Source: Micromonospora violae (GTDB lineage Bacteria > Actinomycetota > Actinomycetes > Mycobacteriales > Micromonosporaceae). Taken from it: 64,000 nucleotides of DNA. This document shows positions 1 to 64,000 of this stretch, piece after piece. A program made the position numbers and the translations under genes. The DNA lies in the NCBI RefSeq assembly GCF_004217135.1, contig NZ_SHKK01000001.1, positions 6,448,001-6,512,000 on the forward strand, written 5' to 3'. How positions within the stretch are numbered: position 1 is the first letter of the stretch; every line of letters begins with the position of its first letter. A model generated the notes under the pieces. That model was not told the origin of the DNA. It did not search any database and saw only the letters and a list, made by a program, of their open reading frames with translations.

Positions 1-135
1 CGGCTGGCCTTCGGCGGGCAGGGCGCGCAGTTCGGCTTCGCGGCCGCGATCTCACTGTTCATCTTCGCCATCGTCGCGGTGGTCTCCGCGGTCAGCTTCC
101 GGCGGACCCGCAAACAGGAAGAGGTGTACGCGTGA
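1..135 (+). CDS. Sugar ABC transporter permease, MalF-like (3' end only)
   Basis: Only the last 44 codons lie in the window; the gene begins upstream. The visible part is one hydrophobic helix (about residues 15-33 of the fragment) followed by a short basic tail ending RKQEEVYA, the usual end of a MalF-type inner-membrane permease whose C-terminus sits in the cytoplasm. Its TGA overlaps the GTG of the next gene (GTGA), so the two permeases are translationally coupled. The family assignment rests mainly on the MalG-type partner downstream. Confidence 0.75.
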   Translation, partial: RLAFGGQGAQFGFAAAISLFIFAIVAVVSAVSFRRTRKQEEVYA

Positions 136-1031
136 GCGTGCTCCACCGCAATCGCACCCTCAACCGAATCGGCCGGCGGCGTACCCGGTGGTTGGCCGAG
201 GTCGGCTGGCGGCACCTGGTCGCCCTGCTCGGCGTGTTGTTCAGCCTGTTCCCGATCGTGTTCGTGCTCTCCGCCGCGCTCAACCCCCTCGGCACCCTGT
301 CCACCACCGATCTGGTGCCGACCGGCGGGGTCTCCCTCGGCAACTTCGGTGGGCTGTTCGAGCGAACCGCCTTCGGGCGATGGTTCCTCAACTCGCTGCT
401 GATCGCCGGGCTGGCGTCGTTCGCGTCGGTGTTCCTCTCGGCGCTCGCCGCGTACGCCTTCTCCCGGATGCGCTTCCGCGGTCGCCGGGTGGGGCTGCTC
501 TCGCTGCTCCTGATCCAGATGTTCCCGCAGTTCCTGGCGATCGTGGCGATCTACCTGATCTTCGGCGCGATCACCGACCTGTGGCCGTCGATCGGCTTCA
601 ACACCCCCTGGGGCCTGTTGCTGCTCTACCTGGGTGGCGCGCTCGGGGTGAACACCTGGTTGATGAAGGGTTTCTTCGACACGCTGCCCCGGGAGTTGGA
701 CGAGTCGGCGACGGTGGACGGCGCCTCACACGCCCAGGTCTACTTCCGCATCATGCTGCCGCTGGTGGCGCCGATCCTGGCGGTCGCCGGGCTGTTGGCC
801 TTCATCGGCACCATCAACGAGTTCCTGATGGCCAACGTCTTCCTCACCAGCACCGACTCCAAGACCCTGGCGGTGGGCATGTACGGCCTGCTGGAAGGGA
901 ACGAGCGCAACAACAACTTCGGCATTTTCGCGGCCGGCACCCTGCTGACCGCGATCCCGACGGTGCTGGTCTTCCAGTTCCTCCAGCGGTACATCGTCTC
1001 CGGGCTGACCTCCGGGGCAGTCAAGGGATGA
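132..1031 (+). CDS. Sugar ABC transporter permease, MalG family
   Basis: 299-residue inner-membrane permease of a binding-protein-dependent carbohydrate importer, probably forming a heterodimer with the upstream permease and docking onto an MsmK/MalK-type ATPase encoded elsewhere. About six membrane helices are visible. The cytoplasmic EAA loop is clear at about residues 188-212 (ESATVDGASHAQVYFRIMLP), the signature that contacts the ATPase. The start is GTG, overlapping the previous stop. The N-terminus is Arg-rich before the first helix, as usual in actinobacterial MalG proteins. Length is normal. Substrate cannot be read from the sequence; family members carry maltose/maltodextrin, trehalose or other oligosaccharides. 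Confidence 0.9.
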   Translation: MSVLHRNRTLNRIGRRRTRWLAEVGWRHLVALLGVLFSLFPIVFVLSAALNPLGTLSTTDLVPTGGVSLGNFGGLFERTAFGRWFLNSLLIAGLASFASVFLSALAAYAFSRMRFRGRRVGLLSLLLIQMFPQFLAIVAIYLIFGAITDLWPSIGFNTPWGLLLLYLGGALGVNTWLMKGFFDTLPRELDESATVDGASHAQVYFRIMLPLVAPILAVAGLLAFIGTINEFLMANVFLTSTDSKTLAVGMYGLLEGNERNNNFGIFAAGTLLTAIPTVLVFQFLQRYIVSGLTSGAVKG

Positions 1032-1202
1032 GACCGGGGGTGGTCGATCCCCGGGGTGACGCGAGGTAGGGTGCTTCGGCACCGCGCCGACGCTGCTTCG
1101 CGAGAGCGGGCCAGCGAACGTGTTGCGGGCCTGGTTCACTAGCCGCTGGCGGCGGCCCGCCGCCCTTCAAACGCCGTCCGGTGCTGTCCCGGGGAGACTT
1201 TC
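1032..1202. other. Intergenic spacer with GC-rich hairpins
   Basis: No coding pattern. A short dyad follows the malG-like stop (CCGGGG / CCCCGG around 1034-1054) and a second lies near 1148-1164 (GGCGGCGG / CCGCC); either could terminate the transporter operon. A TAGGGT-like element near 1067 could be a -10 for the next gene. These calls are weak. Confidence 0.35.
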
Positions 1203-1925
1203 GTGCAACTGTCGATCTTGATGCCGGTCTACAACGAGGCGGACCGCGTCGCGGAGGCCCTGAAGCAGGCGCTCGCCGTGCAGTACCCGTGTGAGATCGA
1301 GATCGTGGTTGTCGATGACGGCAGCACGGACGGCACCGCGGAGATCCTCGCTGGGATGGATGACGCGCGGCTGCGGGTCGTCACCCACCCGCGCAACGCC
1401 GGCAAGGGCGCGGCGATCAAGACGGCCGTGGACAGCGCCCGTGGCGAGTACATGGTGATCCTGGACGCCGACCTGGAGTACGACCCCCAGGACATTCCGA
1501 AGCTGTTGGCCCCGGTGCTGGAGGGGAACGCGACCGTCGTCTACGGCAACCGCACCTTCGGCAGCCACAGCGCGTACAGCTTCTGGTACGTGGTCGGAAA
1601 CCGGGGCGTCACCACCGCGGCGAACGTATTATTCAATTCCTACATCGGCGACCTGGAAACGTGCTTCAAACTGATGCCGGTGGAGTTGTACCGGTCGCTG
1701 GACATCCGGTCCCGTGGGTTCGGCATGGAGGCCGAGGTGACGGGCAAACTGCTGCGCCGGCGGATCCGCCCCTACGACGTGCCGATCACCTACCGGGCGC
1801 GGGGTCGTACCGAGGGCAAGAAGATCACTTGGCGGGACGGAGTCGAGGCGTTGTGGATCCTGGGCCGGGAACGGGCCCGGCGTCGTCCTGGCGGTATCCC
1901 CGCCAAGACGCTCGCTGACCGATGA
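1203..1925 (+). CDS. Glycosyltransferase family 2 (polyprenyl-phosphate sugar transferase-like)
   Basis: 240-residue GT2 (GT-A fold) enzyme that moves a sugar from a nucleotide donor, probably onto a polyprenyl phosphate at the inner leaflet, like dolichol/polyprenyl-phosphate mannosyl- or glucosyltransferases. Seen: the N-terminal beta strand LSILMPVYNE, the donor motif DDGSTDGT near residue 40, the metal-binding motif LDADLEYDP near 88, and the acceptor-side segment DLETCFKLMP with a later RGFGMEAEVTGKLLR typical of DPM1-like proteins. There are no C-terminal membrane helices, so it is the soluble type. The GTG start has GGGGAG about 6 bases upstream. Its stop overlaps the next start (ATGA), and a GT-C-like protein follows two genes on, suggesting a lipid-carrier-dependent glycosylation module. 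Confidence 0.85.
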   Translation: MQLSILMPVYNEADRVAEALKQALAVQYPCEIEIVVVDDGSTDGTAEILAGMDDARLRVVTHPRNAGKGAAIKTAVDSARGEYMVILDADLEYDPQDIPKLLAPVLEGNATVVYGNRTFGSHSAYSFWYVVGNRGVTTAANVLFNSYIGDLETCFKLMPVELYRSLDIRSRGFGMEAEVTGKLLRRRIRPYDVPITYRARGRTEGKKITWRDGVEALWILGRERARRRPGGIPAKTLADR

Positions 1926-2332
1926 CGTCCACCAAGCGCCGGGGCTCGGCCATGATCGCCCGGGTCGTCGTGGCGCTCGTCGGGGTGGGCTGCCTCCTCC
2001 TGGCCGTCCAGGGCGCCGTGCAGGCCACCGGTCAGGGCGTCGTCCTGATGGGTGACCGGAAACACGACCTCCCAGCATTCCACCACCAGGTGGATATGGA
2101 GGCGCTCTGGCAGCAGTTCGTCGAGCAGGTGCCCCCGGGCAGCCGGATCTCGCTCGTCGAGCCCCGCCGAAACAGGGAGCTGTGGCATCAGCGGTTGAAC
2201 GAGCTCGCCGCGCTGCGCGGATGTGTGGTCGTCCAGGGAGCGCCGTGGGACTACTCGGTCGGCGTCGCCTCGGTGGTTCGGAAGCGTCCGACCAGCCCGG
2301 GCGTGCGGCTGGTGGTACGGAAGGCCGACTGA
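1922..2332 (+). CDS. Small membrane-anchored protein of unknown function
   Basis: 136 residues. A basic N-terminus (TSTKRRGS) precedes one hydrophobic segment at about residues 11-35, then a roughly 100-residue domain that should lie outside the membrane. I recognise no family. The start overlaps the GT2 stop by ATGA, and its own stop is 4 bases before the next membrane protein, so the three genes form one translationally coupled unit. The middle gene may assist the glycosyltransferases, but that is positional inference only. A single cysteine (RGCVVVQG) is present in the outer domain. Confidence 0.6.
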   Translation: MTSTKRRGSAMIARVVVALVGVGCLLLAVQGAVQATGQGVVLMGDRKHDLPAFHHQVDMEALWQQFVEQVPPGSRISLVEPRRNRELWHQRLNELAALRGCVVVQGAPWDYSVGVASVVRKRPTSPGVRLVVRKAD

Positions 2333-2336
2333 CGAC

Positions 2337-3749
2337 ATGGATCTCACCCCGCTCCTCGCCGTGCTCGCCCTCCTCGTCGCCGGCTTCCCGCTGGCCTTCG
2401 CGATCCTGCGCAGTCCCTTCCTCGCCCTGCTCTTCGCGCCCCTGGCGGCGGCGCTCCTGAGCACGGTCGCGGTGGTCCTGATGCTGGTCGTCGGCGGTCC
2501 GCTGCTCCTCTGGATCGCCCTGGTGCTGGCCGCCGGGCTGGTCTGCGCCGGGTGGCTGTTGCGTCGCCCCGGCGAGCCGGTGCCGTACGGCGGGTGGCGG
2601 CACGCGCTGTTGATCGTGCTACCCCTGCTCCCGCCGTGCCTCATGATCTTCGAGCCGGCCTCCCGGTGGGACGCGCACTCCATCTGGTGGTTGCACGCCG
2701 GCTACTTCGCCAACGGGAGCGAGTACGCGCGGACGGCGATCGGCAGCCCCGCATTCGTCTTCTCGCACACCGACTACCCGCCCCTCGCCTCCGCGCCCGT
2801 CGCGGCCGTGTGGAGCGTCGTCGAGCCGGACTTCCGTACCGCCCAGCTCGTTGGCGCGCTGGTCACCGTCTCCGCGGTCGCGATGCTGGTCTACCTGGTC
2901 CGCCGGACGCTGGCTCGGGTGTCCGCGTGGGTGGCCTGGGTGCTGGCCATCGCGGTGGGCCTGGCGACCTGGTCGAACGTCCTGTACGCGGTGACCGGCG
3001 GGCTCGCTGACGCGCTCTGGTCCGCCGCCTTCGCCGCGGCGGCGGTGGCCCTCCTGCTCGGCGCGGATCCGCTGCGCCGGCCCCTGTTGCCGTTGTTGCT
3101 GCTGACCGTCGCGGCGCTCAGCAAGAACGAGGGGCTGATCGCCGTAGCGGGCCTGGCCGTGCTGGTCACCGTGCGAGGCCGCGCCGACCTGCGGCGCGCC
3201 GCGCTGGTCTGGCTGCCGGTGCTCGCCGGCGGCGCCTGGGCGGTGCTGGTCCGCGTGCTGGACGCCAAGTCGGACATCACCAACGGCACCTTCGCGGACC
3301 AGGGGGCCCAGAGGGTCCAGCGGTTCCAGGTCACCATCGCGGCGATGTGGGATGTGGTGGGTCTGGTGCTGGTGGGTGCCGCGGTGGTGGCGCTGGTCGG
3401 CGCCCTGTTCCTGCGTGGGCGACGACGGGCCGCCGGGTTGGCGTCCGACGGCTGGGTGTGGGCGCTCAACGGCTACTACCTGGTGGTGCTGATCGGGACC
3501 TACCTGACCGGGCCGAACGAGATCGAATGGTGGTTGGCGACCTCGGTGCAACGGGTGACGCTGCCGGTGCTGCTCCTGGCCACGGTGAGCATCGCCGGAT
3601 GGGTCGCTGTCGCGCTCGCCGGTGACGGCCGGGCGGAGTCGCCAGCGGCGCGCGAGCCGGCTCTTCTCGCCGCACCCCGACAGCGCACGGGTGACTGGCC
3701 TGATCCGCGCCCGCCGGCGGTTCCCACTACTACGATCCGTCGTTCATAG
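2337..3749 (+). CDS. GT-C-like polytopic membrane glycosyltransferase
   Basis: 470 residues, about 11-12 membrane helices. I chose the ATG at 2337, 4 bases after the previous stop; a longer open frame upstream only shadows that gene. Features resembling GT-C enzymes that use polyprenyl-phosphate sugars: an acidic residue in the first periplasmic loop (ASRWDAHSIWWLHAGYF, about residues 106-122), then SHTDYPPLASA (about 140-150), the D-Y-P-P-L pattern of the GT39/GT87-type superfamily. The C-terminus is a proline/arginine-rich cytoplasmic tail. With the GT2 gene two positions upstream making a lipid-linked sugar, this protein could be the extracytoplasmic transferase. Specific family and acceptor are not identifiable. 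Confidence 0.65.
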   Translation: MDLTPLLAVLALLVAGFPLAFAILRSPFLALLFAPLAAALLSTVAVVLMLVVGGPLLLWIALVLAAGLVCAGWLLRRPGEPVPYGGWRHALLIVLPLLPPCLMIFEPASRWDAHSIWWLHAGYFANGSEYARTAIGSPAFVFSHTDYPPLASAPVAAVWSVVEPDFRTAQLVGALVTVSAVAMLVYLVRRTLARVSAWVAWVLAIAVGLATWSNVLYAVTGGLADALWSAAFAAAAVALLLGADPLRRPLLPLLLLTVAALSKNEGLIAVAGLAVLVTVRGRADLRRAALVWLPVLAGGAWAVLVRVLDAKSDITNGTFADQGAQRVQRFQVTIAAMWDVVGLVLVGAAVVALVGALFLRGRRRAAGLASDGWVWALNGYYLVVLIGTYLTGPNEIEWWLATSVQRVTLPVLLLATVSIAGWVAVALAGDGRAESPAAREPALLAAPRQRTGDWPDPRPPAVPTTTIRRS

Positions 3750-3764
3750 GGAAGGATGGCGACC

Positions 3765-4106
3765 GTGGAAGCTCTCAGACTCATCCTCCTCTACGTCCAT
3801 CTGATCGGGTTCGCTCTGCTGCTCGGCGGCTCGATCGCCCAGTACGCCAGCGGCCGGTTGCGGATCAACCAGGCCATGCTCTGGGGTTCGGTGATCCAGT
3901 TGCTGACCGGGCTGGGCCTGGCCGCGCCGCTGCGCGACGGCGACGAGCCGGCACCGGCGAAGCTTGTGACGAAGTTGGTGATCGCGCTACTGATCTTCGT
4001 CATGGTCTTCTTCTCCCGGAAGCGGGACGTGGTCAACCGCGGTCATTTCCTCGCGATCGTCGGTCTGACCCTGGTCAACGCGGCGGTCGCGGTCTTTTGG
4101 CGGTAA
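3765..4106 (+). CDS. Conserved four-helix integral membrane protein
   Basis: 113 residues from the GTG at 3765; an in-frame ATG lies at 3756, but the AGGGAAGG at 3748-3755 abuts it and is correctly spaced (9 bases) for the GTG. Four hydrophobic helices are visible (MEALRLILLYVHLIGFALLLGG, the region after RINQAMLWGSV, LVTKLVIALLIFVMVFFS, FLAIVGLTLVNAAVAVFW). The first helix carries a histidine in a Y-V-H-L-I-G-F-A context, reminiscent of small heme- or copper-associated membrane proteins, but no function is established. It follows the GT-C-like gene by 15 bases and may be the last gene of that unit. Confidence 0.6.
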   Translation: MEALRLILLYVHLIGFALLLGGSIAQYASGRLRINQAMLWGSVIQLLTGLGLAAPLRDGDEPAPAKLVTKLVIALLIFVMVFFSRKRDVVNRGHFLAIVGLTLVNAAVAVFWR

Positions 4107-4366
4107 CGTCCGGGGGAGGGAAACGCCTCCAAGAAACGGACGTTGCGGACACCTAGGCGCTCGGTTACCAGCACGAAGAGTGACGTGCCCCACGCAAGGG
4201 TTACACCCGGGTAACAGGCGCTCAACAGTCGTGCACGATTGTCGGCCGGTGGGTGGACGCGGGCGTACGCTCCCGTCCGTAACGTGGGACAGCCGGCGGC
4301 ACACCCGCAGGTCGGCTGATGGGCTGCCACCGCACAAGGCGCGGTGTGCAATGGGAAGGAGACGTC
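4107..4366. promoter_or_regulatory. Upstream region of the BMP lipoprotein gene
   Basis: 260 bases without a gene. Two short dyads are visible: GTTAC...GGTAAC around 4199-4215, and the perfect 10-base palindrome TCGTGCACGA at 4229-4238. A TACGCT-like -10 lies near 4265-4270. This is the only obvious control region for the nucleoside import genes that follow, so the dyads are candidate operators. No direct evidence beyond symmetry. Confidence 0.35.
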
Positions 4367-5452
4367 TTGCGCTCGGTGCGTGGGATGCGGATCGCCTCGA
4401 TCGTCGCGGTTAGTGGGCTCGCGCTCACCGCCGCCGCTTGCGGCGAGGCCCCCAAGGATGACAACAACGCCGGCAGTGGCGCCAAGAAGTTCAGCGCCTG
4501 CATGGTGACCGACGTCGGCGGCATCGACGACAAGTCGTTCAACACCTCGGCCTGGAAGGGTCTGCAGGAGGCTAAGGCCGCCAACGACAACATCGACATC
4601 AAGTTCGTCGCGTCGAAGGCCGAGGCCGACTACGAGCCGAACCTGACGCAGTACGTCAACCAGAAGTGCAACTTCATCCTGGCGGTCGGTGGTCTGATGG
4701 CCAACGCCACCAAGAAGATCGCGGCGGCGAACCCGAACCAGGAGTTCGGCATCGTCGACGCCAACCCGGGTCTGGACAACATCTACCCGATGCAGTTCGA
4801 CACCGCCCAGGCCGCGTTCCAGGCCGGCTACCTGGCCGCCGGGATGAGCAAGAGCGGCAAGGTGGGCACCTACGGCGGTCTGCCGATCCCGCCGGTGACC
4901 ATCTTCATGGATGGCTTCGTCGACGGCGTGGCGCACTACAACAAGACCAAGGGCAAGAATGTCCAGGCGCTGGGTTGGAACAAGGAGACCCAGAAGGGCT
5001 CCTTCACCAACGACTTCGCCAAGCAGGACGAGGGCAAGAAGGTCTCCGACGCGCTGGTCGCCCAGGGCGCGGACATCATCATGCCGGTCGCCGGCGGCTC
5101 CGGCCTCGGCACCACCGCCGCGGCCAAGGCCTCCAACGGCAAGTACAGCACCATCTGGGTGGACGTGGACGGCTGCGAGAGCACCCCGGACTGCGCGGCG
5201 ATCATCACCACCGTGGTCAAGAACATCCCGGACGCCGTCAAGGAGGCCGTGCTCAAGGCCGCCGCTGGTGACAAGCTGCCGGCCAACCCGGGCTTCGTCG
5301 GCACCCTGGCCAACAACGGTGTCTCGATCGCCCCGTACCACGACTTCGACAGCAAGGTTCCGGCCGAGCTGAAGGCCGAGGTCGACAAGATCAAGGCGGA
5401 CATCGCCGCCGGCACCATCACCGTCACCTCGGCGGCCCAGCCGACCAAGTGA
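4367..5452 (+). CDS. BMP-family ABC transporter substrate-binding lipoprotein (nucleoside type)
   Basis: 361 residues from a TTG at 4367, preceded by GGAG five bases upstream; an ATG at 4385 is the alternative. A signal peptide ends in a lipobox LTAAAC, with the lipidated cysteine near residue 25. The mature protein shows the BMP/PnrA family pattern: CMVTDVGGIDDKSFNTSAWKGL at the ligand-binding N-lobe, then Q-F-D-T-A-Q-A-A-F-Q-A-G-Y-L-A-A-G and VDVDGCE. Family members bind purine nucleosides and feed a two-permease ABC importer. The next three genes are exactly that importer, followed by nucleoside catabolic enzymes, so nucleoside uptake is a firm contextual inference. A hairpin after the stop may keep the binding protein in excess. 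Confidence 0.92.
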   Translation: MRSVRGMRIASIVAVSGLALTAAACGEAPKDDNNAGSGAKKFSACMVTDVGGIDDKSFNTSAWKGLQEAKAANDNIDIKFVASKAEADYEPNLTQYVNQKCNFILAVGGLMANATKKIAAANPNQEFGIVDANPGLDNIYPMQFDTAQAAFQAGYLAAGMSKSGKVGTYGGLPIPPVTIFMDGFVDGVAHYNKTKGKNVQALGWNKETQKGSFTNDFAKQDEGKKVSDALVAQGADIIMPVAGGSGLGTTAAAKASNGKYSTIWVDVDGCESTPDCAAIITTVVKNIPDAVKEAVLKAAAGDKLPANPGFVGTLANNGVSIAPYHDFDSKVPAELKAEVDKIKADIAAGTITVTSAAQPTK

Positions 5453-5510
5453 CAACCGGCCGGCCCCTCCGGTGAGATCATCAGGAGGGTCGGCGGGGGA
5501 CAGGTACGAC

Positions 5511-5565
5511 CGATCGGCCGCTCCAGCTCTGCGGGTACCACCCGAGGGGTCGGAGCGGCCGATCG
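5511..5565 (+). terminator. Intercistronic hairpin between binding protein and ATPase
   Basis: CGATCGGCCGCTCC (5511-5524) pairs perfectly with GGAGCGGCCGATCG (5552-5565), a 14-base stem with a 27-base loop. No T-tract follows. It lies within an operon, so it may be a partial terminator or an mRNA-stabilising structure that keeps the binding protein more abundant than the membrane complex, as is common for binding-protein operons. Confidence 0.6.
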
Positions 5566-5645
5566 CGCACCACGGCGGCCGGTCCGGTCCGGCCGGTTCC
5601 ACCGGCAGCTAGGCTGCACCATCGCTCGCACTCCAGGAGGTTGCG

Positions 5646-7253
5646 CTGAGACTCGAACTGCGCGGCATCACCAAGCGGTTCGGTGATCTGGTCGCCAACG
5701 ATCACATCAACCTGACGGTGGAGCCTGGAGAGATTCACGCCCTGCTCGGCGAGAACGGCGCGGGCAAGTCGACCCTGATGAACGTGCTCTACGGGCTCTA
5801 CCAGCCCGACGAGGGCGAGATCCTGGTCGACGGCAAGCCGCTGAAGCTGAAGGGTTCGTCCGACGCGATCGGCGCCGGGATCGGCATGGTGCACCAGCAC
5901 TTCATGCTGGTGCCGGTCTTCACCGTCGCCGAGAACATCATGCTCGGGGCTGAGCAGGTCAGGGGCGGCATCGCCGGTTTCCTGGACCGGCGTCGGGCCC
6001 GGCGCGAGGTCGCCGAGGTGTCCGAGCGCTACAACCTGCGGGTCGACCCGGACGCGGTGGTCGAGGACCTGCCGGTCGGCGTCCAGCAGCGAGTCGAGAT
6101 CGTCAAGGCGCTCACCCGCGACGTCGACCTGCTCATTCTGGACGAGCCGACCGCGGTGCTCACCCCCCAGGAGACCGAGGAACTGCTGACGGTCATGCGG
6201 TCGCTGAAGGCGGCCGGCAAGTCGATCGTCTTCATCACCCACAAGCTCGGTGAGGTCAAGGCCATCGCCGACCGGATCACGGTGATCCGACGCGGTAAGA
6301 CCGTCGGCACCGCCTCGCCGGAGGCCAGCCGCGACGAGCTGGCGGCCCTGATGGTCGGGCGTAACGTCCGGCTCACCGTCGACAAGTCCCCCGCCACCCC
6401 GGGCGAGCCGGTGCTGGAGGTGGCCGGGCTGGTCGTCGACGACGACCGGCAGATCCGCGCGGTCGACGGCGTCGACCTGACCGTGCGCGCCGGCGAGGTG
6501 CTCGGCGTGGCGGGTGTGCAGGGCAACGGCCAGACCGAGCTGATCGAGGCGATCATGGGCTTGCGCCCGGTGCTCGCCGGCACGGTCAGCCTGGCCGGCG
6601 AACGGATCGACGGCTGGAAGCCCAAGAAGGTGCTCCGGGCGGGCGTCGGTTACGTGCCCGAGGACCGCAGCGTGGACGGCCTGGTCAAGGAGTTCAGCGT
6701 CGCGGAGAACCTGGTGCTGGACATCTACGACCGGCCGCCGTTCGGTTCCGGGATCGCGCTGAAACCCGACGCGATCGCGGCGTCGGCGAAGGAGCGCATC
6801 GAGCAGTTCGACGTGCGTACCTCATCGGCCGACGCGGCGGTGGGCACCCTCTCCGGCGGCAACCAGCAGAAGGTGATCGTGGCCCGGGAGCTGTCCCGGC
6901 CGCTGAAGCTCTTCATCGCCGCCCAGCCGACCCGTGGCGTCGACGTCGGGTCGATCGAGTTCATCCACAGCCAGATCATCCACGAACGGGACGTCGGCAC
7001 CGCCGTCATGGTGGTCTCCAGCGAACTCGACGAGGTGATCGGGCTCGCCGACCGGATCGCGGTGATGTACCGCGGTCGAATCATCGGCATCGTCGGCCCG
7101 GACACCCCCCGTGAGGAGATCGGCCTGCTGATGGCCGGCATCAGCCCGGACGCGGCCCACGACGCGGTCGCGGCCCCAGCCGACGGTGGACCCGACGCGG
7201 CAGACGAGAGCCCGGCGGGTGCCGACGGTTCCGCGAGCGAGGACGAGGCATGA
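5646..7253 (+). CDS. Nucleoside ABC transporter ATPase (tandem, RbsA/YufO-like), probable CTG start
   Basis: 535 residues with two fused ABC cassettes. The first has Walker A GENGAGKST (about residues 35-43), the family's variant signature VGVQQRVEIVKAL and Walker B LILDEPTAVL. The second has the degenerate P-loop GVQGNGQTE near residue 290, LSGGNQQKVIVAREL and AAQPTRGVD. This asymmetry is normal for RbsA/BMP-type ATPases. Homology begins at R-L-E-L-R-G-I-T-K-R-F; no ATG, GTG or TTG is in frame there, but a CTG at 5646 sits five bases after a perfect AGGAGG (5635-5640). The C-terminal 35 residues are Ala/Asp/Glu-rich. The TGA overlaps an ATG that is the first base pair of a tandem 80-base repeat. 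Confidence 0.9.
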   Translation: MRLELRGITKRFGDLVANDHINLTVEPGEIHALLGENGAGKSTLMNVLYGLYQPDEGEILVDGKPLKLKGSSDAIGAGIGMVHQHFMLVPVFTVAENIMLGAEQVRGGIAGFLDRRRARREVAEVSERYNLRVDPDAVVEDLPVGVQQRVEIVKALTRDVDLLILDEPTAVLTPQETEELLTVMRSLKAAGKSIVFITHKLGEVKAIADRITVIRRGKTVGTASPEASRDELAALMVGRNVRLTVDKSPATPGEPVLEVAGLVVDDDRQIRAVDGVDLTVRAGEVLGVAGVQGNGQTELIEAIMGLRPVLAGTVSLAGERIDGWKPKKVLRAGVGYVPEDRSVDGLVKEFSVAENLVLDIYDRPPFGSGIALKPDAIAASAKERIEQFDVRTSSADAAVGTLSGGNQQKVIVARELSRPLKLFIAAQPTRGVDVGSIEFIHSQIIHERDVGTAVMVVSSELDEVIGLADRIAVMYRGRIIGIVGPDTPREEIGLLMAGISPDAAHDAVAAPADGGPDAADESPAGADGSASEDEA

Positions 7254-7410
7254 GCGAGCGGCAGCGAGCGAATCGGAGTTGCAGGGCGTTGGTGCCTCAT
7301 GGCGTCACGCAGCGAAGCGGAGTGACGGCGTGAGCGAGCGGCAGCGAGCGAATCGGAGTTGCAGGGCGTTGGTGCCTCATGGCGTCACGCAGCGAAGCGG
7401 AGTGACGGCA
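7251..7410 (+). repeat. Tandem 80-base repeat at the ATPase-permease junction
   Basis: Two head-to-tail copies, 7251-7330 and 7331-7410, differ only in the last base (g versus a). Each begins TGAGCGAGCGG and ends GTGACGGC(g/a). Inside each copy CGTCAC and GTGACG form a small hairpin around AGCGAAGCGG. The sequence before copy 1 is GGCATGAGCGA and the sequence after copy 2 is GGCATGAGCGA, as if one ATGA stop/start overlap had been split and carried along. It is not coding in any convincing way. Confidence 0.85.
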
Positions 7411-8783
7411 TGAGCGACCCCAATCCGCAGTCGGGCTCCTCGGACAAGGAACCGGCGAGCGAGGCGCAGGCCGCGCAGGACGCGCTCGACAACACCGAAC
7501 GGGCCGAGGTGTCGACCGAGCCGCAGCGCCCGGTGGCGAAGCCGGACCGGGAGCCGGAGCCGAAGCCGAGCCTGGGCCGGATGTTCCTGGAGAACCTCTG
7601 GGCGGCCAACACCTTCACGGTGACGCTGCTGTCGTTGGTGCTGGCGGTCGTGGTCGGCGCGGTGCTGATGATCATTTCTGATCCGGCGGTGCTCTCCACC
7701 TACTCGTACATCACCTCCCGCCCGTCCGATGCGATCAACTCCAGCTGGACGCTCGTCAGCGAGGCGTACGCGAACCTGTTCAAGGGCTCGATCTTCGACC
7801 CCGAAGCATTCACTGCCTGGCTGAACGGCGACGGTGGTTGGCAGGCCGTGCTCGCGCCGATCTCGGAGACGCTGACCTACGCGGCGCCGTTGGTCTTCAC
7901 CGGTCTGTCGGTGGCGCTGGCCTTCCGCGGCGGTCTGTTCAACATCGGTGCCCAGGGCCAGGCCACCATCGGCGTGATCATGGCGGCGCTGGCCGGCTTC
8001 CTGCTGCCGCTGCCGCCCGGCCTGCACCTGCTGGTGGCGGTGCTGGCCGGCGCGCTGGGCGGAGCGATCTGGGGTTTCATCCCCGGCATCCTCAAGGCCC
8101 GCGCCGGCGCACACGAGGTGATCAACACGATCATGCTCAACTACGTCGCCACGTACTTCCTCACCTGGCTGATCGTGCAGAACGGCGTGCAGGACCCGAC
8201 CCGTACCGACGCGATCAGCAAGGCGGTGGACAGCTCCGCCCAGCTGCCCCGACTGCTCGGCGACAACCTGCGGGTGCACGCCGGCATCCTGCTCGCCGTG
8301 TTGGCCACCTGGGCGGTCGCCTGGCTGCTCAACCGCTCGACGCTCGGCTTCGAGCTGCGCGCGGTCGGCGCCAACCCGGACGCCGCCCGGACCGCCGGCA
8401 TCAGCGTCACCCGGACGTACATTCTGATCATGGTCTTCGCCGGCATCCTGGCCGGTCTCGGCGGCTCGAACATGGTGCTCGGCTCCACGGCCAGCGCGTT
8501 GACCCCGCTGGTGGTCGCGCAGATCGGCTTCGACGGCATCCTGGTGGCGCTGCTCGGGCGGGTGAAGCCCTGGGGGGTGTTGCTCGCCGCGCTGCTGTTC
8601 GGGGCGCTGCAGGCCGGTGGTAACCGGATGCAGTCGTACTCCGGGATCTCGCTGGAGCTGGTGACAGTGCTCCAGGCGCTGATCGTCATCTTCATCGCCG
8701 CGCCGGCCCTGGTGAAGGCGATCTTCCAGCTCCGGGCCGCGCGTGCCGCCCGGTTGCAGACGAGCCTGGCGAAGGGCTGGTAA
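7410..8783 (+). CDS. Nucleoside ABC transporter permease (YufP-like)
   Basis: 457 residues from the ATG at 7410; an upstream in-frame codon would translate the repeat and is rejected. A polar, charged N-terminal stretch of about 60 residues (Ser/Glu/Pro-rich) precedes the first helix, longer than in most homologues. About ten helices follow with the branched-chain/nucleoside permease pattern: LVFTGLSVALAFRGGLFNIGAQGQ and then GAHEVINTIMLNY, both hallmarks of this family, and NPDAARTAGISV as the ATPase-contact loop. Pairs with the next permease to form the channel. Separated from the ATPase gene by the inserted tandem repeat, which probably weakens translational coupling. Confidence 0.92.
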   Translation: MSDPNPQSGSSDKEPASEAQAAQDALDNTERAEVSTEPQRPVAKPDREPEPKPSLGRMFLENLWAANTFTVTLLSLVLAVVVGAVLMIISDPAVLSTYSYITSRPSDAINSSWTLVSEAYANLFKGSIFDPEAFTAWLNGDGGWQAVLAPISETLTYAAPLVFTGLSVALAFRGGLFNIGAQGQATIGVIMAALAGFLLPLPPGLHLLVAVLAGALGGAIWGFIPGILKARAGAHEVINTIMLNYVATYFLTWLIVQNGVQDPTRTDAISKAVDSSAQLPRLLGDNLRVHAGILLAVLATWAVAWLLNRSTLGFELRAVGANPDAARTAGISVTRTYILIMVFAGILAGLGGSNMVLGSTASALTPLVVAQIGFDGILVALLGRVKPWGVLLAALLFGALQAGGNRMQSYSGISLELVTVLQALIVIFIAAPALVKAIFQLRAARAARLQTSLAKGW

Positions 8784-8786
8784 CTC

Positions 8787-10067
8787 ATGTCCACCATGGC
8801 TGTCCCCGACATCGCCGTCGCCCCGGTCGACGAGGGCTTCTGGACCCGCAGCCGCAAGGTCGGTCTCACGCTGCTGGGGCTCGGCCTGCTGTCCGCGGTG
8901 CTCTTCGGCGCGCTCGCCACCGACCAGCAGGCCCGGTTCACGCTCAGCGACGACGCGGCCGGTGCCGCACTGGAGATCAACGGCACGATCGGGGCGATCC
9001 TCTTCGGGATCATCACGATCGCCGCCGGCGCGGCGCTGCTCGCCGGGGTGCCGAAGCGGTGGTTCCTCGTCGTGCTCGGTGTCGGGCTCGTCGGTTTCGT
9101 GCTGTCGTTCCTGTGCTGGCAGGTCTCCGCCGCGCCGGTCGGTCAGAACTTCATGCCGCTGGTCAACATCATCCGGGGCACGTTCATCCTGGCCCTGCCG
9201 TTGATCTTCGGCGCGCTCGCCGGGGTGCTCTGCGAACGCTCCGGCGTGGTCAACGTCGCCATCGAGGGCCAGCTGCTGATGGGCGCGTTCAGCGGCGCGC
9301 TGTTCGGCAGCATCTCCGGCAGCGTCTGGGTGGGCCTGGTCGCCGCCGCCATCGGTGGCGCGTTCATCTCGCTGCTGCTCGCCGTCTTCGCCATCCGCTA
9401 CCTGGTCGACCAGGTCGTCATGGGCATCGTGCTGAACCTGCTGGCGGTCGGCGTCACCGGCTTCCTCTACGAGCGGCTGATGCAGACCGACGCCCAGAAG
9501 TACAACAGCGCGCCCCGCTTCAGCAACTGGGAGATCCCGCTGCTGAAGGACATCCCGGTGCTCGGGCCGGCGTTGTTCCGCGGCAACATCTTCCTGTACG
9601 TCGGGCTGCTCCTCGTACTGGTGATCCACATCGGGCTGTTCCGCACCCGGTGGGGTCTGCGTACGCGCTCGGTCGGTGAGCACCCGATCGCCGCCGACAC
9701 GCTCGGCGTCAAGGTGCTGCGGGTGCGCTACCGCAACGTACTGCTGGCCGGAGTGGTCGCCGGCATCGGCGGCGCGTCCTACACCCTCGCGCTCTACTCG
9801 TTCACCAAGAACATGATCGGCGGCAAGGGCTTCATCGCGCTGGCCGCGCTGATCTTCGGCCGGTGGAACCCCACCGGCGCACTGCTCGCCGCGCTCTTCT
9901 TCGGCTTCGCCGACCAGCTCGCCACCTACCTGGGCGCGATCAGCAGCTCGATCCCCAGCCAGTTCCTGGCCATGCTGCCCTACCTGGCGACCATCCTGGC
10001 CGTCGCCGGCCTGGTCGGCCGAGTCCGGGCCCCAGCCGCCGACGGCAAGCCGTACATCAAGGGCTGA
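8787..10067 (+). CDS. Nucleoside ABC transporter permease (YufQ-like)
   Basis: 426 residues, starting 3 bases after the previous stop. Two to three extra N-terminal helices precede the core (normal for the actinobacterial form). The core carries LPLIFGALAGVLCERSGVVNVAIEGQLLMGAF and the loop SVGEHPIAADTLGVKV, typical of the second permease of BMP-type nucleoside transporters. Helices near the C-terminus include LAALIFGRWNPTGALLAALFFGFADQL. Forms a heterodimeric membrane channel with the preceding protein. The operon seems to end here: a large inverted repeat follows before the cytidine deaminase. Confidence 0.92.
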   Translation: MSTMAVPDIAVAPVDEGFWTRSRKVGLTLLGLGLLSAVLFGALATDQQARFTLSDDAAGAALEINGTIGAILFGIITIAAGAALLAGVPKRWFLVVLGVGLVGFVLSFLCWQVSAAPVGQNFMPLVNIIRGTFILALPLIFGALAGVLCERSGVVNVAIEGQLLMGAFSGALFGSISGSVWVGLVAAAIGGAFISLLLAVFAIRYLVDQVVMGIVLNLLAVGVTGFLYERLMQTDAQKYNSAPRFSNWEIPLLKDIPVLGPALFRGNIFLYVGLLLVLVIHIGLFRTRWGLRTRSVGEHPIAADTLGVKVLRVRYRNVLLAGVVAGIGGASYTLALYSFTKNMIGGKGFIALAALIFGRWNPTGALLAALFFGFADQLATYLGAISSSIPSQFLAMLPYLATILAVAGLVGRVRAPAADGKPYIKG

Positions 10068-10080
10068 CCAACCCCGCTCT

Positions 10081-10146
10081 CGTGTTGATCAAGAGGTTTC
10101 GGTCAGGAGAATCGCCGATCCTGACGCAAACTTCTTGATCAACACG
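10081..10146. repeat. Imperfect 66-base palindrome (GATCAAG type)
   Basis: The arms start CGTGTTGATCAAGA and end TCTTGATCAACACG; 25 of 28 arm positions pair, around a 10-base centre. It sits between the importer operon and cdd. It may act as a terminator, and it resembles other GATCATG-centred palindromes at 34362, 53505 and 62144 in this window, so it is more likely a dispersed palindromic repeat that doubles as a terminator. Confidence 0.75.
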
Positions 10147-10208
10147 ATGGGGTGTGGGACTCGGCCCTGCGCGCGCGTGACCTGGGCTACCTCGGCAGAA
10201 TGGGCGGC

Positions 10209-10913
10209 ATGACCGACATTGACTGGGCGCAGTTGCGCGCCGCCGCCATCGAGGCGATGCGGCACGCGTACGCGCCGTACTCGACGTTCCCGGTCGGCGC
10301 GGCCGCGCTGGTCGACGACGGCCGGGTGGTGGTCGGCTGCAACGTGGAGAACGCCGCCTACGGGGTGACGCTCTGCGCCGAGTGTGGGGTCGTGTCCAGC
10401 CTGCACGCCACCGGCGGTGGTCGGCTCGTGGCGCTCTCCTGCGTCGACGCGACCGGCGAGCCGTTGATGCCGTGCGGCCGTTGTCGGCAGCTGCTCTGGG
10501 AGCACGGCGGGCCGGAGTGCCTGATCGAGAGCAAGACCCGGCCACTGCGGATGGCCGAACTGCTGCCGCACGCCTTCGGCGTGGAGGACCTGGAGGCCGT
10601 CACCGGCGAGACACCCGTGCCGGTGGTCCCGGAGCGGCTCGCCGCCTGGCGCGGGCGCGGCACCGTCTTCGTGCACCCGGACATGTCCGCTGGTCAGCAG
10701 GTCTGGACGGCGTACTGGGAGCGGTCGGCCGGGGACGACGTCGGCGCCGAAACCGGGGTGCTGGAGGAGGCGCCGAGCTGGGACGACCCGGCTGAGGCGA
10801 TCACCTGGGGTCTGGCGCGGACGCCCCGCGTGGTCGTGGTGGACGCCACCGGCACGATCTTCTGGGCTGGCGAGGGTGAGCCGCCTATGGAGATCCCGGT
10901 TCGCTGGGGTTGA
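10209..10913 (+). CDS. cdd: Cytidine deaminase with C-terminal extension
   Basis: 234 residues from ATG 10209 (an ATG at 10200 is possible). Hydrolyses cytidine/deoxycytidine to uridine/deoxyuridine. The N-terminal 125 residues are a complete homotetrameric-type CDA: YAPYSTFPVGAAAL, the substrate motif NVENAAYG, the catalytic pair CAE (LCAECG, where E is the proton shuttle and C a zinc ligand), and PCGRCRQ with the other two zinc cysteines. Usual length is about 130, so roughly 105 extra residues follow, with no motif I recognise; they include VFVHPDMSAGQQVW and a final VVVVDATGTIFWAGEGEPP. The extension has normal codon use and does not look like a read-through. Neighbour of thymidine phosphorylase, as in many actinomycetes. 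Confidence 0.9.
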   Translation: MTDIDWAQLRAAAIEAMRHAYAPYSTFPVGAAALVDDGRVVVGCNVENAAYGVTLCAECGVVSSLHATGGGRLVALSCVDATGEPLMPCGRCRQLLWEHGGPECLIESKTRPLRMAELLPHAFGVEDLEAVTGETPVPVVPERLAAWRGRGTVFVHPDMSAGQQVWTAYWERSAGDDVGAETGVLEEAPSWDDPAEAITWGLARTPRVVVVDATGTIFWAGEGEPPMEIPVRWG

Positions 10914-10925
10914 GCTGTGGGGATT

Positions 10926-10987
10926 GGGCCGACCGTGCCCGGCTCCGGGCGGTCAGGCTTGATCCCTCCGCCGGGCACGGTCGGCCC
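10926..10987. repeat. Palindrome with 24-base core shared with 34509-34584
   Basis: A perfect 18-base stem (10926-10943 with 10970-10987; arm begins GGGCCGACCGTG) encloses a 26-base loop. Loop bases 10944-10967 are identical, on the opposite strand, to 34536-34559 in another hairpin whose arms are unrelated in sequence. Two bases follow the core before the right arm in both. It lies between cdd and deoA and may also terminate transcription. Confidence 0.85.
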
Positions 10988-11048
10988 CCGCCCCTCGTGG
11001 TCACCGGCCGTCGGTCGGGATCTGCAACAGACTAGGGATGATCTTCTG

Positions 11049-12329
11049 ATGAGTGGTTTTGCTGCTGTTGACGTTATTCGGGTCAAGCGGGACGGGGGTG
11101 TGCTGTCGGACGCGCAGATCGACTGGGTGGTCGACGCGTACACCCGGGGGGTTGTCGCCGACGAGCAGATGTCCGCGCTGGCGATGGCGATCCTGATCAA
11201 CGGCATGACCGGGCCGGAGATCGCCCGGTGGACCGCCGCGATGATCGCCAGCGGTGAGCGGCTGGACCTGTCGGCGGTCCGCCGGCCGACGGTCGACAAG
11301 CACTCCACCGGCGGCGTCGGCGACAAGATCACCCTGCCGCTCACCCCGCTGGTGGCCGCCTGTGGCGCGGCCGTGCCGCAGCTGAGCGGCCGGGGTCTCG
11401 GGCACACCGGCGGCACGCTGGACAAGTTGGAGTCCATCCCGGGCTGGCGGGCCACGGTGAGCAACGACGAGTTCATCGCCCAGCTGGACGAGGTGGGTGC
11501 GGTGATCTGCGCGGCCGGTACCGGGCTCGCGCCCGCCGACCGCAAGCTGTACGCGCTGCGCGACGTGACCGGCACCGTGGAGGCGATCCCGCTGATCGCC
11601 AGCTCGATCATGAGCAAGAAGATCGCCGAGGGGACCGGCGCGCTGGTCCTCGACGTCAAGGTCGGCTCGGGCGCGTTCATGAAGTCCGTCGACCAGGCCC
11701 GCGAGTTGGCCCGCACCATGGTCGAGCTGGGCGGTGCGCACGGGGTGCGGACGGTCGCCCTGCTCACCGACATGTCCACCCCGCTCGGCCTGGCGATCGG
11801 CAACGCGGTCGAGGTGACCGAGTCGGTCGAGGTGCTGGCCGGTGGTGGGCCGGCCGACGTGGTGGAGCTGACCCTCGCCCTGGCCCGGGAGATGCTCGAC
11901 GCCGCCGGCCTGCCGGACGCCGATCCGGCGGCGGCCCTGCGCGACGGACGGGCCATGGACTCCTGGCGGGCGATGATCCGGGCGCAGGGCGGCGACCCGG
12001 ACGCGCCGATGCCAGCGGCGGCCGAGGTGGAGGTGGTCCGCGCCGAGCGGGACGGGTACGTCGCGGCCGTCGACGCGTACGCCATGGGGGTGGCGGCGTG
12101 GCGGCTCGGCGCGGGTCGGGCGCGCAAGGAGGACCCGGTCAGCGTGCCGGCCGGGGTGGTGCTGCACAAGCGGCCCGGTGACGAGGTGCGGGCCGGTGAC
12201 CCGCTCTACGAGCTGCGTGCCGAGGACGCGACGCGGATTCCGGCCGCGCTGACCGAGGCCGCCAACGCGGTACGGATCGCGGCGACGGCCCCGGCGGCGA
12301 CGTCGTTGGTCATCGAACGCATCAGCTGA
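11049..12329 (+). CDS. deoA: Thymidine phosphorylase
   Basis: 426 residues, ATG 11049. Cleaves thymidine/deoxyuridine with phosphate to the base plus 2-deoxyribose-1-phosphate. The PyNP/DeoA signature is present: SGRGLGHTGGTLDKLESIPG near residues 113-132, preceded by KHSTGGVGDK (phosphate-binding) and followed by ASSIMSKKIAEG and DVKVGSGAFMK. The C-terminal domain ends RIPAALTEAANAVRI, normal length. No Shine-Dalgarno is visible; a TAGGGA element at 11033-11038 would place transcription start close to the ATG, so it may be near-leaderless. Functionally linked to the mutase and DeoC near 37-41 kb that consume its product. Confidence 0.93.
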   Translation: MSGFAAVDVIRVKRDGGVLSDAQIDWVVDAYTRGVVADEQMSALAMAILINGMTGPEIARWTAAMIASGERLDLSAVRRPTVDKHSTGGVGDKITLPLTPLVAACGAAVPQLSGRGLGHTGGTLDKLESIPGWRATVSNDEFIAQLDEVGAVICAAGTGLAPADRKLYALRDVTGTVEAIPLIASSIMSKKIAEGTGALVLDVKVGSGAFMKSVDQARELARTMVELGGAHGVRTVALLTDMSTPLGLAIGNAVEVTESVEVLAGGGPADVVELTLALAREMLDAAGLPDADPAAALRDGRAMDSWRAMIRAQGGDPDAPMPAAAEVEVVRAERDGYVAAVDAYAMGVAAWRLGAGRARKEDPVSVPAGVVLHKRPGDEVRAGDPLYELRAEDATRIPAALTEAANAVRIAATAPAATSLVIERIS

Positions 12330-12439
12330 CAGATCCGGGGTCGCCCGGGCATGGTGCCGGTCCCGTGGGAGCGCTATTGTCGCAGGCCAAGGGGGGACAA
12401 CCGGCCTTGCGCCGGCGCGAGCAGACAGGAAGATCCGCC

Positions 12440-13120
12440 GTGACCGTTGCTGCCCCCGACCCCCGTGAGGTGCGCGAGGCGAGCCTGGACGAACTGTCCC
12501 GGCTCGGCCTGCCGTTGCCACCGCCCCAGTTTCCCCTCGTCTGGGAGCCGGGTGACCAGATCGACCTGCGACCGACCGCGGAGATCGAGGCGCGGATCGC
12601 GGTGCTGCACCTGATCCTGGCGCGTTGCTTCGGCATGCCTCCGCAGGCGGCGATGAGCTGGCTGCTCGGCTCGCACCTGGTCGACGCGGTGACCCCGCCG
12701 GAGTGGCAGTTCGTGATGGGCGGCAAGGGCGACCACCGGTCGTTCGTGCTGCACCACGACGCGCTCTTCGCACTGGCCTGGGTGCTCGGGTTGACCAAGC
12801 AGCTCGACCCCACGCTCGCCGTCGACGAGCGGCTGGTCGAGCGGCTGCCGCACATCGCCGAAGGGGAGACCTTCCCGTACTGGCGGTCCCGGATCCTGAC
12901 GGCGCCGCAGCACCCGGCCGACGCGGCGGCCCTGCTCGACCTGCACTACTGCCTGGACTGGGCGTACCTGGAGACCGAGCGCGGCGGTCGGCGTGCGCCG
13001 GGCCTGGTCGACGCGAACGCGATCGGGCAGCGGCGGTGGGCGCTGGAGTGGGCGGTGATCCTGCGCGGGCCGTACCACGACGAGCCGCCCGGTTGGGAAG
13101 AGGTCGACCTCTCCACCTGA
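12440..13120 (+). CDS. DUF4272 domain protein
   Basis: 226 residues from GTG 12440. The central part (EIEARIAVLHLILARCFGMPPQAAMSWL, then the helical stretch to WVLGLTKQLDP) and the C-terminal LLDLHYCLDWAYLE...NAIGQRRWALEWAVI match the DUF4272 pattern, a cytoplasmic all-helical family of unknown function. Alternative starts further upstream add an Arg-rich peptide with poor codon bias and were rejected. It follows deoA by 110 bases on the same strand. No catalytic residues can be assigned. Confidence 0.7.
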   Translation: MTVAAPDPREVREASLDELSRLGLPLPPPQFPLVWEPGDQIDLRPTAEIEARIAVLHLILARCFGMPPQAAMSWLLGSHLVDAVTPPEWQFVMGGKGDHRSFVLHHDALFALAWVLGLTKQLDPTLAVDERLVERLPHIAEGETFPYWRSRILTAPQHPADAAALLDLHYCLDWAYLETERGGRRAPGLVDANAIGQRRWALEWAVILRGPYHDEPPGWEEVDLST

Positions 13121-13122
13121 GG

Positions 13123-14007
13123 TCAGCGGGGTCGGTACCCGTCCACCCGGACCGCCACCGTCACCCGGACCGGTTCGGGAAGGGCGGCCAGCCGGGCGGT
13201 GAGCGCGTCCGGGTCGGTGTGCCAGGCGCTCGGGCCCATCCCGACCAGGCTGGCGGCCTCCGGTCGGGTCAGTGTCAGCTCCGCCCGGTGGACGGCTGAG
13301 CTGACCGGCGTGAAGTGCCCGCCCAGGCTGTCGGTCACCCGGCCAGCCTTGTCCGGGGCCACCCGCAGCAGATCGAGGGCAGCCACCAACTCGGTGAGAT
13401 GGTCGGTGTCGGGCGTGACCACCAGCAGCGTCCCGGCCGGATCGAGCACCCGGTGGAACTCGGTGCCGTTACGCGGGGCGAAGACGTTCAGCAGCACGGC
13501 GGTCGAGGCGTCCGCCAGCGGCAGTCGTTGCCAGGTGTCGGCGAGCGCGGCGGCGGCCCGGGGATGCGCGCGCGCCGCGCGGCGCAGCGCCGGTTTGGAC
13601 ACGTCCAGGGCCAGACCCACGGCGTGCGGCAGCGCCGCCAGCACCGCGCCGAGGTACCGGCCGGTGCCGGCGCCGGCATCCACCACCAGGGGGTACGCGC
13701 CGACGTCGGGCGCTGGCGGCTCGGCGCCCGTCGCGCCGAGACGGACGACAGCGTCCGTCGCGGCAGCGGCGAGGGCGGCCGAGATGACGTCGTAGTGCCC
13801 GGCGGCGAGGAAGTCCGCGCGGGCCGCGACCATCTCGGCGGTGTCGCCGACGTGCGGGGCGCGGCCGGTGAGCAGGTTGACGTAACCCTGGCGCGCGATG
13901 TCGAAGCTGTGCCGGCGCGGGCAGCGCAGGGCCTTCGTGTCGGTGGCCTGCTCCAGCGGCTCGCCGCAGACCGGGCAGCGCAGTCGATCGAGGATGCGGG
14001 GGTCCAC
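13123..14007 (-). CDS. 23S rRNA (guanine-N1)-methyltransferase, RlmA family
   Basis: 294 residues, GTG start. The N-terminal zinc ribbon CPVCGEPL...LRCPRRHSFD (residues 10-34) and following ARQGYVNLL are specific to RlmA-type enzymes, which methylate N1 of G745 (RlmA-I) or G748 (RlmA-II/TlrB). A Rossmann SAM site follows: VVDAGAGTGRYLGAV, LDVSKPALRRAAR and LLNVFAPRN. In Gram-positives RlmA-II can contribute to tylosin resistance, so a macrolide-related role is possible but not shown. It lies 3 bases after the marR stop, an apparent two-gene operon. Confidence 0.85.
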   Translation of the reverse strand: MDPRILDRLRCPVCGEPLEQATDTKALRCPRRHSFDIARQGYVNLLTGRAPHVGDTAEMVAARADFLAAGHYDVISAALAAAATDAVVRLGATGAEPPAPDVGAYPLVVDAGAGTGRYLGAVLAALPHAVGLALDVSKPALRRAARAHPRAAAALADTWQRLPLADASTAVLLNVFAPRNGTEFHRVLDPAGTLLVVTPDTDHLTELVAALDLLRVAPDKAGRVTDSLGGHFTPVSSAVHRAELTLTRPEAASLVGMGPSAWHTDPDALTARLAALPEPVRVTVAVRVDGYRPR

Positions 14008-14010
14008 GCG

Positions 14011-14499
14011 TCAGGCCTCCGGATCGTGCCGTGGGTGGGGCGCCCGAGCGCCGAGGTGGTCGACCACCCGGTGGGTGAGCGCGCCGAGCGCGTCGATCTC
14101 CGCCGGCGTGAGCAGGTCGATCAGGTGCCGGCGGACGGCGGCCACGTGGCCGGGGGCGGCGGACCCGATGGCCTGCCGCCCGGCGGGGGTGAGGACGACG
14201 ATCGACCCTCGGGCGTCGTCGGCGCACTCCTCGCGGGTGACCAGGCCGCGCTGCTGCATGCGGGTCAGGTGGTGGGAGAGCCGGCTGCGCGACCAGAGCA
14301 TGCGATCTGCCAGCTCCCGCAGCCGCAGCCGCCCCTGCGGTGTCTCGGAGAGGTCGGAGAGCACGTCGTAGTCGGCCTCGGAGAGGCCGGCGTCCTGGGT
14401 CAGCTGCCGGGCCAGCTCCAGGTCGAGCAGCCGACGCATTCGGCGGTAGCCGCGCCACGCGCGGTCCTCTCGTTCGTCGAGCCATCGTGGAGCGGCCAT
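14011..14499 (-). CDS. MarR-family transcriptional regulator
   Basis: 162-residue winged-helix dimer. Helices and wing are visible: LRLRELADRMLWSRSRLSHHLTRMQQRGLVTREECADDARGSIVVLTPAGRQAI, i.e. the recognition helix near residues 70-85 and the beta wing at 90-103. Divergent from the PPOX gene, with a 21-base perfect inverted repeat between them, so it probably represses both directions. Co-transcribed with the RlmA-like gene. On its side a TAGACT element 6 bases before the ATG suggests a leaderless message. Confidence 0.88.
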   Translation of the reverse strand: MAAPRWLDEREDRAWRGYRRMRRLLDLELARQLTQDAGLSEADYDVLSDLSETPQGRLRLRELADRMLWSRSRLSHHLTRMQQRGLVTREECADDARGSIVVLTPAGRQAIGSAAPGHVAAVRRHLIDLLTPAEIDALGALTHRVVDHLGARAPHPRHDPEA

Positions 14500-14514
14500 G
14501 CTCCGAGTCTAGCC

Positions 14515-14570
14515 GTTTCGTTGACATGTCATCGATTGGGTACCTAAGGTCGATGACATGTCAACGAAAC
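14515..14570. promoter_or_regulatory. Divergent operator-promoter of marR and PPOX genes
   Basis: Two perfect 21-base arms, 14515-14535 and 14550-14570, flank a 14-base centre; each contains TGACATGTCA, itself a 10-base palindrome. A consensus TTGACA (14521-14526) with TAAGGT 18 bases later (14545-14550) would start transcription about 7 bases on, at the ATG 14558, so the PPOX message is likely leaderless and the right arm covers its first codons. The MarR protein bound here could block both promoters. Confidence 0.75.
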
Positions 14571-14974
14571 GACTCTGGGAACTCTTCGGTGAGCGCGGGC
14601 GCGGAGTGCTGGTGACCATGCGCCGTGACGGTCGACCCCAACTTTCCAACCTCGACTACCTGGCCGAGCCCGAGCTGATCAGGTGCTCGACCGTCAGCAG
14701 CCGGGCAAAGGCGCGCAACCTGAGCCGCGATCCACGAGCGAGCTTCCACGTCACGACCCCGGACGGTGGGGCGTACGCCGTCGCCGAGGGCGTCGCCACC
14801 CTCACGCCGCCCGCCGCAGCCGAGGACGACGACACCGTGCAGGAACTGGTCGAGGTCTACCGACGCGTCCGCGGCGAGCACCCCGACTGGGCGGAGTACC
14901 GGTCGGCGATGGTCGCCGACGGTCGGCTGGTGATCCGACTCCTGGTCACGCGCATCTACGGCTGGCGACCCTGA
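14558..14974 (+). CDS. PPOX-class F420-dependent oxidoreductase-like protein
   Basis: 138-residue split-barrel flavin/deazaflavin protein of the pyridoxamine-phosphate-oxidase-like superfamily. Typical elements: RGRGVLVTMRRDGRPQLSNLDY at the N-terminal strands, then KARNLSRDPRASFHV, which contacts the cofactor phosphate, and the C-terminal VIRLLVTRIYGWRP. Length fits the TIGR03618-type F420 subgroup. Substrate unknown; such enzymes reduce quinones, biliverdin or xenobiotics. Regulation by the divergent MarR protein points to a stress- or drug-responsive role. Confidence 0.82.
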   Translation: MSTKRLWELFGERGRGVLVTMRRDGRPQLSNLDYLAEPELIRCSTVSSRAKARNLSRDPRASFHVTTPDGGAYAVAEGVATLTPPAAAEDDDTVQELVEVYRRVRGEHPDWAEYRSAMVADGRLVIRLLVTRIYGWRP

Positions 14975-15019
14975 GCGGGCCGGCTCGGTCCCGACGGGTT
15001 GGCTGACTAGGGTCTGAGC

Positions 15020-16093
15020 ATGGTCGCAACTATCCGGTACGAGGACATCGTCAAGGTCCCGAAGGCGCTGCTGCATGACCACCTCGACGGCGGGCTGCGG
15101 CCGGCGACGATCGTCGACCTGGCCGCCGAGGTGGGTCACGAACTACCCACCACCGACCCCGAGGCGCTCGGACGCTGGTTCGCGGACGCGGCGGACTCCG
15201 GCTCCCTGGAGCGCTACCTCGAAACGTTCGCGCACACGGTGGCGGTCATGCAGACCGCGCCCGCGCTGCGTCGGGTGGCCCGCGAGTGCGCCCTGGACCT
15301 GGCCGCCGACGGGGTGGTCTACGCGGAGGTGCGCTTCGCCCCGGAGCAGCACCTGGAACGGGACCTGAGCCTGGACGAGGTGGTCGAGGCGGTGCTGGCC
15401 GGGTTCGCCGAGGGCACCGCCCAGGCGGTCGAGGCGGGCCTGACCATCCGGGTGGGCACCCTGCTCACCGCGATGCGGCACGCCGCCCGTTCCCAGGAGA
15501 TCGCCGAGCTGGCCGTGCGGCACCGGGACGCCGGGGTGGTCGGCTTCGACATCGCCGGCGCCGAGGCGGGTTTCCCGCCCACCCGGCACCTGGACGCCTT
15601 CGAGTACCTCCAGCGGGAGAACTTCCACTTCACCATCCACGCCGGCGAGGCGTTCGGGCTGCCGTCGATCTGGCAGGCGATCCAGTGGTGTGGAGCGGAC
15701 CGGCTCGGCCACGGGGTGCGGATCGTCGACGACATCGGCGCCGACGGCTCGCTCGGCCGGCTGGCCGCGTACGTCCGGGACAAGCGGATCCCGCTGGAGC
15801 TGTGCCCCTCGTCGAACGTGCAGACCGGCGCGGTGGCCTCGATCGCGGACCACCCGATCGGTCTGCTGCGGGACCTGCGCTTCCGGGTGACCGTCAACAC
15901 CGACAACCGGTTGATGAGCGGCACCTCGATGTCGCGGGAGATGTCGCTGCTGGTGGAGACGTTCGGCTACGGCTGGAAAGAGTTGCAGTGGTTCACCATC
16001 AACGCGATGAAGAGCGCCTTCATCCCGTTCGACGAGCGGCTGCGGATCATCGATGAGGTGATCAAGCCGGCGTACGCGAAGTTGCTGGCCTGA
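15020..16093 (+). CDS. add: Adenosine deaminase
   Basis: 357 residues. Converts adenosine/deoxyadenosine to (deoxy)inosine in purine salvage. Metal and catalytic residues of the amidohydrolase fold are in place: HDHLDG (residues 19-24), HAGEAFG with the general acid Glu, [15 protein letters not shown] and the final [10 protein letters not shown]. Ends with the helix [13 protein letters not shown] typical of actinobacterial Add. The start ATG 15020 is 45 bases after the PPOX gene; there is no clear operon partner but it belongs functionally with the BMP importer, Cdd and DeoA. Convergent with the uridine-kinase-like gene, 2 bases apart. Confidence 0.95.
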
Positions 16094-16095
16094 GC

Positions 16096-16698
16096 TCAGC
16101 GGTGGGGGTGGCCGGCGAGCAGGCCGGCCACCCGGTGCAGCACCTCCCGGGCTCGGGCCGCCTCCGCGCCCAGGCCCATCTGCCGACGCAGCACCGCGGG
16201 CTCGGCCCGTAGGAGCGCCACCCCGCGGCGAATCAACACCCGGGGCGCTTTGCGCTGTTCGGAAAGGTCACGGGCGAGTCGGCGCAGGAAGGTCGCCCCG
16301 CGCGGGCGGCGCAGCGCGTACGCCCCGGCGAGCAGGCCAAGTCGTCGGCACTCCTCGACGATCTCGGCCGCGAAGATCCCTTCGGCCACGAAAAGTGGCG
16401 ATCCGGCGACATCAAATGGCCGGGTGGTCACCCGTCGATCGGCACCGATCGCATAAACCGGCACATCGGCCCGACCCTCGCGGGCAAGTCGGGCAATAAT
16501 TTCCACCGCACCGGGGGCGTCCCAGGACTGCGGCGATTCCCAATCCACCTGGCCGTTTCGTCTCGGCAACGTAGGGTCATCGCCGTCTTTGTAGAAGTCG
16601 TCCAAGCAGAGCACCGGCAAGCCGGTTTGCTGCGCTATGTACGACTTTCCGGACCCTGACGGGCCGGCCAGTAGGACCACTCGGTGCGGATGTTCCAT
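16096..16698 (-). CDS. Uridine kinase-like P-loop protein
   Basis: 200 residues. Walker A GPSGSGKS at about 13-20 and the nucleoside-kinase pattern LDDFYKDGDDPTLP, then DWESPQSWD and a switch-like FVAEGIFA, as in uridine/cytidine kinase and PRK superfamily members. Would phosphorylate uridine/cytidine to UMP/CMP, which fits the salvage genes around it. The lid region is Arg-rich (RRPRGATFLRRLARD). Shorter at the C-terminus than E. coli Udk (213 residues), as usual in actinomycetes. Sits head-to-head with the conservon. Confidence 0.82.
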   Translation of the reverse strand: MEHPHRVVLLAGPSGSGKSYIAQQTGLPVLCLDDFYKDGDDPTLPRRNGQVDWESPQSWDAPGAVEIIARLAREGRADVPVYAIGADRRVTTRPFDVAGSPLFVAEGIFAAEIVEECRRLGLLAGAYALRRPRGATFLRRLARDLSEQRKAPRVLIRRGVALLRAEPAVLRRQMGLGAEAARAREVLHRVAGLLAGHPHR

Positions 16699-16891
16699 TA
16701 CCTTCAGTTACTCCGGCCAGACAGACTGCTATCAAATCGTATCAACATCTCATCACACCTTCGGTCGGGGACAACCTGGGCTTTCTTCTTGTCGAGCGGC
16801 GTGATGGAATCTCGGGGGTCCGACCCGCCGGGTCGGTCGCTGGGCGTTGCCCGGGGCAACGCGTTGAAGCTGTAATCGCGAGGGCGGTGTT
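16699..16891. promoter_or_regulatory. Divergent promoter region, uridine kinase / conservon
   Basis: 193 bases between divergent genes, with a markedly A/T-richer patch at 16725-16760 (TATCAAATCGTATCAACATC), unlike the rest of the window. That patch could provide -10/-35 elements for the leftward gene. AGGGCGG at 16881-16887 is the ribosome site for the conservon kinase. No clear operator dyad seen. Confidence 0.45.
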
Positions 16892-19800
16892 GTGAGCAAA
16901 CGGCCAAAGATGGCGGGCTCCCTCCTGTCGCGGCTGCGCCGGCCGGCCAGCCGGCTCGGGGACATGCCGATCTGGTCCAAGCTCGGTCTCATCATGATCG
17001 TGCCGACCATCGCCACGGTCGTGGTGGGCACCAGTGGTCTCGTCGACCACGTGGAGACGCTCAACAATGCCAACCGGGCGGGCGACCTGGCGAATCTGTC
17101 GAGCTACTCGGGTGACCTGGTCGACAGCCTGCAGGACGAGCGGACCGCCGCCGTGCTGATGTTGGGCGCGGACGGGACGCAGCCGACAGCGCAGTACCAG
17201 GAGGCGTACAACCGGGTGAATTCCCGGGTGGACCAGGACGCGATCCCGTACCGGAAGCAGCGGGCCGAGATCGAGGATCTGCCGAGCAGCCTCGAGAGTC
17301 TGCTCGACAGCATCGACCAGAACCTGCAGGACCTGTCGGGCGTCCGCAGCCAGGTGTTCAACGGGAAGCTCGCGCTCACCGACTCCGTGCGGGCGTACGA
17401 CGGTCTGATCGACGACCTGCTCGCCATCCGCGACTCGTCCACGCAGCTCGCCGGTGACAACCAGCTGAGCGACCGGATGCGGGCCGCCGCGGCGGTCGCC
17501 CGGGAGAAGGAGTTCCTCTCCGGCCGTCGGGTCGTGGTCCACCGCGCGCTGGGCGTCAAGGGCGGAAAGCTCATGAACCCGACGCTGCGCAGGGACTACA
17601 TCGCCAGCGACACCGGCCAGATCCAGGCTGTGCAGAGCTTCAAGGCCGTGGCGACCCCGGAGGACGCGAAGTTCCACGACCAGACGATCGCGGGCGGCGA
17701 CCTCCGGCAGGCAAAGAACTACACCGGCTGGATCGACGGCAACACCACCGGCGACATGCGCGGTGCGCCGTTCGGCCCGGACCAGTGGGAAGCCGCCATG
17801 ACGGCCAACGCCAAGCTGATCCGCACCGTCGAGACGAAGCTCGACCGCGAAGTGGTGAGCCAGGCCGACAGCATCCGCTCGGACGTCCAGCGCCAGGTAT
17901 TCCTGGAGACCGGCCTGCTGCTCAGCATGCTGCTCCTGGCCATTCTCTTCGCGTACATGGTCGCCCGCTCGATGGCCCGATCCCTTCGCGAGCTGCGGCA
18001 GGGCGCGCTCTCCGTCGCCCAGTACGGCCTGCCGCAGGCGGTGGCCCGCCTGCGTGACCCGCAGGTCGTCGGGCAGCTCTCCCCGGTGCAGCTGGCCAAC
18101 CAGATCGCCGAGCCGCTCCCGGTGCGCACCAAGGACGAGTTCGGCCAGGTGACCGAGGCGTTCAACGCCGTCCACCTGGAAGCCGTCCGGACGGCGGCCG
18201 AGCAGGCGGCGCTGCGCGCCTCCGTCGCGACCATGTTCGTCAACCTGGCCCGCCGTTCACAGATCCTGGTCGACCGTCTCATCGGTCACCTCGACCGGTT
18301 GGAGCGCGGCGAGGAGGACCCGGACCGGCTGGCCGAGCTGTTCCAGCTCGACCACCTGGCGACCCGGATGCGCCGTAACGACGAGAACCTGCTGGTGCTC
18401 GCCGGTGCCGACTCCACCCGTGTGCAGCGCGAGCCGGCCGCTCTCATCGACGTGCTCCGCGCCGCGCAGTCCGAGGTCGAGCACTACACCCGGATCGAGT
18501 TCGGTGTCATCGACCGGGACATCGAGGTCGCCGCGCATGCGGTCAACGACCTGGTGCACCTCGTCGCGGAGCTGTTCGACAACGCCACCGCGTTCTCCCC
18601 GCCCGACTCGCAGGTCATGGTCGAGGCTCGCCGGGTCGGCGACCGCGCCTCGCTGTACGTGGAGGACCGCGGCATCGGCATCAGCGCCGACCAGTTGCAG
18701 GACCTCAACGAGCGGCTCGCCACGCCGCCGCAGGTGGACGTGGCCGTGTCCCGGATGATGGGCCTGGTCGTGGTCGCCCGGCTGGCGTCCCGGCACGGTG
18801 TCCGGGTCGAGCTGCGCCCCGGCAACGACCGCGGCACGGTCGCCGACGTGACTCTTCCCACGTCGGTGCTGGTGCCTCGGGCGCTCTCCGGTCGGGTTCA
18901 GCAGTCGCCGGCGCTGCCGGCGGCCGGCGCTCCCCAGTTCGGTGGGCCGCAGTCCGGTGCTCCGCAGGTCGGTGGGTCCGCGCCCGCCTTCGGTGCGCTG
19001 CCTGCGCTGGGCAACGGCCCGCGCCCGAGCGAGTCGGGCAACCAGGTCACCCTGGGCGGTCGTCCGTTCGAGCCCGCCTCGCGCAACGGCGCCGGCACCC
19101 CCGCCAACGGCGGTTCGTACCGCTCGATGCCGGCCTGGTCCGATCTGACCGGCGCGGCCGGCACGAACGGCGGCGACGGGTTCACCCCCCGGTCGGCCAA
19201 CGGCCAGGGGACCGACCCGCTGCCGCAGCGCCGGGCCGGGGACGACACCCCGACCACCGGCCAGCAGCAGTCGATTCCGCGCCAGCTGCCGAGCAGCCCC
19301 GAGGCGCACCCGTACTCGGCGCCGCCGGTCTCCGCGCAGCCCTACTCCGGCGCGCCGGTCTCCGCCGCTCCGGCCTCGGGGCAGCCCTACTCCGGGCAGC
19401 CGTACTCGGGCGCGCCGTACGGCGGTGCGCCGGTCTCCGCCGCTCCGGCCTCCGGGCAGCCGTACGCCGGTCCGCCGGTGTCGGCGTCGCCGGTCTCGGC
19501 GTCGCCAGCGTCCGGGCAGCCGTACTCGGCTCAGCCGTACTCGGCGCCGCCCGCCACCGCCCAGTCGTTCAGCGGGTTCGAGCCGCGATCGGCCCCGCCC
19601 GCGCAGGCAGCCAGCGCCCCGGCACCGCCGGCCTGGCCGCCAGTGCCAGGTGGCGACCGGGACACGGCCACCCCGCCGGTCCCCGAGCGGCTCGCCGCCG
19701 CGCTGGACATGACGACCGAACTGCCGCGTGTGCCGCGACCCGGCGAGCAGCCGGCCGCAGCCCAGCCGCCGGCTCCGGCACCGCAGCCGGCTCCGGCTCC

Positions 19801-20506
19801 GGCCCCGCAGACCCGGCCGGCACCGCAGCAGCCGCAGGCGCAGAACCGTCAGCGGTACGCGGACGAGACGATGGAGCTACCGATCTTCCGGGAGCTCGAG
19901 TCGGCCTGGTTCCGTACCCGCCGCCCGGGCTCGGAGGAGACGGCCAGCGGCCAGCCGGCGACGAACGGCGACTCCGCGACCCAGCAGTTCGCCACGGTCG
20001 ACGCCACCGGTCGGGCAGTCCACAAGACACCACCCGGGACGACAGGTAACACACCGATGGCAGACACTCCGACGGTCGGAGGGGCGCCGCGGGACAACGG
20101 CTCCACAGCGAGTGAGGGCGCCCACCCCGGTCTCGCCGAGAGCCTGCCGAACCGCCGGCCTCAACCGCAGAGCAACGGCTGGCAGACCGCTGCCGACGAC
20201 GGCTGGCGGGCTGCCTCCGCGGCGGCCGGCGCGGTGCCGGTGAGCGAGACCACCACCACCGGCCTGCCGAAACGTAAGCCGATGGCGCAGCTGGTGCCCG
20301 GCGCGGTGGAGAAGCCCACCACCTCGGTCCAGCGGCGCTCCCCGGAGGCGGTTCGTGGCCTGCTCTCCGCCTACCATCGGGGCGTGCAGCGAGGGCGTAG
20401 CACCTCGGACAACCCGACCAGCCCGGAGGCGACTCCGGGAGGGCAATCCTCGCAGTCTGGCTCAGGCCCGGTGGCCGGGAGCGGGCAGAAGGAGCAAGAA
20501 GGATGA
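16892..20506 (+). CDS. Conservon sensor kinase with nitrate/sulfonate-sensing domain (CvnA type)
   Basis: 1204 residues. Order: cytoplasmic N-terminus, helix about 28-50, extracellular NIT-type helical sensor (about 52-330), helix about 336-358, HAMP-like linker, the DHp-like segment [21 protein letters not shown]...[18 protein letters not shown] (about 448-505), and a HATPase_c domain with N-box [15 protein letters not shown] near 555, VEDRGIGIS near 590 and the G2 box [14 protein letters not shown]. There is no H-E/D-x-P phospho-acceptor; the family is atypical. A Pro/Gly/Ser-rich stretch (about 660-1010) with Q-P-Y-S-G repeats leads to a conserved tail with LESAWF and [14 protein letters not shown]. 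Its stop overlaps the next start (ATGA), giving the operon kinase-roadblock-DUF742-GTPase. Confidence 0.92.
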
Positions 20507-20907
20507 CAACCTCGCAGGATCTTGGTTGGCTACTGGCCAACTTCGCCGACCGGGTGCCCGGCGTCGCGCATGCGGTCGCCGTCTCCGCGGACGGCCTACT
20601 CCTCGCGTCGTCACGGGATCTGCCGCGTGACCGGGCAGACCAGCTCGCCGCGATCTCGTCGGGTCTGGTCAGTTTGACCCAGGGGGCAGCACGCTGCTTC
20701 GAGGGAGGCGCGGTGTTGCAGACCGTCGTGGAGATGGACAATGGCTTCCTGTTCCTGATGTCCATCTCGGACGGCTCGTCCTTCGCCGTGCTGGCGGCCC
20801 GCAGCTCCGACGTAGGCCAGGTTGGCTACGAGATGGCGCTGCTGGTCGACCGGGTGGGCGACGCGCTGACCCCGCAGCCGCGTGCGGCTGCGGGCATGCT
20901 GGGCTGA
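20503..20907 (+). CDS. Roadblock/LC7 domain protein (CvnB type)
   Basis: 134 residues. A profilin-like roadblock/LC7 fold: [25 protein letters not shown] at the start and [17 protein letters not shown] in the middle helix. In conservons this protein is thought to act as a regulator (GAP-like) of the CvnD GTPase and to associate with the kinase. Overlaps the kinase gene by 4 bases. C-terminus ends with a short Ala-rich tail. Confidence 0.93.
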
Positions 20908-21006
20908 CACCCTTGCCGATCGTGAGGTCGGCACGACTGCAACAACGACAACGACGGGTTTCACCGGTGGGAGCCGGTAACGGGTGCGAGGGAGGTGAGC
21001 GGCGAG

Positions 21007-21384
21007 ATGGCCGATCGTGACGAACCAACCGGGGCGTTGGTCCGTCCATACGCCGTGACCCGTGGTCGCACCCGTCCCCGGCTCGACATCGCGCTGGAGG
21101 CGCTCGTCGAGACGACGGTGCGCGGCCGGGCCGCTGCCAATGGCAACGGCGGCCAGGGCCGCGAACACCAGTACATCGCCGCGCTGTGTGACGGACGCGT
21201 GCAATCGCTCGCAGAGATCGCGGCGCGGATGCAGCTCCCGCTTGGTGTGGCCCGGGTGCTCATCGCCGACATGGCGACGGACGGCCTGGTCGCGGTCCAC
21301 GAGCCGACCATTTTGGACGACTCCGACGACGCGGTGGGCACTGAACTGCTGGAGAGGGTGCTGAGTGGACTTCGCAGGCTCTGA
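21007..21384 (+). CDS. DUF742 protein (CvnC type)
   Basis: 125 residues from ATG 21007; GTG 20995 overlaps the Shine-Dalgarno GGAGG (20991-20995) and was rejected. The DUF742 pattern is complete: LVRPYAVTRGRTRPR, the AIETTV-like LEALVETTV, then a winged-helix-like segment with CDGRVQSLAEIAARMQLPLGVARVLIADMATDGLVAVH. It ends LLERVLSGLRRL as in other conservon members. Suspected adaptor between sensor kinase and GTPase, possibly DNA-binding. The next gene starts inside its last seven codons. Confidence 0.92.
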   Translation: MADRDEPTGALVRPYAVTRGRTRPRLDIALEALVETTVRGRAAANGNGGQGREHQYIAALCDGRVQSLAEIAARMQLPLGVARVLIADMATDGLVAVHEPTILDDSDDAVGTELLERVLSGLRRL

Positions 21385-21979
21385 CATGTCGCACCGCCCG
21401 CCGAGCCCGAGCGGCCGCGTGACGTCGGCGAAGATCGTTATCGCCGGTGGATTCGGCGTCGGTAAGACGACGCTGGTCGGCTCGGTCTCGGAGATCACGC
21501 CGCTGACCACCGAGGCCATCATGACCTCCGCTGGCGTGGGCGTCGACGACACCCGGCAGGTGCCGGGCAAGACGACGACCACGGTGGCCATGGACTTCGG
21601 CCGGATCTCGATCGACCGTGACCTGATCCTGTACCTCTTCGGTACGCCGGGTCAGACCCGTTTCTGGTTCATGTGGGACGAACTGGTGCGGGGTGCGATC
21701 GGTGCGGTCGTGCTGGTGGACACCCGCCGGCTGGCCGACTGCTTCGCGGCGATCGACTTCTTCGAGCACCGACGCCTGCCGTACCTGGTGGCGATCAACT
21801 GCTTCGACGGAATGCAGTACCACGACCCGCAGGATGTCCGGGACGCCTTGGCGATCTCGAGCGACGTGCCGGTGGTGGCCTGCGCCGCCCGTAACCGGGA
21901 GTCGACGAAGCACGTGCTGATCTCGCTGGTCGAGTACGTGCTGACCATGCGCCGTACGCGCGCCGTCGCCCCGGCCTGA
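21365..21979 (+). CDS. Conservon small GTPase (CvnD type)
   Basis: 204 residues from GTG 21365, overlapping CvnC by 20 bases, with GGAGAGG 5-6 bases upstream; the resulting N-terminus MDFAGS matches family members better than the internal ATG at 21386. G-motifs: P-loop GGFGVGKTTLVG, the DxxG-like LFGTPGQ (Gln in the switch position), and AINCFDG in place of N/TKxD, as in the MglA/Cvn-type group. Works with the roadblock protein as a nucleotide-dependent switch at the membrane, relaying signals from the kinase to development or secondary metabolism in streptomycetes. Transcription ends at a strong bidirectional hairpin. Confidence 0.93.
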   Translation: MDFAGSDMSHRPPSPSGRVTSAKIVIAGGFGVGKTTLVGSVSEITPLTTEAIMTSAGVGVDDTRQVPGKTTTTVAMDFGRISIDRDLILYLFGTPGQTRFWFMWDELVRGAIGAVVLVDTRRLADCFAAIDFFEHRRLPYLVAINCFDGMQYHDPQDVRDALAISSDVPVVACAARNRESTKHVLISLVEYVLTMRRTRAVAPA

Positions 21980-22175
21980 TCGCTGGCGCTGCACGCCCCG
22001 GTGGTGGCTCCGGCCGCCACCGGGCGTAGCACCCTGCCCGCTGCACCACCGGGCGTCTGTGCGCCCGCCACGCCGCCTCCTGGGACGATCGTGGAAGCTG
22101 TCGACCCCCGCACCCGGGGCCGTGGCTCCTCGGCATCGTCGAGGAGGCGGCGTAACCGTGTCCGGGGTCCATCGT

Positions 22176-22225
22176 CATACGTGGGAGCGCCCCCAGTCAG
22201 CTGACTGAGGGCGCTCCCACGTATG
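22176..22225. terminator. Bidirectional terminator hairpin
   Basis: A 50-base palindrome with arms running from CATACGTGGGAGCGCCC to GGGCGCTCCCACGTATG; 24 of 25 pairs form with essentially no loop (centre CAGTCAGCTGACTG). It lies between the convergent conservon operon and the 806-residue protein gene, so it probably stops both. The rest of 21980-22234 shows nothing coding. Confidence 0.85.
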
Positions 22226-22234
22226 TGCCAAGGA

Positions 22235-24655
22235 TCAGGACTGGTAGCCCGCCGAACGGTACTCGTACTCCCGGTCGTCGTCGCGGTCTCCGTGGTCACG
22301 GCTGAAGTCCCAACCGCCGGCCGCCTCGCGGCCGGGCCGACCGCCCACCGCGAAACCGCCGATCTCCTGGCCGCGACGCCAGCCACGGAAGTAGCCGGTG
22401 GTGTTCTCCGCGAGGCTTGCCGCATCACGCACTATCCGCAATGGGCGCTCCTCGCGCAGCGGGGAACCCGGCACCAGGTTGGCCTGCGGCACCCGCTTCG
22501 GCAGACCGGCGTTGGTCTCGGCGCCCACCGCCGGGCGGGCGGCCTGCTCCGCGGCCTGCCAGCCGGTGTCGGCAGTGGTCGACCAGTCCAGGTCGGACTC
22601 CTCGGCGTGCCCGACGAACCAGGCCGACTTGGCCTGCGCGAAGATCAGCAAATCGCCGTCGCCCTCGTCAGCGACCGGCGGAGGCCGGTGCTCCATCGGC
22701 GGAGGCCGGTGCTCGACCGGGGGTGGCGGCCGGTGCTCGGCGGCACGCTCGGTGCGGGCGGGCGGCCGACCGTTGCGAGCGGCCTGCTCGCGGTCGACCA
22801 GGCGCAGCGGTGGCGTCTCCAGGTGCTGGTCCGCAGGAGGGTTGAGCCCCTCGCGCAGCGCCCGGTCGGCCAGCGGCGGCGGCTCGACCAGCCGCAGCAT
22901 CGGGGGTTCCGGTGGCAGGTCGTCCGCCAACCAGGGCGGGGTGACCCGACCGTCGGCCCGACCCGGGTCGGTGGGGGCGTCGACACCGCGGCTGCCGCCG
23001 TACGAGTAGGCCACCGGGTTGTCCGGTGAGCTGTCGGCCGGGTCCTCCGGGTTGTTGACCAGCGGCCAGTTGGCACGCGAGCCGGGTGGTGCGGACTCCT
23101 GCCCGGGCCGGGGGGTCGGCACCGGAATGCTGAGGTCGGTGGCGCTGAACCCGCCGGTGGGTGGCTCGTCGACCGGGCGTTGCAGATGGCTCGGCCGGGG
23201 CTCGCCGTTGGTCTTGGGCCGGGGCGGAATGACCGTACGCTGCCGTTCGGCGCGCGCGTTGTTGATCGCGGCGGTGGTCAGCGTCGGCCGGAACGGCTCA
23301 CCGGCCTCGGCCGGCGGCACCTGGCCGCGCTGCGCCGGCGCGATCGGGGTGATCCCGGGTGGCGGAGGCGGCGGTGCGGAGACCGGCCGGTTGGTCGGAC
23401 CGTCGATCCGGCTGGAGGCCGGCTCGGTGCGGCTGGGCAGCGTGGACGATGGCGGACCAGCCATCGCCGCCGGAGTCATCGGGGCGGGTGCGACCGGCGG
23501 CGGCGTGACCGGCGCCGGGGCGACCGGCGGCGGCCCGAGCGGGCGGGGCGACGCCAGCGGCGCGTTGCCCGGGAGCGGCTCGGGGCGGCTGCGCCGCCCG
23601 GCGGCGGGTGCCGGCTCGACGGCCGGTGGGGTGGGTCGGACCGACCGCAGGCCGGCGTTGGTGCCGGCGAGGCCGCTCAACCCGGCGTTGGCGCCGGCCA
23701 GGCCGGTCAGCTCACCGACGGAGTCGCCACGGCGGGCAGCGGCGCGGCGGCCGGGTGCCTGGGCCGGCGTGCTGGCCCGGGAGCTGAGCGCGCTGACCAG
23801 CGCCTCACACCCGGCATCGCAGGCCCGTACGGAGGCGACGGCCTGACGGACCGTCTCGGCCACCGCGGACGTGAGAGCCCGGTTGACCGCGGCGCGTCGG
23901 GGTGTCTCGGAGATGGCGACGCGCAGGGCGGTGACCGCCTCGTTGATCTCCTCGGCGTCGGCGACCCCGTCCGCCGCGAGGTGCGCGGCGATGGCGTCCG
24001 CCGCGACCGACACCTCGCGGCCCCGGGCCACGGTGCCGCCGAGCATGCCCGGCTCGGGCAGCGCGTCCAGCACCGCCAGCGAGACCGGCTCGGCCGGGTC
24101 CGGGTAGGCGCGGAGGGCCGCCGGGTAGAGCTCCCGCAGAACCTCCCGCAGCGCCACGGCGGCCGAGTGCCGCCCGCTGGCCAACGCGGCGTGCGCGGAG
24201 AGCACCTGCTTGTAGCCGGCGAGGTCCCGGGGTGCCGGCAGGGTGACGGCGGAGAGCGCCCCCGCCTGCAACGCGCGGGCGAGGCCGACCGCCCGTCGTT
24301 CGGCCGGAGGTGACTGCATCTCCTCAAGGGAGTCGTCATCGGCGAACCGCTCGGCGAAGTCGTCCACCGAGTCGTCGTCGGCGATCGCCAGGGGTCGCCC
24401 GGCCGCGCTCAGCAGCGAGGTGACCGTGTGGTCGTCGCTGTCGGCGGCGATGGCCGCACCGCTCGGCCCGCCCGACCGCTCCACGAGCAGCGCGACGAGC
24501 TGGGCGTAGCCAGCGGCGTCATCGCCGATCTCGCAGACATGCAGCAGACGGCCTGCGTCGTCGACCACAGCGGACGTCAGCGTCGAACCGGCGGAGGCCG
24601 GTCGGTCAGCCGGATCCGCCGAGGCCAGACCGCAGTAAACGCGCACGAGCGCCAC
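22235..24655 (-). CDS. IS110-transposase-like N-terminus fused to conservon-kinase-type C-terminal tail
   Basis: 806 residues, GTG start with GGAGGAGG 8 bases upstream. Residues 1-295 follow the IS110 order by eye: VVDDAGRLLHVCEIGDD (RuvC-like strands), AAGRPLAIADDDS, then AALASGRHSAAVALREVLRELYPAAL, LDALPEPG, and the helical spacer AIAAHLAADGVADAEEINEAV...ACDAGCEALVSAL. The DEDD acidic positions look lost (CGLA for GID; PPAERRAV for KTDAKDAR) and the serine transposase domain is absent. Residues about 320-650 are Pro-rich. About 670-765 match the tail of the conservon kinase: SAWF, WSTTADTGWQAAE, GLPKRVPQANLVPG, GYFRGWRRGQ. There are no terminal repeats. It lies 63 bases downstream of the acidic-protein gene. 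Interpretation: a domesticated, catalytically dead relative that works with the conservon. Confidence 0.72.
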   Translation of the reverse strand: MALVRVYCGLASADPADRPASAGSTLTSAVVDDAGRLLHVCEIGDDAAGYAQLVALLVERSGGPSGAAIAADSDDHTVTSLLSAAGRPLAIADDDSVDDFAERFADDDSLEEMQSPPAERRAVGLARALQAGALSAVTLPAPRDLAGYKQVLSAHAALASGRHSAAVALREVLRELYPAALRAYPDPAEPVSLAVLDALPEPGMLGGTVARGREVSVAADAIAAHLAADGVADAEEINEAVTALRVAISETPRRAAVNRALTSAVAETVRQAVASVRACDAGCEALVSALSSRASTPAQAPGRRAAARRGDSVGELTGLAGANAGLSGLAGTNAGLRSVRPTPPAVEPAPAAGRRSRPEPLPGNAPLASPRPLGPPPVAPAPVTPPPVAPAPMTPAAMAGPPSSTLPSRTEPASSRIDGPTNRPVSAPPPPPPGITPIAPAQRGQVPPAEAGEPFRPTLTTAAINNARAERQRTVIPPRPKTNGEPRPSHLQRPVDEPPTGGFSATDLSIPVPTPRPGQESAPPGSRANWPLVNNPEDPADSSPDNPVAYSYGGSRGVDAPTDPGRADGRVTPPWLADDLPPEPPMLRLVEPPPLADRALREGLNPPADQHLETPPLRLVDREQAARNGRPPARTERAAEHRPPPPVEHRPPPMEHRPPPVADEGDGDLLIFAQAKSAWFVGHAEESDLDWSTTADTGWQAAEQAARPAVGAETNAGLPKRVPQANLVPGSPLREERPLRIVRDAASLAENTTGYFRGWRRGQEIGGFAVGGRPGREAAGGWDFSRDHGDRDDDREYEYRSAGYQS

Positions 24656-24718
24656 GGCGTCGTCCTCCTCCCGGGACAGGTCTTTCCTCTGCCAGCAACT
24701 GATGCTCCCCGGTACGGG

Positions 24719-25651
24719 TCAGTCGCGCCAGTCCACGACCGCAGAGATCTTGCCGACAATGGTGCGCCAACCCAAACTCGCGGTCTGTGCCCCGATCTTC
24801 TTGAGCCGCCGCCGACCCATGAACGCGCCGATCCCACCGTTGGCGGTGGCCCGCAGCGCCTCGTCCAGGTCGTCGAGGCTGGAGCCGGCGGAGAGCATGT
24901 CGAGTACCGCAGGCAGCCGCAATGCGTACGAGAGGTCGCGCGCGACCTCGCCCGCCTCGATCAGCAGGGTCGAATCCCACGTGTCGTGCCCGCCGCGCAG
25001 GTTCTCCACGACCAGGTCGAGCTCGTAGGTGTCCTCGTCGAGCGGAGCGATATCCGCCGGCTCCACCCGTTCGGACAATTCATTCCAGCTGTCCAGTTGG
25101 GACAGATCGTTGGGCGCACCGGATCGGATGAAACTGACAAGCGATTCGGGGGTCTTGAACAGCAGCAGCTTGCCCCGGTTGCTGAGGAAGACCGGCACCT
25201 CCTCGTCGTCCGCCTCGTCCGCCTCGTCCGCGACGGCCTCGTCCGACTCGTCGTCGGTGTCGGCGGCGTCACGGCGGCGGCGGGTCGACTCGTCGTCCTC
25301 GTCCTCGGCGGCGAACTCCTCGGCCAACTCCTCGTCGAGGATGACGACGGTCTCGTCGTCCTCTTCCTCCTCGATCGCCTGGCGGCGGGCGAGGAACGGG
25401 TCGTCCTGGTCGCGCTCGGTCACGTCGGTCGGGGTCAGCGAGCTGGCCGGCCGGTACGCCCGGAGCGTGAAGCCGGTGCCGGCGGGCAGGGCGATCTCCA
25501 CCGGGTCGATGCGCAGCTCGTCCCAGAGGGAGCGGTCGATCGACGCCGACGGGCGGTCGGTCCCCTCGGTCTCATCTGGCTCGGCGGCGCCGGTGGTGTC
25601 GTCGAGCTCGGGCTCGTCGGCGTCGGGCCGTTGGGGCGACTGGCGGGCCAC
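24719..25651 (-). CDS. Acidic protein of unknown function
   Basis: 310 residues from GTG 25651 (GGAGG five bases upstream); a longer frame exists but its upstream codons are poor. N-terminal 100 residues are Asp/Glu/Pro-rich, then an intensely acidic low-complexity stretch (about 105-175: EEEEDDETVVILDEELAEEFAAEDEDDES and DESDEAVADEADEADDEE). The C-terminal 130 residues look folded: VPVFLSNRGKLLLFKTPESLVSFIRSG and DLVVENLRGGHDTWDSTLLIEAGEVARDLSYALRL. A short basic end includes MGRRRLKKIGAQTASLGWR. No family recognised. Lies just upstream of the IS110-like/conservon-tail gene on the same strand, so the two probably share a transcript. Acidic tracts often mimic DNA or bind basic partners, but no such role is shown. 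Confidence 0.6.
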   Translation of the reverse strand: MARQSPQRPDADEPELDDTTGAAEPDETEGTDRPSASIDRSLWDELRIDPVEIALPAGTGFTLRAYRPASSLTPTDVTERDQDDPFLARRQAIEEEEDDETVVILDEELAEEFAAEDEDDESTRRRRDAADTDDESDEAVADEADEADDEEVPVFLSNRGKLLLFKTPESLVSFIRSGAPNDLSQLDSWNELSERVEPADIAPLDEDTYELDLVVENLRGGHDTWDSTLLIEAGEVARDLSYALRLPAVLDMLSAGSSLDDLDEALRATANGGIGAFMGRRRLKKIGAQTASLGWRTIVGKISAVVDWRD

Positions 25652-25825
25652 GCTGACCTCCGTGTGCTTCGGGTTGCCCACCCACCGGGTCTCTGACCGG
25701 CGAGTGACTCTGGGCACATACCCTAGTCGGCGGCCCTGGGTGACCGATGCCCGCACCCCGGGGGCCGCTTGGCGCACAGGTCCGACCTGCTGGGGGTCAC
25801 CCCTGGCGGAGCGGCCGTTCGACAA

Positions 25826-25838
25826 GTAGCGTTGCTAC
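25826..25838. promoter_or_regulatory. Dyad at the padR start
   Basis: GTAGC GTT GCTAC, a perfect 5-base inverted repeat ending two bases before the padR ATG. Position fits an autoregulatory operator. The same half-sites with a 3-base gap occur at 32796-32808 in the cydA upstream region. Confidence 0.55.
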
Positions 25839-25840
25839 GT

Positions 25841-26179
25841 ATGAAGGCCCAGGCGCTGCACGGCCACCTCGACGCTCTGCTGCTCGCCGTGCTCGAACAG
25901 GGTGCGCTGCACGGTTACGCGATCATCGAGGCGCTGCGTGCCCGCAGCGACGGCAGTCTGGACCTACCCACCGGCACCATCTATCCGGCGCTGCGTCGCC
26001 TGGAACGCGCCGGCCACGTGGCGAGCACCTGGAGCACCGTCGGCGGCCGGGAACGGCGGACGTACCAGCTCACCGACTCCGGCCGGCGGGCGCTGGCCGG
26101 GGAGCGCGCCGGTTGGCGCGAGTTCCAACTGACCGTCGGCCGGTTCCTCGACCCCGGCAGCCCGCCCACCCCGGCCTGA
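25841..26179 (+). CDS. PadR-family transcriptional regulator
   Basis: 112 residues from ATG 25841. Winged helix typical of PadR subfamily 2: LLAVLEQGALHGYAIIEAL, DLPTGTIYPALRRLERAGHVASTW (recognition helix with T-I-Y-P-A-L-x-R-L) and GRERRTYQLTDSGRRAL. The C-terminal dimerisation helix is short. No Shine-Dalgarno; the dyad GTAGC-N3-GCTAC lies directly upstream, so it may be leaderless and self-repressed. The neighbouring convergent gene encodes a permease-prefix membrane protein, a frequent PadR partner. Confidence 0.88.
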   Translation: MKAQALHGHLDALLLAVLEQGALHGYAIIEALRARSDGSLDLPTGTIYPALRRLERAGHVASTWSTVGGRERRTYQLTDSGRRALAGERAGWREFQLTVGRFLDPGSPPTPA

Positions 26180-26265
26180 CCCGCCCCGGCCCGCCTCAGC
26201 CAGGCCCACGCTCGCCTCAGCCTGGCCCACCCGACGCCTGGCCCGCCCGCGTTGGGGTGCGCTGG

Positions 26266-26940
26266 TCAGCGGGCGGTGGCCAACAGCCAACCGCGCGCCG
26301 CCCGGGTCAGTGAGAAGTATCCGCCGCCCACCAACACCGCCCCAATGATCATCGGGGGCCAGTGCAGCGCCGCGTCCCAGAGGTTGAGCGACCAGGCGAA
26401 GAGGGCGCAGCCGGCCATCATGCCGAGAACGAGGACACCGGTCAGGCCGACGCCCACCGCACGCTGGGCCACGGCCAGGCCCGGTCGGGGTGCCCGCGCG
26501 CTCGCCCAGACCACCAGCAGACCGGCCACCGAGAGCAGCAGCGCACCCATCCAGATCCAGTCGACCGAGCTGGAGAGCAGCAGGTAGCCGGCCGGGGGGC
26601 GCGGGCCGCCACTCCAGCTCGACCCTCGCCAGGTCAGGTCGCCGGCGACCACCCCCACCCCGGCGATCGCCAACATCCGTAGGGACAGCCCGCGCAGCGC
26701 GCCCACCGCCAACTCGGCCTGCCAGGACGGCAGCACCTGCGCCGGTGAGCCGAACTCGACAACCGCCCGGCGCTGCGCCTCGGTGGGTGGCACCCCGCGC
26801 TCGCGGTACGCCTCGACGGCGTCCAGCAACCCGTGCCGAGCCTCGGTCAGCAGGTCGGACTTGAGTCGGGCCGGCCCCTGCAACCGAGCGGCCAGCTCCC
26901 GCAGGTGCTCGTCGACCATCACGTCCTCACCGCGCGCCAT
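26266..26940 (-). CDS. Permease prefix domain membrane protein
   Basis: 224 residues from ATG 26940 (a second ATG at 26919 would remove seven residues). The N-terminal 75 residues (VDEHLRELAARLQGPARLKSDLLTEARHGLLDAVEAYRERGVPPTEAQRRAVVEFG) are the permease prefix domain 1 seen beside PadR regulators; then four membrane helices follow. Function unknown: related proteins may be regulatory stubs of macrolide-type ABC permeases. A much longer same-strand frame that runs through it to 27870 is out of frame with the real CydC gene there and was discarded. Confidence 0.72.
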   Translation of the reverse strand: MARGEDVMVDEHLRELAARLQGPARLKSDLLTEARHGLLDAVEAYRERGVPPTEAQRRAVVEFGSPAQVLPSWQAELAVGALRGLSLRMLAIAGVGVVAGDLTWRGSSWSGGPRPPAGYLLLSSSVDWIWMGALLLSVAGLLVVWASARAPRPGLAVAQRAVGVGLTGVLVLGMMAGCALFAWSLNLWDAALHWPPMIIGAVLVGGGYFSLTRAARGWLLATAR

Positions 26941-27008
26941 GGCACCACCCTGCCACGGACTCCGGCGGGTTGACGTCCGGGAGAACCCTGGTCGACCCCC
27001 GAGTCGGG

Positions 27009-28799
27009 TCAGGGGGCGAGCGCCAGGTAACCCCGTTCGGCCGCCACCTGGAGCAGCCACTGGTCGCGGTACCAGCCCGGGGCGGCGACCAGCTCGGCGT
27101 GCCGACCGCGCTGGATCACCCGGCCGCCGTCCAGAACCACGATCTCGTCCAGCTCGGCCAGTCCACTGAGCCGGTGGCTGATCAGCAGCGCCGAGTGCCC
27201 GACGGGGGTGGCGGCGAGCGCGGAGGCGAGCACCGCGTCCGCGGCGGCCGGGTCCAGACCTTCGGTGGGCTCGTCGAGCACCAGCACCGGCGGCGCGGCG
27301 AGCAGGGCCCGGGCGAGCGCCAGCCGCTGCCGCTGCCCGCCGGAGAGCTGCCCGCCCTCCTCGCCGACCATCGTGTCCCAGCCGGCCGGTTGAGCATGGA
27401 CCCAGTCCAGCAGGCCAGCGGCCGCAGTGGCCGCGGTCAGCTCCTCCTCGTCGGCTCCGGCCCGCCCGAGCAGCAGGTTCTCCCGCACCGTGGCATGGAA
27501 GACGTACGCCTCGGCCAGCAGCCCGCCGACCGCGCGGGGCAGCGCCTCCTCGGCGTACGCCGAGAGGTCGTGGCCGTCCAGGGTGACCCGGCCGGACGCG
27601 GGGCGTACGGTGCCGGTCAGCACGGCGGCCAGTGTGCTCTTGCCGGCGCCGCTCGGGCCGACGACCGCGATCCGGCGTCCTGCCGGCAGGTCCAGGCTGA
27701 CGCCGTCCAGGGCGGGTGCCGCGCCGGCCCGGTACCGGACTGTCACGTCGACGAAGCGCAGCTCGTGCGGGCCGGTCAGGTCCGTTGGACCGGTCGCGGG
27801 TGGCGGGGTCGATGGCTCCGCGTCGAGCAGGTCGGCCACCCGGGTCAGGCCGGGGCGCAGCTGCGTCCACTGCCGGGCCGCCGTGACCAGCGCCAGCGTC
27901 ACCTCGACGGCGGCCAGTGTGCCGACGGCCAGGACGCCCACCAGCACCCCCGACACGTCGGCGGCGAGCGCGACCAGCACCACCGCCGCGGCGGTCACGC
28001 CGGCGGTCAGCACGCCGGCCGCGTCCACCGCGAACCCGGTGGCGGCCAGCCGACGTTCCAGTCGGGCCAGCCGGTGTGCGCGCTGCTCGGCGGCGCGCAG
28101 CGTGACGTCGGTCGCCCCGAACGCGGCCAGGTCGGCGGCACCGTGGGTGAGGTCGACCGCGTCGGTGGCCAGCGCGCCCCGCAGGGGGGCCACCTCGGCC
28201 GCGCTGCGGCGGGTGACCGTGGTGGCCAGTGCGGGCAGCGCCACCCCGGCGACCAGCAGCCCGACGGCGAGCGCGCCCGCGGCCGGTGCGGAGATCAGCG
28301 CTGCCACGGCGACCGCCACCACGCCGACCAGGGCCGCCGCCGTAGCGGGGACCAGCACCCGCAGCAGCAGGTCCTGAACGGCCTCCACGTCGGAGACCAG
28401 GCGGCTCAGCACGTCCCCCGAGCGGTGCGTCGTGCCCCGGCGGGCCGCCAGGGTGGCGAAGACCCGGGCCCGGACATCGGTGATCATGCGCAGCACCGCG
28501 TCGTGCCCGGCGAGCCGTTCGGTGTAGCGGAACACGCCCCGGCTGATCGCCAGTGCCCGGACCGCGACGATCGCCACGGTGAGCCGGTCCAGCGGGGGCT
28601 GACCGGCGGCGCTCATCAGCAGCCAGGTGGCGGTGGCCATCAGGGCGAGCCCGGCGAACTCGGTGGCGGCGGCCAGCAGCCCGGCCCCGACCAGCCGGCC
28701 CAGGTACGGTCGGGCCAGTCGCAGCACAACGCGCTCGGCGGCGGCCCGCCCGGTCGGTGCCCCGCCGGCCACCGCCTGCGGCCCGTGTTCCGTGGTCAT
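27009..28799 (-). CDS. cydC: Thiol reductant ABC exporter subunit CydC
   Basis: 596 residues: six-helix ABC transmembrane domain (1-320) followed by the ATPase with Walker A GPSGAGKSTLAAV, signature [16 protein letters not shown] and Walker B VLVLDEPTEGLD. With CydD it forms the heterodimer that exports low-molecular-weight thiols or heme-related redox equivalents needed to assemble cytochrome bd. The ATG overlaps the cydD stop by 4 bases. Last gene of cydABDC. Identity comes from position after cydA and cydB as well as from sequence. Confidence 0.9.
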   Translation of the reverse strand: MTTEHGPQAVAGGAPTGRAAAERVVLRLARPYLGRLVGAGLLAAATEFAGLALMATATWLLMSAAGQPPLDRLTVAIVAVRALAISRGVFRYTERLAGHDAVLRMITDVRARVFATLAARRGTTHRSGDVLSRLVSDVEAVQDLLLRVLVPATAAALVGVVAVAVAALISAPAAGALAVGLLVAGVALPALATTVTRRSAAEVAPLRGALATDAVDLTHGAADLAAFGATDVTLRAAEQRAHRLARLERRLAATGFAVDAAGVLTAGVTAAAVVLVALAADVSGVLVGVLAVGTLAAVEVTLALVTAARQWTQLRPGLTRVADLLDAEPSTPPPATGPTDLTGPHELRFVDVTVRYRAGAAPALDGVSLDLPAGRRIAVVGPSGAGKSTLAAVLTGTVRPASGRVTLDGHDLSAYAEEALPRAVGGLLAEAYVFHATVRENLLLGRAGADEEELTAATAAAGLLDWVHAQPAGWDTMVGEEGGQLSGGQRQRLALARALLAAPPVLVLDEPTEGLDPAAADAVLASALAATPVGHSALLISHRLSGLAELDEIVVLDGGRVIQRGRHAELVAAPGWYRDQWLLQVAAERGYLALAP

Positions 28800-30472
28800 C
28801 GGGTGGTCTTTCCGGTCGGTTCGGGCGTCAACTCGGTGACCCGGCCGTCCTCGATGCGCAGGATCCGGTCGGCGTCGGCGAGCAGCGCCGGTCGGTGCGC
28901 GACCAGCAGCGCGGTCCGCCCGGCGACCAGGCGACGGGTGGCGTCGAGCACCACCGTCTCGGCCGCGGTGTCGAGTCGGGCGGTGGGCTCGTCGAGCAGC
29001 ACCACCGGGGCGGCCCGCAGGAACGCCCGGGCCAGGGCCACCCGCTGCCGCTGCCCGCTGGACAGCCCGTGGCCGCGCTCGCCGAGCAGGGTGTCCAGGC
29101 CGTCGGGCAGGCCGGCCACCACGTCATCCAGGGCGGCGTCGTGCACCGCGGCGGTGAGTGCGTCGGCCGGGGTGTCCGGTGCGCCGAGGCGGATGTTGTC
29201 GGCCAGCGAGGCGGCGAAGAGGTGCGCCCGCTGCGGCACCCAGGCGAGCTGCCGACGCCAGGCGTCCGGGTCGGCGGTGGCGAGGTCGACCCCGTCCACG
29301 GTGATCCGGCCGCTGGTCGGCGTCACGAAGCCGAGCAGCAGGCCGAGCAGGGTGCTCTTGCCGGCGCCGCTGGGCCCGATGATGGCGATCCGCTCGCCGG
29401 GCCGGATGGTCAGTGTCACGTCGCGCAGCGCGGTGGTCCGCTCGTACGCCACGGTCACCCCCTCGAACCGGATCTCGGCTCGCGCGTCGGGGGTGGGGGC
29501 GCCCTCGGCGGCCCGGGGCGCGGTGGGCGCGGCGGAGAGGGTCAACGCCTCGTCCAGCGCCGTCAGCCCTTCCATGCTGGCGTGGAAGCGGCTACCGGCG
29601 GCCCGCAGCGGCAGGTACGCCTCCGGGGTCAGCAGCAGCACCAGCAGCGCGGTCTGCAGGGCCAGCCCACCGCCGAGCAGCCGGATGCCGACCGGCACCG
29701 CGACCAGCGCCACCGAGAGGGTGGCGACCAGCTCCAACACCAGCGCGGAGAGGAACGCGATCCGCAGCGTCTTCATGGTGGCGACCCGGTGACCGTCGGC
29801 CATCCGGCGTACCACGTCGGTCTGTGCCCGGGCCCGCCCGAATGCGCGCAGCGTGGGCAGCCCGGCCACCATGTCCAGGAAGTGCCCGCCGAGCAGTGCC
29901 AGCCGCCGCCACTGCCGCTCGGTGGCGGCCTGCGCCTGCCAGCCGAGCAGCGCGCCGAAGACCGGGATCAGCGGCAGGGTCAGCGCGATGATCACCGCTG
30001 AGCTCCAGTCGGCGAAGACGACCCGGGCCAGCACCGCCAGCGGCACCGTCACGCTGAGCACCAGCTGCGGCAGGTACCCGGTGAAGTACGCGTCCAGCGC
30101 GTCCAACCCGCGCCCGGCCAGGGTGGCGATCTCACCGGCCCGCTGCCCGGCCACCCACCCGGGCCCGTGCCGGCCCACCGCGCCGAGCAGGTCGGCCCGC
30201 AGCGTGGCCTTGACCGTGGCGGCGACCCGCGCGGAGACCGTGCCCTGCGCCCAGACCAGGGCCGAGCGGGCGGCGACCGTGACCACGAAACCGGCCAGCG
30301 CCGGTCGGTCCAGTCTGCCGTCGATCGCGGTGGCCAGCAGCGACGCGAGCGCGGTGGCCTGCGCGACGATCAACCCGGCGGCGAGCACCCCCAGGAGCGC
30401 GAGCACGGCAAGGTCGCCCCGGGCCGCGGGGACCCGGCGCAGCAGACGCGGGTCGAACGGACGGCGGCTCAC
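28796..30472 (-). CDS. cydD: Thiol reductant ABC exporter subunit CydD
   Basis: 558 residues, GTG start overlapping the cydB stop (GTGA). Transmembrane domain (1-310) with the CydD-like QLVLSVTVPLAVLARVVFADWSSAVIIALTLPLIPVFGALLG, and an ATPase with GPSGAGKSTLLGLLLG, LSSGQRQRVALARAFL and VVLLDEPTARLD. Partner of CydC. Fused CydDC forms exist in some actinobacteria; here they are separate genes. Required for a functional bd oxidase in species studied. Confidence 0.9.
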   Translation of the reverse strand: MSRRPFDPRLLRRVPAARGDLAVLALLGVLAAGLIVAQATALASLLATAIDGRLDRPALAGFVVTVAARSALVWAQGTVSARVAATVKATLRADLLGAVGRHGPGWVAGQRAGEIATLAGRGLDALDAYFTGYLPQLVLSVTVPLAVLARVVFADWSSAVIIALTLPLIPVFGALLGWQAQAATERQWRRLALLGGHFLDMVAGLPTLRAFGRARAQTDVVRRMADGHRVATMKTLRIAFLSALVLELVATLSVALVAVPVGIRLLGGGLALQTALLVLLLTPEAYLPLRAAGSRFHASMEGLTALDEALTLSAAPTAPRAAEGAPTPDARAEIRFEGVTVAYERTTALRDVTLTIRPGERIAIIGPSGAGKSTLLGLLLGFVTPTSGRITVDGVDLATADPDAWRRQLAWVPQRAHLFAASLADNIRLGAPDTPADALTAAVHDAALDDVVAGLPDGLDTLLGERGHGLSSGQRQRVALARAFLRAAPVVLLDEPTARLDTAAETVVLDATRRLVAGRTALLVAHRPALLADADRILRIEDGRVTELTPEPTGKTTR

Positions 30473-31476
30473 CAGTACACCGGTGCCCTACCGTCGGTCC
30501 GTCCTCGGAAAACCCACCAGCACATCGCCTGGAAGCCTAGTAGGGCCGGAAGCAGCGGCAGCGCCACCCAGCCCAGCAGCCGCAGGGTAGGCGCGCTGGC
30601 GGCGGCGTCGGCCACCCTCAGCGAGGCATCCGGGTCGGTGGTGGACACCAGCACGTAGGGCCAGAGAGCGGCCCCGACCAGCACCACCGGCAGCGCCAGG
30701 GCCGCGCCGGTGGCGAGCAGAGCCCACCCCGGCCGCCGCCGTGCCAGCGCCGCGCGGGCCGCCAGCAGCGCCGCCGCCAGCAGCACGGGCAGGAGTACGG
30801 CCACCGCCGGCCGTTGCACGGCGTCGCGTACCCGGGAGGAGAGCAGGCCCGCGACGGTGGCCAGCGCGACCGCGGTGAGCGCCACCGGCACCAGCCGGCG
30901 GGCCGTACCGCCGACCACGGCGGCGGCCTCGGCGGGGAGGCGCAGGGTGAGGAAGGTCGCCCCGTGCACCGCGACCAGGGCGACCATCGCCAGCCCGGCG
31001 GCGGCCGCGAACGGGGTGGCCAGGTGGGTCACTCCGGCGACGTGCCCGTCGGCCCCCAGGGGTACGCCCTGCCACAGCGCGGCGAGCACCACACCCCAGC
31101 CCAGCGCGGCGAGGGCGCTGCCGATGAGCACGACCCGGTCCCATCGGGCGCGGATCCGTTCGTCAGTGGGCCGACTGCGCAGCTGCACCCCGACGGTGAC
31201 CAGGATGACGCCGACCAGGGCCCCGACGACGGCCGGATAGCAGCCGGCGAGCAGTTCGCCCTCCAGGAGGGGGAACGCGCCGAAGAGGATGCCCAGGGCG
31301 GCCACCAGCCAGACCTCGTTGCCGAGGAAGAACGGGCCGAGCGCGGTGAGCGCCGCCCGTCGCCCGGCCGGGCCGACGCCGCGGGCGAGCAGCAGCCCGA
31401 CACCGTAGTCGTAGCCGGCGAGCACCAGGTAGCCGGTGAAGAAGAGCCCGAGCTGGGCATACCAGGCGAGGTCCAC
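30469..31476 (-). CDS. cydB: Cytochrome bd ubiquinol oxidase subunit II
   Basis: 335 residues from GTG 31476 (GGAG 8 bases before); earlier in-frame codons lack homology. Eight to nine helices. Family signatures: FFTGYLVLAGYDYGVGLLL near the N-terminus and ALGPFFLGNEVWLVAALGILFGAFP; ends with LLGFQAMCWWVF. Structural partner of CydA, no heme of its own in most species. The stop overlaps the start of cydD. Confidence 0.92.
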   Translation of the reverse strand: MDLAWYAQLGLFFTGYLVLAGYDYGVGLLLARGVGPAGRRAALTALGPFFLGNEVWLVAALGILFGAFPLLEGELLAGCYPAVVGALVGVILVTVGVQLRSRPTDERIRARWDRVVLIGSALAALGWGVVLAALWQGVPLGADGHVAGVTHLATPFAAAAGLAMVALVAVHGATFLTLRLPAEAAAVVGGTARRLVPVALTAVALATVAGLLSSRVRDAVQRPAVAVLLPVLLAAALLAARAALARRRPGWALLATGAALALPVVLVGAALWPYVLVSTTDPDASLRVADAAASAPTLRLLGWVALPLLPALLGFQAMCWWVFRGRTDGRAPVYW

Positions 31477-31495
31477 GGTCTCTACTCCTCGGTGC

Positions 31496-32749
31496 TCAGA
31501 TGGGGGCGGGTTCGGGGTGGGCCGGCTCGCTGGGCGCCGCCGGTGGACGCCCGAGCGCCGGGTCGGTCGCACCGCGCATGGCGTGCCGGGCGAGCAGCAT
31601 CCAGTTGGTGACGGCGAGGGTGCCCAGCAGCAGGCTGAACCCGATCAGCGAGGCGAGCATCAGCGGTGCGCTGACCGGGGAGACGGCCTGTTCGGTGGGG
31701 AGCAGTCCGTACGCCACCCAGGGTTGACGGCCGACCTCCCGGGCGATCCAGCCGAGGATCACCGCGATGAACGGCAGCGGCAGGGCGAGCAGGATCAGCC
31801 AGAGCGGGAAGCGCAGTCGGATGATCCAGTCCCGGAAGAGCAGGGGCAGCAGCAGCCAGATGCAGCCGAGGGTGAAGCCGATCAGGATCATGAAGCCCAG
31901 CCCGACGCTGGCCAGCACCGGCGGGGTGTAGTCGCCCGGGCCGAACTGCGTGGTCCACTCGGCGATCAGCGCCTGACTCTCCGGCCCGTCGCCGCCGAAC
32001 TTGGTCGGCTGCACCGAGCCGACCGGATCGAACTGGGCGAAACCGAAGCTCTGCACCATCGAGATGGCCAGCGCCGCGGTGACCAGGCCGATCCGGAGCG
32101 AGGTGCGGAAGAAGGCGAAGTCGGGGGTACGCCGAATCAGGTGCCCGGCGCTGACCGCCGCCATCAGCATTCCGCCGACCAGCAGCGCCGCCGAGACCAC
32201 GTGCCCGAGGGCCATGCTGAGGCTGGGGTTGGTGAGCAGCGCGCCGAAGTCGGTGAGGTGGGCGACTCCGTCGCGGACCTCGTACCCGACCGGGTTCTGT
32301 AGCCAGGAGTTGGCCACCATGATCCAGAACGCCGAGGCGTACGCGGTGATCGCCACGCCCCAGAGCAGCGCGAGGTGGACGCCCTTGCGGAGCCGGTGCC
32401 AACCGAAGATCCACATCCCGAGGAAGGTGGATTCCAGGAAGAACGCCACCATTGTCTCGATGGCCAGCGGCGCCCCGAACACGTTGCCGACGTAGCGGGA
32501 CAGGCCGCTCCAGTTCAGCCCGAACTGGAACTCCATCACGATGCCGGTGGCGATGCCGAGCACGTAGTTGATCACGTAGAGCTGACCCCAGTAGCGGGTC
32601 TGTCGCTCCCATTTCGGGTTGCCGGTGAGCACCCAGGCGGTCTGCATGCCGACCAGCAGGGTGACCAGCCCGAGCGTGACGACCACGAACAGGAAGTGGA
32701 TCGAGGTGGTGGTGGCGAACTGCAGGCGGGCGAGGAGCAGGGTGTCCAT
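31496..32749 (-). CDS. cydA: Cytochrome bd ubiquinol oxidase subunit I
   Basis: 417 residues from ATG 32749 (GGAGG six bases upstream). Heme-bearing subunit: the LARLQFATTTSIHFLFV segment contains the b595 ligand His, SLSMALGHVVSAAL the His near residue 160-190, and the quinol/proton motif GRQPWVAYG is present. Terminal oxidase reduces O2 to water with menaquinol at low oxygen or when the cytochrome bcc-aa3 route is inhibited. Length indicates the short Q-loop form usual in Gram-positives. The upstream region carries several BlaI-like dyads. Confidence 0.94.
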   Translation of the reverse strand: MDTLLLARLQFATTTSIHFLFVVVTLGLVTLLVGMQTAWVLTGNPKWERQTRYWGQLYVINYVLGIATGIVMEFQFGLNWSGLSRYVGNVFGAPLAIETMVAFFLESTFLGMWIFGWHRLRKGVHLALLWGVAITAYASAFWIMVANSWLQNPVGYEVRDGVAHLTDFGALLTNPSLSMALGHVVSAALLVGGMLMAAVSAGHLIRRTPDFAFFRTSLRIGLVTAALAISMVQSFGFAQFDPVGSVQPTKFGGDGPESQALIAEWTTQFGPGDYTPPVLASVGLGFMILIGFTLGCIWLLLPLLFRDWIIRLRFPLWLILLALPLPFIAVILGWIAREVGRQPWVAYGLLPTEQAVSPVSAPLMLASLIGFSLLLGTLAVTNWMLLARHAMRGATDPALGRPPAAPSEPAHPEPAPI

Positions 32750-32777
32750 GACCGGCCTCCGTTGCGTTGGCTCTCTT

Positions 32778-32860
32778 GTCGTAGCCACCCTACACGTAGC
32801 ATCGCTACACGTCTGCCTACTACGCTCTGTCGTAGATAACTCTACTACGATTCGTAGTAA
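32778..32860 (-). promoter_or_regulatory. cydA upstream region with four GTAG/CTAC dyads
   Basis: Dyads: GTAG-N5-CTAC (32781-32793), GTAGC-ATC-GCTAC (32796-32808), CTACG-N6-CGTAG (32820-32835) and the perfect TACTACGATTCGTAGTA (32843-32859). TAC/GTA-rich dyads of this kind are bound by BlaI/MecI-family repressors, and a blaI-like gene with an M56 protease lies 1-1.5 kb away. The dyads overlap or sit just upstream of where a cydA promoter must be. Confidence 0.7.
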
Positions 32861-32903
32861 TAGAGGGGGGTTGACGGCTGGGTGACGGGCGGGGCCCGGA
32901 AGG

Positions 32904-33809
32904 TCAGCTCAGGAAAAGGGTGACCGGGAGGGCGACCAGCATGGTGGCGACCGCGAGGGCGGTGGCCCCGAGCACCCGGGGCGGCCGGTCACTGACCAGC
33001 AGGCGCTGCACCCGTACGTCGAGATCCCGGTCGCCCATGCCCAACGCGCCGGCCGGGGTGACCCGGTGCCCGGCAGCGGCGAACCGGCGCAGCGCCCCCG
33101 CCAGCGGGGCGTCGGCGTGCAGCTCGCGGGCCTTGTCGTCGGCGCGCATCTCAACCAGCAGAGCGACCCGCTCGTGCGCGTCGCGCACCCAGCCGAACCA
33201 CGGCAGCGCCCGGCACAGCGCGGTGAACGGCAGCAGCACCAGGTCGTGCCGCTCGTTGGCGTGCGCACGCTCGTGGCTGAGCACCGCGGCCAACTCGGCG
33301 CGGTCCAACAGGCTCAGGGTGCCCGCGCTGACCACCACCTGCGGCTTCACGCCCGGCAGGCAGTACGCGGCGGCGCTCGGATGATCCAGCACCAGCGCGC
33401 CCGGCGCGGCCGGATCGTTCCGGGCGACCAGGGAGAGCAGGTCCCGGTGGCGACGCTGGGCGCGTACGGTGCCGTGGATGCTGCGCACGGTCGTGGTGAC
33501 CAGCACCGCGCCGATGCCGAAGCCCACGCCGACCCCGGCCAGGTGGAACGTGCCCACCCCGATCGGCAGGGCACCATGGACCAGGTCGTTGGCCAGGGCG
33601 AGCAGCGCGCCACCGGTCGGCCGGTCGTACGCACTCAACCCGAGCGCCATCGGCAGGCCCATCGCCGAGAGGCCCAACGCCAGCCCGACGGCCTGCCAGC
33701 AGACGATCGCCACCCGCGGGCTGCGCCACGTCCAGGTGGAACGGGCCAACACCTGCGCGGTCAGATAGCAGGCCAGCATCGTGGCGGCGAAGTGCACGGC
33801 GTAGGCCAT
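32904..33809 (-). CDS. M56-family (BlaR1-like) membrane metallopeptidase
   Basis: 301 residues. Three N-terminal helices, an intracellular linker (RAQRRHRDLLSLVARND), then the zinc metalloprotease site AELAAVLSHERAHANERHD (HExxH about residue 196) with a downstream glutamate in EMRADDKA, and a final helix. M56 proteases paired with BlaI-type repressors cleave them on signal. There is no extracellular penicillin-binding domain, so the inducer is not obviously a beta-lactam. Located directly downstream of the blaI-like gene (10 bases), same strand, just before cydA in the opposite orientation of transcription order. Confidence 0.88.
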   Translation of the reverse strand: MAYAVHFAATMLACYLTAQVLARSTWTWRSPRVAIVCWQAVGLALGLSAMGLPMALGLSAYDRPTGGALLALANDLVHGALPIGVGTFHLAGVGVGFGIGAVLVTTTVRSIHGTVRAQRRHRDLLSLVARNDPAAPGALVLDHPSAAAYCLPGVKPQVVVSAGTLSLLDRAELAAVLSHERAHANERHDLVLLPFTALCRALPWFGWVRDAHERVALLVEMRADDKARELHADAPLAGALRRFAAAGHRVTPAGALGMGDRDLDVRVQRLLVSDRPPRVLGATALAVATMLVALPVTLFLS

Positions 33810-33819
33810 GGCGGTCGCC

Positions 33820-34293
33820 CTACCGCTCCGCTGCCTCGCCAGCGGGTCGTCGGCCCGCCGGCCCGTCCACCCGGTCGGCCAGGCCGGCGGCCCCGCCCGC
33901 GTCGCCGCCGATGGAGCCCGGCCCGGTCAGGCCGGCCTCGCTGCCCAGGGCCGCCCGCAGCACCTCGGCCTCGATGCCGGTCACCGAGCGGGCGAACCGC
34001 ACCAGTGCGGCGTCCCGGCTGCCACCGAGGTCGAGGGCGTCGAGCATGAGCTGGGCGATGTGCGCCTCGCGGCTGGCGGAGGGCCGGTACCGCCAGGCCC
34101 GCCCCTCCCGCTCGCGCTGCACCATGCCCTTGCCGGCGAGCCGGTCCAGCACGGTCATCACCGTGGTGTACGCCAGCTCGCGGCCATCGAGTGCGTCGGC
34201 CACCTCGCGCACGGTCACACCGTCCGACGTGCCGGGAACCACGTCCCATAGCACGTCCATCACCGCACGCTCAAGATCGCCCAACCGAGTCAC
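33820..34293 (-). CDS. BlaI/MecI/CopY-family repressor
   Basis: 157 residues from GTG 34293. Winged helix TRLGDLERAVMDVLWDVV...TVREVADALDGRELAYTTVMTVLDRLAGKGMVQREREGRAWRYRPSASREAHIAQLM is an unmistakable BlaI pattern; the C-terminal third is Gly/Ala-rich and longer than average (most are about 125 residues). A dyad CTACC-CCC-GGTAG at 34303-34315 overlaps its own promoter. The adjacent M56 protease probably inactivates it. Dyads at cydA suggest it also represses cytochrome bd. Confidence 0.9.
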   Translation of the reverse strand: MTRLGDLERAVMDVLWDVVPGTSDGVTVREVADALDGRELAYTTVMTVLDRLAGKGMVQREREGRAWRYRPSASREAHIAQLMLDALDLGGSRDAALVRFARSVTGIEAEVLRAALGSEAGLTGPGSIGGDAGGAAGLADRVDGPAGRRPAGEAAER

Positions 34294-34302
34294 AAACCAA
34301 TC

Positions 34303-34315
34303 CTACCCCCGGTAG
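34303..34315. promoter_or_regulatory. BlaI-like dyad at its own promoter
   Basis: CTACC-CCC-GGTAG, followed by TAG, ten bases upstream of the blaI-like start. Fits negative autoregulation. Confidence 0.55.
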
Positions 34316-34361
34316 TAGACCCCCAGGTCCCCGCGCCCACCCACCCCACCCCATCCCACCC

Positions 34362-34429
34362 AGTCGTGATCATGAGGTTGACCGGGCCGAGCGAGATCAA
34401 ACGCCCCGCCAACCCCATGATCGCCGACT
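34362..34429. repeat. Imperfect palindrome, GATCATG type
   Basis: Left arm AGTCGTGATCATGAGGTTG (from 34362) and right arm CAACCCCATGATCGCCGACT (to 34429) pair with several mismatches. Same GATCATG-R-G-TTG motif as the elements at 53505 and 62144. Confidence 0.6.
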
Positions 34430-34508
34430 AGGACCGGCGGACCGACCGGCAACCCAACCCAAGGCAGCACCCGCAAGCTGACCCACCCGACGAACCCGGC
34501 CCAGGTCA

Positions 34509-34584
34509 GGGTTTTCCGGGGGAGCCCGACCACGCAGGGATCAAGCCTGACCGCCCGGAGTGGTCGGGCTCTCCCGGAAAACCC
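34509..34584. repeat. Palindrome with 24-base core shared with 10926-10987
   Basis: Arms 34509-34533 and 34560-34584 (starting GGGTTTTCCGGG) pair at 24 of 25 positions, the exception being a G-T pair. The core 34536-34559 is the exact reverse complement of 10944-10967. Two bases (GC) separate one arm from the core, as in the other copy. It follows the short ALDH gene and may terminate it. Confidence 0.85.
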
Positions 34585-34599
34585 AAGGGCCGAGACCGA

Positions 34600-35424
34600 T
34601 CACACCCCCTTGGGGTGCCACACCGTCTTCGTCTCCAACAAGGCGGTCATCGGCGCCACCCCCGGGTCGGCGGTCCAGTCGTGGTCGGCCGGGGCCGGTC
34701 GGAGCACCCGCTTGAGGTTCTCCGCCGCCTTGACCTCCAGGTCGGTGGCGAACGCGGCATCGGTGACGCCGGTCAGGTCGATCGCGTTGACGTCCATGTG
34801 CGCCGCCAACGTCGGCGCGGTCTCGGTGACCGCGCCGGTCAGGATGTTGACCACACCGCCGGGCAGGTCGGAGGTGGCCAGCACCTCGGCCAGCGTCACC
34901 GCCGCCAGGGGCTCGCTCGGGGAGGCCGCCACCACCACCGTGTTGCCGGTCACGATCGCCGGGGCGATCACGCTGACCAGGCCGAGCAGCGCCGGGCGCT
35001 CCGGGGCGACCACCGCCACCACGCCGGTCGGCTCGGGCGCGGAGATGTTGAAGTACGGGCCGGCGACCGGGTTGGCGCCGCCGTACACCTGGGCCAGCTT
35101 GTCGGCCCAGCCGGCGTACCAGACCCAGCGGTCGACCGCGGCGTCCACCTCGTCGCCGGGGATGCCCAGGGCGACGAACTGCTCGCGGCGGCCCTCCAGC
35201 ATCTCGGCGGCCCGGTAGAGGATCTGACCCCGGTTGTACGCGGTCGCGCCGGCCCAGCCCTTGACGGCGGCGCGAGCGGCGACCACCGCGTCCCGGGCGT
35301 CCTTGCGGGAGGCCAGTGACACATTCGAGGACTGCACCAGATACGACCGTCCCGACTCGCTGCGCGGGAACTTCCCGCCGATGAAGAGCTTGTACGTCTT
35401 GCGTACCGCGACCCGCTCAGACAT
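34600..35424 (-). CDS. Short aldehyde-dehydrogenase-family protein lacking the catalytic half
   Basis: 274 residues from ATG 35424, overlapping the upstream ALDH gene by 8 bases. It aligns with the N-terminal NAD-binding half of ALDH (YKLFIGGKFPRSESGRSY, VTGNTVVVAASPSEPLAAVTLAEVLATSDLPGGVVNILTG) but ends before the catalytic region: there is no LELGGK glutamate, no catalytic cysteine, and PWNFP is replaced by APERP. Usual length is 480-500. Codon use is normal and the frame is intact, so this is a maintained short form, perhaps a structural partner of the full-length enzyme, not a fresh pseudogene. Confidence 0.8.
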   Translation of the reverse strand: MSERVAVRKTYKLFIGGKFPRSESGRSYLVQSSNVSLASRKDARDAVVAARAAVKGWAGATAYNRGQILYRAAEMLEGRREQFVALGIPGDEVDAAVDRWVWYAGWADKLAQVYGGANPVAGPYFNISAPEPTGVVAVVAPERPALLGLVSVIAPAIVTGNTVVVAASPSEPLAAVTLAEVLATSDLPGGVVNILTGAVTETAPTLAAHMDVNAIDLTGVTDAAFATDLEVKAAENLKRVLRPAPADHDWTADPGVAPMTALLETKTVWHPKGV

Positions 35425-36847
35425 TGAGGTAGCCCTCCAGCCCGTGCCGGCCGCCCTCGCGACCGTAGCCCGACTCCTTGTACCCACCGAACGGCGAGGT
35501 GGGGTCGAACTTGTTGAAGGTGTTGGCCCAGACGACCCCGGCGCGCAGCCGGTCGGCCATCCACAGGATCCGGGAGCCCTTGTCGCTCCAGATCCCCGCC
35601 GACAGCCCGTACGGCGTGTTGTTGGCCTTCTCCACGGCCTCGGCCGGGGTACGGAAGGTGAGCACCGACAGCACCGGACCGAAGATCTCCTCACGGGCGA
35701 TCCGGTGTGCCTGGGTGACGCCGGTGAAGATGGTCGGCGCGAACCAGAAGCCCCGCTCGGGCAGGTCGCACGGCGGCGACCAGCGTTCCGCGCCCTCGGC
35801 CGAGCCGGCGTCGGACAGCTCGCGGATCCGCTCCAACTGGGCGGCCGAGTTGATCGCGCCGACGTCGGTGTTCTTGTCCAACGGGTCGCCGACGCGCAGC
35901 TGAGCCATCCGCCGCTTCAGCGACTCCAGCACCCGGTCGGCCACGTTCTCCTGGACCAGCAGTCGGGAACCGGCGCAGCAGACGTGACCCTGGTTGAAGA
36001 AGATGCCGTTGACGATGCCCTCGACGGCCTGGTCGACAGGGGCGTCGTCGAAGACGATGTTGGCGGCCTTGCCGCCCAACTCCAGGGTGAGCTTCTTGCG
36101 GCTGCCGGCCACGGACCGGGCGATGGCCCGGCCCACGTCGGTGGAGCCGGTGAAGGCGACCTTGTCCACGCCGGGGTGCTCGACCAGCGCCCGACCGGTG
36201 TCGCCGGCGCCGGTGAGGATGTTGACCACACCGGCCGGCAGGTCGGCCTGCTGGCAGATCTCGGCGAAGACCAGCGCGGTCAGCGGGGTGGTCTCGGCCG
36301 GCTTCAGCACCACCGTGTTGCCGGCGGCCAGCGCCGGGGCGATCTTCCAGGCCAGCATGAGCAGCGGGAAGTTCCACGGGATGACCTGCCCGGCCACGCC
36401 CAGCGGCTTCGGGTCGGGCCCGAAACCGGCGTGCTCCAGCTTGTCGGCCCAGCCGGCGTAGTAGAAGAAGTGCGCGGCGACCAGCGGCAGGTCGACGTCC
36501 CGGGACTCGCGGATCGGCTTGCCGTTGTCCAGTGACTCCAGGACGGCCAGCTCGCGGGAGCGCTCCTGGATCAAGCGGGCGATCCGGTACAGGTACTTCG
36601 CCCGGTCCCGGCCCGGCATCGGACCCCAGACCTTGTCGTACGCCGTGCGGGCGGCACGCACCGCACGCTCCACGTCCGAGGCGCCGGCCTCGGCGACCTC
36701 GGCCAGCACCTCCTCCGAGGCGGGGTTGATCGACTTGAAGCTGCCACCGTCGGTCGGGTCGACGAACGCGCCGTCGATGAACAGCCCGTACGAGGGTTTG
36801 AGGTCCACCACCGAGCGGGACTCGGGGGCAGGGGCGTATTCGAACAT
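35417..36847 (-). CDS. Aldehyde dehydrogenase (NAD+-dependent)
   Basis: 476 residues, complete. IPWNFPLLMLAWKIAPALAAGNTVVLKPAE (cofactor site), FTGSTDVGR, LELGGKAANIVFDD (general-base Glu), FFNQGHVCCAGSR (catalytic Cys), EEIFGPVLSV and GGYKESGYGREGG. Starts 7 bases after deoC ends. Because DeoC releases acetaldehyde, oxidation of acetaldehyde to acetate is the likely job here; the sequence itself does not fix the substrate. Its stop overlaps the start of a truncated paralogue. Confidence 0.9.
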   Translation of the reverse strand: MFEYAPAPESRSVVDLKPSYGLFIDGAFVDPTDGGSFKSINPASEEVLAEVAEAGASDVERAVRAARTAYDKVWGPMPGRDRAKYLYRIARLIQERSRELAVLESLDNGKPIRESRDVDLPLVAAHFFYYAGWADKLEHAGFGPDPKPLGVAGQVIPWNFPLLMLAWKIAPALAAGNTVVLKPAETTPLTALVFAEICQQADLPAGVVNILTGAGDTGRALVEHPGVDKVAFTGSTDVGRAIARSVAGSRKKLTLELGGKAANIVFDDAPVDQAVEGIVNGIFFNQGHVCCAGSRLLVQENVADRVLESLKRRMAQLRVGDPLDKNTDVGAINSAAQLERIRELSDAGSAEGAERWSPPCDLPERGFWFAPTIFTGVTQAHRIAREEIFGPVLSVLTFRTPAEAVEKANNTPYGLSAGIWSDKGSRILWMADRLRAGVVWANTFNKFDPTSPFGGYKESGYGREGGRHGLEGYLNV

Positions 36848-36853
36848 CGGCTA

Positions 36854-37813
36854 TCAGTCCAGGGTGAAGTAGTCGGGACCGGAGTAGGTGCCGGTCGTCA
36901 GCTTGGTGCGCTGCATCAGCAGGTCGTTGAGCAGGCTGGACGCGCCGAAGCGGAACCAGTCCGGGTCGAGCCAGTCCGGGCCGACGGTCTCGTTGACCAT
37001 CACCAGGTACTTGATCGCGTCCTTGGTGGTCTTGATGCCACCGGCCGGCTTCACGCCGACCTGCCGCCCGGTCGCCTCGCGAAAGTCGCGGACCGCTTCC
37101 AGCATCACCAGGCTCACCGGCATCGTCGCCGCGATCGGGACCTTGCCGGTGGAGGTCTTGATGAAGTCGCCGCCAGCCAGCATGGCCAGCCAGGAGGCCC
37201 GCCGGACGTTGTCGTAGGTGGCCAGCTCGCCGGTCTCCAGGATCACCTTGAGGTGGGCGTCCCCGCAGGCTTCCTTGGTGGCCACGATCTCGTCGTAGAC
37301 CTCCTTGTACCGCCCGGCCAGGAACGCGCCCCGGTTGATCACCATGTCGATCTCGTCGGCGCCGGCCGCGACGGCGGCCCGGGTGTCGGCCAGTTTGATC
37401 TCCAACGGCGCCTGCCCCGACGGGAACGCGGTCGCCACGCTGGCCAGGTGCACACCACTTCCGCGCAGCACCTCGGCCACGTGGGGAACCATCGTCGGGT
37501 AGACGCAGACCGCGCCGACGTGCGGGCAGGACGGGTCGGCCGGGTCGGGGCGCAGCGCCTTCGCGGCGAGCGCGCGCACCTTGCCCGGGGTGTCCGCCCC
37601 CTCCAGGGTGGTCAGGTCGACCATCCGGATCGCCAGGTCGATCGCCTGGGCCTTGGCGGTGGTCTTGATGGAGCGGGTGCCGAGCTGTGCCGCCCGCTGC
37701 TCCGCGCCGACCTGGTCCACGCCGGGCAGGCCGTGCAGGAAGGTCCGCAGAGCGGTCTCGGATCGTCCCAGCTCGGAGAGCTCCGACCGGGCCGACGTCG
37801 TTGTCGCCGTCAT
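36854..37813 (-). CDS. deoC: Deoxyribose-phosphate aldolase
   Basis: 319 residues from ATG 37813. Cleaves 2-deoxyribose-5-phosphate to glyceraldehyde-3-phosphate and acetaldehyde. Class I aldolase: DLTTLEG, CVYPTMV, the Schiff-base Lys in VKPAGGIKTTKDA, the upstream Lys in LKVILETG and the FIKTSTGK strand. About 100 residues longer than E. coli DeoC because of N-terminal helices, the eukaryote-like long form common in actinomycetes. First gene of the deoC-ALDH-ALDH operon; divergent from upp. Confidence 0.93.
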   Translation of the reverse strand: MTATTTSARSELSELGRSETALRTFLHGLPGVDQVGAEQRAAQLGTRSIKTTAKAQAIDLAIRMVDLTTLEGADTPGKVRALAAKALRPDPADPSCPHVGAVCVYPTMVPHVAEVLRGSGVHLASVATAFPSGQAPLEIKLADTRAAVAAGADEIDMVINRGAFLAGRYKEVYDEIVATKEACGDAHLKVILETGELATYDNVRRASWLAMLAGGDFIKTSTGKVPIAATMPVSLVMLEAVRDFREATGRQVGVKPAGGIKTTKDAIKYLVMVNETVGPDWLDPDWFRFGASSLLNDLLMQRTKLTTGTYSGPDYFTLD

Positions 37814-37946
37814 GCCGAGAAGTCTACGCACCGGAGCACTGAGTGATCTTGCTCACGAGCGCGCAGAGTCGCGCCGACGTGAGCGGCGTCCCTGGTCCGG
37901 CCGCACCCGCACCGCGGCACGCTACGGACCGGTAGGTTGAGCGATC

Positions 37947-38579
37947 GTGGATGTACACGTCATTGACCACCCGCTGGCCCAGTCCAGGTTGACCGCCATG
38001 CGGGACGCGCGCACCGATTCCTCGACGTTCCGGGCCGCGCTGCACGAACTGACCACCATGCTGGTGTACGAGGCGGCGCGCACCTTCCCCGTCGAGCGGT
38101 ACCCGGTGCAGACGCCGGTCACCGGCACCGAGGGCACCCGGCTGGCCAACCCGCCGCTGCTGGTCCCGGTGCTGCGAGCAGGGCTGGGCATGGCGGACGC
38201 CGCGTTGGGCCTGCTGCCCGAGTCCTCGATGGGTTTCGTCGGCCTGGCCCGCGACGAGGTGACGTACGAGCCGCGCGCGTACATGGAGTCGTTGCCGCGC
38301 GACCTGACCGGGCTGCCGGTGCTGGTGCTCGACCCGATGCTGGCCACGGGTGGCTCGCTGGAGCACTCCTGCCGGCTGCTGGCCGACCGCGGCTGCACCG
38401 ACATCACCGTGCTCTGTGTGCTCGCCGCCCCGGTCGGCATCGAGCGGCTGGAGCGCTCCGGCCTGCCGTTGCGCCTGGTCACGGCCTCGATCGACGAGGG
38501 GCTCAACGATCGCATGTTCATCGTCCCCGGGCTCGGTGACGCCGGCGACCGCCAGTTCGGTGGCATGCCCCGCTTTTGA
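37947..38579 (+). CDS. upp: Uracil phosphoribosyltransferase
   Basis: 210 residues, GTG start. Makes UMP from uracil and PRPP. Signature PRPP loop [14 protein letters not shown]-terminal [23 protein letters not shown] and the uracil-binding C-terminal [21 protein letters not shown] are all present. Divergent from deoC across 133 bases. A GC hairpin (38607-38638) follows. Confidence 0.95.
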
Positions 38580-38606
38580 GGCGTTGCCCGGCCGGTGCCG
38601 GGTCCG

Positions 38607-38638
38607 GCGGGTCCGCGCGCGTTGGTGTGCGGACCCGC
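38607..38638 (+). terminator. Terminator hairpin after upp
   Basis: GCGGGTCCGC (38607-38616) pairs with GCGGACCCGC (38629-38638) around a 12-base loop. It lies between upp and the GPP34 gene; no T-run follows. Confidence 0.6.
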
Positions 38639-38652
38639 TACCGTCTTCGGCC

Positions 38653-39330
38653 ATGACTGGTGTTGCGCTCGCCGAGGAGTTGCTGCTTCTCGCCTACGAC
38701 GACACGACCGGCAAGGCGACCATGCCGCGGATCAGCCTGGACCTGGGCATGGCCGCCGCGGTGCTGGTCGACCTGGCCCTGGCCGGCCGGATCGCGTACG
38801 ACGACGGGTCGCTGACGGTGATCGACCCGACGCCGACCGGCGAGCCGTTCAGCGATGACGTCCTCAACCGGATCGCCGCCGACACCCCGCACACCCCGGC
38901 GTCCTGGGTGCAGCGTCTGCGGCACGGCCTGCGCGACCGGATCCTCGCCGACCTGTGCCGGCAGGGCGTCGTGCGGGACATCGACGAGACCGAGCTGGGC
39001 TTCATCCACGTGCACCGTTACCCGGTCGTGGACTCCTCCGTCGAGGCGGAGACCCGCCAGCGGTTGGCCGAGGCACTGACCGGCTCGGCAGCCCCGGACG
39101 AGCGGACCGCCGCGCTGGCCACCCTGGTCGTGGTGCTGCGGATGGAGTCCGCGCTCGGGGTGAGCGGGTCGGCCGCCGCCGCCGCCCGCCGCCGGCTGAC
39201 GGAGATCGCCACCGGCGCCGGGTTCTCCGGCGAGGTGAGCACCGACGACTCGGTGGTCCGCCCGTCGGTCGGCCTGGTCGTCGCCGCCCTGGCCACCGCC
39301 GTCGACCAGGCCCTCGGCCCGCGCCGCTGA
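38653..39330 (+). CDS. GPP34 (GOLPH3/VPS74-like) family protein
   Basis: 225 residues from ATG 38653; a longer frame overlapping upp is a shadow. The GPP34 pattern is clear: LAEELLLLAYDDTTGKATMPRISLDLGMAAAVLVDLALAGRIA at the N-terminus, WVQRLRHGLRDRILADLCRQGVVRDI in the middle and LATLVVVLRMESALGV near the end. Eukaryotic relatives bind phosphatidylinositol-4-phosphate at the Golgi; the role in actinomycetes is unknown, though many genomes hold several. The 3' end is partly duplicated in the following spacer. Confidence 0.85.
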   Translation: MTGVALAEELLLLAYDDTTGKATMPRISLDLGMAAAVLVDLALAGRIAYDDGSLTVIDPTPTGEPFSDDVLNRIAADTPHTPASWVQRLRHGLRDRILADLCRQGVVRDIDETELGFIHVHRYPVVDSSVEAETRQRLAEALTGSAAPDERTAALATLVVVLRMESALGVSGSAAAAARRRLTEIATGAGFSGEVSTDDSVVRPSVGLVVAALATAVDQALGPRR

Positions 39331-39558
39331 CCGCCGGGTCGACCTCGCTCGGCGTGCCCCTTTGCTCTGCACCCGCCTATGCGCCAGGGGCCGCGCCGCT
39401 GACTGCCGGGTCGACGCCGGGCGGAGTGCCCTTTGCTCTGCACCCGCCCGTGCACCACCACGGGCCGCGCCCGTGCACCATGACGGGCCGACAGGTGCAT
39501 GGCGCTTCCGCGGGTGCAGAGCAAAGGGCGGACTTGTCGGGGGTGGATGCTGCCCGGC
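39331..39558. repeat. Partial gene-end duplication and inverted repeat
   Basis: The end of the GPP34 gene and its flank (about 39319-39376: CCGCGCCGCTGAC, GCCGGGTCGAC, CTTTGCTCTGCACCCGCC) recur about 75-80 bases later (39390-39449). CCCTTTGCTCTGCACCCGC (39429-39447) also has a perfect inverted copy at 39510-39528, giving a long hairpin enclosing CCCGTGCACCA repeats. No gene. It could terminate both converging genes. Confidence 0.75.
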
Positions 39559-41226
39559 TCAGATGCCCAGGGCAGCGCTGACCTCAGCGCGAAGCGCGGC
39601 GACGGCCGACGCCGCCCTGCTGCGGGCCGTCTGGACGTCACCGGCCGCGACCGGTTCCACCACCTCCAGGTACGCCTTGAGCTTGGGCTCGGTCCCGGAC
39701 GGGCGGATCACCACCCGGGCCACTGCGGTACGCAGGATCACCACGTCCGACTCGGGCAGCAGGTCCCGGACGCTGTCCACCGGATGGCCGAGCAGGGTGG
39801 TCGGGGTGTCCGCCCGGATCCGGGCCATCGCGTCGGCGATGACCCGCAGGTCGTCCACCCGCACGGAGAGCTGGTCGGTGTGGTGCACACCGAACTCGGC
39901 GGCCAACTCGTCCAGCCGGTCGGTCAACGTACGACCCTGCGTCTTGAGCCCGGCGGCCAACTCGGCCACGGTCAACGCGGCGGTGATGCCGTCCTTGTCC
40001 CGGACGTGCTCCGGAGCGACGCAGTAGCCGAGCGCCTCCTCGTAGCCGAAGACCAGCGGCGCACTCCCACCGCCGGCCCGCACGATCCACTTGAAGCCGG
40101 TCAGCGTCTCGTCGTAGGGCAGGCCCCGGGCCGCGCACATCGCCCGCAGCAGTGACGACGACACGATGGTGGTGGCGTAGAGCCCGGTCACCCCCCGACG
40201 CATCAGATGGTCGGCGAGCAGAACACCCACCTCGTCGCCGCGCAGCATCCGCCAGCCGTCCTGGTCGTCCCGGACGACCACCGCGCAACGGTCGGCGTCC
40301 GGGTCGTTGGCGATGGCGAGGTCCGCGCCGGTCGAGTCGGCCAGGGCGATGAGCCGGTCCACCGCACCCGGCTCCTCCGGGTTGGGGAACGACACGGTGG
40401 GGAACGCCGGGTCCGGCTCGGCCTGGTCGGGCACCACACCGGGGGTCGGGAAACCAGCGCGGGCGAAGGCGGCGGTGAGCACCGCCGCGCCCACCCCGTG
40501 CAGCGGGGTGTACGCCACCGTGAGGTCGCGCGGCCCGTCCGGGTCGATCACCGCGGTGGCCCGTTCGACGTACGAGGCGACGAGGTCGTCGCCGAGCACC
40601 TGACCGGGCGCACCCAGCGGCACCCGGGTCAGCGGGCCGACCGATCGGATGGCCGCCTCGATGCCGGCGTCGGCGGGGGGCACGATCTGCGCGCCGGCCC
40701 CCAACTCGCCACCCAACTCCGCGCCGAGGTAGACCTTGTAACCGTTGTCCTGCGGCGGGTTGTGGCTGGCCGTGACCATCACTCCGGCGACACCGCCGAG
40801 GTGCCGCACGGCGTACGCCAGCACCGGGGTGGGCAGCGGGCGAGGCAGCAGCAGCGCCGGGCGGCCAGCGCCGGTGGCCACCTGGGCGGTGCGCTCGGCG
40901 AACTCCCGGGAGCCGTGCCGGGCGTCGTACCCGATCACCAGCGGGCCGGTGCCACTCTGGGCCGCGAGCCAGGTGACCAGGCCGGCAGCGGCCTGGGTGA
41001 CCACGGCGAGGTTCATGCCGTTGGGGCCGGCGCGCAGCGGGCCGCGCAGGCCTGCCGTGCCGAAGGTCAGCGGGCCGGCGAACCGGTCGGCCAGCTCCGG
41101 GGCGGTCGCCGGCAGTCCGTCGAGCACCGCCGTCAGCTCGTCCCGGCTGGCCGGGTCGGGGTCGTCGGCCAGCCAACGCCGGGCTTGCTCACGAATGTCG
41201 TCGATGTCAGTGGTGTCCGCCGCCAT
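39559..41226 (-). CDS. Phospho-sugar mutase (PGM2/phosphopentomutase-like)
   Basis: 555 residues from ATG 41226. Alpha-D-phosphohexomutase fold with four domains: catalytic phospho-serine loop VTASHNPPQDNGYK, metal loop NDPDADRCAVV, sugar-specificity loop GYEEALGYCV and phosphate loop RPSGTEPKLKAYLE. Annotated in relatives as phosphomannomutase/phosphoglucomutase, but the size and the G-Y-E-E-A-L-G-Y loop are those of the PGM2 subgroup, which in humans is a phosphopentomutase. With DeoA, DeoC and Upp around, conversion of (deoxy)ribose-1-P to 5-P is the attractive role; this is contextual inference. Confidence 0.88.
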   Translation of the reverse strand: MAADTTDIDDIREQARRWLADDPDPASRDELTAVLDGLPATAPELADRFAGPLTFGTAGLRGPLRAGPNGMNLAVVTQAAAGLVTWLAAQSGTGPLVIGYDARHGSREFAERTAQVATGAGRPALLLPRPLPTPVLAYAVRHLGGVAGVMVTASHNPPQDNGYKVYLGAELGGELGAGAQIVPPADAGIEAAIRSVGPLTRVPLGAPGQVLGDDLVASYVERATAVIDPDGPRDLTVAYTPLHGVGAAVLTAAFARAGFPTPGVVPDQAEPDPAFPTVSFPNPEEPGAVDRLIALADSTGADLAIANDPDADRCAVVVRDDQDGWRMLRGDEVGVLLADHLMRRGVTGLYATTIVSSSLLRAMCAARGLPYDETLTGFKWIVRAGGGSAPLVFGYEEALGYCVAPEHVRDKDGITAALTVAELAAGLKTQGRTLTDRLDELAAEFGVHHTDQLSVRVDDLRVIADAMARIRADTPTTLLGHPVDSVRDLLPESDVVILRTAVARVVIRPSGTEPKLKAYLEVVEPVAAGDVQTARSRAASAVAALRAEVSAALGI

Positions 41227-41274
41227 GCCCCTTGATAGCACGGCGACGGATCACCCCTGTGGGTTCCCTCCGGC

Positions 41275-43377
41275 TCAACCGTTCCCGGTGAGCTGGAAGG
41301 TCCGCACCATCTCCTCGAAGATCGGCTTGCTCTCCTCGAACTTGGCGTCCGTGGCGGTGAGGTAGAACGAGTACGCCTTGCCGTCCTGCGCCACACCCCG
41401 CCAGACGCCGTGCCGCATGGCGTCCCCCTCGCCGCAGGTGTACTCGAATTCGGCGGCCGGCTTGCTGGCCAGCTCGGTCTCCTGGGAGGAGATCTGGTTG
41501 TACGGCTTGACGCAGGAGGTGCTCCGGGTCTTGAGGCCGTTCTCGGCCGTCTCCGCCCACCGCGTGGAGCTGCTGGACCACTTCTCGGTGATGATGCGGA
41601 CCTTACGGCCGCTGTCCTCCGGGTCGACATAGTCGGTGTACGAGCCGCCGGTGGCCTTCTTCCAGCCCTTCGGCACCATGACCTGGATCCCGCGGGCCGC
41701 ATGCTCCTGCATCTCGATCGGTGGAGCTTCCGGGGCGGACGCGGTGGGCTGCGCCACCGGGGCGCTCGGCGGGGCGTCGTCACCACCGGACAGTGCCACC
41801 ACGGTCAGCGCCAGCACGACGACCAGCCCGCCGGCTGCGGCGAGCTGCACCTTGCGCGGCCAACCCCTGACCGTGGTGACGAGCTGCGCTCCGGTGGCCT
41901 TGGCCTTGTCCAGAGCGCTGCCGCCCGAAGCGGCGGGCGGGGTGGCCCAGGGCTGGCCGGTGCCCGGCACCGACCACTGGTTGCCGCCGCCGTAGGTGCC
42001 GCCGATGCGCTGGGTGGCCTCCGGCGCGCCGCCGTACCCGACCTGCTGGGTGGCGTCGGCCGGGCTGCCGTACGTGACCCGCTGGGTGGCGTCGGGGTGC
42101 CCGCCGGCGTCCACCCGCTGGGTGGCGTCGGCGTTGCCGCCGTAGGTGCGTCCGGCCGCCGGCCGGCCGGCGGGCGGCATCGCGCCGGTCGGCGTGTGCA
42201 GCGGGCCGGCCAACGCGTCGGCGCTGGTCTCGTCCATTCCACCGGTGCTGCCGGCCGAAGGGGCCGCCTGGGAGCGCTCACCCCGGCGCAGCGAGGCCAG
42301 CCGGTCGGTCAGGGACTCACCCGGGGCCAGCATCGCCGGGCCGCCGATCTGGCTGTCCGGTTTCGGCTCCGGCTGGGCCGGTGGGAGGACGGGCACGGGG
42401 CGCTGCTGCACCGGCACCACCGCGTACGGGTCGGTGACCGAGTGCACCGCCGTCGCCGTGCTGCCCAGCGGGCCGGCGAGCAGCTCACGCAGCATGGCCC
42501 GGGAGGTGTGCACGTCGAGGCGGCGCGCCGGGTCCTTCTCCAGCAGACCCATCAGCACGCGGGTCAGCGGGCCGCTGCGCTGCGGCGGGGCGGGCGGGTC
42601 CTCCACCACGGCGTGCATGGTCTCGATCGGGTCGCCCTTGTCGAACGGGGGTCGCCCCTCGACCGCGGTGTAGAGCGTCACACCCAGCGAGAAGAGGTCA
42701 CTCGGCGGGCCGAACTCCTGGCCCATGGCCCGCTCGGGCGAGATGAAGTGCGGCGAGCCGAGCACCATGCCGGGGGTGGTGAGCTGCACGTCGGTGGGCA
42801 TCCGGGCGACCCCGAAGTCGGTCAGCACGCAGCGCCCGTCGGTGCAGATCAGCACGTTGGCCGGTTTGACGTCGCGGTGCAGCACGCCGATCGCGTGGGC
42901 GACCTCCAGCGCGCCGAGCAGCGCGATACCGATCTTGGCGACGGCACGGGGCGCGACCGGCCCGTCCTCGATCACCATGTCGGCGAGGCTGCGGGCGTCC
43001 AGCAGCTCCATCACGATCCACGGCCGGCCGGCCTCGGTGACCACGTCGTACACCTGCACGACCGCCGGGTGCTGGATGGCGGCGGCGGCGCGGGCCTCGC
43101 GCAGGGTGCGTTCGTACATCGCGTCACGGTCGCTGGGGGCCAGCCCGGGAGGCAGGACGACCTCCTTCACCGCCACGTCACGGCGCAGCAGGGTGTCTGT
43201 GGCGCGCCACACCGTGCCCATGCCGCCGTTGCCCACCGAGGATCGCAGCGAGTACCGGCCACCAATGGTGGTGCCGGGCGCCGCTCGTCCGTTGGCGGGA
43301 CTGACTGGTCCGCCGCTCCACGTCGGGATCTGAGTCACAGAAAAGCCACCGGGGGAAATCGAGGGGGGCTGGGACAC
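41275..43377 (-). CDS. Membrane Ser/Thr protein kinase with ATQRV repeats
   Basis: 700 residues from GTG 43377. Kinase domain (about 41-300): glycine loop [39 protein letters not shown] and SPERAMG. A linker (about 320-500) contains four repeats ending [25 protein letters not shown] membrane helix (about 508-527, [18 protein letters not shown]) leads to an outside domain of about 160 residues ([28 protein letters not shown]...) with two cysteines, not PASTA. Hanks-type signalling kinase with an unknown extracellular sensor. Upstream of the mutase gene on the same strand (48-base gap). Confidence 0.9.
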
Positions 43378-43544
43378 AACCCCCCTATCTTGCTGGTTCC
43401 GACGCCCGATGCGAAAGCCGACGCGACGGACGATTATCGAACGCGACAGAACGTGCCCTGTCGTTCACGTGGTGTCGACCGGACGGGACGCACTGTGCGG
43501 TATCCCTCACCCGACGACGTGGCCAGGCGTCCTACCATCCGGGG

Positions 43545-45128
43545 ATGAACCAACGGCGGTCAAGCGAGTCCGGTTTCCCGATCAACGGCGTCTACACGGA
43601 GGCCGACCTTCCGGAGGACCTGGACTCCCGGCTCGGCAGCCCCGGCGAGTTTCCGTACACCCGGGGTGTCTACCCCACCATGTACACCTCCCGCCCGTGG
43701 ACCATGCGCCAGTACGCCGGTTTCGGCACCGCCACCGAGTCCAACGCTCGTTACCACCAACTGTTGCGGGCCGGCACGATGGGCCTCTCGGTCGCGTTCG
43801 ACCTGCCGACCCAGATGGGCTACGACTCCGACGAGCCGATCGCGCACGGCGAGGTCGGAAAGGTGGGGGTCGCGATCGACTCCATCGAGGACATGCGGCT
43901 GCTCTTCGCCGACATCCCCCTGGACAAGGTGTCCACCTCGATGACGATCAACGCGCCCGGCTCGGTGCTGCTGCTGCTCTACCAGCTCGTGGCCGAGGAG
44001 AACGGGGTGCCGGGCGCTGCGCTCAACGGCACCATCCAGAACGACATCCTGAAGGAGTACATCGCCCGGGGGACGTACATCTTCCCGCCGAAGCCGTCGC
44101 TGCGCCTGGTGGCCGACACGTTCGCGTACTGCCGCAAGGAGGTGCCGAAGTGGAACACCATCTCCATCTCCGGCTACCACATGGCGGAGGCCGGCGCGAC
44201 GCCCGCGCAGGAGATCGCGTTCACCCTGGCCAACGGCGTGGAGTACGTCCGGGCGGCGCTGGCCGCCGGGCTGGCCGTCGACGACTTCGCGCCCCGGCTG
44301 TCGTTCTTCTTCGTGGCCCGCACCACCCTGCTGGAGGAGGTGGCCAAGTTCCGCGCCGCCCGGCGGATCTGGGCCCGGCTGATGCGCGACGACTTCGGCG
44401 CCAAGGACCCGAAGTCGATGATGCTGCGGTTCCACACCCAGACCGCCGGCGTGCAGCTCACCGCCCAGCAGCCGGAGGTGAACCTGGTTCGGGTGGCGGT
44501 GCAGGGGTTGGGCGCCGTGCTCGGTGGCACCCAGTCGCTGCACACCAACAGCTTCGACGAGGCCATCGCGCTGCCCACCGAGAAGGCGGCCCGGCTCGCG
44601 CTGCGTACCCAGCAGGTGCTGGCCTACGAGACGGACCTGACCGCCACCGTCGACCCGTTCGCCGGCTCGTACGTGGTGGAGGCGATGACCGACGAGATCG
44701 AGGCCGCCGCCGTCGAGTTGATGGAGCGGGTGGCCGACCACGGCTCGGCGGTGGACGCGATCGAGGCCGGCTTCCAGAAGCGGGAGATCGAGCAGTCCGC
44801 GTACCGGATCGCCCAGGAGATCGACTCGGGGGAGCGGGTGGTGGTCGGGCTCAACCGGTTCACCGTGGACGAGGAGGAGCCGTACGAGCCGCTGCGGGTC
44901 GACCCGGCGATCGAGGCCGCCCAGGCCGACCGGCTGGCCCGGCTGCGCTCCGAGCGGGACGCCGACGCGGTGGCGCGGGCGCTCGCCGATCTTCGGACCG
45001 CCGCCGAGGGCACGGACAATGTGCTGTACCCGATGAAGGAGGCGCTGCGGGCCCGGGCGACCGTGGGTGAGGTCTGCGGGACGCTGCGCGAGGTGTGGGG
45101 GTTGTACCGGCCCACCGACCGCTTCTGA
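43545..45128 (+). CDS. Acyl-CoA mutase large subunit (methylmalonyl-CoA mutase family)
   Basis: 527 residues. TIM-barrel substrate domain of B12-dependent acyl-CoA mutases: [79 protein letters not shown] and [15 protein letters not shown]. There is no C-terminal cobalamin-binding domain (DxHxxG absent), so it needs a separate small subunit, as isobutyryl-CoA mutase-type or MeaA-like systems do. Exact substrate (methylmalonyl-, isobutyryl- or ethylmalonyl-CoA) is not assigned. No obvious partner gene is in the window. Confidence 0.88.
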
Positions 45129-45607
45129 GCGTCCGCCGCGCTCATTTCTGAGCGTTCCGCCGCGGCCGCGGCCCTCGGGGTGCGGTGTGCCCAGCGGGTT
45201 CAGCGGGTATCCGGTCGGTTGAGCCGGGACGCACACCCTGTGCGGCCACGGGGTGTCGCTGCGTGTGAGCGTCCTTATCCGGCTCGTTGCGGAGTGTGGT
45301 CGGCTAATTGTCGGAGTGTCAGTTCACCACCCCGACTAATGCGACAATTTGGCAACGGGTTCCGACTGGTGCCGGGATTCGTGACCACCGCGATCGGTTA
45401 CGCGTTGTAGGAGGTGAGGGGCTGATGACGGCGTTCGACCGTGATCTACCTGCTGTCTCCCGCCTCGGCGAGCGCCCTCAGCAGGGCATACGTGACTCTG
45501 CGCGGTCCGATCATCACCGTAACGAGGTTGCGCAGCGTCACCGTCGGAGGTCTAGGCTGTCTGCTGTCCCCGATGATCCATCCATTCCTAGTGATCGAGA
45601 ATTCGAC
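45129..45607. other. 479-base region upstream of the M20 gene
   Basis: The beginning has a duplicated TTCTGAGCGT(T)CCGCCGCG, maybe a degraded terminator. AATTGTCG (about 45306) and CGACAATT (about 45343) form an inverted repeat. A 23-codon frame (ATG 45339, ending TAG 45410, MRQFGNGFRLVPGFVTTAIGYAL) is followed directly by GGAGGTGAGG and an ATG at 45425 that is in frame with the M20 gene. The 45425-45607 stretch has third positions near 50% G/C, unlike coding DNA here. A promoter for the M20 gene may lie near 45530-45560 (TTGCGC / TAGGCT). Confidence 0.4.
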
Positions 45608-46867
45608 GTGACGAGTGCGTTGACGCTGCCCACGAGTGGCCAGCTGGCGTCGTCCTGGCTGGAGACGCCGCCCGGATCCCAACCCCTGCCCGGCGAGCTG
45701 GACCACCTCCTCGCGCTCCGGGTACCGGGACTCATCGCTACGCGCCGTCACCTCCACTCGCACCCTGAGCTCTCCGGCACCGAGTTCGAGACGGCCGCGC
45801 TGATCGCCCGGGAGCTGTCGTTGGCCGGGCTGAACCCGCGACTGCTGCCCAAGGGCAACGGCGTGATCTGCGATGTCAACGGCCGGCCGGACGGCCCGGT
45901 CGTGGCGCTGCGCGCTGATATCGACGCCCTGCCGCTGGACGACCCCAAGGACGTCCCGTACCGGTCGACCGTCGAGGGCGTCTGCCACGCCTGCGGGCAC
46001 GACGTGCACACCACGGTCCTGCTCGGCGTCGGCATGTTGCTGGCCCAGCTCGCCGACCTCGGCGAGCTGGACGGTCGGGTCCGGCTGATCTTCCAGCCGG
46101 CCGAGGAGATCCTGCCCTGCGGCTCGCTGGAGGTCATCGAGGCCGGTGGCCTGGACGACGTGGTGCAGATCTTCGCGCTGCACTGCGACCCGAACCTGCC
46201 GGTGGGCCAGGTCGGCCTGCGGGTCGGCCCGATCACCGCGGCCGCCGACAACGTGACCGTCCGGCTCTCCGGCCCGGGCGGGCACACCGCCCGTCCGCAC
46301 CTGACCGTCGACATGGTCGACGCGCTCGGTCGGTTGATCACCGAGGTGCCCGCCCTGGTCAGCCGCCGGGTGCCGGCCAACAGTGGCCTGCTGCTGGTCT
46401 TCGGCCACGCCTCGGCCGGCACCCGTTACAACGTCATCCCGTCCGAGGCGAGCGCCTCGGGCACCCTCCGGGTGATGGACCGCGACACCTGGGAGCAGGC
46501 TCCCAAGATCGTCGCTCAGGTGGTGCGGGACGTGATCGCGCCGACCGGTGCCACGGTCGACCTGGAATATCTGCGCGGCCGGCCACCGGTCTGCAACGAC
46601 TCCCGCGCCATCCAGGTGCTGACCGCCGCCACCTCCGCCGCACTCGGCCCGGACGGGATCGCCGAGACACCGCAGAGCATGGGCGGCGAGGACTTCTCCT
46701 GGTACCTGGAGTACGTCCCCGGCGCCCTCGCCCGGCTCGGCGTGGGTCGCTCCGGCCCCAACGTCGACCTGCACCGCGCCAGCTTCGACGTGGACGAGCG
46801 GGCCATCGGTGTCGGCGTCCGCGTCATGGTGCAGACCGCGCTGCGGGCACTTGCGGCGGCGCGCTGA
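45608..46867 (+). CDS. M20-family amidohydrolase
   Basis: 419 residues from GTG 45608; an ATG at 45425 would add 61 residues of non-coding-like codons. Metal-dependent aminoacylase/hippurate hydrolase type: RRHLHSHPELSGTEFET, LRADIDALPL, CHACGHDVHTTVLLG (Cys-Gly-His metal site), FQPAEE and the dimerisation domain with GPGGHTARPH; final GGEDFSWYLE. Removes acyl groups from N-acyl amino acids or related amides; substrate not predictable. Its last 44 bases overlap the convergent DUF4349 gene. Confidence 0.9.
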   Translation: MTSALTLPTSGQLASSWLETPPGSQPLPGELDHLLALRVPGLIATRRHLHSHPELSGTEFETAALIARELSLAGLNPRLLPKGNGVICDVNGRPDGPVVALRADIDALPLDDPKDVPYRSTVEGVCHACGHDVHTTVLLGVGMLLAQLADLGELDGRVRLIFQPAEEILPCGSLEVIEAGGLDDVVQIFALHCDPNLPVGQVGLRVGPITAAADNVTVRLSGPGGHTARPHLTVDMVDALGRLITEVPALVSRRVPANSGLLLVFGHASAGTRYNVIPSEASASGTLRVMDRDTWEQAPKIVAQVVRDVIAPTGATVDLEYLRGRPPVCNDSRAIQVLTAATSAALGPDGIAETPQSMGGEDFSWYLEYVPGALARLGVGRSGPNVDLHRASFDVDERAIGVGVRVMVQTALRALAAAR

Positions 46868-47765
46868 CCGGCGCGACCAGAGCCGGGGACTTGCGCCGTC
46901 GCCGCAACACCACCAGCAGCACCGCCACCGGTACGCCGAACGCCACCAGCCACGGCAGCAACGCGCCCAGCACGGTGAGCAGGACGGTCATCGAGACGAC
47001 GAACGCCTTCCAGCCGCCCCTGAGCCCGACCAGGAAGCCGGTCTCCTCCTTCTCCTCGGTGACCTTCGCCGCCGGCCCGGCCAGTGACACGGTGATCGTG
47101 GAGAGGGCGGTCAGGTCGGCCAGGCGTCGCTGCTTGGCCTCCAGCGAGGCCAGGTCGGCCTCCCGGCGGCCCAGTTCGTTCTCCAGCGACACCAGGTCGG
47201 TGATCGTGGTGGCCCGGGCCAGCAACCGGCGGGCGCTCTCCACCCGGGCACGTTGACTGGTGATCCGGGCATCCAGGTCGACGGTCTCCTCGGTGACGTC
47301 CTGAGTGTTGATCTCCCGGCTCTGCTGCCGACCGAGCTTCGCGATCTCCTCCACCACGCCGGTGAACTTCGCCGCCGGCACCCGCAGCTCCAACTCCGCC
47401 ACCGCGTCGGCGTCGACACTGTGCCGCTGGTCCCCACCCACGAAGCCACCGGCCCGGGTGGCCACGGCGGCGGCCTCGCGGGCGCCCGCGTCCACATCGT
47501 CCACCTGCACCCGCATCGTTCCGGTGTAGATGATCGCCCGCTGGTCGACCCGCAGATCCGGCGCTCCGGCACCGGCCGCCTCCGGTGCGCCCGCGGCGGC
47601 GTCCCGGCCCACCCCGCCATTGGCCGCTGGCGCCTCGGCCTTCGCGCCGGCGCTGTCGGGCACCCCGCTGTCGCTGCCGCCAGCACCGCACCCCGCCAGC
47701 GCCAGCGCCGCCGCCAGTGCTGTCACCGCCAGCGCGCTGCGGCGTCGTCCCACCCGTCCGTCCAT
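46824..47765 (-). CDS. DUF4349 lipoprotein
   Basis: 313 residues from ATG 47765, which has GGGAG 5 bases upstream; earlier starts lack one. Signal peptide with lipobox LALAGC (Cys near 26), a Gly/Ala linker, then the DUF4349 domain: RAIIYTGTMRVQVDDVDAGAREAAAVATRAGGFV, VPAAKFTGVVEEIAKLG, and a coiled coil ARITSQRARVESARRLLARATTITDLVSLENELGRREADLASLEAKQRRL, followed by a C-terminal membrane helix and basic tail. Thus anchored at both ends. Function unknown. Confidence 0.88.
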   Translation of the reverse strand: MDGRVGRRRSALAVTALAAALALAGCGAGGSDSGVPDSAGAKAEAPAANGGVGRDAAAGAPEAAGAGAPDLRVDQRAIIYTGTMRVQVDDVDAGAREAAAVATRAGGFVGGDQRHSVDADAVAELELRVPAAKFTGVVEEIAKLGRQQSREINTQDVTEETVDLDARITSQRARVESARRLLARATTITDLVSLENELGRREADLASLEAKQRRLADLTALSTITVSLAGPAAKVTEEKEETGFLVGLRGGWKAFVVSMTVLLTVLGALLPWLVAFGVPVAVLLVVLRRRRKSPALVAPVSAPPQVPAARSAP

Positions 47766-47879
47766 CCCCGCTCCCATCGTCGTCAACCGGTGTGGCGATA
47801 GCTCGGACGCGACGCACCCGCCGGCTGGTTCCGGCAGACTGCGCTGAGGACGTCACGATTCGATAATCGAGGAGTCACG

Positions 47880-48512
47880 ATGCGGCTCACCAAGTACGCC
47901 CACTCCTGCCTTCGGGTGGAACACGACGGGGGAGTCCTCGTCGTCGACCCCGGGGTGTTCAGCGACACCGCGGCGGCGCTGGACGGTGCGGACGCGGTGC
48001 TGATCACCCACCTTCACCCCGACCACCTCGACCTGGCAGCGGTGCGCCTCCAGCTCGACCGACAGCCGTTCCCGATCCACGGGCCCGCCTCGCTGGCCGA
48101 GACCCTCGGCGACGCCGCCGACGTGTTGAGCCCGGTGAGCGTCGGGGAGTCGTTCACCGCCGCCGGGGTGGCCGTACGCGCGTACGGGGGGCGGCACGCC
48201 GTGATCCACCCCGACATTCCGGTGGTCGACAACCTCGGTTACCTGATCAACGACGTGGTCTACCACCCGGGCGACTCGCTGGTGGTGCCCGACGAGACAC
48301 CCGTCGACACGCTCTTCGCGCCGATCCACGCACCCTGGTCGAAGTTCTCCGAGGTGGTCGACTTCATCCGCGCGGTCGCGCCGCGGCGCGCGTACGCCCT
48401 GCACGACGCGTTGCTCAACGACAACGGGCTGGGCGTGCTGGACCGGCAGTACAGCGCGTTGTCGGGCACCGAGTACCAGCGACTGGAGCCCGGCAGCCGG
48501 GTGGACGTCTGA
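47880..48512 (+). CDS. MBL-fold metal-dependent hydrolase
   Basis: 210 residues. Small beta-lactamase-like hydrolase (UlaG/YtkL type): RLTKYAHSCLRVEHDGG at the start, the metal motif ITHLHPDHLD, then GGRHAVIHPDIP, NLGYLINDVVYHPGDSLVVP and FAPIHAPWSKFSEVVDFIRAV, where UlaG-like proteins place the remaining ligands. Cytoplasmic. Substrate unknown. The next gene starts 4 bases on, so they are likely co-transcribed. Confidence 0.88.
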   Translation: MRLTKYAHSCLRVEHDGGVLVVDPGVFSDTAAALDGADAVLITHLHPDHLDLAAVRLQLDRQPFPIHGPASLAETLGDAADVLSPVSVGESFTAAGVAVRAYGGRHAVIHPDIPVVDNLGYLINDVVYHPGDSLVVPDETPVDTLFAPIHAPWSKFSEVVDFIRAVAPRRAYALHDALLNDNGLGVLDRQYSALSGTEYQRLEPGSRVDV

Positions 48513-48516
48513 GCCG

Positions 48517-49500
48517 ATGCCGGGCCTCTCCGCGGAGCTGGTGCAGCAGCTCTACCGCACCCCACCGGACCGGTTCGTGGCCGCCCGGGACGCCGCCGTG
48601 GCCGAGGCCCGCCAGGCCGGTGACCCGGCCACCGCCCGACAACTGGCCCGGTTGCGTCGTCCGACGGTGGCCGCCTGGTTGGTGAACCTGCTCGCCATCC
48701 GACGTCCGGAGCTGGTCGCCGATCTGGTGCAGCTCGCCGACGCGCTGCGGTCCGCCCAGCGGGAGTTGCGCGGGCCCCGGCTGCGGGAGCTGTCCGCGCA
48801 GCGCCGGGCGGTGGTCAGCGCCCTGGTCGCCGAGGTCCGCAAGCTCGCCGCGGCCGAGCCGGACGCGCCCCCGGCGAACCGGCTGCCCCTGGCCGAGGTG
48901 GAGGCGACGCTGAACGCGGCGTTCTCCGACGTCGAGGTCGCCGAGCAGGTGCGGGCGGGCCGCCTGCTGCGGGCAGCCAGCTACGCCGGCTTCGGTGAGG
49001 TGCCCCGGCCGCAGCTGCGGCTGGTCACCGGCGATGACGAGGAGCGCGCGGAGGAACGCCCGGCCCGCCGCCCCGGCCCCCAGCGGGGCCGTCCCGAGGC
49101 GGCGCCCGGCCCGGACCGGGCGGCTGCGCGTGCCGAGCAGGCCGAGCGGGCCGCGCAGCGGGCGGCCCGAGCCGAGCGGGCCCGGCAGCGCCGCGCCCTC
49201 GACCGGGAGTTGGCGAAGGCCCGGGCCGACCAGGAGCGAGCCGAGGCCGAGCTGACCGAGGCGACCGGGCAGGAACGCGACGGTGCGGTCGTACTCGATG
49301 GCCTGGAGGCTGAACTGGCCGAGCTGGAGCGGCGGCGCGCGGTCGCCGAGCAGGATCTCAGCCGGGCCAAGCTGGCGCGGCGCGCCGCCGAGCGAGCGGT
49401 CACCGTGGCCCGGCGGCGCGCCGGTGAGGTCGAGGCGGCGGTCGAGGCGCTGGCGGCCGAAGAGGGGGATGCGGACGCGGGCGGTGGCGCGGCAGACTGA
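48517..49500 (+). CDS. Coiled-coil protein of unknown function
   Basis: 327 residues. N-terminal 150 residues helical (YRTPPDRFVAARDAAVAEARQAGDPATARQLARLRRPTVAAWLVNLLAIRRPELV), a pattern conserved in actinobacterial hypothetical proteins. From about residue 185 to 310 it is an Ala/Glu/Arg-rich coiled coil (EQAERAAQRAARAERARQRRALDRELAKARADQ... and LEAELAELERRRAVAEQDL). No known domain. Cotranscribed with the MBL gene. Confidence 0.65.
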   Translation: MPGLSAELVQQLYRTPPDRFVAARDAAVAEARQAGDPATARQLARLRRPTVAAWLVNLLAIRRPELVADLVQLADALRSAQRELRGPRLRELSAQRRAVVSALVAEVRKLAAAEPDAPPANRLPLAEVEATLNAAFSDVEVAEQVRAGRLLRAASYAGFGEVPRPQLRLVTGDDEERAEERPARRPGPQRGRPEAAPGPDRAAARAEQAERAAQRAARAERARQRRALDRELAKARADQERAEAELTEATGQERDGAVVLDGLEAELAELERRRAVAEQDLSRAKLARRAAERAVTVARRRAGEVEAAVEALAAEEGDADAGGGAAD

Positions 49501-49604
49501 CCATCGATGGATGACGACGAGTGTGCGGGCCGTACACGGCGGGTGGCCGCGGGTCGGGGCGTGGTCGTGGTCGGCGGGTCAGGTTGCCCGAGGGCGGCAC
49601 CCCG

Positions 49605-50339
49605 GTGACTCCGGAACAGGTCGCGGCCGCCAGCAAGCCCGTCGTGCTCGACCTGGGTGACGCCTTCAGCCGAGACCCGACCACGCTGCGCCGGGCCCGA
49701 CTGCTCGGCATCTCCGGCTGGGCTTTCTACATCAGTGGGCGGGCCGGCGCGCTCGGCGATGTGCGGGCCGAGACGGCCGCTGCCGCCCTCGGGTTCATCG
49801 CCCCGGACGCGGTCGCCGACGGTTGGGACGCCGCCGCCCGGGTCGTCCGGCCGTTCGAGGTGGCCGCCGCGAGCCTTGCCGAGTGCTGCCGCTGGGGGGC
49901 GCAGCGGCTCGACCCGCTGCCCGGCACCGAGCGTCTGTCGGCGCTCGTCGAGCGGGCCGTGGTCGCGGCGGAGGCCAGCGGGATGCCGCTCTTCGCCGCG
50001 TGGCGGGCCATGCCGCTTCCGGATCTCTCGCCCGGCGCCCGCAGCGCCGCCGGGCTGCGTCTGCTGCGGGAACACTTCACCGGCGCCTACCTGCTGGCGG
50101 TACGCGCCGCCGGGATGACCCCGCTGGAGGCCGTACTGGCCGGCCCGGAGGGCGAGGCCGGGGCGGTGGCCTGTGGCTGGCCGCCGCCGTACCCGCCGGT
50201 CGGGCCGCTGGTACGCCGCCGACTCTGGGCCGAGGCGGTGACCAACCGGCTGGCCGCGCCGGCGTTCGCGGCCCTCGGTCCCGCCGTCGGCGCGGAGTTG
50301 GTGGAGTTGCTGCACCGCACCCGAGCCGACCTGGCCTGA
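49605..50339 (+). CDS. SCO6745-like helical protein
   Basis: 244 residues from GTG 49605 (TTG 49584 possible). The sequence RRARLLGISGWAFYISGRAGALGDVRAETAAAALGFIAPDAVADGWDAAARVVRPFEVAAAS follows the SCO6745 family pattern (an all-helical actinobacterial family of unknown biochemical role), and the C-terminal half ends VGAELVELLHRTRADL. Cytoplasmic. No catalytic residues recognised. Follows the coiled-coil gene by about 100 bases. Confidence 0.7.
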   Translation: MTPEQVAAASKPVVLDLGDAFSRDPTTLRRARLLGISGWAFYISGRAGALGDVRAETAAAALGFIAPDAVADGWDAAARVVRPFEVAAASLAECCRWGAQRLDPLPGTERLSALVERAVVAAEASGMPLFAAWRAMPLPDLSPGARSAAGLRLLREHFTGAYLLAVRAAGMTPLEAVLAGPEGEAGAVACGWPPPYPPVGPLVRRRLWAEAVTNRLAAPAFAALGPAVGAELVELLHRTRADLA

Positions 50340-50419
50340 GCCGCCCGCCGACACCGGAGCCGCCCGTCGGCCGGAAAATGGGCGGCGTCCGGGCAGATCG
50401 GCTGTCAGGATGTCCTGCC

Positions 50420-51379
50420 GTGACCCTTCCCGCTGGTTGGACAACGCGCCGGCCCACCCTCGACGACGTACCGGCGATCCTCGCGGTGGTGCACGCCGCC
50501 GACACCTTCGCCATCGGCCATCCCGACTTCGACGCCGAGGATGTCGCGGCGTCGCTGACCGCCCCCCACTTCGACCCGACCCAGGACTCCTGGCTGGCGA
50601 TCGACCCGGACGATACCGTGGTCGGCTGGGCGACGGTGGACAACCCGACCGGGGTGGGCCGGGAGTTCGTGGAGGTCTACGTCGATCCGGTACGGGGCGC
50701 CGCCGTCCGCGCGCCGTTGCTGGCCCGTCAACTGGACCGGGTCGCCGAGCGCGCCGCCGAGCGGGGCCTGCCCTCGCTCACCGTCCGGTGCGCCGTGTTC
50801 GCCCCGGAACGTGACTGGGAACGCGCCCTGCGCGCACGCGGATTCACCCTGGTGAAGCGGTACGTCCGGATGAGCCGGCCGCTGGACGACCTGGCGGACG
50901 AGCTGGCCGGGGCGCCGGCCGTGACGGTGCGACCAATCCGCCCAGACGACGAGACCGACCTCGTGCAGTTCCACCGGATCTACGAGGCCGCCTTCGGCGA
51001 CACCCCGGACCACGAGCCGCTGCCGTACGAGCGGTGGCGGGCCCGGCTCGGCGACCTGACCGCCTGGGACGAGTGGTTCGTCGCCGAGGTCGACGGGGTG
51101 CCGGTCGGCGCGTTGCAGTCCTCGGATCAGGCGCTCGACCAGCAGTCGGGCTGGGTGAAGAGCCTGTCCGTGTTGTCCGGCTACCGACGCAGGGGGGTGG
51201 GTGCGGCGCTGCTGCGCCGCGCGTTCGCCCGCTACGCCGAGAAGGGCCGGCGGGCGGCCGGCCTGGGCGTCGACCTCACCAACCCGACCGCCCCGCTATC
51301 GCTCTACCGGTCGGTGGGCCTGCGGGAGACCCGGTGGACCGACATGTACGAACTCTCCGTCCCGGCGGCCCGTGTGTGA
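50420..51379 (+). CDS. Tandem GNAT acetyltransferase
   Basis: 319 residues from GTG 50420. Two GNAT folds: a degenerate N-terminal one (TRRPTLDDVPAILAVVHAADTFAIGH... GREFVEVYVDPVRGAAVRAPLL) and a C-terminal one with an intact acetyl-CoA motif WVKSLSVLSGYRRRGVGAALLRRAF (Q/RxxGxG/A), ending GLRETRWTDMYEL. The arrangement resembles MshD (mycothiol synthase) but no specific signature allows that call. Frames extending further upstream belong to the previous gene in another phase. Confidence 0.8.
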   Translation: MTLPAGWTTRRPTLDDVPAILAVVHAADTFAIGHPDFDAEDVAASLTAPHFDPTQDSWLAIDPDDTVVGWATVDNPTGVGREFVEVYVDPVRGAAVRAPLLARQLDRVAERAAERGLPSLTVRCAVFAPERDWERALRARGFTLVKRYVRMSRPLDDLADELAGAPAVTVRPIRPDDETDLVQFHRIYEAAFGDTPDHEPLPYERWRARLGDLTAWDEWFVAEVDGVPVGALQSSDQALDQQSGWVKSLSVLSGYRRRGVGAALLRRAFARYAEKGRRAAGLGVDLTNPTAPLSLYRSVGLRETRWTDMYELSVPAARV

Positions 51380-51454
51380 TTGACGACCCTGGACGGGCCC
51401 GACCGGGCCTCCGGTCGACGGCGGTAGCAGACTGGCGGGGTGCGATACGCGCTG

Positions 51455-51910
51455 CTACGCCGATGCGGTGCCGGTGGGGCGGGACCGCAGCTCGGTGACG
51501 TAGTCGTCCGGGGCGCCCGCCTTCTCGGCGGCGTTCGCGATCTCCGACAGGTACCACGAGGTCGGCAGACCACCCTCGTACCCGTTGAAGACGTAGATCC
51601 ACGCGGTCACGTCGCCGTCGAGGGTGGAGACCCGGACGTGCAGCTTGCGGTACGTGCCGGCGGTCACCCCCTCGATCTCGTCGAGCTGGCCCGCGTCGTA
51701 CGGGTGGATGTCGTAGAGCGCTACGAAGACCCGGTCACCGGGGGACTCGACCAGGGTGCTCACCGCACCCTCCCAGCCGATCACGTCCGCCCCGGCGAAG
51801 GTCAGCCGCCAGCCCTCCAGCCAGCCGGTACCCACCATCGGCGAATGCGGACAGTAGGCACGCATCCGGGCGGGGTCGAGATTTGAGCCGTAGGCGGCGT
51901 GATGACGCAC
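51455..51910 (-). CDS. Gamma-glutamylcyclotransferase-like protein
   Basis: 151 residues from GTG 51910. GGCT-like fold: the N-terminal glycine-rich loop AAYGSNLDPARM, FAGADVIGWEGAVSTLVESPGDRVFVALYDIHPYDAGQLDEIEGV (the DxxE catalytic-acid position) and KLHVRVSTLDGDVTAWIYVFNG. Would cyclise a gamma-glutamyl amine or amino acid to release 5-oxoproline, but many members are uncharacterised. Convergent with the GNAT gene. Confidence 0.82.
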   Translation of the reverse strand: MRHHAAYGSNLDPARMRAYCPHSPMVGTGWLEGWRLTFAGADVIGWEGAVSTLVESPGDRVFVALYDIHPYDAGQLDEIEGVTAGTYRKLHVRVSTLDGDVTAWIYVFNGYEGGLPTSWYLSEIANAAEKAGAPDDYVTELRSRPTGTASA

Positions 51911-52016
51911 GGCGATGACGATAGCCCGGCTGACGGGTGGGGGAGAATACGACAGTGCGTGTCGAACGCGCTCGGGAGAAGAAAGTCACTGTGAGCATGG
52001 ACGAAGGGCGAATGCT

Positions 52017-53420
52017 GTGAGCCGGATCGTGATCATCGGCGGGGGGCCGGCCGGGTACGAGGCGGCACTGGTCGCCGCCCAGCTGGACGCCGATGTCACA
52101 GTGGTGGAGGCCGACGGCGCCGGTGGTGCCTGCGTGCTCTCCGACTGCGTACCGTCGAAGACCTTCATCGCCAGCTCGGGGGTGGTCACCGGCTACCGCG
52201 ACACCGAGGAGTTCGGGGTGCACTCGGACGGCCTGGAGGCGGTCACCGTGGACGCGCGGGCGGTGCACGAGCGGGTGAAGCGGCTCGCCCTGGCGCAGTC
52301 CGCGGACATCCACGCCAAGCTGCTGAAGGCGGGGGTCACCTTCGTGGCCGGCACCGCCCGGCTCGGCGAGGACTCCCTCGGGCACACCCACCGGGTCGTC
52401 GTCACCCCCGCCGACGGCGGCGAGGAGTACTCGATCGACGCGTCCACCGTGCTGGTGGCCACCGGCTCGACACCCCGCCAACTGCCCACCGCCGTACCCG
52501 ACGGTGAACGCATCCTGACCTGGCGCCAGGTGTACGACCTGCCGGAGCTGCCCGAGCACCTGATCGTGGTCGGGTCCGGCGTGACCGGTGCGGAGTTCGC
52601 CAGCGCGTACCTGGCGATGGGGGTCGAGGTCACCCTGGTCTCCAGCCGGGACCGGGTGATGCCACACGAGGACGCCGACGCCGCCTCCGCCATCGAGCGG
52701 GTGTTCCGCAACCGGGGCATGGAGATCCTCAACAACTCCCGGGCCGACGCGGTCCGGCGTACCGCCGACGGCGTCGAGGTGGAGCTTTCCGACGGCCGCA
52801 AGGTGACCGGCTCGCACGCGCTGATCACCGTCGGTTCGATCCCGAACACGGCCAACCTGGGCCTGACCGAGTACGGGGTCGAGCTGGGCCGGGGCGGCTA
52901 TATCACTGTCGATCGGGCGTCCCGGACCAACGTGCCCGGCATCTACGCCGCCGGCGACTGCACCGGCGTGCTGCTGCTGGCCAGCGTCGCCGCGATGCAG
53001 GGCCGGATCGCCATGTGGCACGCGCTCGGCGAGGCGGTCCGCCCGCTGCGGCTGCGTACCGTCGCGGCGAACGTCTTCACCGATCCGGAGCTGGCCACCG
53101 TGGGTGTCTCGCAGGACGAGGTGGACGCGGGCAAGGTGCCGGCCCGACAGGTGATGTTGCCGCTGTCCGGCAACGCCCGAGCCAAGATGGACGACCTCTC
53201 CGACGGTTTCGTGAAGCTGTTCTGCCGGCCGGCCAGCGGTCAGGTGATCGGCGGTGTGGTGGTCGCGCCGAAGGCCAGCGAGCTGATCCTGCCCATCACC
53301 ATGGCGGTGGAGAACAACCTCACCGTCAACGAGCTGGCCCAGACCATCACCATCTACCCGTCGTTGTCTGGCTCGATCACCGAAGCGGCCCGCCAGCTCA
53401 TGCTGCACGAGCTGGAGTAG
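52017..53420 (+). CDS. NAD(P)H-quinone reductase, LpdA type
   Basis: 467 residues from GTG 52017 (GAAGGG upstream). Flavoprotein of the disulfide-reductase family: FAD site IVIIGGGPAGYEAA, redox-like CVLSDC (Cys39, Cys44), NAD site VVGSGVTGAEFASAY and second FAD contact GIYAAGDCTGVLLLASVA. The lipoamide dehydrogenase catalytic His-Glu is missing: the C-terminal motif reads YPSLSGSITEAAR. That change is the mark of the mycobacterial LpdA (Rv3303c) group, quinone reductases linked to oxidative stress defence, so it is not an E3 subunit. Confidence 0.88.
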   Translation: MSRIVIIGGGPAGYEAALVAAQLDADVTVVEADGAGGACVLSDCVPSKTFIASSGVVTGYRDTEEFGVHSDGLEAVTVDARAVHERVKRLALAQSADIHAKLLKAGVTFVAGTARLGEDSLGHTHRVVVTPADGGEEYSIDASTVLVATGSTPRQLPTAVPDGERILTWRQVYDLPELPEHLIVVGSGVTGAEFASAYLAMGVEVTLVSSRDRVMPHEDADAASAIERVFRNRGMEILNNSRADAVRRTADGVEVELSDGRKVTGSHALITVGSIPNTANLGLTEYGVELGRGGYITVDRASRTNVPGIYAAGDCTGVLLLASVAAMQGRIAMWHALGEAVRPLRLRTVAANVFTDPELATVGVSQDEVDAGKVPARQVMLPLSGNARAKMDDLSDGFVKLFCRPASGQVIGGVVVAPKASELILPITMAVENNLTVNELAQTITIYPSLSGSITEAARQLMLHELE

Positions 53421-53504
53421 CGCACCCGTTCTCGCTGCGGCCCCCGGACCCCGCGCGGGAAGCTGGAGCACGGTCATCTGCTTGGTGGCGTTGTCGATCT
53501 CCAG

Positions 53505-53581
53505 CGTCGATCATGGAGTTGTGGTGGGCGGTTCATGCCGCGATGCCCCTTTTATGAGGCACCACAACTCCATGATCGACG
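53505..53581. repeat. Palindromic repeat, copy A
   Basis: Perfect 22-base arms (53505-53526 and 53560-53581; left arm starts CGTCGATCATGGAGTTG) around a 33-base loop containing CCCCTTTTATGAGG. The arms are identical to those at 62144-62220 while the loops differ in part. The convergent DUF998 gene ends inside it, taking its last 16-17 codons from the repeat. Also a plausible bidirectional terminator. Confidence 0.9.
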
Positions 53582-54174
53582 GCCGCGCGGGCCTGGGTCA
53601 GCGCGATGGTTGCCAGCACCGCCACCTCGGAGACGATGAGCAGCCGCTCGGCCAGGCCGATCAGCAGACGGTCGCCGGGGTAGGCGGACCAGATCATCGC
53701 CCCCGCCAGGGTCAGACTCAGCAGAACGAGGGTGCGTAGCGTGCGGGCGACCGGCGCCAACTCGGACCGACGGGCGAGCAGCCAACCGGCCACCGGCAGT
53801 GCCAGAAAGGCGACCACCGAGGCGTACCGGTGCACGTAGGCCGCCGTGGTCATGGCGGTGCCCGGTTCGTTCGTCGGCACCACCGCGGCCAGCAGCAGCC
53901 CGGTCACCCACGCGCCGAGCAGCAGTTCGGCTGCCCGGCCGGGCCGTGCCGGCGCGCCGCGACGCAGCCCGTAGAGCAGCGCCACGGTGGCGAACGCCAG
54001 CACCACCATGGCGATGTCGATGACGCCGCCCCGGTCGGAGACCGCGAAGTCGCTGATGGTCAACGCCCACGGGTTGAGGTCATCGTTGACTTCGAGGTGG
54101 CCGATGACGGTGAGCAGCGCCGCCAGGGCGATCCCGCCGAGGGCCAGCAGGCCGGTGTTCCGAGTTGCAGGCAT
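53533..54174 (-). CDS. DUF998 membrane protein with repeat-derived C-terminus
   Basis: 213 residues, six membrane helices. The DUF998 features are ALAALLTVIGHLEVNDDLNPWALTISDFAVSDRGG and a series of helices through LPVAGWLLARRSELAPVARTLRTLVLLSL. Function unknown. The final residues AAVDHGVVVPHKRGIAA are translated from the palindromic repeat at 53505-53581, so the original stop was probably replaced when the repeat inserted or spread. Convergent with the LpdA gene. Confidence 0.82.
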   Translation of the reverse strand: MPATRNTGLLALGGIALAALLTVIGHLEVNDDLNPWALTISDFAVSDRGGVIDIAMVVLAFATVALLYGLRRGAPARPGRAAELLLGAWVTGLLLAAVVPTNEPGTAMTTAAYVHRYASVVAFLALPVAGWLLARRSELAPVARTLRTLVLLSLTLAGAMIWSAYPGDRLLIGLAERLLIVSEVAVLATIALTQARAAVDHGVVVPHKRGIAA

Positions 54175-54274
54175 ACCTCAGCCTGTCGCCGCGGACACCC
54201 CAGCCGAATCCGGGACAGCCACCGAAATTACCCCCCGGGACCACCCCTAGAGGCCCTGGGGGCATCAACGACAC

Positions 54275-54913
54275 TCAGTCGATGGGGACATCGACTGCGG
54301 CGACCGCGGCGGCGGCGCGGGCGTGGCGGGCGTTGACCAGGGTCATGGCCCATCCGGCCGCGGCGAAGCCCGCTGCCGCGGCGGTGGCGATGATGGCCAG
54401 CCGCCACGCCGACTCGGTCAGTGCGGTGCCGCCCAGATGCCCGACCAGGGCGCCGTAGGTGGCCCAACCCAGCGCGGCGACCGCCTCGTAGAGCATGAAC
54501 AGGCGGTACGGGTAGCGGCTGCGCCCGGCCGAGAAGCAGGCCGCCATCCGGCCGCCGGGCACGAACCGGCAGAGCAGGATGACCAGCGGCCCGGGTTGTC
54601 GCAGCCCCTGGGTGACCCGGCTGGCCACCCGGCGGGCCCGGCTCAGCTCGGCGTGCCGGGGTGGCCGGCGGTCCGGTGCGCTCCGCCCGAGCAGGTAGCA
54701 GGCCAGGTCGCCGGCGAATACGCCGAGCGCGCCGACGGCGATGGTGATCGGCAGGTTCAGCCCGCCGTAGACAGTGAGTGCACCGCTGGTGATCATGACG
54801 ATCTGGGTGGGAATAACCGGCACGAAGGCGTCCGCGATCAGCAGAGCGAGCAGCACCAGGTACGCCCACGTCGGCGACGCGACGTCAGTCAGAAGTTCGG
54901 GCACGCCTGCCAC
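54275..54913 (-). CDS. DedA/SNARE-associated family membrane protein
   Basis: 212 residues from GTG 54913 (GTG 54904 has better-spaced GAGG and may be the true start). Re-entrant DedA domain: YLVLLALLIADAFVPVIPTQIVMITSGALTVYGGL, FAGDLACYLLGR, then the conserved Arg-containing LVILLCRFVPGGRMAACFSAG and RLFMLYEAVAALGWATYGALVGHLGG. DedA proteins flip undecaprenyl phosphate or phospholipids and support envelope integrity. The C-terminus carries an alanine-rich tail. Confidence 0.88.
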   Translation of the reverse strand: MAGVPELLTDVASPTWAYLVLLALLIADAFVPVIPTQIVMITSGALTVYGGLNLPITIAVGALGVFAGDLACYLLGRSAPDRRPPRHAELSRARRVASRVTQGLRQPGPLVILLCRFVPGGRMAACFSAGRSRYPYRLFMLYEAVAALGWATYGALVGHLGGTALTESAWRLAIIATAAAAGFAAAGWAMTLVNARHARAAAAVAAVDVPID

Positions 54914-55252
54914 CTCGCCGGATGCGGCCGATTGGGTGTCTTGAGCCTGACGTCGTGTCCGGCGTCACGGTGGACGGCCCTGGCCCGTCGTGACCGTCGA
55001 CACGACTGGGCCACCCAGGTACAACGAGGCTGGTCGCTGCCGGGTGACGGGTTCGCGGGCCGGTCCAGCGGTCCCGGGCGGGCGGCAGAACGGCGTTCGT
55101 CGGCGTACCGTTGTCGGCGCGGCCTCGCCCGTCGGGTCCCCCGTTCCTGACGATTCGGCCGCCCGGGCCGCCGGCGGGTCCCGCGCCGGCGGCCCACCCC
55201 TGCGTCGTAATTTCGGGTGCGTCCCCGATCCTCGCGCGGGTACGGTCGGCAG

Positions 55253-55309
55253 ATGCGCAGCGCGGTAGCAAACACCACGACGCCGGGTATCCCCGGCGCG
55301 CCGCTCTGA
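55253..55309 (+). CDS. Putative leader peptide with three threonine codons
   Basis: 18 codons, ATG 55253 to TGA 55307-55309: MRSAVANTTTPGIPGAPL, with ACC-ACG-ACG (55274-55282) in a row. A TACGGT -10 at 55241-55246 ends six bases before the ATG, so the message would be leaderless. It sits 104 bases upstream of a threonyl-tRNA synthetase gene. Runs of the cognate amino acid in a short upstream ORF are the mark of ribosome-mediated attenuation. Probability of three Thr codons by chance is not negligible, hence moderate confidence. Confidence 0.55.
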   Translation: MRSAVANTTTPGIPGAPL

Positions 55310-55412
55310 CGTAACCACCGTCGACCAGGCCCCGGGGCGATCCGCCCCCGAGGGCAGCGCGCCGAACGGAGCTCAGGTCGCCTCCGGGTCGTACCCGATC
55401 CAGGAGCCCGAC
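55295..55412 (+). promoter_or_regulatory. Candidate attenuator / Shine-Dalgarno sequestering structures
   Basis: GGCGCGC (55295-55301, within the leader ORF's last codons) can pair with GCGCGCC (55357-55363). GGGGCG-ATC-CGCCCC forms a hairpin at 55334-55348. Just before the synthetase, CTCC (55382-55385) can pair with the Shine-Dalgarno GGAG (55403-55406), reinforced by GGGT-CGT-ACCC (55386-55396). A ribosome stalled on the Thr codons would cover the first arm. No T-tract, so translational control is more likely than termination. By-eye pairing only. Confidence 0.45.
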
Positions 55413-56630
55413 ATGATCGACCACCGTAGGCTCGGCCGCGAGCTGGACCTCTTCGTCTCCGACCCGCTGGCCGGTGCCGGCCTGCCGATCTGGCTGCCGG
55501 CCGGCGCCGCCGCCCGGCACGCCGTCGAGGAGTACGTCCGGGAGTTGGAGCGCCGCTCCGGCCACCAGCACGTCTACTCGCCGCCGCTGGGCAAGCGGGA
55601 ACTCTTCGAACTCTCCGGCCATCTCGGCTACTTCGCCGACGACATGTTCCCGCCGATGCGGCTCAGCGCCGACGACGAGTTCGTGCTCCGGCCGGCGCTC
55701 TGCCCGCACCACGCCCTGGTCTTCCGGGCGCGCGGTCGTTCCTACCGGGAGTTGCCGTTGCGGATCGCGGAACTGGGAGGGATGTACCGCTCGGAGCGCT
55801 CCGGGGTGCTCGGCGGGCTGTCCCGGGTGCGCGCCATCTCGCTCAACGACGCGCACACCTTCTGCGCCCCCGAGCAGGTCGGCGCCGAGGTCGTCGAGAT
55901 CCTCGGGCTGATCCGTGCCGCGCACGCCGCCCTCGGCGTCCGAGCGGCCGGGTTCCGGCTGTCGCTGCGCGGGCCGGGCGAGAAGTACGTCGGCGACGAC
56001 GCGCAGTGGGCCCGCGCCGAGGAGTTGCTCCGGGAGGCGCTGGCCGGGGTGGAGTACGTCGAGGCGGCGGGGGAGGCCGCCTTCTACGGTCCGAAGATCG
56101 ACATTCAGATCGTCGACGCCGCCGGCCGGGAGTCGACCATCTCCACCATCCAGGTGGACTTCGACAAGCCGGAGCGGTTCGACCTGTCGTACACCGACTC
56201 GGACGGCAGTCGGCGTCGGCCGGTCATGCTGCACCGCAGCCTGGTCGGCAGCATGGAGCGGCTGTTCGCGTACCTCATCGAGGTGCACGAGGGGGCGTTC
56301 CCGGCCTGGTACGCGCCCGTCCAGTTGGTGCTGCTGCCGGTCGACGACGGCCAGGTCGACGTGGCGGCCGACCTGGCCCGACGGGCGGGTGACGCCGGCC
56401 TGCGGGTCGAGGTCGACGTCGCCGGGTCGCTGGGCGCCCGGGTCCGGGACGCGGCCCGCCGCCGCGTCCCGTACCTCGGGGTGGTGGGTGCCCGGGAGGC
56501 GGCCGACGACCGCCTCGCGCTGCGGCTGCGCGACGGCCGCGCCCTGGCCCCGATGCCCGCCGACGCCGCGCTCGCCCTGATCGTCGGGCAGGTCGCCGCC
56601 CGAGCGGCCGACCTGCTGCCGGCGGACTGA
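55413..56630 (+). CDS. Threonyl-tRNA synthetase lacking TGS and editing domains
   Basis: 405 residues against about 640-680 for housekeeping ThrRS. AGGAG lies 6 bases before the ATG. The class II core is complete: motif 1 region GLPIWLPAGAAARHAVEEYVRE, zinc ligands in ALCPHHALVF, SLNDAHTFC and VMLHRSLVGSMERLF, motif 2 GGMYRSERSGVLGGLSRVRA, YGPKIDIQI and motif 3. The anticodon-binding domain (VQLVLLPVDDGQVDVAADLARRAG to the end) is present. With no N2 domain it cannot remove Ser-tRNA(Thr) itself. Duplicate ThrRSs can give resistance to ThrRS inhibitors such as borrelidin or serve under threonine/zinc stress; the leader suggests threonine-dependent control. A second, full-length thrS should exist elsewhere. 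Confidence 0.85.
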   Translation: MIDHRRLGRELDLFVSDPLAGAGLPIWLPAGAAARHAVEEYVRELERRSGHQHVYSPPLGKRELFELSGHLGYFADDMFPPMRLSADDEFVLRPALCPHHALVFRARGRSYRELPLRIAELGGMYRSERSGVLGGLSRVRAISLNDAHTFCAPEQVGAEVVEILGLIRAAHAALGVRAAGFRLSLRGPGEKYVGDDAQWARAEELLREALAGVEYVEAAGEAAFYGPKIDIQIVDAAGRESTISTIQVDFDKPERFDLSYTDSDGSRRRPVMLHRSLVGSMERLFAYLIEVHEGAFPAWYAPVQLVLLPVDDGQVDVAADLARRAGDAGLRVEVDVAGSLGARVRDAARRRVPYLGVVGAREAADDRLALRLRDGRALAPMPADAALALIVGQVAARAADLLPAD

Positions 56631-56663
56631 CCGGCCCGCCGGCCCAGGGCGCTGCCCCATGCT

Positions 56664-58769
56664 CTAGACCGACGCCGGTTGGGCGAGCGGCTCCTCGTCG
56701 ACCACCGCTCCGGTGAACTGTGAGCGGTAGAGCCGGTGGTACGCGCCCTGGGCGGCGAGCAACTGCTCGTGGGTGCCCTGCTCGACGATCCGACCGTTCT
56801 CCATCATGAGGATCAGGTCGGCGTCGCGGATGGTGGAGAGCCGGTGCGCGATGACGAAGCTGGTCCGGTCCGAGCGCAGCGCGGCCATCGCCCGTTGCAG
56901 CAGCACCTCGGTGCGGGTGTCCACCGAACTGGTGGCCTCGTCGAGGATCAGCAGCGACGGCTCGGCGAGGAACGCCCGCGCGATCGTGATGAGCTGCTTC
57001 TCGCCGGCGCTGACGTTGCTGCCCTCCTCGTCGATGACCGTGTCGTAACCGTCGGGCAGGCTACGTACGAACCGGTCCACGAAGGTGGCCCGCGCCGCGG
57101 CGAGGATCTCCTCCTCGGTCGCGTCCGGCCGCCCGTAGGCGATGTTGTCCCGGATGGTGCCGCCGAACAGCCAGGTGTCCTGGAGCACCATGCCGATGCG
57201 GCCGCGCAGGTCGTCGCGGCGCATCGTCGTGATGTCCACCCCGTCGAGGGTGATCCGGCCGGCGTCCAGTTCATAGAACCGCATCACCAGGTTGACCAGC
57301 GTGGTCTTGCCGGCACCGGTCGGGCCGACGATGGCCACGGTGTGCCCGGGCTCGGCGACCAGCGACAGATCGTCGATCAGCGGCTTGTCCGGCTCGTAGC
57401 GGAACGAGACGTGCTCGAACTCGACCCGACCGTGCGGGTCGCTGACCCGGGCCGGCTCGACCGGGTCGGGGGTCTGCTCGTCCGCGTCGAGCACGGCGAA
57501 GACCCGTTCGGCCGACGCCACCCCGGACTGGAGCAGGTTGGCCATCGAGGCGAGTTGGGTGAGCGGCTGGGTGAACTGGCGGGAGTACTGGATGAACGCC
57601 TGCACATCGCCGAGGCTCATCGTGCCGGAGGCGACCCGTAGCCCGCCGACCACGGCGATCGCCACGTAGCTGAGGTTTCCGATGAACATCATCGACGGCA
57701 TGATGATCCCGGAGATGAACTGCGCCCCGAAGCTGGCCCGGAACAGCTCCTCGTTCTTCGCGTGGAACGCGGCCTCGACCTCACGCTGCCGACCGAAGAC
57801 CTTCACCAGCTCGTGACCGGTGTACGCCTCCTCGATCTGAGCGTTCAGCTCCCCGGTGTGCGTCCACTGGGCGATGAACTGCTTCTGCGAGCGCTTGGCG
57901 ATGCGCTGGGTGACCAGCACCGACAGCGGCACCGCGACCAGGGCCACCAGGGCCAGCACCGGCGAGATCCAGAACATCACGGACAGCACGCCGATGACGG
58001 TCAGCAGTGAGGTGAGCAGCTGGCTGAGGGTCTGCTGGAGGCTGGTGGAGATGTTGTCGATGTCGTTGGTGACCCGGCTGAGCAACTCGCCGCGCGGCTG
58101 CCGGTCGAAGTAGGGCAGCGGCAGCCGGTTGAGCTTCTCCTCCACCTCGGCGCGCAGCCGCAGCACGGTGCGCTGAACCACCCCGTTGAGCAGCCAGCCC
58201 TGCCACCAGGACAGCACGCTCGCCGCCAGGTAGAGCCCGAGTGCCAGCAGCAGCACCCGACTCAGGGCGCTGAAGTCGATGCCCACCCCGGGCAGCACGT
58301 CCATCCGGGCCAGCATGTCGGCGAAGCTGTCGTTGCCGCTGGCCCGGGCCGCCGCGACGGCCTGCTCGGCGGTGGTGCCGGCGGGCAGTTGCCGGCCGAT
58401 CACCCCGCTGAAGATCAGATCGGTGGCGTGGCCGAGGATCTTCGGCCCGGCCACGCTGAACCCGACGCTCACCACGGCCAGCGTGATGATCGCGGCCAGG
58501 TGCAGTCGGTGCGAGCGCAGCCGGCCGAGCAACCGGCGGGCCGACGGGCCGAAGTTCATCGACTTCTCGGCGGGCATCCCGGCACCCATCCACGGCGGGC
58601 CACCACCCTGCCGGCCGGGTGGCAGCCGTTTCGGCGTCCGCGCGTCGCCGCCGGCCTGCTGCGCGGCTCCGCCGCCGGCCTGCTGCGCGTCGCCTCCCGG
58701 CGTCCGCGGGTCGGCGGCCGGCTTCTGACTGGGTACGGCCGCGGCGCGCGGCTCGTCACGCTCGCTCAT
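56664..58769 (-). CDS. ABC exporter, fused TMD-NBD half-transporter (second subunit)
   Basis: 701 residues, ATG 58769 overlapping the previous stop (ATGA). An 80-residue Gln/Gly/Pro-rich N-terminus with A-Q-Q-A-G-G repeats and basic [14 protein letters not shown] precedes six helices (about 80-430) and an ATPase with [34 protein letters not shown] and [12 protein letters not shown]. It fits the heterodimeric multidrug exporter type (LmrCD/BmrCD, Rv1273c/1272c-like), the present subunit having the canonical catalytic Glu-containing DEATSS. Cotranscribed with its partner and a MarR repressor. Confidence 0.9.
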
Positions 58770-60499
58770 GCCGGCACCTCCGTCGTCTGCTGCGAGGCCA
58801 CGATCTCGGCGTACGTCGGGCAGGTGTCCAACAACTCGGCGTGTCGTCCCACTCCGACGACCCCTCCGTCCTCAAGAACGATGATCTGATCGGCATCGAT
58901 GATCGTGGAGACCCGTTGGGCCACGATCACGACCGCCGACTGTGCGGTGACCGGCCGCAGTGCCGCTCGCAGACGGGCGTCGGTGCCCAGGTCGAGCGCG
59001 GAGAACGAGTCGTCGAAGAGGTAGATCTCCGGCTGCCGGACCAGGGCCCGGGCGATGGCCAGGCGCTGCCGCTGCCCACCGGAGACGGTGGTGCCGCCCT
59101 GCGCGATCGGGGCGTCCAGCCCACCGGGCATCTGGGCCACGAAGTCCCGGGCCTGGGCGATCTCCAGCGCCGTCCACAACTCCTCGTCGGTGGCGTCCGG
59201 GTTGCCGTAGCGAAGGTTGCTGGCGACCGTCCCGGTGAACAGGTACGGCCGCTGTGGCACCAGGCCGATGCGCCGCCACAGCTCGTCCGGCGCCAACTCG
59301 CGTACGTCCACCCCGTCGACCAGCACCGCGCCGGCGGTGACGTCGACCAGTCGGGGAATCAGCGACAGCAGGGTCGTCTTGCCCGCGCCGGTGCTGCCGA
59401 TGATCGCCGTGGTGGTGCCCGGTGCCGCCCGGAAGGAGATGTCGCGCAGCACCGGCTCCACCGCGCCCGGGTACTGGAAGCGCACCCCGCGCAGCTCCAG
59501 CTCGGCTCGGGTGGGCAGCTCGGTGACCGGCGCGCTGGCCGGGACCACCGAGGAGTCGGTGTCCAGCACCTCGACGATCCGCTCGGCGCAGACCGAGGCC
59601 CGGGGCACCATCATCAGCATGAAGGTGGCCATCATGACCGCCATCAGGATCTGCATCAGGTACTGCAGGAAGGCGGTCAGCGCGCCGATCTGGATCGCGT
59701 TGGCGTCCACCCGCTGCGCGCCGAACCAGAGCACCGCCACGCTGGAGACGTTCAGCACCAGCATGACCACCGGGAAGATCAACGCCAACAACCGTCCGGT
59801 ACGCAGCGCGGTGGCGGTCAGGTCGGCGTTGGCGACGGCGAACCGGTCCGTCTCGTACGGCTCGCGGACGAACGCGCGGACCACCCGGATGCCGGTGATC
59901 TGCTCCCGCAGCACCCGGTTGACCGTGTCGATGCGGGTCTGCATCAACCGGAAGCCCGGCACCATCCGACGGATGATCGCGCCGAGCGCGATGGCCAGCA
60001 CCGGCACGCTGACCAGCATCAGCCAGGAGAGCCCGACGTCCTCGCGCAGCGCCATGACCACGCCGCCGACGCTCATGATCGGTGCGGCGACCAGCATCGT
60101 GCAGCTCATCAGCACGAGCATCTGCACCTGCTGCACGTCGTTGGTGTTGCGGGTGATCAGCGACGGCGCCCCGAACCGGGCCACCTCGCGGGCCGAGAAG
60201 CGGTTGACGTGCCCGAACAGCTCGGCGCGTACGTCTCGGCCGAAGCCCATCGCAACCCGGGCGCCCAGGTAGACGGCGGCGATCGAACAGACGATCTGGA
60301 TCAGGCTGACCAGCAGCATCCAACCGCCGGTGCGCACGATGTAGTCGGTGTCGCCCCGGGCCACGCCCTGGTCGATGATGTCGGCGTTGAGGCTGGGTAG
60401 GTAGAGCGAGGCCATGGTGCCCACGAACTGGAGCAGCACCACCGCCAGCAACGGTCTCTGATAGGTGCGCAGTTGCCCGCGCAGGAGTCGGATCAGCAC
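58766..60499 (-). CDS. ABC exporter, fused TMD-NBD half-transporter (first subunit)
   Basis: 577 residues, GTG start overlapping the marR stop by 7 bases. Six helices (1-300) with Q-loop region [33 protein letters not shown], then the ATPase with [35 protein letters not shown] and Walker [17 protein letters not shown]. The Asp instead of Glu after the Walker B Asp (FDD) marks the degenerate, non-catalytic site usual in heterodimeric exporters. Works with the following subunit to export drugs or lipids. Confidence 0.9.
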
Positions 60500-60975
60500 G
60501 CCGGGTCCTTCGTTTCGGTGGGGCGTCCGGCCATCCGCGGGTCGTCTCCGCTGCCGATGACCTCAAGTAGGAACTCTCGGATCACCTTGGCCTTCGCCGG
60601 GTCGGCGTCGACCGAGGTGAGGGGCCGTCCGGAGTGCATGAGTGCGTCGAGCGCCGCCACCCGCTCCCGCCCGGCGGGTGTGATGGCGAGTCGGATGCTG
60701 CGCCGGTCGCTGTTGTCGCGCTGCCGCTCGACCAGACCATCGCGCTCGAGCGTGTCGACGATGCCGGTCAGCGTCGCCGGGCGGACGAACCCCTTCTCGG
60801 CGACCTCCCGGTGGGGCAACTCGCCGTGTCGGGCGAGCGTCATCAGGGTGATCATGCCGGCCTGGGTGAGGCCGTGCTCCTCGGCGAGGTAGCGGTTCCA
60901 CCGCTGCCCGACGAGGTGTCCGGCCACCACCAGGAGTCGACCGAGCGGCACGTCCTGAAGGGTCACGAGTTCCAC
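60493..60975 (-). CDS. MarR-family repressor of the exporter operon
   Basis: 160 residues from GTG 60975; a longer frame to 61011 runs across the promoter. Winged helix LTQAGMITLMTLARHGELPHREVAEKGFVRPATLTGIVDTLERDGLVERQRDNSDRRSIRLAITPAGRERV. Its message is probably leaderless: -35 TTGGTG (61011-61006) and -10 TAACCT (60988-60983) are 17 bases apart, and the GTG comes 7 bases after the -10. A CCTGA-CTA-TCAGG dyad lies between -35 and -10, a likely operator. First gene of the marR-ABC-ABC operon. Confidence 0.9.
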   Translation of the reverse strand: MELVTLQDVPLGRLLVVAGHLVGQRWNRYLAEEHGLTQAGMITLMTLARHGELPHREVAEKGFVRPATLTGIVDTLERDGLVERQRDNSDRRSIRLAITPAGRERVAALDALMHSGRPLTSVDADPAKAKVIREFLLEVIGSGDDPRMAGRPTETKDPAC

Positions 60976-60982
60976 GACAGGT

Positions 60983-61011
60983 AGGTTAGCCCCCTGATAG
61001 TCAGGCACCAA
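60983..61011 (-). promoter_or_regulatory. Promoter and operator of the marR-ABC operon
   Basis: TTGGTG at 61011-61006, a 17-base spacer holding the palindrome CCTGACTATCAGG, and TAACCT at 60988-60983. The -35 region overlaps the stop of the upstream DoxX-like gene. Occlusion between -35 and -10 is a standard MarR repression geometry. Confidence 0.65.
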
Positions 61012-61447
61012 ACGAAATTGCGGTGGCGGCGGCCACGAACACGACCTGTAGGGCGGTGCGTTGCGCGAGCGGGGTGACCGGGCGGCCGGCGAGGGTCAGC
61101 TTGCGGCGGGCGGCCGACACGTTGGCCGGGAACAGCGCGAGCATGAGCAGGCCGAGCCCGGCTGCCGCGATCCGTGCGGTCGCCGGCACCAGCAGGCCGA
61201 TCGCGCCGACCAGTTCCAGCACGCCGGTGAGGGTGACGAGCAGGTCCGGCCGGGGCAGTCGGGGCGGGACCATCGCGATCAGGTCGGTGCGGCGCTGGCC
61301 GACGAAGTGCGCGACGGCGGTCAGGGTGAACATCATGGCCAGCCCGACGCGCAGCGCGGGAATCCAACCGTCCAGTGCGGAGATGCCGGCCAGGCCGGTG
61401 AGTCGGGCCAGCGCGGTGCCGACGATCAGGGCGATCAGGGGTGCCAT
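61001..61447 (-). CDS. DoxX-like membrane protein
   Basis: 148 residues, four helices (MAPLIALIVGTALARLTGL, IPALRVGLAMMFTLTAVAHFV, LLVTLTGVLELVGAIGLLVPATARIAAAGLGLLMLALFPANV, TALQVVFVAAATAISF). The A-H-F-V-G-Q-R-R-T-D-L-I-A-M-V-P and G-V-L-E-L-x-G-A-I-G-L-L patterns are DoxX family; role unclear, perhaps redox or thiol-stress membrane complexes. Divergent from tetR with two palindromic operators between them, so it is the probable target of that repressor. Confidence 0.85.
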   Translation of the reverse strand: MAPLIALIVGTALARLTGLAGISALDGWIPALRVGLAMMFTLTAVAHFVGQRRTDLIAMVPPRLPRPDLLVTLTGVLELVGAIGLLVPATARIAAAGLGLLMLALFPANVSAARRKLTLAGRPVTPLAQRTALQVVFVAAATAISFGA

Positions 61448-61467
61448 CGGAATCCTCCTCGGGGGAA

Positions 61468-61482
61468 CTTGTCAGTGACAAG
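61468..61482. promoter_or_regulatory. TetR-type operator 1
   Basis: CTTGTCA-G-TGACAAG, a perfect 15-base palindrome nearer the DoxX-like gene. Its near-twin lies 35 bases away, so the protein could bind both on the same DNA face with about 3.3 turns spacing. Confidence 0.8.
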
Positions 61483-61502
61483 ATTGCCCTGCGGGGTGGC
61501 AT

Positions 61503-61517
61503 CTTGTCAATGACAAG
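61503..61517. promoter_or_regulatory. TetR-type operator 2
   Basis: CTTGTCA-A-TGACAAG, differing from operator 1 only at the central base, 14 bases before the tetR ATG; expected to autoregulate tetR. Confidence 0.8.
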
Positions 61518-61530
61518 ATAGAGTTCGGGC

Positions 61531-62091
61531 ATGACCGACACGCGCGCCTATCACCACGGCGACCTGCGCCGCGCTCTGCTCACCGCGGCGCTGGAGGCCG
61601 TCGAGGAGGTCGGGCCCGGCGCGCTGAGCCTGCGCGACCTGGCCCGCCGGGCCGGCGTTTCGCATGCCGCGCCCGCACACCACTTCGGCGACAAGGCGGG
61701 GCTGCTCACCGCGCTCGCCGCCCAGGGGTTCGACCTGCTGGCCCAGGCGTTGACCGCAGCGGGTGACGACCTGTTGGAGGCGGGCGTCGCCTACGTCGAC
61801 TTCGCCGTCACGCGCCGCGCGTACTTCGAGGTGATGTTCCGGCCGGAGCTGCACCGGGCCGACGACGCCGAGCTGATCGCCGCCCAGGGCCGGGCCGCTG
61901 CCGCACTCCGCTCCGGTGTGGCGACGCTACCCACCGGCGGCGCACCCGCCGACACCGACCGGGACGCGCTGGCAGCGTGGTCGATCGCCCACGGCTTCGC
62001 CACCCTCTGGCTGGCCAACGCGCTCCCCGACCGCGTAGGCGACAACCCCCGCGAAGCAGCCCGCGCAGTCCTGCGCCGCCTGGCGCCCTAA
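61531..62091 (+). CDS. TetR-family repressor
   Basis: 186 residues. HTH: RRALLTAALEAVEEVGPGALSLRDLARRAGVSHAAPAHHFGDKAGLLTALAAQGF, with recognition helix at about residues 42-50 and the A-P-A-H-H-F in place of the usual Y-Y-H/Y-F. The C-terminal ligand domain includes VTRRAYFEVMFRPELHRADDAEL, resembling the TetR_C_33-like group. Divergent from the DoxX-like gene; the paired operators argue for mutual repression. It ends before a long palindromic terminator. Confidence 0.9.
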   Translation: MTDTRAYHHGDLRRALLTAALEAVEEVGPGALSLRDLARRAGVSHAAPAHHFGDKAGLLTALAAQGFDLLAQALTAAGDDLLEAGVAYVDFAVTRRAYFEVMFRPELHRADDAELIAAQGRAAAALRSGVATLPTGGAPADTDRDALAAWSIAHGFATLWLANALPDRVGDNPREAARAVLRRLAP

Positions 62092-62255
62092 CCGCCCCGC
62101 CCCACCCCACCCCGCCCCACCCCGCTCCACCCCCACCCCCGCGCGTCGATCATGGAGTTGTGGTGGGCAGTTCGCCCATCGCTGCGCCTTTTGTGAGGCA
62201 CCACAACTCCATGATCGACGAGGTGGGGCGAGGTGGGGCGGGGTGGGGGACCGCC
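62092..62255. repeat. Palindromic repeat, copy B, with C/G-rich flanks
   Basis: Arms 62144-62165 and 62199-62220 are identical to those of copy A (53505-53581); the 33-base loop shares GGC..GTTC and CCTTTT.TGAGG. The flanks extend the symmetry: repeated CCCCACCCCG on the left and GGTGGGGCGAGGTGGGGCGG on the right can pair, giving a stem of 50 or more bases. Between convergent tetR and guaB1, so likely a terminator for both. Confidence 0.88.

Positions 62256-64000
<1,745 letters not shown>

Follow-up and report, generated by a model that had tools for sequence, protein, structure and literature searches.

A degenerate IS110 transposase domain joined to a conservon-kinase tail in Micromonosporaceae: a candidate accessory arm of a conservon G-protein system

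Conservons bring together a sensor kinase (CvnA), a roadblock/LC7 protein (CvnB), a DUF742 protein (CvnC) and a small GTPase (CvnD). CvnA9 was found by Komatsu et al. to interact with CvnB9 and CvnC9, as reported in PMC8510531. In the mycobacterial Mfp conservon, in which MfpE and MfpD are the CvnA and CvnB homologues, a roadblock GAP likewise stands beside a sensor-kinase-like protein, MfpD acting as the GAP for its GTPase (PMC13015309). Accessory conservon proteins include CvnE, a cytochrome P450, and CvnF, a GAF protein, and the passage of the signal through these systems is described as poorly understood (PMC13343842). Among mobile elements, the recombinase of IS621, an IS110-family element, has an active site composed of D11, E60, D102 and D105 in the RuvC domain and S241 in the Tnp domain, each of which is required for recombination (PMC11208158).

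Here we describe a gene from Micromonospora violae, a member of a family known for antibiotic production, the product of which combines a degenerate IS110-type RuvC domain, a long proline-rich linker and a tail of the conservon-kinase type. It lies in a 64,000-nucleotide stretch of DNA, called the window below. No description of an IS110-derived protein with a conservon tail was found among the titles and abstract openings of the papers searched on conservons, roadblock proteins and domesticated or inactive IS110 elements.

Layout of the locus

The fusion gene is open over 806 codons from a GTG start on the minus strand, a strand that the preliminary description had left unstated, and is convergent, tail to tail, with a conservon on the plus strand (Table 1); the presence of the adjoining conservon, already proposed in the preliminary description, was confirmed for all four genes, CvnA to CvnD (16892-21979), by Pfam. 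The cvnA and cvnB genes overlap by 4 nt (20503-20506). Since it is located outside the cvnABCD operon and on the opposite strand, the fusion gene is by position not a conservon core component. Upstream it is separated by only 63 nt of non-coding DNA, the kind of flank in which an IS110 element would carry its bridge RNA, from a SatS-like gene, with which it is possibly co-transcribed and which is its conserved neighbour across the loci of its relatives.

Table 1. Coordinates of the features of the locus within the window
Feature	Coordinates	Strand	Length or source
Fusion gene: IS110-RuvC-like / Pro-rich linker / conservon-kinase tail protein	22235..24655	minus	806 aa
N-domain, residues 1-293: degenerate IS110 RuvC (DEDD_Tnp_IS110) plus helical part; catalytic columns A-D-A-R	23777..24655	minus	
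Linker, residues 294-662: Pro/Ala/Arg-rich, probably disordered	22670..23776	minus	
Conservon-kinase-type tail, residues 663-764: IFxxxxSAWF, W..xxADxGW, GLPKRVPQANLVPG, YFRGWRRG	22364..22669	minus	
C-terminal extension (crown group), residues 765-806	22238..22363	minus	
CvnA, sensor kinase (NIT-HAMP-HATPase) of the convergent conservon	16892..20506	plus	Pfam
CvnA tail, includes WQTAADDGW	19883..20401	plus	
CvnB, roadblock/LC7 protein (Robl_LC7)	20503..20907	plus	Pfam
CvnC, DUF742	20995..21384	plus	Pfam
CvnD, small GTPase (ATP_bind_1/GTPase models)	21365..21979	plus	Pfam
SatS-like gene, directly upstream of fusion gene (63 nt gap)	24719..25825	minus	

The fusion protein of the window yielded no Pfam, NCBIfam or PDB sequence match. 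Its relatives numbered 861 proteins at E<=0.001 among 7995 scored candidates, and annotation was taken from the best 120 of the 861; among the matches listed, many are annotated at 814 aa and named "transposase", so the true start of the gene may lie 8 codons further upstream.

The IS110-derived N-terminal domain

The preliminary description had recognised the N-terminal part as IS110-like, and several lines of evidence agree with it. The DEDD_Tnp_IS110 domain (PF01548) was matched at E<=1 in 26 of 61 family members, the window protein being among the 61, with a best value of 9.7e-11. It lay above the cut-off in three singly scanned members (L166, P0137 and P0164), of which L166, from Actinocatenispora, scored 39.0 bits against a cut-off of 29, and it was not matched in a Pfam scan of the Stackebrandtia member L077. 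A profile of the N-domain family, built from 27 sequences, aligned by hhalign with five IS110 proteins over 204 columns at a probability of 99.4 and E 5.3e-22, and residues 29-184 of the window protein match an annotated IS110 transposase from a Streptomyces plasmid record (35.8% identity, E 7e-6). Searched against the sequences of solved structures, the N-domain profile gave eight weak matches up to E 10, none of them to IS110. Once the relatives are included, homology of residues 1-293 to the RuvC part of IS110 transposases is firm.

The five IS110 comparison proteins match IS621 of the solved structure (PDB 8wt6; E 8.7e-21), and the active-site columns could therefore be fixed. All four DEDD residues are kept in the seven IS110 comparison rows, and the window protein has A-D-A-R in their place; the earlier claim that these positions are non-acidic thus stands for three of the four and was slightly too strong for the second, which is Asp, not Glu. 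Of the 52 aligned members, none is acidic in the first column, 43 have D and two have E in the second, eight have D or E in the third, and two keep the D of the fourth. The Tnp domain with the catalytic serine (PF02371), present in 4/4 IS110 proteins scanned, was found by Pfam in 0/61 family members at E<=1, in keeping with the earlier remark that no serine recombinase domain follows. Because the DEDD residues and the Tnp domain are lost, catalysis by the N-domain is, as judged from the alignment, gone.

Sixty of the 61 family genomes, representing 43 of 44 genera, gave a match to the N-domain. The 52 loci compared below, the window included, are these 60 genomes minus seven that were not included (G149, G151, G165, G171, G179, G189 and G200) and minus the frame-split L041. 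In the wider class, the N-domain profile matched 25 of 197 genomes, three Micromonospora genomes at E 1.6e-114 or better and the next best at 1.7e-27; four other hits from class and family that were scanned proved to be IS110 transposases with both domains. Two genomes, G149 and G201, additionally carry an IS110-type protein (L090 and L082), and G205 has a short second N-domain match. Across the family the fusion gene occupies one conserved locus, and the several copies at varying sites typical of IS110 mobility were not found. Six Micromonospora genes, compared in 15 pairs with a simple counting procedure, gave a median dN/dS of 0.14 for the N-domain, 0.31 for the linker (residues 300-660), which is the fastest evolving part of the protein, 0.10 for the tail and 0.08 for the C-terminal extension; the N-domain is under purifying selection. 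In a midpoint-rooted tree, the 52 fusions stand apart from five IS110 rows.

On these sequence comparisons the fusion gene is a domesticated one, as had been suggested, and not the "transposase" of the databases, because it resides at a single locus, evolves under purifying selection and has lost its catalytic residues. This corrects the database label on a gene conserved across the family.

The kinase-type tail and its roadblock neighbours

The proline-rich character of the linker was borne out, with 24% Pro, 13% Ala and 11% Arg over residues 301-660. The tail that follows had been described as a repeat of the CvnA tail, and it matches that of the neighbouring CvnA by BLASTP at E 7e-7, while the two tail profiles align at E 5.8e-20 over 83 columns covering three of the four motifs, and the two proteins share all four motifs and their order. 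As text patterns, the SAWF motif and YFxG are each present in 52/52 members, GLPxRxPxANLVPG in 51/52 and W..D..W in 48/52. Residues ~663-764 of the fusion protein are thus, by sequence, homologous to the tail of conservon kinases, and chance low-complexity similarity was rejected on the profile value for the motif part. A second BLASTP match between the two proteins, located between their linkers (32.7 bits), looks low-complexity. Against solved structures, the tail profile gave a single match at E 0.68, unrelated by name.

The suggestion that the tail was taken from the neighbouring kinase found no support: the family tail profile finds its closest kinase tail in the same genome elsewhere, at 1.361 Mb (E 2.2e-24), with the tail of the neighbouring CvnA at E 6.9e-16, and copying from the latter is not favoured. 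In the class, the tail profile matches 79 of 197 genomes at E<=0.01, from which 32 further loci were selected, four of them from Micromonospora genomes. They contain 37 tail ORFs, of which 35 also encode the CvnA kinase core and 36 adjoin a CvnB-type roadblock gene. The two without a kinase core are L236, a fragment at the start of a contig with no roadblock gene after it, and L249, a frame-split kinase; in these loci the tail is a feature of conservon kinases, as had been supposed, and not one of unrelated proteins. Eight kinases of the M. violae genome lie beside a roadblock gene, and six of these match a tail profile, one (L267) weakly. Even with a limit of E<=10, neither tail profile picks up the other two, L264 and L268; the full tail is accordingly common, but not universal, among kinases beside roadblocks. 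By eye, L264 and L268 end in GLPQRV or LPTRV.

At 14 of the 52 family loci, all on deep branches, the fusion gene has a roadblock gene, RB2, downstream of it and in the same orientation; the RB2 alignment begins within 20 nt of the fusion stop codon in 13 of them and after 125 nt in L070. It was also seen in 13 of 80 named loci, which are the best 80 of 231 relatives by tail match and share species with the family loci; we assign their genus names to Micromonosporaceae or Glycomycetaceae, and a taxonomy look-up placed Stackebrandtia in Glycomycetaceae and Actinocatenispora in Micromonosporaceae. The named RB2 loci are from Stackebrandtia (3), a Micromonosporaceae MAG, Actinorhabdospora, Phytomonospora, Actinocatenispora (2), Longispora and Glycomyces (4). 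N-domain and tail are in one frame in 73/80 named loci; two are frame-split (L187, L213), five begin inside the fusion gene (L170, L175, L211, L214, L228), and another five run into a contig edge shortly beyond the gene and are uninformative about the conservon (L160, L161, L165, L190, L207). The roadblock frame of Actinorhabdospora and Longispora begins with the very next codon after the fusion stop, a join as tight as the 4-nt overlap of cvnA and cvnB in the window.

The four RB2 proteins submitted to a Pfam scan exceed the Robl_LC7 cut-off, and the eleven RB2 proteins compared are at least 57% identical to one another among the pairs listed, versus about 35-45% with other roadblocks. The M. 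violae genome encodes nine roadblocks, none close to RB2, and the best match to the RB2 query is the adjacent CvnB (42%); a relocated RB2 was not found among the nine.

CvnA-D are present at the locus, in convergent orientation, in 46 of the 52 family loci. All 38 loci without RB2 have a conservon with CvnB, and the six conservon-less loci each have the private roadblock gene downstream (6/14 against 0/38; Fisher p 1.5e-4, with rows that are not independent of one another). With RB2 in 14 loci and the conservon in the other 38, each of the 52 therefore has a roadblock gene beside the fusion gene, either its own, the conservon's, or both. Moreover, DUF742 (cvnC-type) genes occur elsewhere in each of the six genomes whose locus lacks a conservon, and one of these genomes (G159) has a full CvnA-D conservon ~13 kb away, so the fusion is not distributed independently of conservons, in agreement with the co-occurrence that had been expected.

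In the same midpoint-rooted tree, the 38 loci without RB2 form a single crown group; support for its own branch is weak (80/67), that for the branch joining it with L067 strong (100/95). A C-terminal extension (residues 765-806) is present in the lineages without the private roadblock gene: by text pattern, RB2 and the extension divide the loci 14 to 38, none having both and none neither. A strict either-or is not absolute, since L067 has RB2 and, by eye, a partial form of the extension. A test of whether the crown tails had converged on that of CvnA once RB2 was lost gave a negative result, crown tails being no more CvnA-like than deep ones (55.0 vs 56.5 bits, p 0.61).

A possible role in conservon signalling

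By its conserved association with conservon and roadblock genes and its homologous CvnA tail, the fusion protein qualifies as a candidate accessory protein of the conservon. We lean, if only slightly, towards the view that a domesticated, catalytically dead IS110 RuvC domain serves here as an accessory, non-kinase arm of the conservon G-protein system. The tail would consist of short linear motifs and dock a roadblock dimer of the CvnB/MglB type: its own RB2 in the deep lineages, and the CvnB of the neighbouring conservon in the crown group, which includes Micromonospora. The preliminary description had offered the roadblock, DUF742 or GTPase proteins as a common partner for both tails; a shared partner remains the most likely reason for the shared tail, gene order favours the roadblock, and in Micromonospora CvnB is likely the partner of both, although the binding itself is something that we infer from this arrangement. 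The N-domain would no longer bind nucleic acid, and would act as a protein-protein module, for dimerisation or input, on a long flexible linker, taking the place of the sensor/ATPase body of the kinase. The kinase and the IS110-derived protein would then differ in body while having the same type of flexible linker and plug, and the fusion protein could act as a feeder, buffer or competitor of CvnA in controlling the roadblock and, through it, the GTPase CvnD. Several observations count against this view: the crown tails, which ought by now to suit CvnB, do not resemble the CvnA tail more closely than the deep ones do; L264 and L268 adjoin roadblocks yet match no tail profile, which slightly lowered our confidence both here and in the bolder version below; the tail fragment L236 lacks a following roadblock gene; and CvnA9 is reported to bind CvnC9 as well.

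Such an arrangement may have originated when an IS110 coding sequence fused with the 3' end of a cvnA-like gene that had cvnB in place downstream of it, an event that would yield the fusion and RB2 in one step; the crown group would have lost RB2 later. A bolder version, to which we give a little short of an even chance, is that the transposase domain replaced the sensor kinase as input arm, creating a kinase-free module of fusion and RB2, with the crown group later sharing the conservon roadblock with the kinase. If the accessory role is correct, it represents exaptation of an IS110 transposase domain for signalling. The probabilities that we attach to the competing readings overlap and do not sum to one.

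An unlikely variant, which itself overlaps with the accessory-arm explanation, is that the fusion protein is a decoy or buffer that occupies the CvnA-binding face of the roadblock, damping the kinase and contributing no input itself. It would suit a protein that shares only the tail with CvnA, and in which no Pfam kinase, membrane or sensor domain, including the CvnA-type sensor, HAMP and ATPase domains, was found in the window copy. However, the N-domain, with a dN/dS of 0.14, is under stronger constraint than a passive decoy needs, and the deep lineages supply a private roadblock.

It is distinctly unlikely that the N-domain still binds DNA or RNA and tethers the roadblock/GTPase switch to the chromosome or to an RNA, as its RuvC/IS110 ancestry and the binding of bridge RNA and DNA by IS110 recombinases (PMC11208158) might suggest. 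There are 22 columns at which six or more of the seven IS110 rows have K, R or H. Column by column, most of the 52 members retain a basic residue at four of these and lack one at the other 18, several of which have turned to D or E. The mean pI is 4.78 for the fusion N-domains versus 6.69 for the IS110 N-parts, with overlapping ranges, and the mean net charge is -13.4 (-21 to 0) versus -3.4 (-11 to 2), although the charge argument is weakened by the fact that the IS110 N-parts are themselves not strongly basic. With these basic columns lost along with DEDD and the Tnp domain, nucleic-acid binding by the N-domain is probably gone.

Docking of the tail to CvnC (DUF742) or CvnD (GTPase) instead of the roadblock appears improbable. 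Both proteins accompany most of the tail-bearing kinases in the sampled loci, and CvnA9 is reported to interact with CvnC9 (PMC8510531), but tail and roadblock occur without CvnC or CvnD in the stretch in 6/52 family and 7/80 named loci and around the M. violae kinase L232, where neither was found within 17 kb. The fusion protein has nothing of the kinase but its tail, and has it next to a roadblock gene even when CvnC and CvnD are not nearby, which points to this tail as a putative connector from kinase to roadblock.

We consider it quite improbable that the fusion gene merely adjoins the conservon as part of the core genome and is functionally unconnected to it, its tail homology being old and devoid of present meaning. 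The SatS-like gene is at least as constant beside the fusion gene as the conservon is, which makes conserved synteny alone weak evidence, as it may be inherited rather than selected; in some named loci, moreover, several kb separate the fusion gene from the conservon. Against this stand the RB2 operon and the better preservation of the tail, which in the deep loci L076-L081 is 44-55% identical to that of the window, the N-domain being only 25-30% identical. An ordinary or decaying IS110 transposase, for which IS110 homology and the name given to the relatives would speak, is hardly credible, and was rejected in view of the single syntenic place, the loss of DEDD, the absence of the Tnp domain and purifying selection.

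Comparison with IS110 and IS621 shows that the fusion N-domain has the homologous RuvC part in the same order and with the same motifs, followed by the YPAAL region; it differs in being devoid of the DEDD residues, the Tnp serine domain and the basic residues, and in having gained a long proline-rich linker and a kinase tail at one syntenic locus. The fifth member of the Mfp conservon is MfpA, a pentapeptide-repeat protein and not an IS110-derived one, and the word "transposase" does not occur in PMC13015309. In comparison with CvnE and CvnF, the fusion protein is encoded outside the cvn operon, in convergent orientation, has an IS110-derived domain in place of a P450 or GAF domain, and carries the tail itself, a trait not mentioned for either protein in the part of PMC13343842 at hand. 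With the conservon, it shares genetic linkage, the CvnA tail and, in deep lineages, a CvnB-type gene that follows.

A SatS-like gene upstream of the fusion gene

We found that the gene coding for the IS110-RuvC-like/CvnA-tail fusion is preceded by a SatS-like gene in 51 of the 52 family loci, locus L080 being the sole exception, and that this gene is kept upstream of the fusion even at loci without a conservon. The two genes may belong to the same operon and share a function. The similarity of the C-terminal part to the SatS model is weak (40 bits, with a cut-off of 700).

Positions of the SatS-like gene and of kinase and roadblock loci elsewhere in the M. violae genome
Feature	Position	Strand	Description
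SatS-like gene	window 24719-25825	-	C-part weakly similar to the mycobacterial export chaperone SatS
L232	genome, ~1.361 Mb		CvnA-type kinase with full tail, then roadblock gene
L266	genome, ~4.192 Mb		divergent roadblock gene
L264	genome, ~4.449 Mb		CvnA-type kinase adjoining roadblock gene
L268	genome, ~2.587 Mb		CvnA-type kinase adjoining roadblock gene

Variation in the arrangement of the locus

In seven Actinoplanes/Paractinoplanes loci (L157, L159, L162, L163, L167, L172 and L179), the fusion and the conservon are set apart by a spacer of about 4 to 7 kb, and despite it their order and orientation are unchanged. In genome G159, a conservon (L269, G159:C1, ~1.498-1.503 Mb) shares its strand with the fusion at a distance of about 13 kb, and is not convergent with it. 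Locus L067 (genome G173) carries both RB2, the private downstream roadblock gene of the deep lineages, and a partial version of the C-terminal extension that marks the crown, and is an apparent intermediate linking the two forms. At L041 (genome G177), frame changes split the fusion gene and cvnA alike, reflecting either sequence error or decay.

Kinases and roadblock genes outside the window

Neither CvnC nor CvnD was found in the 17 kb fetched around the L232 kinase, and this locus is a reduced conservon. Its kinase tail is the nearest to the fusion tails within the M. violae genome. The roadblock gene at L266 has no CvnA-, CvnC- or CvnD-like neighbour in the 14 kb fetched. The ends of the L264 and L268 kinases match neither of the tail profiles used, and thus not every conservon kinase carries the tail.
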